This document shows, piece by piece, positions 1 through 64,000 of a stretch of 64,000 nucleotides of DNA (positions are counted from its first letter, which is position 1; each line of letters starts with the position of its first letter). The translations under genes and the position numbers were made by a program. Below the pieces are notes generated by a model. It was given only the letters and a program-made list of their open reading frames with translations. It was not told where the DNA came from and searched no databases. Origin of the DNA: Aphelidium insulamus (lineage: Eukaryota; Aphelidiomycota; Aphelidea; Aphelidiaceae). The stretch covers positions 434,001 to 498,000 of the forward strand of contig JAZDSV010000007.1 of the NCBI GenBank assembly GCA_036784855.1, read 5' to 3'.

Positions 1-746
1 AGACCAACTTTATCAAGGTTGTTTCAAGTGCCATCGTCGACAAGTACATCGGAGAGAGTGCCCGCATAATCCGCGAGATGTTTGGCAAGTATAAGTTGCA
101 AGGGCAACCCCGATTACTGATTATTACCGCAGGTTATGCCAAGGAGCACGAGCCGTGCATTATTTTTATGGATGAAATTGATGCTATTGGCGGGCGACGT
201 TTCTCCGAGGGTACTTCGGCGGATCGTGAAATCCAGCGCACGTTAATGGAGGTAAATATGTGTGGTTATAATCATCCTAATTCCATCACTGACGTGCACA
301 GCTGCTGAACCAAATGGATGGTTTTGACTATCTGGGCAAGACCAAGATTATTATGGCCACCAATCGGCCGGATACGCTGGACCCTGCACTGCTGCGGCCG
401 GGACGTCTTGACCGCAAGATTGAGATTCCTCTGCCGAATGAAGTGGGCCGAATCGAGATTCTTAAAATTCACTCTGCCGGAGTGAACAAACACGGCGACA
501 TAGGTGCGCAAATTCAGACTATGGTATGGAATGTCACATGTAACCATAATTTTAGATTATGAGGCAATTGTGAAATTGAGCGATGGCTTTAACGGCGCTG
601 ATTTGCGCAATGTATGCACAGAGGCGGGAATGAACGCAATCCGTGACGACCGTGACTATGTGACACAAGAGGACTTTATGAAGGCTGTGCGCAAGGTTGC
701 CGACTCTAAGAAGCTGGAGTCCAAGCTTGATTACTCCAAGGTGTAA
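1..746 (+). CDS. RPT4: 26S proteasome regulatory ATPase subunit Rpt4 (PSMC6), 3' part
   Basis: C-terminal half of the AAA ATPase subunit Rpt4, part of the heterohexameric ring that unfolds ubiquitinated substrates at the 26S proteasome. The 5' part lies outside the window. Exons 1-84, 133-251, 302-503 and 556-746 join in frame. Visible are the Walker B block [13 protein letters not shown], the SRH-type segment [20 protein letters not shown], and the Rpt4-typical tail ending KKLESKLDY. Introns are 48, 50 and 52 bp. The first begins with GC (gcaagt) and ends with cag, a GC-AG intron: only that junction restores the conserved reading REMFGYAKEH. The stop is at 744-746. Paralogue choice (Rpt4 rather than Rpt1-6) rests on the C-terminal block and is secure. 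Confidence 0.95.
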
Positions 747-989
747 TCTTGCTCCGCGTCTTGTTCACTTCTGCTCAATACACGCAAGTTGTATGGATTT
801 CATTATAATTACAACTGCTGTGTGTGCGTTGTTTGTGCTGTACCTCACAGAGTATGTTCATGACACGACAAACCGCATAATATGTAAGCGCCCCTGCCCA
901 AATCAGCCAATCAGAAGCCTTTCCACTTGTTGTAACAACTCGCCCATCCCGCAGACGCCGCCGCATCCATCCACCACACACACGCAGCA

Positions 990-1917
990 ATGGTGCGTTG
1001 CCATGCGTGCTGGTAGTGCCCACACTCACCATATGCTTGTCGTAGGCGATCACCAAGCAGTCGAGGATGCTGCAGCTGCTGCACTACCGGCTAAAGATCA
1101 CGCTGCAGGACGGCCGCATACTCATTGGCCAGATGACGGCGTTTGATCGACACATGAACCTCGTGTTGAACGGATGCGAGGAGTTTCGCATCGTAAAGTC
1201 CACTCCGGCCGGCTCTGCCGCGAAAAAGGTGGGCCCAGACATGTCACATATGCATCAGTGCTCCTCTCACACGCTCTGTGTTATCTGCAGCAAAAGACCG
1301 GCACGGCCAAACCACAACACACAGAGTCCGAGGAGAAGCGTCTGCTCGGTCTGGTCATTGTCCGCGGTGGCAACATTGTCAGCGTGAGCGTGGAGTCCCC
1401 GCCTCCTGCGGGAGATGCGCGCAACCGTGGCCCGGCCGCCGCCCACATGATGACACCATTCGCGTCGATGCCCGGCCCGGGAATGGGTCGACCCGCCGGC
1501 CGTGGAATGCCCATGGGAATGGGACCGCCAATGGGTATGGGCGTGCCGATGGCTCCGGCTGGTTTAGCTGGCCCAGTGCACGGTGTTGGTGGCCCTGCTC
1601 CTGGCATGATGATGGGTATGCCGCCGGGGATGCCACCGCCCGGGTTCCGCCCGGGTATGCCTCCTCCACCCGGCATGCCACCGATGGGAATGCCGCCAAT
1701 GGGAATGGGGCGCGGTAAGTCGCATCGGTTGATGCAAGTCGTCCTGATGATAAACAAATATTTGCACAGGTATGCCGCCACCTCCCATGGGAATGGCACC
1801 GCCTGGAATGATGTACGGTCGACCGCCGCCTCCGGGGTATGCTGTTTGATAATTGTGTCTACTTAACTAATTTGCCCGTACAGCATGCCTCCGTACGGCC
1901 GCCCACCGCCGCAGTAA
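990..1917 (+). CDS. SMB1: Spliceosomal Sm protein B/B' (SmB)
   Basis: Core Sm-ring protein of U1, U2, U4 and U5 snRNPs. Exons 990-992, 1046-1228, 1291-1714, 1770-1836 and 1884-1917 give 236 residues. The first exon is the ATG alone, followed at once by gtgcgt; splicing gives [17 protein letters not shown], which matches SmB N-termini. The reading frame is otherwise closed by a TAG at 1043 just upstream. Sm1 and Sm2 motifs are present ([37 protein letters not shown]). A long Gly/Met/Pro tail with GMGRPAGRG and [15 protein letters not shown] follows, as in metazoan and fungal SmB. It is convergent with RPL11, with 151 bp between stops. Confidence 0.92.
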
Positions 1918-2068
1918 TTTGCGTTACCGTCAATATATTGTGTCATATAACAATGCTGTTCGATATAATCATATATATGAATGTACATAATGTATCCATG
2001 TTCACAAATGTGTAAAGTTGAGTCGGCTTTATTGTGCAGGAGACCGCGCGGGCGAGTGTACGGAACCA

Positions 2069-2749
2069 TTACTTCTTGTTCAACACTATGCCGTCGTACG
2101 TCTTCTGGAACCATTGGACCGTCTCCTCCTTGGTGACCTTGTGCTGTGAGCCAACACGCGCCTTGGTGTGCTTTCGCCGGGACACGCGGTATCCAGGTCG
2201 TCCCATCACCACGTAAAAGTCCATGCCTGTCGCATTGATGAGCCAAGTCAACAGGTAGGAACAACGCGGTCACTAACCGTAAATGCCAATTCCAGGGTCA
2301 TACTTGATACCCAGATCAATGTGTTCTTGGATACCGAAGCCAAAGTTGCCGGTGGCGCTGAAGTTTCCCTTCTTGAGCTCGTACTCCTTGACCTTGAGGC
2401 CGCGCTCCAGAATCTCCTCGGCTTTGGGGCCGCGGACAGTGCAGTGAACCGAGATCTTTTCATTGCGACGGATGCCGAACGTGCGCACCGTGTAGCGCGC
2501 TTTGCTGAACACCGGCGACTGGCCAGTGAGCTGTTCAAGCACCTTGGCGGCACGCGTCAGCCGATCACCAGACTCGCCCACGCAGATGTTCAGGCAGAGC
2601 TTCTCGATGCACAGCTCGCGCATGACGTTCTCGCCCTTCTTTTCCTTGGTCTCGGTCTAGCCGGGGGGAAAGTGTCAGCACAAAGCATGGCACAGAGCGC
2701 AAGGGACCACGTAGCGTGGTAGCTGGCAAGAAGCAGACGGACTTACCAT
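2069..2749 (-). CDS. RPL11: 60S ribosomal protein L11 (uL5)
   Basis: Cytosolic large-subunit protein that contacts 5S rRNA. Exons (transcript order) 2749-2747, 2656-2278 and 2226-2069 give 179 residues. The first exon is only the start codon, followed by a perfect gtaagt donor and a 90-bp intron. Splicing gives [20 protein letters not shown] and then the highly conserved uL5 core, including [34 protein letters not shown] and [16 protein letters not shown], ending in [13 protein letters not shown]. The second intron is 51 bp. Length is normal for the family. The promoter must lie in the 160 bp between this ATG and the end of the upstream Flc-like gene. Confidence 0.95.
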
Positions 2750-2910
2750 AGTGGCGGCGGTGGTGGATGGAAGGCGGATCGGGTGCGGCGTGTGATGGAT
2801 TTCGCCTTGCTTGAGGCGGTTAAGGTTTTCCGCAGTTGTGATTGGTCCACTTTAGCCAAAGAATTAATAAACATATGTAGCAAAAAAATTCTTATTAAAT
2901 AAGTGCTCTA

Positions 2911-4839
2911 TTAGTCGTGCATTGGTAGATCGTGGTCGCTTTGCATGGATGCCTTGTCATCTTTGGTCTCGGACAGTGTTTCGGTGTCTGCGGGGACGGG
3001 TGGAAGAGATTTCTCATCATCTACCTCAATTGTGCTTCCATTGTCACTCAGATTTCCGAGATCGCCTTCGAGCTGATTGTCTTGCAGTCGTGCCCTCCTC
3101 GCTGCCTTCAGCGTCACATACAAGTTTCGCACCAGTACGCTGCAGTAGAACAGGACTGCAAGCCCATTCAATGCCAGGATGATGTAACCAATGACAGACT
3201 GAGTAACTTTGCTCACGTTCAAGTCGGGTATCAGAGCGACTAGTAGGAAAGCTGCCACCACTCGCATGACACTTGCGGCTTGATGCATCCGATTCCCGAA
3301 GCGTGAGTTGAGCGGCCTTCTTATGCCCAGCATCAACATGTACGCGGCTTCGACAGTGAGCAGGAAAACCATTTGTAGAATGGGCACCTTGTACACGCCA
3401 CCAACCACCAGACCAGCAAACAGGCGGTACAGCAGAAACACAACAAAGAACATGTAGGCACTCTCGCTGTAGTTGTTGTACAGAGCACCATACTTCAGGT
3501 ACGTGGGCCGATCCTTGTAGAGCAGTTCGGGTGACTCGTGGAACCGTGACAGGTGCAAGTAGAAGAAGAGTGAGGCGCCCAAGCAGAATGCCGCCAGAAC
3601 CACCGCCGCCAATGTGTACATGCCCCAGTGATCGTCGGGTACGGTGAACTGGTAGATGGAGACGGCGGCCAACGCAAAGAATCCCAAGTACAAAATGCGC
3701 ACCGTATTGCCAACATAAAAGTCAAAGTACGCGCGACGAGACGTGATGATGCTTAGCTTGCGGACGGAGGGCGAAACGCTCGTCTCGGCAATGGAATCTT
3801 GTTCCACCGCCTCGCTGTACGTGTGGAACGAGCTGTCATTGTTCTGTTTCCGTCGACGCTGCACTGCCAGCCAGCATTCAATTAGCAGTCGGCCCACCGC
3901 GGCAATAAGCGACCACACAGCCGCCACCAGCAAAAACAATAGGAATGTGTAGAGGAATATGTTGCGCGGCTCGATTCCAATTTTTCGTGCCAGCAACGGT
4001 AGACCACGATCGTAACCAGGCTGCAGCTGATCCGGAGCAGGCGGTGGCGGCGGAGGAAGTCCCATACCGTTACGTGCATTGTTCACCATGTCATTCACGG
4101 CCTGAATGTACGGCATGAAGCTTGCCCAGCCGAATTTCGCCATTATCTCTGCATAGTACTCTGGGTAGTCCAGATTGTACATTCCCGTCTGCGAGAGGTA
4201 CTGGAACAGGAGCATAAGTTCCACCAGACTGGCTGTGGAAGCAGCCGGCAATGAATGTGTACCCGCCGCGCCACCGGCCACCTGCACCGCCGCCCCCTTA
4301 TTGGATATGATCCACGTTGCACCGGCGTTCGTGATGGCAACCACGGCGGCGCCAATAACAATGGTGGCAATCACCGCATTGGCCACCACGTCCATGCCAC
4401 CGCTCTTCATGATGGCGAAATTGGCCTCCACACACCCGATCAGCTTGGCGTCAATATCATACCACTCCATGCGGCCCACCACGTCCACACCCCACACGCC
4501 CTTCAAGTTGGCGAACTGGAATGATTTGGTGGCCTTGACGAGTCCAACGTTTTTCGGACAGCTACCCAGAATGGAGCACAAATCATCTTCGGACTTGTAC
4601 ACATTCATGCCGATAACGCTGGCAGATGTCAGTGATGTTCCGCCGGCAATGTCCACGGTAGTGGAGCCCAGTGCGTAAAAAACAATCGTCGGCACATCAT
4701 CCACGAATGTTTGCTCAATGAGAACCTGGTCGATCTGAGCCGGCAGACCAGCATCGGGATAGCAGTTGGAGAATGGAACGGCGTACTGCGCCCTCACTGC
4801 ACTGCACCAGAATAGTACGGCATACAGTAGTGACCGCAT
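2911..4839 (-). CDS. TRP-like membrane protein of the fungal Flc/Pkd2 family
   Basis: Single-exon gene of 642 residues, unusual among its intron-rich neighbours. The start is the ATG at 4839, giving a clear signal peptide (MRSLLYAVLFWCSAVRAQ). About 270 residues of lumenal/extracellular ML-like domain follow, with paired cysteines and one hydrophobic stretch, then a Pro-rich linker (PPPPPPAPD). After that comes a block of about eight hydrophobic segments separated by short loops, and an acidic Ser/Thr-rich cytosolic tail. This order (signal peptide, ML-like domain, polytopic TRP-like core, acidic tail) matches fungal flavin-carrier/Pkd2 proteins of the ER, Golgi or plasma membrane. Those are implicated in calcium handling, cell-wall integrity and heme/FAD transport. 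Family assignment is by architecture; the substrate is not inferable. Confidence 0.7.
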   Translation of the reverse strand: MRSLLYAVLFWCSAVRAQYAVPFSNCYPDAGLPAQIDQVLIEQTFVDDVPTIVFYALGSTTVDIAGGTSLTSASVIGMNVYKSEDDLCSILGSCPKNVGLVKATKSFQFANLKGVWGVDVVGRMEWYDIDAKLIGCVEANFAIMKSGGMDVVANAVIATIVIGAAVVAITNAGATWIISNKGAAVQVAGGAAGTHSLPAASTASLVELMLLFQYLSQTGMYNLDYPEYYAEIMAKFGWASFMPYIQAVNDMVNNARNGMGLPPPPPPAPDQLQPGYDRGLPLLARKIGIEPRNIFLYTFLLFLLVAAVWSLIAAVGRLLIECWLAVQRRRKQNNDSSFHTYSEAVEQDSIAETSVSPSVRKLSIITSRRAYFDFYVGNTVRILYLGFFALAAVSIYQFTVPDDHWGMYTLAAVVLAAFCLGASLFFYLHLSRFHESPELLYKDRPTYLKYGALYNNYSESAYMFFVVFLLYRLFAGLVVGGVYKVPILQMVFLLTVEAAYMLMLGIRRPLNSRFGNRMHQAASVMRVVAAFLLVALIPDLNVSKVTQSVIGYIILALNGLAVLFYCSVLVRNLYVTLKAARRARLQDNQLEGDLGNLSDNGSTIEVDDEKSLPPVPADTETLSETKDDKASMQSDHDLPMHD

Positions 4840-4982
4840 TCTACGTAAGTGCACAAGTACGCGACTATTAAAAAAAACAGTCGAAGCTCAATTTGGGCTC
4901 AACTGCTAATTACATCTCGACGCTGATTGGCTTCCGCATTATAAATATTGTGCAGGCAAATATTTCGCCTCACGTCACATTC

Positions 4983-5718
4983 TGTGACATATTATATGTC
5001 ACATATATATATATAAGGGCTCCGATCGGGTCAGAGGCTTCGACCTACCCGGGTCAATCAATGTTCTAGCACCTAGAGATAACACAAATATAACCTTCAT
5101 GCAAGCATCTTCAATCGATTTACAATACACACATTATGAAATTCTTACACTTTTGATTGTGGAAGTTGCCTTCGTCTAGTATAATGCTTGTTGTGCAATA
5201 GAATCACGGATGTCTTCCACGGTACGTAACAATCAATCTACTAGTGCTAGCAAGCTATGCACAATTGGTTTAGCTTGAGGGGCCACTTAAATTACAGCCA
5301 CTCCACGGGTGTACTGGAAGGCTGACCAGCATCCTTTGGCAACATTGGCTGATACCAGCTGGCTCTGGTGCAGTGCAACGGTGATAAGAGTTGCAAGAGG
5401 CTTGTTGGGCATAAGAATAGCATTCCGGAGCCTAACACCTTCAAAGCTATGCTGGTGCGGTTTCGGTTCAATTTATATCCCGCATGAGATGCAAAGAAGT
5501 AATGAAAGCATATATGGACAACAGGCTGTAACTGGAATGATTTAATATTTATAAATGATAATTTTATAGGTCTGTAATTTTCGGTCGGGTCAGCCGATCC
5601 GGGTCGAACCCGGGTCCGTCGGGTTATGTCGGGTCGGGTCGAGTCGAGAGTTTCGACCGACTCGACTCGACCCGATCGGAGCCCTAATATATATATATGT
5701 GACATATAATATGTCACA
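4983..5718. mobile_element. Non-autonomous TIR element (MITE-like), about 736 bp
   Basis: The two ends, 4983-5032 and 5669-5718, are near-perfect 50-bp inverted repeats of each other. The outermost 21 bp of each end is itself a palindrome (TGTGACATAT..ATATGTCACA), followed by a TA-rich stretch and then aGGGCTCCGATCGGGTC. Just inside the right arm is a run of GGGTCGGGTCGAGTCGAG-type repeats, partly mirrored on the left. No transposase-like ORF is visible inside; the open frames there lack recognisable motifs. I see no clear target-site duplication, so superfamily is unassigned. It occupies most of the gap between the Flc-like gene and DDX3. Confidence 0.7.
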
Positions 5719-5854
5719 CGACATATTATATATATATATATATATATACAAAAACTATCCAAGCACCGCACAGAAGCAATGAGAGCACTATTCATTGTGA
5801 CGTTAATAGTATGTGCGCCCGCAACGACTGCATGGCACACTTGATGACCTTTTT

Positions 5855-7895
<2,041 letters not shown>

Positions 7896-8116
7896 ACGGT
7901 GGGCGAGTTGTTGCGGTTTGTTGGTGTCTTGTTGACGATGAGCAGAATTTGGGTTTGGGTTGGGTCGATTTGCAATCGGCGCGTTCTCATTGGCTGCCGC
8001 CACGGATCGCTGTGCTATGATTGGACAATGATTGTACACTGTGTAACAGACCATTAACTCAACGGTATATGTTGATATTGTATATGCCTGGCTGCAATGA
8101 TGATATGCCGCTATTG

Positions 8117-9335
8117 TTTACGCAATGTAGGGAAACATTGCGGTGCGTCCTTTGGGATAGTTTGGAAACTCCTTGCGGTAGGCCACGTGTTTCTTTTGTG
8201 CCCACACAAACATTTGAGCCACGGCAGCGACCAGAAATACTACCGCGCCGTATGAACCGGTCAGTGCAGCAACACACAGCCACACGCACTAGATAGGTCA
8301 GCGATGATAATTACGGATGACGAGAATATAGTACCGATTCAAAAAAGTAGTTGGGGCAAGAAAGATTCAACGGACTGTCGAAACCGTAACCAAACGGAAT
8401 GCGGCGGACTCGAGTGCCGGGGGGTCGCAAGTTGCGCAGCGTCATGTGAGTAGACCAGTTGGACAGCTGGGCCCAGATATACACGGCGACCAGCACAATG
8501 TGCCACGTCTGAACGGGGCGGGCCTGGTAGTAGCGCGTGTAGGACGGAGAATAGATTTCATAGCCGAGAAGCACTCCAGACAGAATCCAGTAGTGGAAGG
8601 AATTCTTGAACAGATTCATCAAGGGCATGGTTGCATGTGAGAAGCGATGCACGAACAAGGTTTCCAATTCGCGCTGCACGTTAGTGGTGTGCAATAGTGC
8701 AGTTCGGAGACTGAATGTGCACCTTGGCAAAGTGAATGAGCACCATGGCCAATGCAATTATCTGAATAGGCGAGTGGGATGAAATGGAATTTCCGCCACG
8801 ATAGAACAAGCGCGGATAAAAGTAGAGCAGCGGGTGAATGAGCAGCGGGCCGGCGTATTCGACCTGACAAAGCGTGAGCAGACATCTTCAATCGATGTAA
8901 TGCTATATACTAGCACCCACCAAGAAGACAGTGCGCCAGCCGATTTGCGGTCCAAGATCCTTGAAGGTCACGACTGAGTCACCGGTCAGACCATAATCGC
9001 CACGCAGCGACCCTGCCGTGTGAGACCTCGCATCAGTAGATGTACATTGTTTACCATCAATAAGAGTCACTTTGCCACTCTTTGCCTGGCCAGACGCCTT
9101 CTGCTTCCGATTCACGTCAGACACGACGGTCAGCTGCTGCCGCTCCGGGGTCCAGGTGCGATTGACGGAGTGCATTGCGCGTTTCAGCTCCGCCACGGAA
9201 GTCTGCACGTACGTGAGTAGCATTGTGAGATACACTACACTTAATACTGCTAGCCTTGTCGTCAAATGGAAAGTCTAGCAGCTTCTTGCCCGAGCGACTG
9301 ACGACGGAGAGCGTGGCGCCTGGCATAACGACCAT
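8117..9335 (-). CDS. TSC13: Very-long-chain trans-2,3-enoyl-CoA reductase (TECR/Tsc13)
   Basis: ER membrane enzyme that reduces trans-2-enoyl-CoA in the last step of each very-long-chain fatty acid elongation cycle. An N-terminal ubiquitin-like segment (TSVAELKRAMHSVNRTWTPERQ, then FKDLGPQIGWRTVFL) precedes a multi-TM reductase domain. That domain contains EYAGPLLIHPLLYF, RELETLFVHRFSHATMPL, LSNWSTHMTLRNLRPPGT and SCPNYFFE, ending WAQKKHVAYRKEFPNYPKGR. At least five introns are needed. The last joins FFES to CVWLCVAALTGSYG. The junction after exon 1 (about 9290 to 9212) lacks a good GT donor; phase fits best with a weak GC donor (gctagc). The start at 9335 is the first ATG in frame. Confidence 0.9.
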
Positions 9336-10370
9336 ATCGTTGATTGACAGCTGAGAAATCAAATGATTGTCGGCGAGAACGAGGCCCCTACAGGCAAGGT
9401 TCCTGCTCAGTTACGACATACATATATCAGCATATATCAGCAAGTACATTGGATATGTCAGGTAGGCAGAATGTATTAATATTTGTTTTACATTTGTAGG
9501 AAGCACGACAAGTCAATTGGTAATTGGCAAACGATACACTGATACTGTTGCGTCGCTCCACGGAATGCGCCATCAAGGAATCCGACCGGTTTGCCTCGTT
9601 TGGTACACAATATGGCCCTACCAGACAATCCGGGGGTTGATAGTTTCGACATCAACATTTGCCCATTGTCTCTTCCAATTACTTGATCTAGACCACCGAG
9701 TAGACATGCTCAAAGATCGTATTATCGTGTATCACGCACGGGAAAACAACGATTGATGTGCACCGGCATAGTGGTGCTGAAAACATAGCCACATCTTGAG
9801 TTTGGTGATAATGCCACTTTTAGGATGGCAAAGTCCAAATTGTGGTTTGCGCGCTTGCAGGCCTCTTTGCACCGAACAAATTCCAACAAGCATTCGTGCT
9901 CGTGGCTGATAAACTGCTCGATGGGTACTCGTGGTGGGTCCACGGAATTGTCATAGTCATCATTTCGGCACAAGTCTCATCATGCAAGTTGCAACTGCGC
10001 ACCTCTTAAATTATCGTACAAAGTCAGAGTAAGCGACAAGCTGGAAGCTGTTTTGTAACTCGCAAAGCAAGAATCTAGCACCTATGACGCGGTTGGAATG
10101 CAGTCTGTATTTAACACTCAACTAGGTTGCCATATAATTCTAGGTAGATATTACATGCTGCTGTCACCGCATATAGCCGATAGGCACCTACTCACGCTCT
10201 GCAATAGCAGCTTTGCCCACCAGAATATCGCTGTCCACGAGTGTGGAACTGGCATGGCTTCTGTGTGCCAACATCTCACGCTCAGCCAGCGCCGTGTCCA
10301 ACAGCAATCCATCCACGTGATTGTGCACACGCATAACAAAAAAAAGATATACAAAAGAGACGCCAAGCCA
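9336..10370. other. Intergenic region between divergent TECR and KCC genes
   Basis: About 1 kb with no gene I can support. Several short open frames exist on both strands (for example 9722-9973 on the minus strand) but none begins with ATG or shows recognisable motifs. It presumably holds the promoters of the two divergent genes. Confidence 0.5.
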
Positions 10371-13300
10371 ATGACCACGCCGCCATCGCACCCGGCGCCG
10401 CGTCGGTCCAGCTCAGCCACGGACCACAGCAACCATCAGCCATCTGTTGTGCCGAGCAGTCTGCGCAGCATATTCCAGCCATTGCACGCGGCCGGCGACG
10501 ACACCGAGACACTGTCCCTGACTGCCATCCCTGAATATTCGCCCGATACTGAGCGCGCAGAATCCTCCGTACTCAGCGGTTCAGATCATCGGTCGCCGCC
10601 TGTGCCGGATGAGCACGAAACTGAGCGGGCTACAAAGTATAGCGGGACCCTGAACAGTGGCGTGGACGCTGCTGGTGATGATGCCGTCGACACTCACATC
10701 GAGATAACAGTGGACGGCGGCAGTGTGGACAGCGTGGAGGGAACCGACCACGCCGATAATGGCAGGATACGGTCCAACCTGTCATTGTACGAGGTAAACT
10801 TTGTTGTATCGTGGACTGTTCGGCGATGCTCACGGTGACGATAGCAAGATGGAACGCACGTCTACGCCACCGCATCTTATCTCTCGTCACACTCCTGGGA
10901 CCCGCATCGCGCCGTATCTTTGTTAATGGGCGGTGCTACAACGTCTGGCACTGCTGCCGGCTCCTCGGCTCCCGTACGCAAACAGGCAAGTGCATGCATT
11001 TACACTACCCATAATCTAATCCATCAGCCAACTCTCGGCACGATCAAGGGAGTGATGTTGCCGTGTCTGCAAAACATATTTGGCATCATACTGTTTGTGC
11101 GTTTGCCGTGGATTACGGGAATGGCGGGCATCGGCATGACACTGCTCATCGTATGCATGGGCGTGACCTGCACCTTGATCACCACGCTGTCCATGTCGGC
11201 CATTGCCACAAACGGCGTTGTGCCAGCGGGCGGCGCTTACTACATGATATCTAGGAGTCTTGGCAAGGAGCTTGGTGTTAGCGTTGGTATATTGTTCTAC
11301 CTGGCCACTTCGCTTGGCGTGGGCTTGTACGTGCTGGGAGCGGTGGAAATTCTCGTTCAGACAATGGCACCGGTATGTTCAACATGACATACTTCACATT
11401 AAAGGGAAACATGCGCAGAGTCTCAATGTCGGGTCCACGCTAAACTCATCGCGGCTGTACGGCACAGTTCTGCTGATAATGCTGGCAGCGGTCGCTTCAT
11501 TTGGTATCCGGCAAGTTACACGATTTGCGGCGACATTTCTCATAGTCGTACTGACGGCTGTCGCATCCATAATAATTGGCTTGCTGGCGTCAAATCGCGA
11601 TGGACTTCCCCGCGATGATGTGACTGGATTTCCCGGAAACTTTTCCACTAATTTTATGCCCGGTTTCGACAAGGCCGATCTGAACGGAGACGTTAATTTA
11701 AAGGGCGTAGACTTTTACACTCTGTTTGCCATATTCTTTCCCAGCGTTACGGGAATCATGGCCGGCAGCAATCGGAGTGGAGAACTGCGCAATCCGAGCA
11801 AGAGTATTCCACTCGGCACGCTGAGCGCTATTGGTATCAGCTCAACCGTATGCAAGTACAGCTATATCTGTTGGGGCGTAGCAGCTAACCTGTAGATTTC
11901 CTGTTTGTTCTTTTGTTTGGGATAACTTGCACCGGAGAATTTCTGCGTACTAAAATTCCCGCCACTGGTCTGCATGTGTCGGTTGTTAGCTGGCCTCACC
12001 CGATGGTGTCACTTATTGGCACCTTTTTGTCATGTTTGGGTGCTGCACTTCAGGGTCTGACGGGGTACAACGTGTGTGACTTGCCTTCAGTATTCTGACG
12101 TCAAAGAGGCCCGCGATTGGTTCAAGCGGTAGCCAGCGATGGCGTACTGCAAATGGTTTCCTTTTTCAGCGTCACGAATCGTGGCGAGCCTAGACGTGCC
12201 CTGCTCTTGACGTATAGTATTTCACAAGCTGCGGTGCTTTTTGGATCTCTTGATGCCGTCGCACCCATCAACACAATGGTGTTTCTGCTGTGTTACGCAT
12301 TTGTCAACGCTTCGACTGCTCTGCTCGGGTTTCTGCACTATCCAAAGTTAGTTCATGATAAATTATCGTGACGTAGCTGATCCATCGTTGCTAGCTGGAG
12401 GCCAACGTGGAAGTATTACCACTGGAGCATATCCTGTTTTGGCGCCATGCTCTGCGTAGCCTACATGTTTATCATCGATTGGATCTTTGCTCTGGTGGCG
12501 CTCGTTCTGGTCATGGCAATGTACAAGTACATTGAGTATCGCGGTGCTCAAGTCGAGGTCTGCGCAATTGGTAAAAAGTATTTTACACCTGTTAACCTGC
12601 CAGTGGGGAGACGGGCTGTACGGTTTGCACATGAATGTGGCACAGAAGAACTTACTGGCTCTGGAGAGGCGAGATCACAAACACGTCAAAAACTGGAGGT
12701 TTGTCCTGCTGGAACGTAGTGTCTTGCATGCTGACCAATCTAGGCCGCAAATTATGGTGCTGATCGATGTGGACGCCGCGACCCAACTTCCTTCCAATCC
12801 CGCATTGCTCATGTTTTTGTCGCATCTGCGCAAAGGTGGACTGTCCATTGTGATGTCGGCTCTGCAGGGAGAGTTGATTGAGAAGGCGGCATCCAAGGAG
12901 TTGACAGAGTATCGGGATATTCTTGCACTGCTGATGAAGGAGTATGGGATCGATGGCTTCTCGCAAGTGATGGTGTCGCCCGATGTCAACACCGCCAAGC
13001 TGGCGGCACTGCAAGCTGTCGGACTGGGAGCACTGCGTCCCAACACTATTCTGCTAGAGTACCCGAGTGACTGGAGAAACCTGACAGCATCAGGCCGGGA
13101 TGGTGCAGTGTATCTGATCCGACATATCATTGCCAACGATAAGGTGGCCGTGGTACTCAAGACAGATCATGTGCAGCACCCGTATCCGCTTCGGGGCGCC
13201 AAACCGTTTGGATCAGATACCACGGTTGATGTGTACTGGATCATGCACGACGGCGGAATTCTGACCATGCTGCCTCATGTACTGCGGAAACATAGAGTGT

Positions 13301-14150
13301 GGCGCAAGACCCGACTACGGATATTTTGCGTGGCGCAAGAACAGGATGACAGTGTTCAGATGAAGGTGGACTTGCAGGCGCTGCTAGCAAAATTCAGGAT
13401 AGACGCAGAGGCTAATGTCGTGGAGATGGGTCGCATGGACATTAGCGAGTTTACGTACGAAAAGACTCTGCGAATGCAACAACGTGACTTGCTACTCTCG
13501 GAAATGAAGACATCGCAGACAGAGGCAGGTTTTGTGGGCCAATGAGTTATACCCGTACTAATGATTAATCTGCAGCTGTTGGTAGTCACACCGGCGTCCA
13601 ATAGTAGCCTGGCAGTTAATCGTCGTCACAAACCGTACGTCAAGAGTCGTTGTGGAAACATGAACTAATTCTCAATAATGCAGTGATAAGCGCAAAGCCG
13701 AGTTCATGAACACCTCTGTCAAGATTAATACGGTTATCAAGCAGCACTCGAGCAAGGCCGCACTGATCTTTTGCAACCTGCCGGCGCCAACCAAAAACCA
13801 GTCCAGCTCTGACTGTACGTATCGTATTCATATGTGTGTATATGTATATATGTCTATATTGTTGGATGTATGTATGTATGTATGTCTTTAGTTGGATGTA
13901 TGTATGTATATATGAGTGGATGAATGAATGTCTGTAGTTGGATGTGTGTGTATGACATCGATAGTATAGTACGCATACATTATCTATGTAAATATATACG
14001 TATACATATATTTACATATACGTATACATATGACTAACCAAATGCTTCGGTATCGCAGACCTGGAGTACTTGGACGCGCTCACAGCCAATCTGCCGCGCG
14101 TCGCCCTGATCAAAGGCACCGGCGTGGAAGTGGTCACGGCATACGTGTGA
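10371..14150 (+). CDS. K-Cl cotransporter, SLC12 family (KCC type)
   Basis: Twelve exons (10371-10793, 10845-10985, 11028-11372, 11419-11851, 11896-12064, 12107-12346, 12395-12557, 12604-12698, 12744-13533, 13576-13634, 13684-13814, 14059-14150) join in phase to 1026 residues. The first ~190 residues are an acidic cytosolic N-terminus. A 12-TM core follows, starting LGTIKGVMLPCLQNIFGIIL and including GAALQGLTG and IEYRGAQVEWGDG. The C-terminal regulatory domain has VDVYWIMHDGGILTMLPHVL and KHRVWRKTRLRIF, ending LPRVALIKGTGVEVVTAY. These blocks match animal KCCs more than fungal Vhc1, though no alignment was possible here. It mediates electroneutral K+/Cl- export. Introns 10986-11027 and 11852-11895 are GC-AG. 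The last intron (244 bp) is much longer and repeat-filled. Confidence 0.92.
13815..14058 (+). repeat. Repeat-filled terminal intron of the KCC gene
   Basis: A 244-bp intron, about five times the local norm. It contains repeated gttggatgtatgtatgtatg-like units (about 13861-13950) and, near 13985-14030, an AT-rich imperfect palindrome with tatacgtatacatata arms. Confidence 0.6.
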
Positions 14151-14166
14151 TACCCAACATCCGCAT

Positions 14167-14171
<5 letters not shown>

Positions 14172-14204
<33 letters not shown>
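14172..14204. repeat. (AT)n microsatellite
   Basis: An uninterrupted AT dinucleotide run of about 33 bp in the 69-bp space between the convergent KCC and uL14m stop codons. Confidence 0.9.
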
Positions 14205-14207
<3 letters not shown>

Positions 14208-14219
14208 CAGCTCATGCAC

Positions 14220-14630
14220 CTATATTACGTTGGGCGCCAGCGACAGGAGCTTAGCCATGTTGCGCTTGCGTAGCTCCTGCGCCACCACGCCCGTGATACG
14301 CGTCCCCTTGGGCACCACGCCCTTCTTGGGGTCAATGTCCACCAGGACGATGGCGTTGTCATCAAAGCGCACATAGGACCCGTCCTCCCGGCGCGTCTCC
14401 TTCTTGCACCGCACCACCACACCGTGCACCACCTGGCCCTTTTGAACGCGTCCCGACTCGCCGCCCGCCGACGACTCCTTGCCGGCAGAGGGGTGGCACT
14501 CGCGCACCGACCCGACCACAATGTCGCCGATACGGCCAAATGCCTTGCGCTTGCGCAGCACGTTGAAGCAGCGCACCAGCGACGCGCCCGAGTTGTCGAT
14601 TACGCGCAGCACTGTCTGTGGCTGGATCAT
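14220..14630 (-). CDS. Mitochondrial large ribosomal subunit protein uL14m
   Basis: Single exon, 136 residues. The sequence is bacterial-type uL14, not cytosolic RPL23: MIQPQTVLRVIDNSGASLV at the start, GDIVVGSVRE, KGQVVHGVVVRCKKETRREDGSYVRFDDNAIVLVD, and a C-terminus of RNMAKLLSLAPNVI. It should therefore be a nuclear-encoded mitoribosomal protein. An insertion of about ten residues (SAGKESSAGGESG) sits in the loop before KGQVV. The ATG at 14630 directly precedes the conserved core. The frame stays open further upstream, so an N-terminal extension is possible, but it would overlap the divergent protease gene, whose ATG lies only 54 bp away. Confidence 0.9.
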   Translation of the reverse strand: MIQPQTVLRVIDNSGASLVRCFNVLRKRKAFGRIGDIVVGSVRECHPSAGKESSAGGESGRVQKGQVVHGVVVRCKKETRREDGSYVRFDDNAIVLVDIDPKKGVVPKGTRITGVVAQELRKRNMAKLLSLAPNVI

Positions 14631-14684
14631 TGAGGGAGCAGGAGGCGGAGACGCAGAGAGACAGACAGAGGCATACGGACAGCC

Positions 14685-17600
14685 ATGTTGGAATCGCGGC
14701 ACGAGGCGGCCGACATTGCGTCCGTAGTAAGCGTGTACAGGTGCGTGCATGGAGACCGTGGGCATACCTGTGCATACAGCCAACGCGTAGACTGCCCAAC
14801 ACGCGGCTGAGAGTGGTGCATGTGCCGCTGCCGGGGCCGCTTTGCTCCTGCACGGTGGTCGTGCCCACGCTGGCGCCTGATGACACGGGCCTGCCACACA
14901 CACTGGAGCACCTGGTGTTCTGCGGGAGTGACGCGTACCCTCACCGCGGACATCTGGATCTGATGGCGGCGCTGCAGACCTCGGTGGGCACCAATGCGCA
15001 CACGTGTGAGGACCACACGGCCTACACCGCCGTGACCGCCAGCGCCGTGGGCATGGCCAACCTGCTGCCCGTGTACCTGGACCACATTCTGCACCCCACC
15101 CTCACCGAGGAGCAGTTTCGCAGCGAGGCAAGTGTGTGATGTGTGTACATACGTGCACGGCACCGCCGCCAACTCCCGTCGTGCAGGTGTGGCACATGGA
15201 CGGCGACATGCGCTACCAGGGCGTTGTGTACTGCGAGATGGCGGCGCGCGAGAACTCGGAGGGCGACCTGGTCAGTGTGCGCTAGATATGTGTGCCTGTG
15301 CTCTCTGACACCCGTGACAGATGGACCTGGCGCTGTTCGGGTGCTGTATGGCTGCGCGGCGTTTACCAAGGCGTTCGAGGGCACGCCGGGTTCGTCGTTA
15401 GCGACAACATCGGCGACGGCTAATGCACCGCTGGCGGGTTATGCGCGTGAATGCGGCGGGCGCACGCAGCATATCGTCACGCTGAGCCGCCAAGACATTG
15501 TCGACTTTCACGCGCGCCACTACGACGCCGAGCGTGTGACGGTGATTCTATGCGGCGTCGACCTCGACATTGGCGGCTTGTTGGCCCGGCTGGAGCAGGA
15601 GCCGTCTCTGCGCTACAGAGGTCAAGGGCGGAAAGTGAGTCATGCCAGCCCCGGAGATGGCGGCACTCACCTAGGCAGCCGCGATCGTGCAAAACAGTCG
15701 ACCGAGATGGACGCGGACCTCGCGCACCTGGATGGCGAGGTGCTGCAGACCGGCAGCAATGGCTTTGTCAAGGTGACACCGTTCCCCGCCGCCGATGAGG
15801 ACTGTTTGTCGGTGGGGCTGGCGTGGCGTGGTCCCGTGCTGTGTGACCGCAGCACTGCCGTGGCGCTGGACATCCTGCTGCAGTACGTGGGCAGCGCTGT
15901 GTCGGCACTTTTGAAGCGGACCTTCATCGAGTGCGACCGCCCGCTCTGCACAGACTTTGACGTCGACATCAAGCTGTTTGCGCAGACGTGCATTACAGTG
16001 GTGTTTAGCGGTGTTTCCGCCACGCAGAATGATGAATGCGACCAAGATGGCAGCATCGGTCTGTCAGATGAATGCGAGTCGGATCAGGAGACTGGCAACA
16101 GCAACACTGCGGAACAAATTTCTGTGGATGGCGAGCCGCGGTGGCAAAGCAATTTGGACATGGCTTCGGAATTTCATGAGAGATTCATTGACATGCTGCG
16201 TGCCAATTTTGTGGAAGCTGATGTGAAGCACACGGATATTCTGCGCATGCTCGACAGATATGCAATAGGCGTGCGGGAAGGCTTCGAGAGTGATCCGCAC
16301 GACTGGGTCTCCTCTTTGCTAACTGTCGATGTCACGCAGCGTCACTATACAGGCAGTGGTGTGTATGCATTGCAGATATTAAATTGCTGGGCCCTGTATC
16401 AATATACTATGATTTTATATGCTGACACAACATTCGCGCTCAGGCACTGTGGGGCAGCGATTATCGACACTGGATATTGTTCAAGATCTTCGTGAGATGC
16501 CGCCGGCATTCTGGCGCGATTTAGTCCTTGAATGGTTTATCAACAAGCCGGCAGCTATTTCGATTTTGGCGCCGAGTGTGCAGCTTGCGGAACAACTAGC
16601 GAGTTCGGCTGCAGCCCAGCTGGAACGCCGGGTCGCGACTTGCAGCGATGAAATGAGGCACGAGTGCGCGCGAGTGGCTCAGCAAGCTGTTGCCGCCGCT
16701 TCAGCGCCAGTTCCAGCGCGCATTGTTGACACCATGCCACGCAAGTACCATGTTTTCTCTCTTTGATATAATTAATCTAATGTAGGTCCCGATCTGACTG
16801 CAGCTTCAAGCCAGATACCGTACCAGGAAGAGAAAGTCATACTGGAGCAATCGGCTGATCCCTTGAGCGCCGCGCAGATCGTCCATGGGGACTGTAACAG
16901 CTTCATCTTGCTGAAACTATTCTTCAACGTGGATGCACTTCCCAAAGACCTTCGCCTCTATCTGGTACTATTCCAGGAACTTTTGTTCAACAGCGATGTT
17001 GTGATGCCACGCAGCAACGCACTGGAAACATTACTCTCTGGTATTGTCAACTTGTCGCAGCTTACATCTCCCGAAGTCCGCGTCAATTACCGAGATGTAC
17101 AAAATTTGCTGCACCGTGACTTGGTGCACCATGAGGCCGGAGTGGGCATTGGGAATGAAGTGTTTGCCACGGGGTGGTTGTCCGACATGTTGTCTGTCCA
17201 GGCCAAGGCCGCCGCACTGGACAATACGCACGGAACTGAACAACAGTCCCTGGGCTTTTACGGGAGACTGCTGGACGATGCCCGCGTGCCTCAGTCACCC
17301 GTCTCACTCGCGCTGGCTAAAGCGTGCACGTGGTGCGCCCTGGTGATGAGAAATTCCATCTTTTCCGCTAGCCGACTGAAGACAGTTATTGCCGACCTGT
17401 TGACGCAACTGTCCGACATGAAGCGCGACGGTGCGGAAATGGCCACCGCCATCGCTGTACGTCTCACCACCGAGAGCCGTTTGCCAATAGTCAGTGCTGA
17501 TAGCCGTGGTGATCAATTGCATCATCTGGACAATGACCTAGCAATTGGTATGTTTGCGCAACAAAAGTTCTTGAAACGGATTTCCAAGTTGCTACACGAC

Positions 17601-18821
17601 AATGACGCGGACCGACTTGCAACGGTGCTTGAACATCTGGCAGAGATACAAAAGCTCATTTGTGATGGGGCTGGCGGCTTCATGCAAATCTGCCTGCCAC
17701 TCAACTGTAATGGCAACTCGTCACTGCCCGCAACGGACTTGGTGCGCATTTGGGAGGCGGCGTGGCGGCATTCGGATTTGAATGCAGAGCTGGCACCTCA
17801 TTGGTCTGTGGAGAGAAGGAATAGCAACGTGCAGCAGAGCCGAAGCTTTGCCAACAATTATGAACCTGCACAACTGAAAGGTGGCCAGAAGCGACGTGCC
17901 GATGGCGGCTTTATCCCGCCGCCAACAGTCTCGCCATTCCCGCACCGCCATAGGCCTGGACCACCGCGAGACTTGCTAGTCACCGCGAGCGAACATCGTG
18001 GCGTCAAGTTTGTCTGCCAAATTGGCGGTCTGCAAGCATCGTACCTCACGCAGACCGTGCAGTGCCCCGAATCGCTGCAACCACAGCAAGATCGGCAGCA
18101 TCACCGCGACTATTGGCCGCTGCAAGTCGTGCTGGAGCTGCTGTCTCGCAGTGAAGGACCGCTGTATAAGGCCGTCCGTGGCCGTGGACACGCGTACAAC
18201 GTATCGGTATCGCTACACTTTTGGACCAGCCAGTTATCATTCAGCGTGTCAGAGGCGTCCGAGGCTGTGCTGGCCATGCAGGCATTCCACGCTATTCTGC
18301 GGCAATGGGCGCTGGTTGATGTGACTGGTGGCTGGACTGCTGGAGATGGCCAGGAAGCACTGTTCACCCGGGCCGAATTGGACGCGTCGATTGGCAGCCT
18401 GCTATATGGCCACCACGCTTCACTGAGCACCGCCGCCGGAATATCAGCCAATTGTCTGCAGCGAGCCCTTCTGGTAAGCACCGATGATCGTGGTGTATGT
18501 AGCTATCCATATAATGCAGCGCTGATGTGCAACAGGGAGTGGAGGAACCGCAGAGTGTGGAGCGACAACTGCGCGATATAACTGCCGCAGACTTGCACCG
18601 CGTATTTCACTCACACCTCTTGCCATTCACTGTGCAGGACAGGTATGCTTAACCAGATGCCATGCACGCATGTACCATGTACTAATACATGCACCCACTG
18701 TGACAGGTGCGCCACAGTTTGGGTGACACCGCCAATCAGCGACGCCGAGGAGGCACTTCAGGGGTGGCAACGCGTCGTGCCGGCAGACTTTGATATTTCT
18801 TCCGCCCTTATCACTATCTAA
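14685..18821 (+). CDS. M16 (insulinase-like) zinc metalloprotease, Sdd3/YOL098C type
   Basis: Large M16-family peptidase resembling fungal Sdd3 and nematode C05D11.1. Exon 1 is 14685-14740 and exon 2 is 14791-15127. The inverted zinc motif HTLEH lies in LPHTLEHLVFCGSDAYPHRG, followed by LLPVYLDHILHPTLTEEQF and CEMAARENSEGDL. Later blocks (LAWRGPVLCDRSTAVALDILLQYVGSA, a second M16 repeat, a C-terminal domain ending VPADFDISSALITI) complete a roughly 1100-residue protein. The intron at 15128-15186 is GC-AG. Near 15335 the frame shifts: LALF continues as RVLY only one base out of frame, which suggests an assembly error, an unrecognised intron or a real lesion. Further introns lie near 15620-15675, 16360-16442, 16740-16787, 18475-18535 and 18642-18706. 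Confidence 0.85.
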
Positions 18822-18839
18822 TAGAAGACATCGCGTTGT

Positions 18840-19436
18840 ATGGCGCCCGTTGTGTGTGCCGTGTGTCGCGTGGACGGCCAGCAGGGGCGGTACAAGTGTC
18901 CTGCATGTCGTGCCCCGTAGTACGTGGCTACTGTACACAAGTACCTGCTATCTAGCCGTGTCTATCTCTCCCTCTCCCTCCCATCTATCTCTCCAGCTCA
19001 CACTGCCGCGCATAGCTGCTCCGTTGCCTGCTACAAGGTGCACAAGGCGGATGTGGGCACGGGCGGCAGTGCATGCAGCACTGCTGTATCATCGCTCTCA
19101 GTCGCGGCGCCTAATAGCGCAGCTACTGCAGCTACACCGCCACCGTGCACTCAGTCGTCACACCCCGCGCCACCGCCGCTCAGTGCAGCCGAGAGGGAGG
19201 CACTATTGAATGACGCGGATATCAAACTGTATCTACGGGAGCGACCGGAACTGGTGCGTGCATTGCGCGGCGCACACGCCAGCACTGACCCGGCGGCAAA
19301 GCGCGCGTGGTACCGCGAGGCCATCCAGCACGACACCACATTCACCGTGCTGGTGGACAAGATTGTGCGCCGGTGCTCTGCCGCCTCTGCCGGCACCACC
19401 GGTAATACTGTTGCCGAGGGAAGTGAAGTGAAGTAA
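18840..19436 (+). CDS. HIT-type zinc-finger protein (ZNHIT3/Hit1-like)
   Basis: Two exons, 18840-18916 and 19016-19436, give about 165 residues. The spliced N-terminus has the zf-HIT cysteine array: CAVCR, YKCPACRAP, then CSVACYKVHK. The intron interrupts it at the same place as the missing zinc ligands. A low-complexity Ala/Ser/Pro linker follows, then a conserved C-terminal block (DADIKLYLRERPELVRALRGAH...FTVLVDKIVRRC) like Hit1/ZNHIT3. Family members assist box C/D snoRNP assembly with Rsa1/NUFIP. The gene lies 18 bp after the stop of the M16 protease and is convergent with prefoldin 1, with 59 bp between stops. Confidence 0.85.
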
Positions 19437-19495
19437 GAGATGTAATCAATAGATAAATAGTTGTGCATGTTGACCAGTGTGGTGAAGGGTCCGTC

Positions 19496-20152
19496 TCACG
19501 ATGCCTCGGCCGCTTGCTGATATTCCCGCCGACGCTCCAGCATCTCCTTGAGCTGTCTCTGCACAGAAATATATATATAGTGGACATTGCATGGAATTCC
19601 ACACTCACTCACCTCCAAGTCCTGAACATTCTTCTCCAGGTACTCCTTGGTCTTTTGGAGCACATTGACGTCGCGCCGGTCTTTGGCAGCCTGGGCAGCG
19701 ATGTCGGCGCGTAGCTGCTGCACCGGCACCGCCACAAACCTGAGCAGCTGTGAGCATACGTGCCTAAAGAGACCGCATGAAGCATTACTCACATTTTGCC
19801 CACCGCCTTGTAGGTGACTAGATCGGCGTCATGGCGCTTTGCCTTCTGCTGCTGCTGCTGTTCCACCTCCAGCTGCTGCAGGGTGGCGTCGGCCATGCGG
19901 CTCTCACGGTCGCGCACAAAGATGTTTTGCCGGCACGAGTTGAGCTGCCGGACAAGTTCCTGTAGCCGCGTCTGCGACTCCACAAACATCTACACAAATG
20001 TGTCCATAGTGTGAGGGCGTCTATGTGGGCATGTATGTATGTATGTGGGGGTGTAGAAGTATCAGCACTACAAGTAATAGTAGTAGTAGTAGTAGTGGTA
20101 GTAAGCATGAAGTTACCTTGCGCGCGTCGTCATCAGAGATGGCCGCCGACAT
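19496..20152 (-). CDS. PFDN1: Prefoldin subunit 1
   Basis: Beta-type prefoldin subunit, part of the hexamer that delivers unfolded actin and tubulin to the CCT chaperonin. Four exons (20152-20117, 19989-19793, 19739-19613, 19558-19496) give about 140 residues. Two long coiled-coil helices (TRLQELVRQLNSCRQNIFVRDRES and DRRDVNVLQKTKEYLEKNVQDLERQLKEMLERR) flank the beta-hairpin region DLVTYKAVGKMFVAVPVQQLRADI, the PFDN1 signature. The 36-nt first exon encodes MSAAISDDDARK. Intron 1 is 127 bp and includes a TAG/GTA triplet run around 20080-20100. Confidence 0.9.
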
Positions 20153-20467
20153 TGCTAAAGTGGAAAGATACTGTGATAAACATGTTCTCCATCCAAACTG
20201 CTTTATAACGCACCCCATCTTTGGTTCTTGGACATCGAAATAAATAGTGATATGTAAGCAGGTATGAGCGGGTCTTCGTTGCTACTTATATTACTTATAC
20301 GTAGACGCAATACTATACTTAAATAATTGCTGCAACGCTTTATACTAAACGTAGACCAATCATGTAACGATCAAATTGCCATCTCATTGGCTGGCACTGA
20401 GATGCATTGATGGAAGGAGAGCAGCGATAAAATGCTCGCTAGACAGCAATTCAAGAACATCTATACG

Positions 20468-21430
20468 ATGAGATATATTATTTTGTGTCTATTTATTTTT
20501 TTGGGCCTCATCGGCGCCACCGCAGGCTTCATTGAGAGTTGCTTTGTATTTGCGACATCAGAGGAGATGGAACAATGTAGAATCAAGTGGGCAGCTGCTA
20601 TTGGTCTTGCATTTCCCCAGATCAGTAAAAATATCCTCATTGCCACGCAAACGAGTTACAGTCAAGATCAGTTAAAAAAAATTTCACGCCTGTTCGATCA
20701 CGAGTTGGAACATAAGTTTCGAGAATACTTTGGTGAGGTGCCGTATAGCGAGGCCACATTTCGGATGCAATGTCAAGGCACTGACAACTCTCCTGTTTTG
20801 CGAAATTTTTACATCGATAAACAAGGTGGCAATTTTGAGCACCTTGGATTAGCATGGACTTTGTTTCAAGTGAGGCTGATGCAAATACTGTTTCCGGATA
20901 AGCCGAATTCAGTCATAAAAATTACAGCTTCGACTGACCTTAAAAATAAGATTTATGGAACTGTAGTATGGGCCCGATCTGGGTTTTTATTCGATTCGTG
21001 TTACATGACTGCTCACAAGATAAAGGAACAATTTCAAGATTATTTGAAAGACCATTGTGCTGCTTGCTTTGACGAGACAACTTGGAAAAATGAAGTAGTG
21101 CCGCGAATAGCAACTCCGATTGGCCTGCAGACTTTCCGAATCGATCCATCCAAATTGACTGAGAAAGAATGGCTAAAGTACAATGAACAGCGACCTTTTG
21201 GCCACCAGTTTCTATTGCACAGAGTATCTAGCTGGTGTGGAGTTATTAACACCCATCGAAGAAATAGTGCCCTAATGTACTATGGAAATCGCTACTTTAA
21301 GTCGAGTCCGATAATGGATGAAATTAAAACATTTTGGGAGGAGCATCCAGATTATGATCAAGTGGCCGAAGACCCATACAAAGACCTCGACTTTGAATCT
21401 CTTGATTTTGGAAGCGGTAATCCGACATAG
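20468..21430 (+). CDS. Putative secreted protein of unknown function
   Basis: Intronless ORF of 320 residues from the ATG at 20468; an in-frame ATG at 20432 is less likely because it precedes the signal peptide. The N-terminus MRYIILCLFIFLGLIGATAG is a strong signal sequence. The mature part is Cys-, Trp- and aromatic-rich (for example ESCFVFATSEEMEQC, FRMQCQGTDNSP, DHCAACFDE, SSWCGVINTHRRN) with an acidic C-terminus (DLDFESLDFGSGNPT). I recognise no family. Base composition is clearly more AT-rich than the flanking housekeeping genes, and the lack of introns is unusual here. It could be a lineage-specific secreted protein or effector; that is inference. Confidence 0.65.
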   Translation: MRYIILCLFIFLGLIGATAGFIESCFVFATSEEMEQCRIKWAAAIGLAFPQISKNILIATQTSYSQDQLKKISRLFDHELEHKFREYFGEVPYSEATFRMQCQGTDNSPVLRNFYIDKQGGNFEHLGLAWTLFQVRLMQILFPDKPNSVIKITASTDLKNKIYGTVVWARSGFLFDSCYMTAHKIKEQFQDYLKDHCAACFDETTWKNEVVPRIATPIGLQTFRIDPSKLTEKEWLKYNEQRPFGHQFLLHRVSSWCGVINTHRRNSALMYYGNRYFKSSPIMDEIKTFWEEHPDYDQVAEDPYKDLDFESLDFGSGNPT

Positions 21431-21638
21431 AACTAGATCATCGTTGCGATGATGCAGGAAAATGCTCAATAGATGGCAATTTCCTTATTTTTCACCGACT
21501 TGAACGACTTTTGCCTTTCACTGACCGAACAATCTAAAGCGCCGTCCAATCAATCGAAGCAGCCCAAGCCTGCTTGATACAGTGGCGGCATTGATTAGCT
21601 GTGCAACGACACACACAAATCAGACACTCCGACACACC

Positions 21639-24600
21639 ATGGCGGACGCCGCGGCCATTGCGCGCGAGGAGAAGCTCCAGCTGGCCAAGAGGCGGCTGAA
21701 AAAGTTTCAGCGCAACAAGGCTGCCACACTGTCTGGCACGGCTGCCGCGGCGGACAACGACATCGGCAGCGTGGAGGACTTGCAGCCGCCTGGCATGGAC
21801 GCCTCCGCGGACTCGGTAAAGGCAGCCGCCTCCATCGACGATGTGGCGCCGCAAACGATGAATGGCACCCGCTACGGGCATGATAATGTTACTGCATCTC
21901 CGCCACTCATGCCTGCCCCCGCGGAGGCTGCCCTGTCTGCCCCAGCGCTCAACTCTCCCGACAGCGCTAGCAGCGGGGATCAATTGACCACCGCCAATGG
22001 CCACGGAGGAGCCGCCACGGCCGCCGCAACCACCTCATCTGAAGTGCAGCGCTGCGTGGACGAGATAAACACAATGCGTGCCATGCTGCTTACGGAGCGG
22101 CAACTGGCCGCCGACCACGCCAAGGACTACCAGAAGGTGATACAGCGACTGCGAGACCAGCTTGGCGCCACACAACAGCAGCTCAGTGCCGTCACTGCCG
22201 ATGCTGCCGCCGCCCAGCAGCAGCGGCAAGCCGCGGCAGACACCGAGCGACGCCTCCACCAGCTTGACACGGAGCGTGCGGTGCAGGCAGCCAAGCTGGC
22301 CGACTTTAAGCGCGAGCTGGAGACGGCTTTTGGCACGGTGTCACAGCTGCAGACAGAGAAGGCACAGCTACAGGCGGCCACCACGCAGCTGCAGCGCCAG
22401 CTTGCCGATGCCGCGGCCCGGCGTGACGGAGCAGAGGAGGCACGCACCCTCCTGCAGGCCAAGCAGTCCATCGTGGAGCAGTTGAACCGTGACCTGGCGG
22501 TGATGCGTGATGGTGCCGAAGAGATGCGCCTGCTGCTCCTGTCCAAGCAGCAGACTATTGAACAGTTGAGCGCCGACTGTCGCCACCAGCGCGACATTGA
22601 GGCGCAGATGGTGGACATGCGTGTGGAGATGGACGCGCAGCGTGACGAGGTGGCGCGGCTCCGGGATGCGCTGGCCGAGCAGGAGCGGCTCAAATTGGTG
22701 GCGGATGAGGGTTCTGCCGACACGGTGGCCCAACTGCGCGCTCAAGTACAACAGCTGACTGACGAGTGCAAGCTGGCGGCTGCTGAGAAGAGCAAGTCTG
22801 CCGTCCATGCCGCGGCATTTGCCTCGCTTCTGGCCACCCTTCAGAATGCGCAGACATTTGAGGACGATGCGGAAGCGTCTGAAGAGCAGGCCGAAGAAGA
22901 AGAGAAGACGGTCGATGTCCACAAACACGTCGAGAGTCGCCTTAACGCTCTGATCCACCGTCAGTCTCAACTTGCTCTTGCCAACAAGGATCTTTCTACG
23001 CAGTTGCACGCGAGTCAATCGCAGCTAGCCGAACATAGAACTCGCGAAGTGGAAGCATGTGATCGTCACGCTCGCGAACTGGAATCCAAGGAGACACATG
23101 TGCGGGAGTTGGAGGCTAATTTGGCAGCAGAGCGTGAACAGACTCGCATACTTTCGGTAAAGGTAGACGAACTGATGCTCGGTGCCGGCAAACAGTCACA
23201 GGAGCGGGAAATCGAGCTGGCTACTGAGCGGGAAAAGTCTCGCGAACTCTCCGCCCAGATCAAAGAGCTTGAACGAGGTGCAGGCAAACAGGTCGAGGAA
23301 CTTCAGTCTCAGCTTAGTTCCGAACTCGAACGCTCGCGCATACTCTCGGCTAAAATCAAAGAAATGGAGCTAGAAGCGGGTAAACAGTCCCAGGAACTGC
23401 AAGCACAGCTTGCAGAACGGGAACAGTTGCGAATACTGAATGCCAGAATACAGGAGCTTGAACTCGGTGCCGATAACCAGTCCCAGGAACTCCGATCTCA
23501 GCTAGCGGCGGAGCGTGAACAATCTCGCATACTCTTGGCCAAGATTACAGATTTGGAACAAGGTGCTGGTAAACAGACTCAGGAACTACAAGCGCAACTT
23601 CTTGAAGAACGCAGACAAACTCTTGCTCTTTCTGTCAAAATCGAGGAATTGGAGCAAGCTGCTGGTCAACAGTCCCAAGAACTAGTGGCACAGCGTGCAG
23701 CCGCACAGGAACAAGCCCGGGTCCTCTCTGCAAAGGTGGAAGAGATGCAGAGGCTATCCGAGCAGAAAGCTTCGGAGCTGCGCGACGAGATTGAGTCAGC
23801 ACGGAATGCCGCCACTCTGGCCGATACTGGAGCGCGTGTACGGATTGCCGAGTTGCAAAGCGAGCTGGAGCGTTCTTCAGAGATTGACGCAGAGCTACGC
23901 AAAGAACTGCAGCAGCGAGAACAGCAGTTGACTGAGCGAGAGAAGGCAGAGTCAACTGCTCTGGAGACCGCCAACAGTTTACAGCGTGATTTGGACAGCG
24001 CCAGAGACACGGTTAAAGCATTTGTTTCCATCACGGAGCAAGTGCGCCTAGGCGATTATTCCTTCGGCATTGATTCAGAGTCGCATCTGCACCCCGCCGT
24101 CTCGCATCTCCGCGACGCACTGCTCGCCATGCGCTCCAATTTGGTGGCCACAAACAACGACTATGATGCTCAATCTTCGGAATTAGCCGCTGGGCGCCAG
24201 CAGCTTGATGATATGACTGCTGAGCTCACACAATTGCGTCTTGAGCACTCAAAGCAGTACGAATCTGCCACAGCTACTTCAAACGAGTACATTACTTGCC
24301 TGATTTCTACGGTTACATAGGCTAATAATATTGCTAGACTGCAGCGTGCACTACAAGAGCTTGAAGAGACCAAGAAGCTGTGCGTGATCAAGGATGAGCA
24401 CTTGGAGGTGGTGGAGCAAACTCTGGAAACTGTGCGCCGCGAAAAGAATGAGCTCAACGATGAAATTGACCGCCTAATTGGCAAGATTGAAGACGTGGAC
24501 ACTCATCGGCAAACAATAGTGGAACTACAGGAAACGGTGGCGGAGTTGCGCAACCAGATCGCTGCCATGCAGCTGCAGCTTGACCAGGCCAAGAAGTCTC

Positions 24601-27600
24601 TGGATGGCGAGCTTGCCAAGAACAAACTTCTCAATGAGCAGTGCGTGCCACTTTACTCTAGTTAATTATCTACATGATATAGGGTTCACAGTCTGACCGC
24701 GGCCATGGGCGATTTGACGGCGCAACTGAAGGCTGCCACAGCTGCCAGGCAGGATCTCTTGCACAGTGTCAATGAACTGAAGTTGGAGCACGCCAAGGCC
24801 AAGGCCGCTTGGAAAGTTGACGAGGACAAATTTGTGGCTCAACTTGCCAATTCACAGCGACACGAACGAGACTACAAGCTGGCAGAGTCTCGTGCCAGGA
24901 AACTGGAAGCCGAAGTTGAGCGTGGAATTCGTGAGGCCGAGAAGGAACGCGAGCGCACCGCGGCTTCCATCGACATGGTGCGTTTTGCTATATTAATCGA
25001 TTCGATAATCTTATAATAATTTTAGCTGGAGCATTTGCTGGCTGATGAGCGGGAGCGCAATGCCGAGTTGAAGCAGCGATTGGAGAGCGGTACTTCGTCG
25101 GCAATCAGCGCCGCCGATAATCGTCCTACCTCGGACGAAATGGCTAGATTGCACGCCGCCAATGCCGAGTTGACACATCTCGTGAAAAGCGCCACGGAAC
25201 AAGCAGAGCACTCGTATCAATCCGTGGAGAGTTTGCGAGCAAGAGCAGAACAGCTGGAGTTGGAGTTAGCCAAGGAGCGCCAGCGGTCCGAGAACATCCG
25301 CTCGGAGCTGGAGAAGGCCATGCTACACTCGCTGGCCGTCTCTGCTGGCACATCGCCTCCAAAGAGTCCGCAGCACCTTGCACTCGATGAACTGGCCGGG
25401 CGTATATCCGGCTCTATGCGCGCATTGGTACACAAGGTGAAGGAGACGGAGCAAAGTGTCGCCGTGAACCCCCGTAAATTGCCTGAAGTTGATACTGCAG
25501 CAGCGGAAATGTCTGTCATGCGCTTGAAGGACGAGAATTCTCTGCTGCGCAATCGCTGCACCGAGCTGGAAGCAACCACCAGCCAGTTGAAGGCCGACGT
25601 CGAATCTGTTCGGCAGCAACGAGATATGTTGGAGGCCAGCGTAGCGGCTCGCTTACCGGAACATGAGCACGCGAATGCCGCGGCCAGCGATCCGGCGCTG
25701 GTACAACAGTTGTATACACAGCTGGAGGCTGCGTCTGCGGAAATAACGCAACTTACGCGCGAAGTGGACACTCTGCGCCAAAAGAACAATCAGATACTGT
25801 GCGAACGTGACAATGCGGTTGGCGAGTTTGAGCGTGAAATCGGCCGGCTCCGCGAATCTATGCGCGTGATGGCCAAGCAAGAGTCCATGATCTCTCCGGG
25901 CGAAGTGGTACCGTCTGCCCCACCCTTGCCTAACGACCAGGTGCTTCAACAACAGTTGCGCCAGCAAAAGGAAGAAGTGGCCAAGCTTGTGTTCTCACTC
26001 TCTGAGCGCCAAGACTACATTGCCGCGCTGGAACGACAGACGGGCGAGAATGCGCAGTCGATTGCGCAAGCAGAAAAGACCATCAACCTGCTCAACGACG
26101 AGCTCGAACGGCGATTCAAGGAGATTGCCGAGCTGCGTAAGGACCGCGATGAGCTCCTCTCGGCACAGGCAGCCGGTGCCGATGATAAACCCTCGCCCGT
26201 CCATTCCAAGTATACCAATGTATCTTTGCTGTTTATACATTGTGCTTACTTTATTATCCAGTAGTACAGAGGACAACCAACAGCTAGAGTCGACATTCAA
26301 AGCAACTGCTGCCACTGTTCAAAGCATCGACGAACTGATGCTGCGACTGTCTGCCGTCAACCCTGTGACTGATGGCAGAGTTACTGGTCCGCTGCCAGAC
26401 AGCACGATGTACGGCGATCGTATGGAGCGCTGCGTACTGCTGGTGGAAGAGGTGCTCAAGTGCGTCGAGGACATCAAGGCCAAGTCGACGTCCAATTGTC
26501 AACCGCCGCCGCAAGTGGACTCTATCGCCATATTCTTGGAACGTCTCACGCAAGAATTTGGCAAGATGCAATCGGTGGATGGCAAGCGGTACAGTGACAG
26601 CGTGTGGGCCGCACTGCTCAATGATCGCACCGAAGAAGTGATTGCATTGCGCTCTGCGCTGCAAAAACTGTCCGATTCCAATAATGCCAAAGACACCACC
26701 GACCAAGTGGCACAACTGCAGAACGGTTTGTGCCCTTCGTCGTCGTACTATTTCATATGATAACACAATCTCAGTGTGGGAGCACGAAGTGCGGTCAAAT
26801 GATGTTTTGCGACAGTTATTGAATGAGCTGAGAATACGCATGAACGACATGGAGCAGGAGCTGGCCGCCAAGTCTGACCAGCTGCGTATTCTACAGTCTG
26901 GCTCGCAGGATGTCTCGGAACTGCAGCGCGAGGTCGAGACGCTGCGTGTACAAATTCGCACTGCGGAACAGACCACCGAAGCAATTCAGGCTCGTTATGC
27001 CGCGGAGCAGTCTCAGTGGCGCCAAGAAAAAGCTGCTCTCAACACGCAAGGTTTGAACATGTTCTATAGCGTATAATTTCTCACAGTGACAGCGCCGCTA
27101 CATGGAACGGAAGAAGTGGAGCGGTTGCGCGCAGAAAAGGAACTGCTAGCCACCACACTGGCAGACAGCCGGAAGCAATGGACGGCGCAGAAGTTGAAGT
27201 GGAGCGAGGAACTTACCGGCTTGAAGGAGAGGAGCCGTGCAGACAAGGACGAGCTATTGCAGCGGTTCCAGCGCCGCATTGCGCAATATGAAACTCTATT
27301 GTGTGAGCAGCGCGCCACGATGGAGCAGCTGCAGTCTCATGGTGCCAGTAGAAACACCCAGCCTAACGACGACATTCCCACGTATGTTAAATTTAAATGC
27401 GGTTCAATCAATTCTTCACACTTGTTACAATACTGCGCAGACTCAAGAAGGAAATAGCGGCACTGAGAGCCGAGCAGCACACATTGAACGAGAATCTGAC
27501 GAAAGAGCGCCAGTCACATGCGCAAGTGTTGGCTCAGATCCAGCAGCAACAACACCAACCGCCCGGCTCCTCGCCAATGACCGAACGGCGCTTGCAGCTC

Positions 27601-28347
27601 GAACGGGAAAAGCATCACAGTCACTGCCGCCTGCTTGTCAGTGACATCACGATGTTGAAGTCAAAGTATCGCCGTGAAGCCGGATATCGAGCCGACTTGA
27701 TCTATCAGAAAAACTATTTGCTGCTGATCATGGGCGGTCTAGAGGAGTGGTACGCGGTGCCTTTAGTAGTGCGTTCTAGAAAGCACTTGAACTCACTTTG
27801 ATATGACGCAGCGAGCGGTCGGCACAGCGCCTGATATCAAACATGTCACCGAACAAGGCGTTGGCAGGCGGGCGACAGTCACGGCGACCTAGTCCCTCTC
27901 GGAGATGGCGCCGTGCGATAGTTGCAGTGACGGCTATATGTCGCATGAGATTATTGGCGCAACAGTGGAGTGACAGGGATGACGGCGTAGGTGTGGCCGG
28001 AGATCAAGAGCTGAGGAGGTCCCGCTCTGCCAAGCGCCATCCCATTGACCGGAATCAGTTGGTCGCACCACGGGAGGTCTTCTTCGAACCACCGCAACTA
28101 CTACATGTCAAATCTGCATTTATGCGAGAAACAAGCCGGCGCTCCCGATACGACCGTCACATGCTCGAACAGAGCCAGTCGGGTGGTGTTCCCGATGCTG
28201 ATATACGGCATATCAAGGTGCGCCTATATCATGAGAATGTGTATTGTTTTAACTTTTTTCTCTCAGGCACATGCGTACCGCGGCGCAGTCGCCAATGCCG
28301 ACCAACCTGCTGCAAGGAGAGTGGACGATAGACATCGCGGGCACTGA
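21639..28347 (+). CDS. Giant coiled-coil protein with C-terminal PACT domain (pericentrin/AKAP450-like)
   Basis: Ten exons (21639-24286, 24338-24640, 24683-24977, 25026-26209, 26262-26725, 26775-27050, 27087-27381, 27441-27749, 27812-28217, 28267-28347) join to 2086 residues. The basic N-terminus REEKLQLAKRRLKKFQRNKA resembles the pericentrin/AKAP9 start. Nearly all the rest is coiled coil, with about seven ~32-residue tandem repeats near residues 490-710. The spliced C-terminal region YRREAGYRADLIYQKNYLLL, IMGGLEECERSAQRLISNM and IVAVTAICRMRLLAQQW is a PACT domain, which targets proteins to the centrosome or spindle pole body and binds calmodulin. It is likely a microtubule-organising-centre scaffold that recruits gamma-tubulin complexes. 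The PACT match appears only after removing the 62-bp intron at 27750-27811. Confidence 0.88.
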
Positions 28348-28593
28348 CAGCGGTGTGGAGTGCTGCCACACGTATCATCTATACATACAGGAGGTTGCAA
28401 TTCATCTTGTTGTGCTTGATGGAAGTATACAAGTTTAGTAGCACAAAATAAGGATAATCTGAACGACTGACCAAGGAACTCTATACCGTATATCACCTAA
28501 TATGCAAAGTTGGCATTTAACCAACCGCAGAATAATCAGCAGCGTTAAAGAAGGCGCCGACAGCAATCACGTGACTTCCATTGAATAGTAATA

Positions 28594-31282
28594 ATGTTCA
28601 TGCTCAAGAGCCTGGTCAACACGCTTATGCCGTCGGTGGCACCCGCGCCGGGGACCAATGGTGGCACAGTGTTGGTGCATCTGCCGTCTGGCCAGCTATT
28701 CTCCCGTTCGCCCATCCACAAGTGCATGCAAGTGTCTTGCCTGTTGAGACGCTGATAGTAGCTGACCATCATCCACGTAGATTCAAGGACGCGCAGCTGT
28801 CCATCCAGACTACGCCTGCGGAATACCAACACCAGCTTGTGGTCAGCCGAGTGTATGACGATGACGAGGAGCCGGATGCGGACGACGAGGAGGATGACGG
28901 TACGTACATTCAAGCGTTGCTCACACGCATTGATATTGTCGCAGATGAGGTAATCGTCCTCATCGACTCGAGCATTCGCTTTCAACGGCTCAGCGACGTG
29001 AAACCCGTCCGCTTTACATGGGTTGACCCGGTGCGCATGAGTGCATTTGTGTATAGACTTGTATTAATCAGCGCAGAACGCTGAAGGAACCGTGTACGAA
29101 TTCCATATTGACGGCGCCTCTATCAACAGGCACACGCTTGACTTTTTCGAGACCACGGTGCTAGAGTGCATGTATGAGCGTCGGTTTCAAAAGTCTCGCG
29201 AAACCGCCACACACGACGATCTGGAGCTATTTCGCTACTGGTCAGTACAGCATGTAGTTATGATTACGATTTGACTGTGACACACGACTGTGATAATATA
29301 GTAATGACAGCGCGGCCATCGACACTATTATGGCCGATACCACAGAGCAGATGCAGAAGTTGACTGTACAACAGAAGCAGCAGCCCCATGTACTCGGCAA
29401 GACACTGCTGGAGGTGCAGCCCGTCGACTGGTACTACTATAACGCGCAGTCGCAAGAGTTTGTCCTGCAGAAAGCAGACGTTGTCATTCGGCTCAGCCAG
29501 CTTGAACAGTCTTTCGACTTTTGGCTGAGTCTGAGCCATGAGGGTACTGTGATCACGGCACAGCCGATAAATGACCAGATGAATCCCGTGTTTAGCGACA
29601 AGCACCACTCGTTCATCTGGCTGTTCAACGATGGTATGCACAGCAATTGACTGCTATTCATCCATAATCTCTAACTGTCATTGCAGAGAAGCAGAAGCAG
29701 ATATTTTCCTTCTCGGTCGTGTTTAAAGACGTCAAGAGCGAGGCGGAATTCCGGCAAATGTTTGGCCGGTGCATCTACGAGTCCAACAACCGCGACGTGT
29801 TTAGCAAAATTGACGAAAAGGACGTCGAGTATATTATGCAGGCGTACAACGACGTCGAGATGAACGACGCTTATCAGGGTACGTAGCTGTATGCGATATG
29901 TATGCGATAAGTAACACTTTGTTCAAGACGAGCAAAGCAATTTTTCCGACTCTGACCAAGAAAATAAACGTGACGAAGACGAGGAGGAAGAAGAGGAGGA
30001 GACAAAGGCGACAAACACGTACCGTCGCAACCAGGATGAGGCTGACGGGGAGAAAAACACCTCACTTGCCGTCGGTTTCAAGCACCAACGATCGTTTGTG
30101 GCTCGCGGCGATCAGATCGGCGTATTCAAGCACGATGAAAACGATCAGCTTGTGCACTCGGTCACGATAAACAACTTGAGGACGCCGGGCGGCAAGACTT
30201 TCACGCCCACAAAAATGATGCTGCACGAGCAGGATTCGTCCATTATAATGATGGATCCTAATTGGCGCGACAAGCTGTTGAAAATGGACTTGGAGCACGG
30301 CAAGATTGTCGATGAGTGGGAAGTAGACGGCGATCGCGCAGTCACGGATTTCACGCATGATTCCAAGTACGCGCAGATGACGCCGCAGCAGACATTTGTC
30401 GGTGTGAGCCACAATGCCGTGTTCCGCGTGGACCCTCGCCAGTCGGGACGCAAGATTGTCGAATCGCAAACCAACCAGTACAAGACAAAGACACAATTTA
30501 GCTGCGCTGCCACCACCGGCAAGGGTGATCTGGTGGTTGCCAGCGAAACTGGTGATTTGCGATTGTACAACTATATCGAGAAGCGTGCCAAGACCCATCT
30601 ACCTGGCCTGGGAGGTAAGTTGTTTTGTTTTTACTTTGTGCCAGAGCTGACTGTGCATAGATGCCATTATTGGCGTGGATGTTAGCGACGACGGCCGATA
30701 TATTCTGGCCACTTGTCAAAAGTACATTCTGGTGCTGGACTCGTTAGCGGAAACAGACAAGGGTGCCGTTAGTGGATTCACAAAGTCAATGGGAGCGAAA
30801 AAGGTTCGTTTGTATGAGCAGGTATAATATTACGATTATCTGACATGGTAGCCTGCGCCGAAGAGATTGCAGCTGAAACCCGAGCATGTGGCCGAGATCA
30901 ACATGCCGGTAGCGTTTACAACTGCACGCTTCAACACTGGCGACGACATGGAAAAGACTATTGTCGCCTCCACGGGACCCTTTGTTATCACGTGGAACTT
31001 TCGCCGTGTCAAGGCCGGCAAGCTGTATGACTACACTATTAAAAAGTATCCTCAGCATGTTATTGCCGACAACTTTCGATACGGCAGCGACAGGAATGTT
31101 ATTGTGGCTCTGCCGGATGACGTTCAGATGCTCAGCAAGAAGGAAATGCTCACGCCGCAAAAAGCGTTCGCCAGCCCGCATAGGACGCCTGCCAAGGTAT
31201 GCACAAGTACACTTACATCCATACACTTCCTTACGGTCAGAATCTGCGTTTCCGTGAAAACATTGTCGACTCCCCATACTAA
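28594..31282 (+). CDS. VID27: VID27 family protein
   Basis: Ten exons (28594-28727, 28781-28899, 28945-29030, 29077-29240, 29302-29633, 29687-29878, 29928-30614, 30661-30803, 30852-31196, 31241-31282) give 747 residues. The N-terminal domain has LPSGQLFSRSPIHKCIFKDA and HQLVVSRVYDD. A PH-like middle follows, then a long acidic stretch (EDEEEEEEET). The C-terminal beta-propeller-like VID27 domain begins TSLAVGFKHQRSFVARGDQIGVF and includes MMLHEQDSSIIMMDPNWRDKLLKMDLE and FVITWNFRRVKAGKLYDYTI. In yeast the family is linked to vacuolar import and degradation of fructose-1,6-bisphosphatase; its biochemical role is unknown. Intron 28728-28780 is GC-AG (gcaagt); it restores the family-typical CIFKDA. 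Confidence 0.92.
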
Positions 31283-31336
31283 ATTCCCATTGATCTTGAT
31301 TAAGTAAAATCATGTGCAACTTGTATTTACATCAGT

Positions 31337-34300
31337 CTATGTGCGGCGCTCCAGTGCCATTGGTTTGCCGTCGGCAGAGTACACGTAGCACTTGGTGTCT
31401 CCGCGCTTACTTCCGGCCTTGGTGGCCAGATACCGCTGACCGCGAGCTGGCACTGCCTTGGCATCTTTGATCGGCGGTCGAGGCCCATGAACAATGCGTT
31501 CGAATTGAGGTAGTTCCGATTGCAATGTGTTGCCTTTCACATCGACCCAGAACTTCAACGAGCGTGAACGAGGTAGGGGACGAAGCGGTTGCCGACTGGT
31601 AATGCACACTCGCTCCTTCAACTTTTCGTAGTGCATCTTCGCAACCTTCTTATCAGCGGACAACAGAGCAGCCCCGTCAAAGTGGTTCAATGCCGGTAGC
31701 AATTGTATTATTGCGCTTTTATAACACATTCGTTGGATATATGCGCCGTCAGAGAGTGATGCGGCACCAGTGGTTCGAGAGTTGTCGGCAGATTGAGAGT
31801 GCTTATCAGCATTGCAGAACGGTACCGTGAATGGATTCTCACGCAGATCGATTGAAGTGAGATTGCCGAGACGCCGAAGAGCACTTATACACGACGACAG
31901 GCTGGAGATCTTGTTTTTGCTCAAGTCCAGCGACTGCAAACTACGGCAGCGACGCACAGCGTCGATCGACTCGAGGCTGTTGTTTGATACAACTAGCGTG
32001 TTTAGCACGGGGAGTTTGATGGCCAAATCCGCTGGAAGTGCGAGCAGCAGACAATTGCTGGCTTTCAACACGCGAATTGAGTCCATCTTTGGCAAAATAC
32101 TGATGGCTTCCAGGGAATTATTGGACACATCAAGTAGCTCCAGCGAAGAGCATTGCAGCCCCGCCAAAGTCTTGAGTGAGTTATGTGACAAATCCAGCTC
32201 CCGTAACGTAGAAGCTACGCCGCTTAATTCGAAAAAAATTAACTTGTTTCGATCTATCGCCATGTAAATAGGGGATAGTTGTTGACTAGCAACTTACCAA
32301 GTGAAAGTTTACGAAGCCTCGGTACCATATCGCGATTCAAGCTAACACTTGTGATCCTGTTTTCGCCCAAATCCAGTTCGAACAAATTGGGAAAAGAAAC
32401 GTTGCTGGGAAAGGCACAAATTTCATTACATCGAAGTGAAAGGCGACGAATATTGGACGCAACAGACTGTGGAAAGAGAGGAATAGCCGGGAATGCACAC
32501 TTGTTGGCCGCCAGTTCCACCAGATGAGAGAGTTTTTCCACGAACGAAGTGTCCGCAATCGGGTTTTCTGAAACGTCGATTACGCACAGATTTGTCAAGT
32601 GATCCCACACTGTCGCGTCGCCTAGATGATTGTGGCTAGCAAACAACTTTTTCAAAGTTGCTGGAACGCCGCCCAAAAATCCGATATTGTTTTGAGAACA
32701 ATCGAGGACTCTTAGCCGCGGGCATATATCAGACAGCCCATAAAGTGAATCCAGTTGTCGTCCGCATAGGTTGGCTTCCTCCAATTGAGCAGCACGATCC
32801 CTGGAGCCTAATACTTCAAGCAGTCGCTTCACCGACTCCAAGGGTGATTCGGGCCGCGGATCGTTTCCGGTTACACTGGCAAGCTGCCAGCCCAGTGCAG
32901 CATCTACGTCACAATTCAGCACAATAATAGACCGAGATAATAACATACCGGCCTCCACTTTCAAGTCTCGGAGCGCCTTGTAAAAGTTTTCCAGCTTTAC
33001 ATTTTCGTAGACGCTCAGCTCCCTCGTTACAGTATCGTCTATTGCGTAGCTCGCAGTATCTTCATCGTCCAAGTTCGATGACGAAGCAACAGACACCGCG
33101 GAAAAATCTACATCATCCCCAGACTGCGAAATCTGATGATCAGTTTCCTGCTCCGCAGCAAGAAAACTTTTGCTGAACTCAATGTGCACATTGTCTGACA
33201 TTGCGACCGAAACGTCCTGTGTGGCATCCGGCTGCTCTTCCTCAGCCAGCTGACGGAATGGATCGTCCGTTTCCTGTTCCGTTTGGCGAACCCAAAGCCC
33301 GCGCGACTGGTCAAACATCATGCTCCCCATCTGACGCGGTATCTGGTGTTGCACATCTTCCGGTTTGATGAGAAAGGGCGGTGGTCGCGCGCTGTCGGAA
33401 ACTATTCTAATGGCGGTGTCGGTACTGCCATGACTCGTGGATCGGCTGCCGGGCACATTCGTCGCGGAGACAGACGGAGGCGGCGGCCGTGCAACTGGCT
33501 CACTGTCGCCAGAGTTCGTGCTGCCGCCAAAAATAGGTTCGGCAAAGTGTTGTTGTGATGGAAACAGGTCACTGCCACTCTGTTCCGAAGTTTCGTGGTG
33601 CACAGATAGTGTACTGTTCTTGTTGGAGCGCTGTTGTAAGGATGCCGCATGCAGCTCTTCAATCTCACGCGAATCCTCCATTACAGTGGACAGCATAGGC
33701 GGGTCCATGGCTGCTTGAACAGATGCCAGCGCCTTCATCATTTGTCGCGACAGAGGTGACTTGGCATCGAAATTGCGCGTGTTTATGGTTTTCGCTGGCT
33801 GGCTATTCGTCGTCTCTGAATCGCTAAAAATGGTTAGACACTCAAATTGGAAGGTCATACTACGCAGTACCTGGCAGAAGGTACAACAATTTTTGCAGAA
33901 CCCCCAATCGCCTCATCGGTGTCACTTATTGGCATTGCGCCCGAGCCAGGACCTCGATCATCATCCGTGGTAGTCGCAGCGTCCACACCGCCGTCAGCCT
34001 GAAAGCTGACATCGCTCAACTTCAGACGCTTGAATCCAATATCCACACTCTGGTCTTCGAGCGACGTGATGGCGCCCTCATCAGCACTGTCTAGCTCTGA
34101 CACTAAAGCACTGAGCCTATCGCGGGCCATGGTGTTGTAGTGTAGCTGAAATAACTTTACGCTGTTGCTCAAGCTGTCTGCGGCACCCGACTCGCCAGAG
34201 AAAGTGGTAGCGGGTGGATGCATCAAGCAGAGCGATGTTGGCTGCCGTGTGCCACTGCTAGCATTAAGCTTGGATTCGCCGCCGCCGCGGCTCTGAATAA

Positions 34301-35321
34301 TGTTCTTGACCGGTGAAAGAGATCGAGATAACCGTGGAGTAAACTTTCGCGGCCCTGCTTGCCTCGTCGGTGCCCGCCCAGCATGTCCGGGCCGCCTCGG
34401 CGTTGTGGTAAGCTGCTGCTGCTGTGCCGTGACAGTCGAACTGTAGTTGAATTTGAATTGCGGTGCTGGCAAGGTGGTTAGCTCTTGTGGACGCACGGAT
34501 GGCCGGGGAGTGGCGTCCGCGTCGAATATAATTGGGGCCAGATTATGAGCGGTATTTTCGGAAATCGTCTGACGATCCAAAGGATGTGCCTGTTGTTCAT
34601 CGGCGCGGTGCACTGTACTGGCAGACTCATCATCCCGTTCCCCATCCTCTTCAACCACCAGCACCGAGACGTCAAAACTCTGCACGTGCGCCAGTGCAGA
34701 CTCGGTAGTGGCCTTGGTGACTTTCATGCGGAAAGATTTGACATCGGCAGCGGGCACAGTCGAGGACGTTGACGACAACACAGAGTACTCTTCATTCTCT
34801 TCATCGCCTTCGTCGTCGTCGGCACCGTCGCCATCAATGTTGGGCGGCAAAATGTCGACATTGATGGGGGACATGTCGGCCCGGCCATCCATATGGCACA
34901 CATTCGCGGGTATAATCTGTGACACACCCTCCAGGTAGCCGTGTGGCGAGCCGACGCCGTCACGGTCTGGCCTCGAGTCCACGTAGAAACTGGGCTGCCG
35001 TGCATTGTAGTCGGCATCAACTTCGCCGCCATCGCCATCGCCAGCGTCAATGTGTATGGCACTGCTGTTGTTGCTATACACCATCGGAGTGGGTAGCTGT
35101 GGGTGCTGCCGCGGTGTAAACATCTCCTCCAGCGGCAGGGGAGAAAACATGTCACGCAGCGGGCGGTTCAGTCGGCGCCACGGTGGCACCTGGTAGTCGC
35201 CATCACTGCCTGCACCGCCAACACCACCGCCGCCATCACTGGTGCAAGGCGACGACGTCGAACAGCCACGAATGACCACGGTGCCGGTGGCGGAGGCGGC
35301 CGGCGAAACTGTGCCGCTCAT
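31337..35321 (-). CDS. Leucine-rich-repeat scaffold resembling Cdc11/Nud1 (SIN/MEN) or centriolin
   Basis: Three exons (35321-33871, 33823-32298, 32253-31337) give 1297 residues. The N-terminal two-thirds is acidic, Ser/Thr/Pro-rich and probably disordered, with a WRRLNRPLRDMFSPLPLEEMF motif near residue 50. From about residue 890 a run of at least ten LRRs appears (for example LRVLDCSQNNIGFL, NLCVIDVSENPI, LRELDLSHNSLKTL, LQSLDLSKNKISSL, LTSIDLRENPF). After this comes an LRR-cap region and a basic tail. A long disordered N-terminus with C-terminal LRRs is the layout of Cdc11/Nud1, scaffolds for the septation/mitotic-exit network at the spindle pole body. Assignment is by architecture, so moderate. 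Start at 35321 is the first ATG in frame. Confidence 0.65.
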
Positions 35322-35791
35322 TGCCGCTGTGTTTATGTATTCCGCGGTTGTTGTAACGGACTGCACGCGGCTGTTTTGTATTGCTGGCTTCCATTCTTAA
35401 CATGAACACATAAACACTCACTGACGTACTTGGCTGCCATGGACATGCATAGTCGGTTGAGATGAAGTACAATACAGTTGTGCTGCAGCCTTTCGGCTCT
35501 AGATGCAATGTGTACAGCGATTGTGGTCTTGTCAGCATCTGGGAACGAACAGTCTACATTGCGCTCCTCTATACGGCATAAAATTCAGCACGCCAACCGT
35601 CTTATCATATACAGTGGAAATATTAACGCATCAATAGAGCTTGCTATCTCCTGTTGTTGACGGGTCTATGAGGCAGCCATGGAATCTGCTTGCTGGTGAT
35701 TATAAAGAACTCTGTAGAGCGCTTCCACTTCTATTGTTAGCAACCTTCATTTGATACGGACAGCTTCCTATATATTATGCACAATGACGCT
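35322..35791. other. Intergenic region
   Basis: About 470 bp between the start of the LRR scaffold and the end of the GT54 gene, both on the minus strand. I see no ORF or repeat worth naming; it likely holds the scaffold promoter and the GT54 3' UTR. Confidence 0.5.
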
Positions 35792-37760
35792 CTATAGTAT
35801 TGTACTTGTTGACTGCTGCACTAGATATGGCGAGTGCCGGAATATCCTCAACGGCTTCATTGAGGTTGTTCCACGCCCTCCGGCAAATAGCTTGTGGCTA
35901 TGCAGTCTGGCTAAATCTTTGGTACGCAACAAACAGCCAGACAGTGATGGCACTGAATTAACGTCCATCAGGTGGCGATCTGGCACCGTTTGATCATCAC
36001 CGACCAGCTGCTGTCCTGTATATATCGCGTCCCAGTCGTCACGTTTGACAAAGTATCGCTGCATCCAGCTCGCCAGCACGTCCAAGTATCCCCTGCGCAC
36101 CATGTGGCCATGTTCTATAATCAGCGAGTACTGGTGCCGTGTGTACAATGCCTCCGACACGGCATCCCAAACAGATGATGCCAGTTTGTCGCCAGCAGGC
36201 TGTATCAGCTGCACGGAAATTCTCGTGGCCAGATTAGCGAGCTGGGCAGCAGCCGCTGGTGGGGCTAGCAGTGCGACTTTGGTGTGCACAGTCTCGACCA
36301 CAGTTTGCCACGCGGATGCCGTAATCACCGAGTCAGCATCCACCACGGCCACCGCAATCTTGTCGTCAAAACACTGCCGTGATGTGCACGATCGGCCCAG
36401 TATCTGTGCTATAGATTCGGCCAGCCAGTCGGCAGAACTTACATCTTGACTGCGCCGCCACAGAAGCAGCACACTCAGCGCGCCGCGAGATTTAAAGAAA
36501 TCGGCCTGCAACTGTTGCAGTTCATCGGTGGCGGGCCAGTTCAGTGCCGGTGGCCGGTCCAACAGTTCCTGCAGCGCGTAGTACGCATGCGCCGCCAACG
36601 GTTGCACCTTTCCCGGCAGACTAGAGGTGACTCCGATGTGGTTGAATAGTGAGGGTGCGTGTGCGAATATCTTGCGCCTCTTCTCCGGCACCTCGCTGGT
36701 CAAATAATCAACCATCAGCCAGTCAACTGGGCTCTCGTCGAACCGGCGCCGAAAATATGCGGCCAGCGCGGGAATGTCGGCCGAGTTGTACAGCTGGCCA
36801 ATGAAGCCGTAGAAGCTGCTGGGCTCGTACGACTGGTGATCGTTGTAGCGGCCGGCGGCGTAGAACGACAACATGAACCACTCGTTGCCGCGGTGCGCAT
36901 AGTACGTCGACAGCCACCACGCCATCTCCGTGACATAGTCTGGTGTCACCACGATGTCGTCCTCCAGCTGGACATAGTAGTCGCCGAGACGCGATGCCCT
37001 CTCCATCAGCAGTGCAAAGTCCAGCACCTGCGCACGTTCATGAAAATATGTACAAGTTGCGCACAATATGTATAACAGATGTGTGTGTATGAGCAAGTAC
37101 CTGCTTGCTGCGCCAGTAGACACGCTCCACGCCGTCGTCGTGAGTCTGTTTCATGGGGCCACGCATCTGACGGTGTTTGGCGGGCACCTCGGCGAAAACA
37201 ATCTCGCCCCGCTGTACTTCGGCCGCGTACTGTTCGCGCAGCGCGGCCACGTCCACATGATCAGCGGCGGGCACCTGACCATTCAGCACGTAAATCACCA
37301 CTGAATCGCGTTGTTCCGGCCGCACAGCCGCCATCAGGCCGTCAATGGTGCGCCGGAGGTAGCTGTGCGATCGGTACACGGTCGGCACGGCAAACACCAA
37401 CTTATTGTGGCGGAGAAAGGTTTCCGCCACGGCGCGCTTGGTGCCCAGAGTGCAGGACAACGCATCCCACATCTGCGGCGGCTCCTGCACAAACAGTCTG
37501 CGGTCGGATCGCTCCGCCAGTAGCGTATCTGCATCGGACTGCCTTAACAGCTCCGCGTAATTGTCGCTACTCCATTGCAGTGGCGGGACCGCGTCGCCGT
37601 GCAACGTGACAGCCTTCATGGTCGAGGTGTCCATCTGTCGCTGTTGTTGTAGTGGTGGTGGCGGCGGTGCGTGCCCACTGTTCTGCCGCGGGGCGGGAAT
37701 CGACGCCCCGACCACTGAACAACCGGCGAGAAGTGCGAATGCAACGCGTGCCACCTTCAT
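35792..37760 (-). CDS. GT54-type glycosyltransferase (MGAT4-like N-acetylglucosaminyltransferase)
   Basis: Two exons (37760-37101, 37027-35792; 73-bp intron) give 631 residues. The N-terminus MKVARVAFALLAGCSVVGAS is a signal/anchor for the secretory pathway, followed by a Pro/Gln-rich stem. The GT54 core contains FAVPTVYRSHSYLRRTIDGL, GDYYVQLEDDIVVTPDYVTEM (with the EDD metal/nucleotide-sugar site), FYGFIGQLYNSADIPALAAYF, DWLMVDYLT and SLFNHIGVTSSLPGKVQPL. These match alpha-1,3-mannosyl-glycoprotein 4-beta-GlcNAc transferase, which adds a branch to N-glycans in the Golgi. The C-terminal ~200 residues are not recognisable and include a DDWDAIYTG segment. Acceptor specificity is inferred from family only. 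Confidence 0.85.
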
Positions 37761-38231
37761 GGGAGCGCGACTTAGCAGCTGTGACGAACGCGACGAATAA
37801 AATCGGCCAGCCAGCGCCGGGAGGGTTGCAACGTTTCCCGCTGCTGTAACTATCACCAGAAGTACAAACAATCTGTCTAAATAACTCCCTCATCATGCGT
37901 CATTAAGCATCATCATGGTCTGATATCTGCAAAGAGCATCAACAGATCATCATGGACACTGAGGGCGATTACTTCAACAAAAATGTACTATCAACTTGGA
38001 GGCAACGGGGCAATGGACGTTTACATCAACTCGGCAAACCACATCGCAACTGATATTTACTTACTTATAGTTCTATATTTGATCCCGGAAGTGTGCTTGG
38101 AATTGTCTGGCACTGGCATGACTTATTGAACCTGACTTTCTACTTGATTGGTCGGCCAGCCTCCAATCGGAACTTTCAAACACTACGTTACACTACTACT
38201 ACGTTTGACTACTTTGCTGCCAAACTCTACA
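37761..38231. other. Intergenic region
   Basis: About 470 bp between two divergent secretory-pathway genes. Nothing recognisable beyond short AT-rich stretches. Confidence 0.45.
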
Positions 38232-38824
38232 ATGCTAAACGTATTGAGTCTGATTCTGCTGGTGGCACTTTTTTGCTTCACAGCCACGTCGCTGCTGACA
38301 ACGCTTTGCTCTCCGTTTTATGGCACTTCACATTACGCTGAAAAATTTCAATTAATTACAAGAAAGGATCCTTTGTCAAAAAAATCATGGTATATGGATA
38401 TAAGCACGCTAGTAACAACAAATGCTCTTCAAGTGTTGACGCAGTTGGCGGCGTTTCTATTCAATGCTTGAACAAAGATAAGACTCTAGGTGAAGTTTTG
38501 GCATATAATCATTACAATCAGCACCGCCAAATGAACGGCACATATATAGGAATGAAACTATTCGAAGAAAATTCCCCACCTTATACACAACACGATTTTA
38601 AAATCGACAAGGATGGCATTCATCAAATTGCAGTTCGCCATGGCGTTGTCATTGATGCTATCGGGTATTCAGGGAAACCTTTTCCCGGCTCCGGAGGCAC
38701 GTGGGATACATTTCCGAAATATATAAAGGATTGGGCTCTGACGGGCATACGAATAGGCCTCGGCGGAACCCACTGTAACACTGAGGAGTTGTTGGCCATT
38801 CAGTTCTTGTTTAAGCGGTATTAA
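38232..38824 (+). CDS. Putative secreted jacalin-like lectin
   Basis: The ATG at 38232 starts a strong signal peptide (MLNVLSLILLVALFCFTATS). The downstream domain is in another frame. A 38-bp intron (38375-38412, gtcaaa...gctag) joins the two in phase and gives 184 residues. The C-terminal part contains DGIHQIAVRHGVVIDAIGY, a GGTWDTF segment and ALTGIRIGLGG...LLAIQFLF. This follows the beta-prism pattern of jacalin-related lectins (I-RYG-xIDxI ... GG ... ITGI ... SIxF). The sequence is AT-richer than its neighbours. If the intron is not real, the gene would be a frameshifted pseudogene. Sugar specificity cannot be inferred. Confidence 0.55.
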
Positions 38825-38881
38825 AGGTCAGCCTTTCACAGCTTATAAAGAAAATTTTCATTAAATAAATAAGCATTATTA

Positions 38882-41683
38882 TCACAACAAATTATATGTG
38901 GAGTAACTTGTGGTGGGCACCGAGCTGCGCACATTAACCGCTGCTGATGCCCCTTGAACTGCACTCGGAGACTGCTGACCGCTCTCACCACCATCGCTGC
39001 CGGCACCTTGCAACATCTGCTCCTTGGCGTGCTCCCAGTACCACAATTCACGCAGATATACCAGCGCATCGCTGATCTTGCGAAAGAACTTGTCGCTGCC
39101 CACAATGTCGCCCAACAGTCCCGAACGCAGGAATATCGGCTTGTTACTCTCTCGCAGTTTCACAAAGCACACCTGGACACGGCGCTTATGGTACTCTTCC
39201 ACGATTTCAGCGAGGATCTGAATGGCCGATGCGTCAATGTGCGGCATGTTCTCAATGTCGAATATGACGGCTCGTAGTTGCGGTGGTGGTTGCGTCAGCG
39301 ACTGTTCGAATGCCGCGCGTTCCAGTTGCTCTGCGGACATTCCGCCGTGTTGTGCGCCAGCAATCGACTTGATGCCGCTGTAATCATTGGTGATGTTTTC
39401 GGCATCGGGAGAAGCACTGGTATCAAATCTGGCAAACTGCTGTTCGGCTGCCACATCATCCGACTGGTTGGATTCCACATCAGTGGTAACCGAGCTCATG
39501 ACTCGTTGCACACCCGCAGCTGGGCTGATCATTTGCTTGGTAGTGCTTGCTGGAGACCCAAAAGCGGTGCCACTGGAACCTGGCACTACTCCAGCGCCAA
39601 TGGGTCTCCGCTCCTCTTCGCTGGGATGAATGTGTAGCCAGCCACCGTATGCCTCCGCGCGCCTCAGCCGATCCTTCATCTGGCCAGTGTTGGCAAAAAA
39701 GAGCGATTCTTCCACCTTGACAATGAGAACTTCTTGTTCCTCGCGAGACATGGTGTGCTGTGCGGACGGCGAGTGGAAGATTTCGTGCAGCGGCTTGTAC
39801 TTGACTTTGGTGACGGGCTGTGTAGTGCCATTGGTGGCGCTGTCTGCATTCTCGTCCAGCTGCACAGTGTCATCCAGACTCCCATCAGACGTCTCGACCA
39901 CCCTGCCCAGGATGCTTATTTTCGGTTTGGTGGAGTGACGTACCACGAGCACCAGAGACAAGGCAATTGATATGAGAGTGCCGGCCTCCACTGACCAGAA
40001 TATCGTTATACAGAACGTGAGCAGCATCAGCGCCATGTCGGACCAGGCGCGAATACGCAGCATGAAATGAATGTCTTCCCATTCCAGCAACGCCGCCGCG
40101 GCCACCACCACTATGCTGGCCATGACCGCCCGGGGGAGGTAGTAGAACACGGGCAGGATGAAGAGGATGGTGAAGAGGATGACCACGCCGGCGCAAACTC
40201 CCGCGAGCTGTGTGCGCGCCCCGGCCGTGTCACTTACTTGCGACCGCGCTATCGATGCAAACGTGGGAAAGCAGTTCAATACGCTGCCCACCAGATTGAT
40301 GGTGCCGAATGCGACCAGTTCGCGGTTGGCCGACACGGGATAGTTGTACTTGCTGCCGAAATTTTTGGCGCACACAATCGACTCGACAAAGCCCAGCACG
40401 GAGATGAGAATCGCGGGTGTTAGCAGCGACTTGAACAGGGCATTTGTCAGGCGCGGCATGGTGGGCGCACGGAATCCCGTCTGCATTGCGGCTTCGCCCA
40501 GGATCGCCACGCCGTTATTGGCGTGCAGGTCGAGCGCATACGAGATGAGAATCGTGCTAGCCACCACGATCAGAATGTCTGGCACGAATATCAGCAGCCT
40601 TATTTGCCACGGAACAATGTCTGTCTGTTCATAAGTGAGAGAATTATCGTGCTCAGCGGGAGCGGCCATCAGAAGCGACTGTTGTTCGCCACCGCCGGCA
40701 ATCGAACCCTCTGGCTGCCTACGCCGCGACACAGAGCGCGCCACCAGAAACACCTTGAGGCGATTGAAGCCCAGCAGAAATGATACCGAGCACGCAGACA
40801 CGGCGAACGTGACCCAATTGATGCGGTCCAGATGTTGTAACACTTGCAGCAACTTGGCGAACGGCGACTCGGCTCCCTCATGCTCCGCCTCCGCGACCAC
40901 AATGCCCAGCAGAGGCGGCAACTGCTCAATTAATATGACGCACGCAACCGCGGTGATGAAGCCTCGGAGCAGCGCACGACTGAGCACGGAATCCAGGAAG
41001 CCTAGCCGCGCAATGCCCAGCGCAAACGTGAACAAACCGACCATCAGGGTCAGCACTGCTACGACACCCATGCGCTCGGCAATAGGTGATGCACCACCCA
41101 CAGTAGACGAGACGGCACCGCCAACAAGCAGCGATACCAGAGCTAAATATTATCATTAGTGGCATGAATTGTAAACGTGAGCGGTCTTTGTGTCACCAAC
41201 CTTCTGGACCGACGGCGAGTTGTCTGCCGCGTGCATCAGTAAAAGATATGACTACATAATGTACTTAATACTATTACTAACCGACTGGTGCCCAGTATAC
41301 CGTAGATAAGCACAGGCGCAAAGCTGGTGTATAGCCCGTATACGGGATCTAGCAGCGCCAAACCACTTGCATAACTGAGCGACTGCGGAATGAGCAGCAG
41401 CGCCACCGTCACGCCAGCCAACACGTCTGCCGCCAAGTCTTGCCTCACGTCTGTACAGCGTGAGCAAGGTGATGGCACACGCACACAACATCACGTCAAG
41501 TGGACAGAACGGGGGCAGCTTACCGTAGCGCGGAAGCCATCGCAGCACCGGCACGTAGTACCGTGACCGCGTGCGCACAGTATCTGCCCAGTCAGCCAGA
41601 CGCTCTCTCCACCGCGTAGGCGCTTCTGGCGTCCTTGGATGTGCCAGCAGCGGCTGTGGTGGCGCCTGAAGCGGAGATGCCAT
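38882..41683 (-). CDS. SLC26/SulP anion transporter with STAS domain
   Basis: Four exons (41683-41524, 41450-41282, 41223-41201, 41142-38882) give 870 residues. Exon 3 is a 23-nt microexon that encodes QLAVGPE and completes the SulP motif GTSRQLAVGPEALVSLL. N-terminal signature: DVLAGVTVALLLIPQSLSYASGLALLDPVYGLYTS. A 10-14 TM sulfate-transporter core follows, then a long cytosolic region with a variable Ser/Thr-rich insert. The C-terminal STAS half reads AVIFDIENMPHIDASAIQIL. The family moves sulfate, bicarbonate or other anions; the fungal sulfate permease role is one option, but the substrate cannot be told from sequence alone. The gene is tandem to FRA10AC1 and on the same strand. Confidence 0.9.
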
Positions 41684-42104
41684 CTGGGAGATTTTTTTCT
41701 TTTTTTTTCTGTAATCTCGGCGATCGGTACACGGCACGTGATTGTGCTTCTCCTTGCCGTGAACAGAAGACACACATTTGTGTGCTTTCTACGTGCGATG
41801 CATTTACGCAGATATATATATACACTTCCTTATACTCGAATGCGCTCAAATGAAGTGCAATTGTGCATACATATAGTATCAGTTTGCTTGGCTGTTGCTT
41901 ATACCGCTGCCAAGTACTCTCGTTCGATGTGAAACGGAGATCGCTTGGCTTACGTAATTGCATTTTGCACTGCCAAGTACTGCCGAGATTTAAGTATATT
42001 TCTTATACTCAGACCAGTTAGACCCATTCTCAATACCCAGTCTTAATACCTTTGTACAATGCATATATTAATAACACATAAACTGATGTGAATTAACAAC
42101 TTCA
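41684..42104. other. Intergenic region
   Basis: About 420 bp, AT-rich, with a run of T residues in a 5'-UTR-like stretch next to the SLC26 start (about 41691-41710). No ORF is supported. Confidence 0.45.
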
Positions 42105-43082
42105 TTAATCAAAAAGCCCGGCGAAAAAGCGGTCAAACTCCTCAGACATGTGAGATGTGTGTCCACGCTTTCCGCCAGTGACACCTTCAGTACTATCAGC
42201 ATTATTCTGCGACCATATTTGTGCGGCCTCCAGGCGCTGTCGATCCTTTTCGGCCAAATCATCCGCAACGCTTTCAACATTTGAAGACTGTGAAGTGACC
42301 GCATCAGGTTGCTTTAACTCGTCTCCTTCTCTGTATTCTTCCCTTGTTCTTGGCCGTTTGCATCGTCGAGACGATAGTTCAATGTCAGACGGTATAGAGG
42401 CCTGTGACGACTTCAAACCGGGCTTACACCGCGCCAACTTTACCGAGCAGTCGCTACACAGCCGTACCTACAGTATATACATTTATATCCTCGATAAGCA
42501 ATTCTGTACATGAACAGAAAATCTTGTCACCTTGACTAGCGCATTGCGACGAACGCCATCACGCTCCCGATACGCAAAGTTGACCTCCCAGCTGCGCAAC
42601 ACCATCTCATCCCCGCGCGATTTGCACTTCAGCGACGCACAGCTAAACTGGCCCACACCATCCAGCACCTCTTGTTCCGTGCGCCACCGAAGCGCCACCT
42701 TTGCCTCGCGGTACCGACTCAGGTCGCACAGCGCAAACTCTTTGAACAGCTTGTCGTGATACTTTTTTGCCACCCGCCTCTCCCACGCGGTATCTGCGTC
42801 GTAACTAGTGCCATCACGTTCGTCGTCGCCGTCGCCGTCGTCGTTATCGTGCAGGAATCGGTGGTGGTCGCGCACAATGTCCAAATCGGTGCGCACAGAC
42901 CGCGCACCCGCCGCGCCTACACTCATCAGCACCGCGGTGGACAGAATATATAGTGCAAAGAACACCGACTTGCCATAGAAGCGTGCATAGTCGCTCAAGT
43001 ACTTTTCGTGGCGAGCCCGCGCGTCCATTCCAAGCACGCGCTGCCGGCTCATGTTGATTTCTTGACTGTGATATGTATCCAT
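42105..43082 (-). CDS. FRA10AC1 homologue (nuclear, spliceosome-associated)
   Basis: Two exons (43082-42531, 42467-42105) give 304 residues. The core DLDIVRDHHRFLHD, WERRVAKKYHDKLFKEFALCDLSRYREAKVALRWRTEQEVLDG and RSWEVNFAYRERDGVRRNALVKVRLC matches FRA10AC1. So does the far C-terminus EEFDRFFAGLFD, homologous to the human EFDEYFQDLF tail. FRA10AC1 is a conserved nuclear protein found in spliceosomal C complexes. A hydrophobic stretch just after DYARFYGK is unlike the family. It may be an unspliced 48-bp in-frame intron with gtcggt and gatgag borders. A second in-frame ATG at 43052 is an alternative start. Confidence 0.88.
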
Positions 43083-43338
43083 AACAGACAATATTCCAGA
43101 TCACTGGTGTACGCATTGAATCCCCGATAAAGGGGGGTCTCATATCATCTAATCGTTGGAATTGTCTTTGAGTACGTATGCAACAGCAGCAGTGCATCGA
43201 ACTTTGTTCGCACATGGTACGGCGGCAACCTCATGTGTGTGCTTACAGGTGAAGTGGCTTGATTGGAGGATGATTGGATACCTCCCCGATTGGCCAGATC
43301 CGTGGGCCAATATAACTTGTGCAACCTCCAAATATAAA

Positions 43339-43707
43339 ATGAGTGCAACAGCAACGGCTTTCATTTGCTATTACTCATGACACGAATTCTTTTCGCATTT
43401 TTTGGTAGTTTCTTTGTTGTTTGCCGCCTATCATTGCAAGGCATGTTCCAGCCAAGATGATTGCAATCAATTGACGTGGTGTCCACTAAATCGCAAGCAT
43501 CCACAGCTTCGAAAATGCAGGCCACAGTTAGTGAATGGTTCTCATTGTATTTTGAATATGCAGTGCATGTCAGGGAAATGCCAGAGCAATAGATGCGTGG
43601 GACGTGGTGTTAATGAGTATTGTTTCGACGAACGGCAGTGCATGTCACATCGGTGCACCGCCAATACCGATGATCCAGTAAGGCATGGCGGTGAATGCCT
43701 CTCGTAA
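43339..43707 (+). CDS. Small cysteine-rich putative secreted protein
   Basis: The ORF from about 43381 has no ATG of its own. A 4-nt first exon (ATGA, 43339-43342), then an intron 43343-43408 (gtgcaa...ggtag), gives MISLLFAAYHCKACSSQDDC and about 100 residues in frame. The mature part has about 14 cysteines in a repeated C-x5-C-x4-C pattern (HCILNMQCMSGKC; YCFDERQCMSHRC), reminiscent of Dickkopf-like or EGF-like disulfide knots. The short hydrophobic N-terminus could be a signal peptide. I do not recognise a family. The first exon is a prediction from phase and splice signals only. Confidence 0.45.
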
Positions 43708-43980
43708 CCAACCCATTAGCTGCCCCCCCCCCTTCGCGCGAAATTCATAAAATGCCATATTGATACATATGCTACCGTTTTTGTGTACCATATGGTCGTG
43801 CATATGGATGTATATGTATGCTACGGCATGCATACTTCAGTGTATTTTCATGCCATTTGACATGTATTTTGATGTTTATTATTCGTCTGATCTCAAAGCA
43901 TTGATTCGATCGCGTGCACACAACGCTCGCACTCCAACAAGCACGCGCAATTCACATTCACCCGCATTTCAGCAGCATCG

Positions 43981-45266
43981 ATGGTTCGCAGCAGAAAGCG
44001 CAAGTCCGCCGGTGAGGATGCCGCAGAGGCCGGGTCCCCGCCCGCCAAGAAGATTGCATCCCCGTCCCCGTTGCCGCCAGCCTCTCCTGCCAAGAAGCCT
44101 TCTCCGGCCAAGATGACTGCCGCCGCCCCATCTCCGACCAAGAAGAAGCCTGCAGCCAAGAAGGCAGCCACCAAGGTACCATTAATTATCCGATATGATT
44201 TGTTATGGCTGCACGCCTATAATCTTCTCAGAAGGCTCCGTCACCCGCGAAACCCGCCACTGAAGAGGTCGCCAAGGCGGTCAAGAAGGACAAGAAGGAG
44301 AAGAAGCCAGCGCCCCCTCCAGCCGCCGAGCCAGCCAGAAAGTCGGCTCGCACTGCGTCTGCCCCGGCAGCTGTCGTCGAACAACCAGTTGCAGCCACCA
44401 AGGTATCCAAGAAGGGCAAGGCCGCAGCAGCAGCACCAGTCGCCGCAGAGAGCAGCCCGAAAAAGGAGGCCAAACCCGCGACGAAGAAGGCGCCTGCAGC
44501 CGTTAAGTCCACCAAAGCAAAGGCGGCTGTGTCTGCCGAACCGGAAGAACAACAGCCATCATTGGACGAGGCCGCACCAGCGCCAAAGTCGAAGCGTTCA
44601 GCCACGGTCAAGAAGGGCAAGGCGCCTGCTGAAACAGAGGTGGCTGATGCCACTGTCACCGATGGCGCCGAGGCTGCACCGCCGCCAGCCGCTGGAAAGA
44701 AGCTGACCATTAATGCTGCCGTGCCCAAGGCCATCAGTGACATGGAGGTATGCTTGTTTATGCCATCAGTTATGCTTTACTTTACATTAATTACCAAAGG
44801 TAATTACCAACGACGAGCGTACGGTCACTCTGGGTAGTCTGTGGAAGGACAAGGGTGTGGTGATATTCTTCTACCCAAAGGCGAGCACGCCAGGCAAGTT
44901 TACCCATGGATGTGTATACATTGTATGCTCCAGTCTCATGTGGTAGGTTGCACCAAGCAGGCGTGTGGATTCCGTGATAACTATGCCGACCTGACTGGCA
45001 AGGGGTTCGATGTGTATGGCATGTCGGCCGACACGCCGGCCGCACAGTCCAAGTGGCAGACAAAGGAGAAGCTGCCGTTCCCGCTCCTCTCGGACCGCAC
45101 CAAGGACCGCCAGGTGCTCAAGGCGCTTGGTGTGAACAAGGCGCCGGCATCGGTGGCACGGTCGCACATTATCATTGGCAAGGGCGGTAAAGTGTTGCAA
45201 CTGGCGTACGGTGTCAGTCCCGGGCAGAGTGTGGACGGCGCCAAGGAGTTTGTCCTGTCGCAGTAG
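43981..45266 (+). CDS. Nuclear peroxiredoxin Q-type (Dot5-like)
   Basis: Four exons (43981-44175, 44232-44747, 44800-44893, 44947-45266) give 374 residues. The first ~235 residues are a basic, Lys/Ala/Pro-rich histone-tail-like extension (RSRKRKS, many SPAKK units), suggesting nuclear or chromatin localisation. The thioredoxin-fold domain follows: [25 protein letters not shown]. The peroxidatic Cys and a resolving Cys are spaced C-x4-C, as in PrxQ/BCP and yeast Dot5. Intron 44894-44946 is GC-AG (gcaagt) and lies one base into the Gly codon before the catalytic Cys. The enzyme reduces peroxides; the nuclear role is inferred from the extension, which is much longer than in yeast Dot5. Confidence 0.9.
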
Positions 45267-45698
45267 TGTCTGCGTAGTAATATTGCAATTGCTTATCACA
45301 GTACATATCAGTATTATCAGTATCGTCATACGAAAAAGCTATCATTCAAGAAGTGTTTTAGTCGTCAACTAAAGTTATCATTGAATTATGTTGACTTTTG
45401 TGGTGTAGATATGTGTAGATCAGTGAAATGCCGTAACTGTTGGGATCCTTGATGTAGTGCATGAACAAGGTGCAAGATTCTCCGCCGCTTGATGTTGGCA
45501 CATTCTTTTACATTACACTACTCATGACCAACTTTATCCATTGCACCTGTTAATTATATGTGTAAGATGCTGTAAGATGATCTGAGTGTAAAGAGGTTCC
45601 CAATGATAAGTCCGGCTGAAGCCTTTGAATAAAGTGCCCGAAGTGTTTGTTTTGCCTCCATCATACATAATTTACAGACACGCACACACATATCAGAC
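45267..45698. other. Intergenic region
   Basis: About 430 bp between peroxiredoxin and septin, both on the plus strand. AT-rich, no supported ORF or repeat. Confidence 0.45.
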
Positions 45699-47103
45699 AT
45701 GGCATCCACGATAGCGGTGAGTACTGCTGGCACACATAGGCGATACGCTGGCTGACTTTGTGCGCGGTGCACACTTAGGCTGCACTGGCCAGCTACGTCG
45801 GCTTTGATACGGTGCCGCGGCAGTTGGAGAAAAAGTTTCTCCAGCGAGGATTCCACTTCAACCTGATGGTCGTGGGTGCGTGCGTGCCTGCGTGTGCCAC
45901 ACATCATATCACACCACATCGGCTGACACTATGGCCGCTACACTAACTAGGCGAGACCGGCATGGGCAAGTCCACATTCATAAACACACTATTCTCCAGC
46001 CATCTTGCGGAGAGCAAGGCCCCGCTGCACGCCGCCGAGCCGCCCCGTCAGACCACCGAGATTCACACATCGAACTTTGGTGAGGGCATCCACGAAGTAT
46101 TTGGGTATGGACGATAGTTTAACCTCCCGCCCGCAGTGCTGGACGAGAACGGTGTCAAGATGAAGTTGACGCTGATTGATACGCCGGGAATGGGCGACAT
46201 GATCAACAATGATTACTGGCAAGTCGCTGGTGATGCCCTCAATAGCTGCTATTATGCTCCATGATGGCTTACTTGCTGGCTACATAGCTGGGATGCTATA
46301 TTGCGCTACATCAAGGATCAGTATGCACAGTATCTGCGGAAAGAGCTGTCACCAACGCGAGACAAGCGGATACCCGACACCCGCGTCCACTGCGTCATTT
46401 ACTTTATCGCTCCTACCGGTCACTCGTATGTCGTGTAATTAACATTGATATTGTTAATATTACATGTATATAGGTTAAAACCACTCGACATTGTGGTGAT
46501 GAAGAAGCTTGGCGAGTTGTGCAACCTGATTCCCGTCATTGCCAAGTCCGACATGCTTACCATGGAGGAGCGTGCCGAGTTCAAAAAGCGGGTGTGTTCT
46601 TGGACAATTGTCGTAATTGAAGTGTGTTAACAGTTTCTTAGGTCAAGGAGGAGATGCAGTTCCATGGTATCACTGCATTTCCCGCGGTGGCCGGTGAAGG
46701 ATCCGAGCTGGAGACGGAAGACTATGCGCTGGACGAGTCGATTCGAAAGATTATTCCATTTGCTATTGTTGGCTCAGAGTAGGAGGATATCTTGTTAATT
46801 TCCAATACTTTGAGATGTTAACTGTCGGTGTGCAGGAAAACTATGCTGGCAGATGGCAAGACGGTTCGTGTGCGCATGAACCGATGCGGCGTAGTCAACG
46901 TGGATGATCCGCTGCACTGCGAGTTTGTGCATCTGCGCAACTTTATTATCCGGTCAGTGAGCATGGGTTCTGGTCCATGGGTACTTAACTCTCCATGCAG
47001 GACACACATGCACAGCTTGATCGAGTCCACGGACGTTGTGCACTATGAACACTTTAGAACGCGTCAGCTGCTGGCGCTGAAGGAGGCGAGCAAGTCTGGC
47101 TAA
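45699..47103 (+). CDS. CDC10: Septin, Cdc10 type
   Basis: Nine exons (45699-45716, 45779-45875, 45951-46079, 46137-46218, 46288-46425, 46474-46591, 46642-46778, 46836-46952, 47001-47103) give 312 residues. The sequence begins with ASYVGFDTVPRQLEKKFLQRGFHFNLMVV, followed by the P-loop GETGMGKST, switch II DTPGMGD and AKSD. The septin unique element FVHLRNFIIRTHMHSLIEST is present, and the end (HYEHFRTRQLLALKEAS) has no coiled coil, as in Cdc10. It is a GTP-binding filament subunit at the septum or bud neck. Intron 46219-46287 is GC-AG and restores NDYCWDAILRYI. The first exon is only 18 nt. Confidence 0.93.
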
Positions 47104-47193
47104 TATTGTGGCGCAGCTGCTAATGGCGAATTATTGTTCTTGTGCACAAAAAGAGATTTAAACTTTGCTTTAAACTTATATCCGCCATCTTTT

Positions 47194-50100
47194 CTACTGA
47201 ATTGCAACGCCGCTATTTGCATCATTCCTCTTGTTGCCACTGTCACCGTTGCTGTTACTACTTCCGCTATTGGCAGCGTTGACCTCGTCACTAGTACCGC
47301 CGCGCCCCATTTCGTGCCTCCGATCTTCTTCGACCACCGTGGACATTGTCTCGCCGGTGGACATGGTGTCTATGGCGGTCACTGTGGAGCTGAGCATGAA
47401 TGCGTTCATGTTGCGCGGTAGAGCCGCATCTGTCGCACTTGTGGCGGATCGTGCCGTGGCCATGGCGAACTGTTCGGCGGTGCGCGTGGACTCGGCCGTG
47501 CCGGGCCCTAGCACAATCATGTTGACATTGCCCACATTGTGTTTGGCGATGCTGCCCGCGGAATCGTCTTCCGCGCGTATCCTGTCACAGTCGGCAAACA
47601 GTGCGGGCGCCTCCTCGATCATGTACTCGGTGATGGCGTTCTTGTAACCCATATCGGTCAGCTCGTTGTCATTCATGGCAGTGTTGGAGTCGACGGCGTG
47701 TGATCGCAACAGGTTGGGACCAAACACCACGCTCAAATTCCGGTAAGACATTAGGTTGTGGCTGAAATTGGAGGCCACCGTGTGCAAGTGGAGCATCAGA
47801 CAGCGGATGGTGTGATAGTAAGGTGGTGACAGCGCTGACAGCACGCTCACAAATGCCTTTTTCTTTTCCCCCGGCGACTTTCTCACTTTCAAAATTTTGA
47901 GCTTGCCTTATGCAGTTTAAAGTTCAAAATTAACTTACATGAGGCATCCACGAATACCGGAAAGTACTCGAATGTTGTAATGGGCACCGACATATTACGA
48001 AACCATACTTTCAGGCAGCCGCAGATCACGTGAATGTCTGGCCACGCGTCTTCCGTCAGATCGAGGTCCTGGCCAAAGCTTTCACTGCTATTGAACGCGT
48101 CCATCAACAGCTTCATCTGGCTCTGCAGCCCGGACTTGCGGTAGATGCCCTCGGTTTTCAGGCCACGCTTCTCCACTTCGCTGATACACCGCGACACCAC
48201 GGCGGGGATCAATCGGCCCTCTGCGGCACTCAGCTCCTCAAGCGCCGAGCCAAACACCGGCGGTCTGACCGGTCCGTGATTGCCGCCGGTACAGTCTGCT
48301 GCTGCTTTCGCGGAGCACTTTACGTGGCATGGAAATGCACAGTCGCGGCACTGCACATCCTTGGCCTTCATGCCCCAGATTTTCTCATTGCAAATCTTGC
48401 ACGTCTGAGGCACAAGAAATTGCTGGACCTGAAAATTGTGCTGCCTGTTGGTCTTGCCATGTGGCGGTGTTTGTTGCTGCTGTATTGCGGGCAGATCTTT
48501 GGAGCTGACATTGGATTCTTTCTTCTTGTTTAGAAATTTGAACATCTTGTTGGCCCCCTCTTTCCCATTACGCTCCGGTCCAAGATTATTGACTGAGCCC
48601 ACGTCGCCAGCTATCACAAAGATATATCAATATATAACGAGTAAACATGCCATGATGATACTCACAGAGAGAGGCGTTGCTGCCATCAATGGGCCTGCGT
48701 GATCCCATGCTAGACGGCTTGGGCGAAGGCATTCCCGGCGACAGATTAGACTTGGATGATGATGGCGACAGCGGCGACAAGGGGTTCACCGGCGTAGGAG
48801 GCAAACTTGTAGACTTGAACGGCGTGCTGCCAACGTTGAGTCCATCTCCGTGGCTGGTGTGGACCTCTGGTCGATTTGTAGAAGATGAGGACTCGGCCGT
48901 TGAAGATTTGTTGACCAGAGTCTGTTTGGTCTGCTGGAGCGTGGCGATCTCGCGCTGCAAGGACGTGCGCGCCTTTTGCAACGACTCCATCTCCGTACGG
49001 AACTCTTGTCGTATGCGCTCTTGCTGTTCTGCTTCAGAGGTGCTTAGCCGCACATCGTCGCTCCTATCACTTGGTGTCAGCAGATCTTAGCTTGTCGAAA
49101 CCTTTAACCAGATACCTGACTAAAGCCTCCTGTCTCTGCTTGGCCAGCCGGTCAATGTCGGCGAGAAGTTGTTGCCGTTTCACCTCCAGCTCCTTCACTT
49201 GCTGCCATCATCAGAGATGGTAATATATATATATATATATATGTCAACATGACTACGCACTTCACGCTTCATGTCGCACTCCAGCCGCAGTTTATGCGCG
49301 TCATTCTCCAGGTCGCCCAGCTGCGATGCGCCGGCCATCGCCTCAATGACTATGGAGTCGGCCTTGTGTAGCAGCTGCACATTCTCCTGCCGTATCTGTA
49401 CAATCAACTCGGCGTTCTTGTCCAGTTCGTGGCGCAGTGACCGCGCCTCGCCCTCTGCCCGCTCCCTGAGCGCAGTCTCCCTGGCCAAATCCGCCTTGGT
49501 CTGGTTAAAGTGCTCAATGGCGCTCCGTGAGGCGACCTGTCATGTGAAGAAATATACAGGCATACATAGGCACAGACAATTTATATGTACACACCTTGAT
49601 CTTCTCGAGAGATTCCTCGGTGTGGGCAAGTTTCTGGCGCAGCATGTCGACCTCGTCTTGGAGTGCCGCCACAGCATCATCGCGGCCACCTGATGGCGTG
49701 GACGTGTCCAGCGCGTCCGTAGACTTTGCTGTGAACTGCCGAATAGACGACGAGGACAGACTGGTGGCGGCCTTGACTCGCGGTAATATGGGCGAGTCAC
49801 TGCCATCTCGGCCGCTCCTTGCCGACACCGGCGACTTGACACCGGCACAGCTGACGCACTGCACGGAGCCGTCTGCAGCCTTGGTGTAGACCAGGTTGTC
49901 GATGCGGGTGTTGCATGTCTTGCACCGGAAGCACTGTTCGTGGTACGGCGTGTCTCCCGTCAGCACCGCCTGGTCATATATGGGCTTGTGGCACGCGTGG
50001 CACACATAGCCGCACTTTTCGCATATGCTATCCACCGCGATGTCAGTCTCATGATGTGTGTGGAGGGTGTGTATTTGTATATGTGTGTGTAGGTGTACGG

Positions 50101-50372
50101 CAGAGAGCATCTGTGTGACAGTGGACGTACGGAGATCCGTCGGCAAGGACCAGCGAGCTGGCATCGTGCTCCACCAAGTCATTGCACTTGCCGCACCGAA
50201 AACACTCTAGATGCCACACACGGTCGCCGAACCTGCCAGCATCCAGGTGTCAGTCATTCATTGTGTCTGTGTGCTCGTCGGCGTACGCAATGACATTGCC
50301 GTCGTCGATGGCTCGCTTGCAGCCACTGCACTTCATTGCCGCCGCGCTGCCCACCACCGGTGACTGAGGCAT
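47194..50372 (-). CDS. Rho GTPase-activating protein with two LIM domains, coiled coil, C1 and RhoGAP
   Basis: Eight exons (50372-50287, 50232-50131, 50027-49595, 49536-49261, 49201-49116, 49063-48666, 48610-47939, 47885-47194) give 914 residues. Order: LIM1 (CSGCKRAI...WHLECFRCGKCN), LIM2 (CEKCGYVCHACHKPI...YHEQCFRCKTC), coiled coil, Ser/Pro-rich linker, and C1 finger (HNFQVQQFLVPQTCKICNEKIWGMKAKDVQCRDC). The RhoGAP domain contains EKRGLKTEGIYRKSG with the catalytic arginine and NLSVVFGPNLLR. This layout is typical of fungal Rga-type GAPs controlling Cdc42/Rho1 in polarity and septation. The exon 7/8 junction uses acceptor ttgaaag (53-bp intron); a 32-bp alternative is less likely. It is convergent with the septin, with stops 90 bp apart. 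Confidence 0.92.
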
Positions 50373-59323: not shown

Positions 59324-61674
59324 TTAGGGAGCCGTGGGCGGAATGGTACACTCCTTCTTGTCGCTGAACGGGCCTTCGATTCCATTCTTGACCCAGCGCA
59401 CCCAGAGCTGTGGCCGTGTGTCCCAGGTGATGCGCGGGTGACTGAGCATGATGCTGGTGCCGTTGCGGGCCACGTATTCCGTGTATGACAAGTGCTCCCA
59501 CACCGAGTAGTAGTCCACGGAGACTCCATTCCATGGCGCTTCCCACTCCACCAGCAGGCCCACGAAATTGGTGCCAGCCGTGACCAGCTTGCACTGAATG
59601 GTGGTGGCCACGATCTTGGCGGGGTATAAAGTGCGGGCTGAACACTCACATCAGCCATACAAAGCCTTCACATACTATATCCACACATGCCTGGAGCAGA
59701 GGGCGCCTCTTCAGCTTTGCCAGTGTCCAGAGCATCCTTGATCAGCGCCACCACCTGGTCTACATTTACCCGGGTGTCCTGGTAGATGCGGTAGAGCCAG
59801 TACGGGTCCGTGCAGCACAGATGCGGCTGGACAGTGCGCGCTTCTTGAACACGTTTCCGCTCCGTGGCAGACAGGTGCGCCAGTCCGCCTAGTGCCGCCG
59901 GATAGTCGGCATGCGTGACAGTGTCCTCCTCCCTCTGGTTCTCCCAGGCGCGGTACTGCAACTGCATGCCGGGCAGCCGCGCCATTGTGCGGTATGGCGT
60001 GTAGTTGTCGCTGGGCACGGCGTACGGGAACAGCTCCACCAGCGCGCTCTGTTTCGGCATGAACATTGCCAGGATGAGCATGCTGCCGTGCATGCCCACC
60101 GCGGCTTTGGCGCGCGACAGTTTGGCCACCAGTTCCGCGAATGACAGGTCCTTCATGCGCACAATGTCGACGGGGGTGGCGAACGTGGTCGACATTGACT
60201 CGCGCAACTCTTGCTCATTCAGGATGAGCCGGTTCTCGCTGCGGGACAGGATGACCATGCGGTCGGGCGGGGCCACCGATTCAAACTCGTCCACCGGGTC
60301 GAATATGCCCAGCTTGTAGCGGATATAGTCGGCGGCCTGGCGCACATGATGCCCGCTCACAGCCTTGTCCTTGATGGGCCCCTGCGGCTGTGTGAAGCCG
60401 TACTGATACCACGAGAGCTGTTTTGTCTGGCCCACCACCACGTCCTCGAACATTGTGACGCGGGCCTTGTCGGCGCAGAGTGTCTGGCGCGTGCGCAGCG
60501 GATAGTCGCTGAGCAGGCGGAACAGGTGCGCGTAGTCTCCCTCCGGCATCTCGTCGTAGAACTGGATGTAGTTGTCCGTGCGGAAGTTGGCAAATGTCGG
60601 CTGGTTCTTGTCGGTGGTGGTGGGCGAGAACTGGCGCATCAGCCAGTACAGGCCGAGGAAGTCGTCGTGCAGCGTGTGCATGATGTTGCCCACGTGGAAC
60701 CGGGCCATCAGGTAGGTGCGCCGTCCGATGAAGGAGACCAGCGAGTCGCGGAAAAAGTCGTGTGACACTTCCTGGTAGTGGAAGTAGAACGCCGAATGAT
60801 CGTCGATGGATGTCAGGTCCATCAGGGCCAGCGAACGGTTCTCGGGGACATTGTGCAGGATGCTGCGGTCCGTGATGACGGCAAAGAAGGCCTCGTGTTG
60901 CGGGTGGTAGTAAAGATTGCGGAAGCGGCAGATTCTGAGTTGTATAGTTAGCTATGTAGTTCACCACCCGGACACTCTACGCCACATACACATACCTGTC
61001 GCGCTGTGTGTCGCCATAGCACCACACGGACGTGGCGGGGAATGAGGGGTATATGCGGCGCTGTGGCTCAGCCGCCTGGACATTGAACTTGTCGGCCGTA
61101 ACTACTGCCGCGTCAATGTGTGCCGGTATGGTGGTAGATTACATAGACTCACCCTTGACATTACTTAGAGCTTCCGTCAGCTTCTGGCTGCGGACCCGTT
61201 CAGTCTCCAGCGCGGCACTAGCCTCCTCTAGCTTCCTCCTGGTGTCCACCAGACTCTCCTTCAATGCCGCTGTGAGCTCTGCCTGAGCGGTGATCTTGCC
61301 GTAGATGGCTGTGTGTTTAGTCAGTGGGTCAATCAGCAATGGGTGTGGCGCAGTCACACACTGTCCAGGCGACTCAGAACTTGTGCCGATGCCTGCTCTT
61401 CCTGCACCGCTGCCATAAGCGATGCCACCGCGGGGTCCACTCTATCAGCTGCATTGCATGCGTCAAGACACTGGCACTAAGTATGGAAGTATGTGAGTAG
61501 AACCAGCTTGCCTGAACCCTGATCAATGTGCGCAAGGTTCTGCGCCACCATCTGCAGCGCCACGACTAGCGATACGGCAAGCACCACCACCACACCCAGG
61601 CCGCAGTGTCGGCGGTACCGCGCCAGCATTGGCGTCCACATGAACGCTCCATTCCGTTTGATAGTTGTAACCAT
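59324..61674 (-). CDS. POMGNT2-like GT61 glycosyltransferase with C-terminal FN3
   Basis: Six exons (61674-61512, 61448-61362, 61308-61153, 61104-60996, 60934-59676, 59637-59324) give 695 residues. It is a type II membrane protein: short cytosolic N-terminus, TM LGVVVVLAVSLVVALQMV, coiled-coil stem, then the GT61/DUF563 domain. Key blocks: NIMHTLHDDFLGLYWLMRQF, SWYQYGFTQPQGPIKDKAVSG, ILSRSENRLILNEQEL, VGMHGSMLILAMFMP, ALVELFPYAVPSDNYTPYRT and HLCCTDPYWLYRIYQDTRV. A C-terminal fibronectin-III-like domain follows. This order and motif set match animal POMGNT2, which adds beta-1,4-GlcNAc to O-mannose in the ER. The stem is longer than in animals. Intron 61449-61511 is GC-AG; the last intron is only 38 bp. 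Confidence 0.9.
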
Positions 61675-62030
61675 ACGCTTCGCTCTGTTGTTTTGTGGTG
61701 GCTGCTGTAATGTGTTCACTGTGCTTGGTTGGTGTTTGCACGGAGTAAGTATTAAGGTAGGTACATACAACACACTCTGTACGTACGTGTATGTATGTAC
61801 AGCAAGAATAGTAACAATAAGAAGACCTTGTCATATGTGTATATATATCAGCATCAACAATAAGTATCGAGGTGATTATCAAGTCAGGTGCCGCATTCTG
61901 ATAGGCCATCTGGTCACCATGTTGCCGCCGTTCCCTGAGCGCCATCAGAGTGCCTAAAAATAGCCTCCTGCGCGCATTGGACTTTCACCACACCACGCAC
62001 GCACACGCACACAACTCACGCACCGGCAAG
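61675..62030. promoter_or_regulatory. Shared 5' region of divergent POMGNT2-like and Sld2-Tubby genes
   Basis: 356 bp separating two divergent start codons, with no supported ORF. It presumably contains both promoters; I could not identify specific elements. Confidence 0.4.
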
Positions 62031-62252
62031 ATGTCTGAACCAGGCACGTAGCACTGTACAGTGTGGTGTGTAGACGGCTAACAGCACCCGTGACAGTGAT
62101 TGCCATCACCGCCGCGCCGAATGAACAGGCGGCTGAGATAAAGTCGCAGATACGCGCGCTCAAGGGCGAGCTGAAGGCCTGGGAGTACAAGTTCAACGAT
62201 GAACACGGTCGCAAGCCGCAGAAGGAGGACATTCTGCAGGACAAGGCCATCG

Positions 62253-62283
<31 letters not shown>

Positions 62284-63988
62284 CAAGTGGCCACCCCGTG
62301 CTGACATGCGCGGCAGCCAAAAAGTACAAGCAGTACAGCAAGCTGAAGGCGCGTCAGAATGAGGAGAATGGTGGTCACGGCGACATTGAGATGAGTGCCA
62401 GTACCGACGCGCTGCTGGTCACCATGGGCCGCGACAAGACCGAGGAGGCGCTGTCATCGGTGCCGCCCCCGATGCCACCGCTGGACACCTATGCCGACCT
62501 CAAGATCAACAACACCAACAACAGTGACGCCAAGGCCCGAGCATCGCTGGCACTGGCCACCAATACTGATTCGGCGACCAAAGTGTTGGAGTTGGCCGCA
62601 CAGTCTCCGCAGTCGGCCACCTCGCCCCAGCTGGCTGATGGTATGCATGATGTACTGATGGGAGTGTCACACGTGTCACTGACACACCTGTTACACGCGT
62701 AGCCAACGCTGCCGTGAGCGGCTCCGAAGACAGTCTGGACCAGCCCACCGTCGCGCCCGAGATACTCGCCCATCCAACCGTGGTGTTCCGGTCCACGCAC
62801 CCGCTCCTCAAACACCTCTCATCCAAGGAGCTGATGGGCGCAAAGGCCAACAACAGCGGTGCCACTTCACCCAAGGCCGTGGATGGCGGAGCTGCCTTGT
62901 CCAAAATTGATGAGACTGCACCGGCAGACTCGGCCGCTCCGTTACCAGTTGCAGCAGCCAATGCTGTGCTGGCCACTCTCAAGTCAAGTGCCATGTCCAG
63001 CGACTTGGATCTCTTTGCGTATGTGCCTTGTTGAATATTGTGTATCTGTGTCAACTATATTGTATACATGCCGCCTTTCTACACCATTATACCTACAGAC
63101 GTGTGAATGCATCTCGTCATCTTACTCATATCACTTTATGGACAGGCGCATTCCCAAGGGCCAGGTGCTGCGATGTCAGCTGGTGCGCAAGTCGGACGGC
63201 GTGGATCGCGCGTTCCCCAGCTACTTTCTCATCAACGAGGCCAACGACAAATTTATGCTGGCGGGCAGAAAGCGAAAAAAGACCAAACTGCCGCACTATG
63301 TCATCTCCACCAACGCGGATGATCTGAGCAAGCAGAGCAATGGCTACGTCGCTAAAGTCAAGTAAGCTTTTGTTATATGTGTATCGTTTGGATCATTAGA
63401 TATACTATAGGGCTACCGACTCCACATCAACCAAGTTTGTGACCTGTGACACGAGGGTATTTCCTGGTACGGCTGCATCTGCGGAAAGCAAAGAGTTATT
63501 GGGCATTTATTATGCACGGGGAACGGCGCCTCGTGAGATCAAAGTGGCTGTCAGAAGCGACGAGCCAACAACCACTCCGGCTCCGGCAAGTGCAATGTCT
63601 CTAATTAGCTCTTTTATCATTCTAACGAAGCAGACACTGAATATTCTGAATGAGATGGAGACCAACAAGGCATCGGTGCTGCAGTTGAAAAACAAACTGC
63701 CCACTTTCAACCAACAGACCAAGACTTATGCAATGAACTTTGGCGGCCGCGTGAAGCTGCCATCCGTAAAGAACTTTCAGCTATGCCTGGCCTCTGATCG
63801 TAAGCCGCTTGTACAATCTTTATAATGAAAATATTAACTTTAATTTATTGCGCGCAGCCAACAGTTTGATCTTCCAATTCGGCCGCGTCACCGAAGACAG
63901 CTTTGCACTGGATGCATTCTACCCGCTGACACCGGTCGAAGCGTTCTCCATCGCGCTATCGGCGTTTGACGCGCTCGGTCACGTTTGA
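62031..63988 (+). CDS. Tubby-domain protein with N-terminal Sld2/DRC1-like motif
   Basis: Seven exons (62031-62043, 62097-62252, 62317-62640, 62703-63018, 63146-63361, 63411-63799, 63858-63988) give 514 residues. Residues ~12-70 (QIRALKGELKAWEYKFNDEHGRKP, QKEDILQDKAIAKKYKQYSKLKA) resemble the N-terminal Sld2/DRC1 replication domain. A Ser/Ala-rich linker follows. From ~residue 270 a complete Tubby domain runs to the C-terminus: IPKGQVLRCQLVRKSDGVDRAFPSYFL, the phosphoinositide-binding block AGRKRKKTK, MNFGGRVKLPSVKNFQL, FQFGRVTEDSFAL and AFSIALSAFD. Tubby domains bind PI(4,5)P2 and traffic ciliary cargo in animals. Intron 62044-62096 is probably GC-AG. A 48-bp in-frame gcaagt...cag segment at 63586-63633 may be another intron. 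Confidence 0.85.
62257..62283. repeat. (GT)n microsatellite
   Basis: An uninterrupted GT run just inside the donor of intron 2 of the Sld2-Tubby gene (gtgagtgtgt...). Confidence 0.9.
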
Positions 63989-64000
63989 GCGGTGTTTTGC

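What the first reader, a model, noticed from the sequence alone, without database searches (positions are those of the whole stretch)
62031..63988. Sld2/DRC1-like N-terminus fused to a complete Tubby domain
All seven exons join in frame from the ATG to the Tubby stop. The first ~60 residues carry the charged ELKxWExxF...HGRKPxxxDI...IAxKYKxYxKL signature I associate with Sld2/RecQL4 replication factors, while the C-terminus is a full Tubby barrel-and-helix domain with its basic lipid-binding block. I know of no characterised protein that pairs these two modules. If real, it could connect phosphoinositide or membrane signalling to replication control, or the N-terminal motif may have a wider protein-interaction role.
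Basis: partly seen in the sequence, partly recalled or inferred. Interest (0 to 1): 0.75.

Follow-up and report, generated by a model that had tools for sequence, protein, structure and literature searches.

The report
Tubby protein with RecQ4/Sld2-type N-terminus
A chytrid-like fungus carries a Tubby-type (membrane-lipid-binding) protein whose front end is the small helical module otherwise known from the DNA replication proteins Sld2 and RecQ4; the same pairing recurs in other chytrid fungi, so it looks real and conserved, but its function is untested.

Summary
The finding holds. The spliced protein matches Pfam Drc1-Sld2 (66.6 bits, residues 24-72) and Tub (168.2 bits, residues 272-494). 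The Sld2 match covers only positions 2-50 of the 416-position profile, the part known in RECQL4 as a homeodomain-like bundle; a 44-residue piece scores 62.6 bits where the human RECQL4 piece scores 38.2.

The model needs one change: exon 6 probably holds a 45-base GC-AG intron (63586-63630), giving eight exons and 499 residues; exon 1 is unresolved.

The pairing is not unique. Five chytrid proteins carry both Pfam domains in the same order, and the window's Tubby domain groups with theirs (100/99). The same genome has a separate canonical-type Tubby gene with a TULP-like N-terminal helix, which the fused protein lacks.

Replication control is not supported: no helicase, no match to the rest of Sld2, no excess of CDK sites in the window linker. 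I favour a phosphoinositide-gated adaptor whose N-terminal module binds a nuclear (DNA or protein) partner; that is inference. No held paper names both 'tubby' and 'sld2'.

The parts
62031..62043 (+). exon 1 (provisional), MSEP; GC donor at 62044
   Evidence: by inspection the only usable donor for this ATG, with acceptors at 62085 or 62097; many routes from other ATGs
62097..62252 (+). exon 2, first part of the RecQ4/Sld2-type module (acceptor could also be at 62085)
   Evidence: six-frame hit of PF11719 to this exon alone 36.8 bits
62153..62363 (+). RecQ4/Sld2-type N-terminal module, residues 24-72 (split by intron 62253-62316)
   Evidence: Pfam PF11719 66.6 bits; PDB 2kmu, RECQL4 N-terminus, E 0.002
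62317..62640 (+). exon 3, end of module and first half of linker
   Evidence: GC3 0.78 in the coding frame, 0.58 and 0.46 in the others
62641..62702 (+). intron 3, the join between the module-bearing exons and the Tubby-bearing exons; read-through adds 20 residues and hits a stop
   Evidence: GT-AG, 62 bases, phase 1
62703..63018 (+). exon 4, second half of linker up to the start of the Tubby domain
   Evidence: stretch PEILAHPTVVFRSTHPLLKHLSSKE resembles PEVLAKPPITFKSTHPLLKDLSSKD of P0002
63146..63361 (+). exon 5, Tubby domain with basic block AGRKRKKTK
63411..63585 (+). exon 6, Tubby domain
   Evidence: its GC3 is not highest in the coding frame
63631..63799 (+). exon 7, Tubby domain
63858..63988 (+). 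exon 8, Tubby C-terminus and stop codon
63150..63970 (+). Tubby domain, residues 272-494 (introns inside)
   Evidence: Pfam PF01167 168.2 bits; PDB 1s31, tubby, E 2.4e-41

Best explanation
It is a divergent Tubby-like protein, conserved in chytrid-type fungi, in which the usual TULP-type N-terminal helix is absent and a ~50-residue RecQ4/Sld2-type helical module stands in its place. Shown: the two domains, their order, the same pair in gene models of five other fungal species, a separate canonical-type Tubby gene in the same genome, and no trace of the canonical helix. Inferred: the Tubby end holds the protein at PI(4,5)P2-rich membrane (three of four contact positions are lysine), and the N-terminal module binds a nuclear partner, DNA or a chromatin protein, when the protein is released. 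That is a membrane-tethered adaptor or regulator with the logic proposed for mammalian Tubby. My confidence in the architecture is about 0.97 and in the membrane-to-nucleus mechanism about 0.4; the figure below is for the whole statement.
For: Pfam hits for both domains; the human RECQL4 N-terminus is the best solved structure for the module (2kmu, E 0.002); PF11719 plus PF01167 in P0001, P0062, P0063, P0064, P0066 and a remnant of the module in P0004; trees join window and chytrid Tubby domains (100/98, 100/99) and reject window plus C118 paralog as a pair (p-AU 1.7e-6); a TULP-type helix (references from P0019 and P0044) is present in the paralog (0 of 1000 shuffles reach it) and not in the window protein (653 to 823 of 1000 do); at mouse Tub K330, R332 and R363 the window has lysine (alignment; the residue list, and the numbering by an offset of 240, rest on recall); AlphaFold model of the Podochytrium module: three helices, mean pLDDT 91-93 over residues 11-40, 76.8 over all 71. 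In print: RecQ4's first 54 residues form a homeodomain-like bundle (PMC4757822, passages); Gq/PLC release of Tubby from membrane to nucleus as a proposed mechanism (PMC2755470, passages).
Confidence: 0.5

Rival explanations
1. The N-terminal module is a general protein-interaction helix bundle, and the protein is a cytoplasmic or flagellar trafficking adaptor in the manner of TULP3, with a different partner in place of IFT-A; nothing nuclear is involved.
For: TULP3 works as a two-ended adaptor, N-terminal helix to IFT-A and Tubby domain to lipid and cargo (PMC11346432, passages). The genome encodes an IFT46-type protein, so it is probably flagellate. Five of the six chytrid proteins also carry PF26116, whose nature I could not establish, so the N-terminal part may be called by more than one family.
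Against: The module's clear matches are to the RecQ4/Sld2 family, known from nuclear proteins. A canonical TULP-like gene is present already (L008).
Confidence: 0.33
2. It is a working Sld2/RecQ4-type replication initiation factor tethered to membrane, perhaps the only one in this species.
For: The PF11719 search of the whole assembly rings at this exon only (1 match). Of the three strongest RecQ loci found, one is closest to BLM (C34), one to RECQ1 (C128) and one to RECQL4 (C120, L035:4349-4978); the RECQL4-like one shows no first helicase half beside it, and no stretch in its 9.5 kb scores above 39 against the module, where the window's own scores 173. Chytrid linkers hold 1 to 5 full CDK sites each.
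Against: Only 49 of 416 profile positions match. In the window linker S/T-P sites are 3 against 3.0 expected and full CDK sites 0; in five chytrid linkers S/T-P is 8 to 10 against 6.7 to 9.1 expected. No helicase. RecQ4 depletion does not stop Cdc45 and GINS loading in Xenopus extract (PMC10570026, passages). A six-frame search can miss split or divergent exons.
Confidence: 0.1
3. Two neighbouring genes were joined by the reader's splicing.
For: No transcript data; the join is one 62-base intron; exon 1 is unresolved.
Against: The same order is found in gene models of five other species. Read-through of intron 3 meets a stop after 20 residues, and the first in-frame Met of exon 4 is its 45th residue.
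Confidence: 0.02

Closest known systems
Tubby-like proteins (TUB, TULP3; Pfam PF01167)
   Same: full C-terminal Tubby domain, basic block, lysine at the K330 position, N-terminal interaction module plus linker plus Tubby
   Different: no TULP-type N-terminal helix; lacks the 'LGFKGPR' stretch and the C-terminal KLACE of the canonical members shown; carries a RecQ4/Sld2-type module
RECQL4 / Sld2 N-terminal module (Pfam PF11719; PDB 2kmu)
   Same: ~50-residue module at the N-terminus with AWE, GRKP and Y..Y..LK landmarks shared with the human piece in part (AWE, GR.P, Y..Y..LK)
   Different: no match to the rest of the Sld2 profile, no CDK-site excess in the window linker, no RecQ helicase; fused to Tubby
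Uncharacterised chytrid proteins P0001 (Podochytrium), P0062 (Physocladia obscura, named 'DNA replication regulator SLD2' by UniRef), P0063 (Obelidium), P0064 and P0066 (Chytriomyces)
   Same: both domains in the same order; Tubby domains form one clade with the window's
   Different: longer, differently composed linker (750-809 residues in all); window module 52-64% identical over 44 residues

Membership tests
Tubby-like proteins | complete C-terminal Tubby domain | tested here: met
   PF01167 168.2 bits, profile 5-255 of 256
Tubby-like proteins | PI(4,5)P2 contact residues (mouse N310, K330, R332, R363; list recalled) | tested here: inconclusive
   by alignment H, K, K, K; charge kept at three of four, binding not measured
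TULP3/TUB-type IFT-A adaptors | N-terminal TULP-type (IFT-A-binding) helix | tested here: not met
   no better than shuffled helix in window residues 1-110 or 1-255, with P0019 and P0044 as references; clearly present in the paralog
Sld2/Drc1 | conserved N-terminal helical module | tested here: met
   PF11719 66.6 bits, cut-off 28
Sld2/Drc1 | conserved C-terminal region of Sld2 | tested here: not met
   profile match stops at position 50 of 416
Sld2/Drc1 | cluster of CDK sites for Dpb11 binding | tested here: not met
   window: 3 S/T-P in a 216-residue linker against 3.0 expected, 0 full CDK sites; relatives have 1 to 5 full sites in ~490-530 residues
RECQL4 | SF2 RecQ helicase domain | tested here: not met
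   only Tub and Drc1-Sld2 in the Pfam scan of the whole protein
RECQL4 N-terminal homeodomain-like fold | three-helix bundle like 2kmu | tested here: inconclusive
   sequence match to 2kmu E 0.002; model of a chytrid relative has three helices, but no significant structural match was returned; the window module itself was not folded
FAM13-type GRKP helices | better match to FAM13 than to Sld2 | not tested
   no FAM13 sequence was compared; no other Pfam model in the library scored better than E 0.03

The most novel reading that the evidence does not exclude
In chytrid-type fungi a replication or chromatin factor of the RecQ4/Sld2 kind is parked on the plasma or flagellar membrane by a Tubby domain and let go by phosphoinositide breakdown, for example when a zoospore encysts and restarts its cell cycle; in the window species this would be the only Sld2-type module left.
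Probability: 0.1. Interest if true: 0.85.

Novelty: new variant of a known kind. Interest (0 to 1): 0.52.

Why it matters
A conserved fusion is natural evidence that two modules work on one task. If the mechanism holds, a lipid-sensing domain and a module from replication factors meet in one polypeptide, and the proposed nuclear role of Tubby proteins could be tested in a protein that carries its own candidate DNA-binding end. Chytrid zoospores switch abruptly from a swimming, non-growing cell to a growing one (general knowledge), so a membrane-released regulator would be plausible there. It also suggests that the RecQ4/Sld2 N-terminal module is a mobile unit, not a sign of replication function as such, and that automatic naming ('DNA replication regulator SLD2' on a Tubby protein in UniRef) can mislead.

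Tried and rejected

Literature searches made: tubby+sld2 (0 papers), RecQL4+homeodomain-like+N-terminus (11), FAM13A+RecQL4+domain (3), drc1-sld2 (2), tubby+domain architecture+choanoflagellate (0), tubby family proteins+phosphatidylinositol+fungi (1), TULP3+IFT-A+phosphoinositide+tubby domain (32), PF26116 (0), tubby+chytrid (5), at least five of six terms around tubby, PLC and nucleus (42). Read as passages only: PMC8637615, PMC10570026, PMC11346432, PMC4757822, PMC5415576, PMC2755470; the rest only as search listings. PMC3458545 is not held; I know it only by its title in reference lists.

Full report
Joining the exons at 62031-62043, 62097-62252, 62317-62640, 62703-63018, 63146-63361, 63411-63799 and 63858-63988 gives 514 residues in frame (model B). 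Inside the sixth of these lies 63586-63630, with a GCAAGT donor and an AG acceptor, 45 bases, removable in frame (48 bases with the next AG). It codes for a hydrophobic run, ASAMSLISSFIILTK. With it removed, the loop between the PRE..VA strand and L.NK is 28 residues, as in the relatives (28-31 in six fungal-clade proteins measured; P0064 and others did not fit the pattern used; canonical P0044 has 34). The Tub score rises only slightly, 167.5 to 168.2 bits. I take the gene to have eight exons and 499 residues. A TCTAAC lies close to the acceptor, perhaps too close to be the branch site. Exon 1 rests on one GC donor; a scan of ATGs from 61001 on counted 139 in-frame routes into exon 2 (60 listed), so the start is open. 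Third-position GC is highest in the coding frame in 6 of the 7 exons longer than 100 bases; 63411-63585 is the exception.

Domain content. Pfam gives Tub, E 3.7e-49, residues 272-494, profile 5-255 of 256, and Drc1-Sld2, E 4.3e-18, 66.6 bits, residues 24-72, profile 2-50 of 416. Among solved structures the matches are the Tubby domains of TUB, TULP3 and TULP1 and, for the N-terminus, human RECQL4 2kmu (E 0.044 with the full protein, 0.002 with 75 residues). As a yardstick, the 48-residue human RECQL4 piece scores 38.2 bits against the same Pfam model and the window's 44-residue piece 62.6. Identity to the human piece is 14 of 47 positions and 23 to 28 of 44 to six chytrid proteins; none of 2000 shuffles reaches either score.

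The fusion elsewhere. A search of 5.8 billion proteins with the full length returned 61 proteins at E 0.001 or better among 7998 scored candidates; the first is a 779-residue protein of Podochytrium with PF11719 and PF01167. Searching with the first 60 residues of that protein returned six rows, itself included, from 26 candidates. I looked up the lineages of Podochytrium, Obelidium, Entophlyctis, Physocladia and Clydaea: 5 of 5 are Chytridiomycota; that Chytriomyces and Siphonaria are chytrids is recalled. Pfam scans here confirm both domains in P0001, P0062, P0063, P0064 and P0066. P0065 (Entophlyctis) has the module, and its model ends where the Tubby domain would begin. P0004 (Siphonaria) has a remnant, KDIAADKVIAKKYKAYAKMK, with a disturbed start and no Pfam match to the module. 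Against the reading: P0003 (Clydaea) has no module in its 323-residue model, P0002 (source unnamed, 307 residues) begins inside the linker and shows none, and P0062's Tubby match is broken in two. P0063's Drc1-Sld2 score over the whole protein is only 31 bits, with the cut-off at 28; cut to the module, 6 of 6 chytrid pieces match PF11719.

Trees. Of 68 sequences (66 proteins, window, paralog) 39 went into the first tree and 29 into the second. I left out weak or short hits and many vertebrate and insect Tubbies, and from the second also the long branches and some further animal or unnamed rows; P0002 was cut to residues 51-250 there. In both, the window, seven chytrid Tubby domains and P0002 form one clade (100/98, then 100/99), with P0002 as the window's sister. 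The program warned of long branches in the first tree (P0043) and named none in the second. The second Tubby gene of the genome, L008:2888-4804, falls with the canonical Tubbies, and a tree pairing it with the window copy is rejected (p-AU 1.7e-6). Yet both genes have phase-2 introns at what by eye are the same two places, the entry to the Tubby domain and the K330/R332 region, so they share an old origin. The L008 protein starts with a stretch, DPLKKQRLERLRDAEEQKRRAKSAK, that matches the N-terminal helix of two canonical-type Tubbies (0 of 1000 shuffles reach its score with either); the window protein does not (653 to 823 of 1000 do). In TULP3 the N-terminal helix is what binds IFT-A (PMC11346432, passages).

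Is it a replication factor? Membership in Sld2 or RECQL4 beyond the module fails: no match past profile position 50, no excess of S/T-P sites and no full CDK site in the window linker, no helicase. The chytrid linkers are less clear-cut: 1 to 5 full CDK sites each, S/T-P 8 to 10 against 6.7 to 9.1 expected. The literature read says the first 54 residues of RecQ4 form a homeodomain-like bundle (PMC4757822, passages) and argues that RecQ4 is not the functional Sld2 of higher eukaryotes (PMC10570026, passages). On the other side, the six-frame search of the assembly with PF11719 rings only at this exon. Of the three strongest RecQ loci, C34 is closest to BLM, C128 to RECQ1 and C120 to RECQL4 (E 1.7e-34, next WRN 3.6e-24). 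The C120 locus shows only the second helicase half (L035:4349-4978) next to an antisense open frame, and no stretch of its 9.5 kb scores above 39 against the module, where the window's own scores 173. A missed exon or a faulty assembly could explain that, so I give the replication reading 0.1.

How it most likely works. The Tubby end keeps the basic block AGRKRKKTK and, at the mouse K330, R332, R363 and N310 positions (list recalled; numbering by offset), reads K, K, K and H. Membrane binding is likely but perhaps weaker, as R332H lowers affinity in Tubby (PMC2755470, passages). The same paper repeats the proposal that Gq/PLC releases Tubby to the nucleus. A homeodomain-like module at the other end would suit such a shuttle. 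That chain from membrane to nucleus is inference, about 0.4. A plain trafficking adaptor with a new partner is the main rival, 0.33. The AlphaFold model of the first 71 residues of the Podochytrium protein has three helices (mean pLDDT 91-93 over residues 11-40, pTM 0.54) but gave no significant structural match.

Novelty. Tubby proteins and the RecQ4/Sld2 module are both known. The pairing sits in sequence databases without, as far as I could search, a description: no paper in the held library names both 'tubby' and 'sld2'; five hold 'tubby' and 'chytrid', of which I read passages of one (PMC5415576), which lists Tubby only among transcription-factor families. Most subscription papers are not held. 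I file it as a new variant of a known kind.

Noticed in passing
L008:2888-4804 (G000:C118): Second, canonical-type Tubby gene of the same genome with a TULP-like N-terminal helix; six exons joined give 548 residues.
   Followed up: yes
L035:4349-4978 (G000:C120): RECQL4-like second helicase half without a visible first half; the upstream ~850 bases (3548-4405) are an open frame on the other strand. Cut gene or assembly fault.
   Followed up: partly
L009:2121-2354, just past the window's right end: Next gene downstream resembles EFR3, known as a plasma-membrane PI4-kinase scaffold (PF21072, 18.1 bits, below its cut-off of 27).
   Followed up: partly
window 59668-60822, minus strand: Divergently oriented neighbour with a GT61 glycosyltransferase domain (PF04577, 57 bits).
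   Followed up: partly
L035:2691-3521: WLM-domain metalloprotease frame near the RECQL4-like piece (PF08325, 167 bits).
   Followed up: no
window 62044 and 63586: Two introns of this one gene appear to use GC donors; GC-AG introns may be common in this genome.
   Followed up: no
L008:5105 and L008:5347: A short intron-like stretch (gtaagcagcggcattatacg...) with its flanks appears twice in the gene next to the canonical Tubby gene, an apparent tandem duplication.
   Followed up: no
P0001, P0062, P0063, P0064, P0065: All five carry the precomputed domain PF26116, unknown to the local library; what it covers could decide how the N-terminus is best named.
   Followed up: partly
P0001, P0062-P0066 linkers: Chytrid linkers share stretches such as NFK.RKSTI..GPI and QIRV.TP that I do not see in the window linker, by eye.
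   Followed up: no
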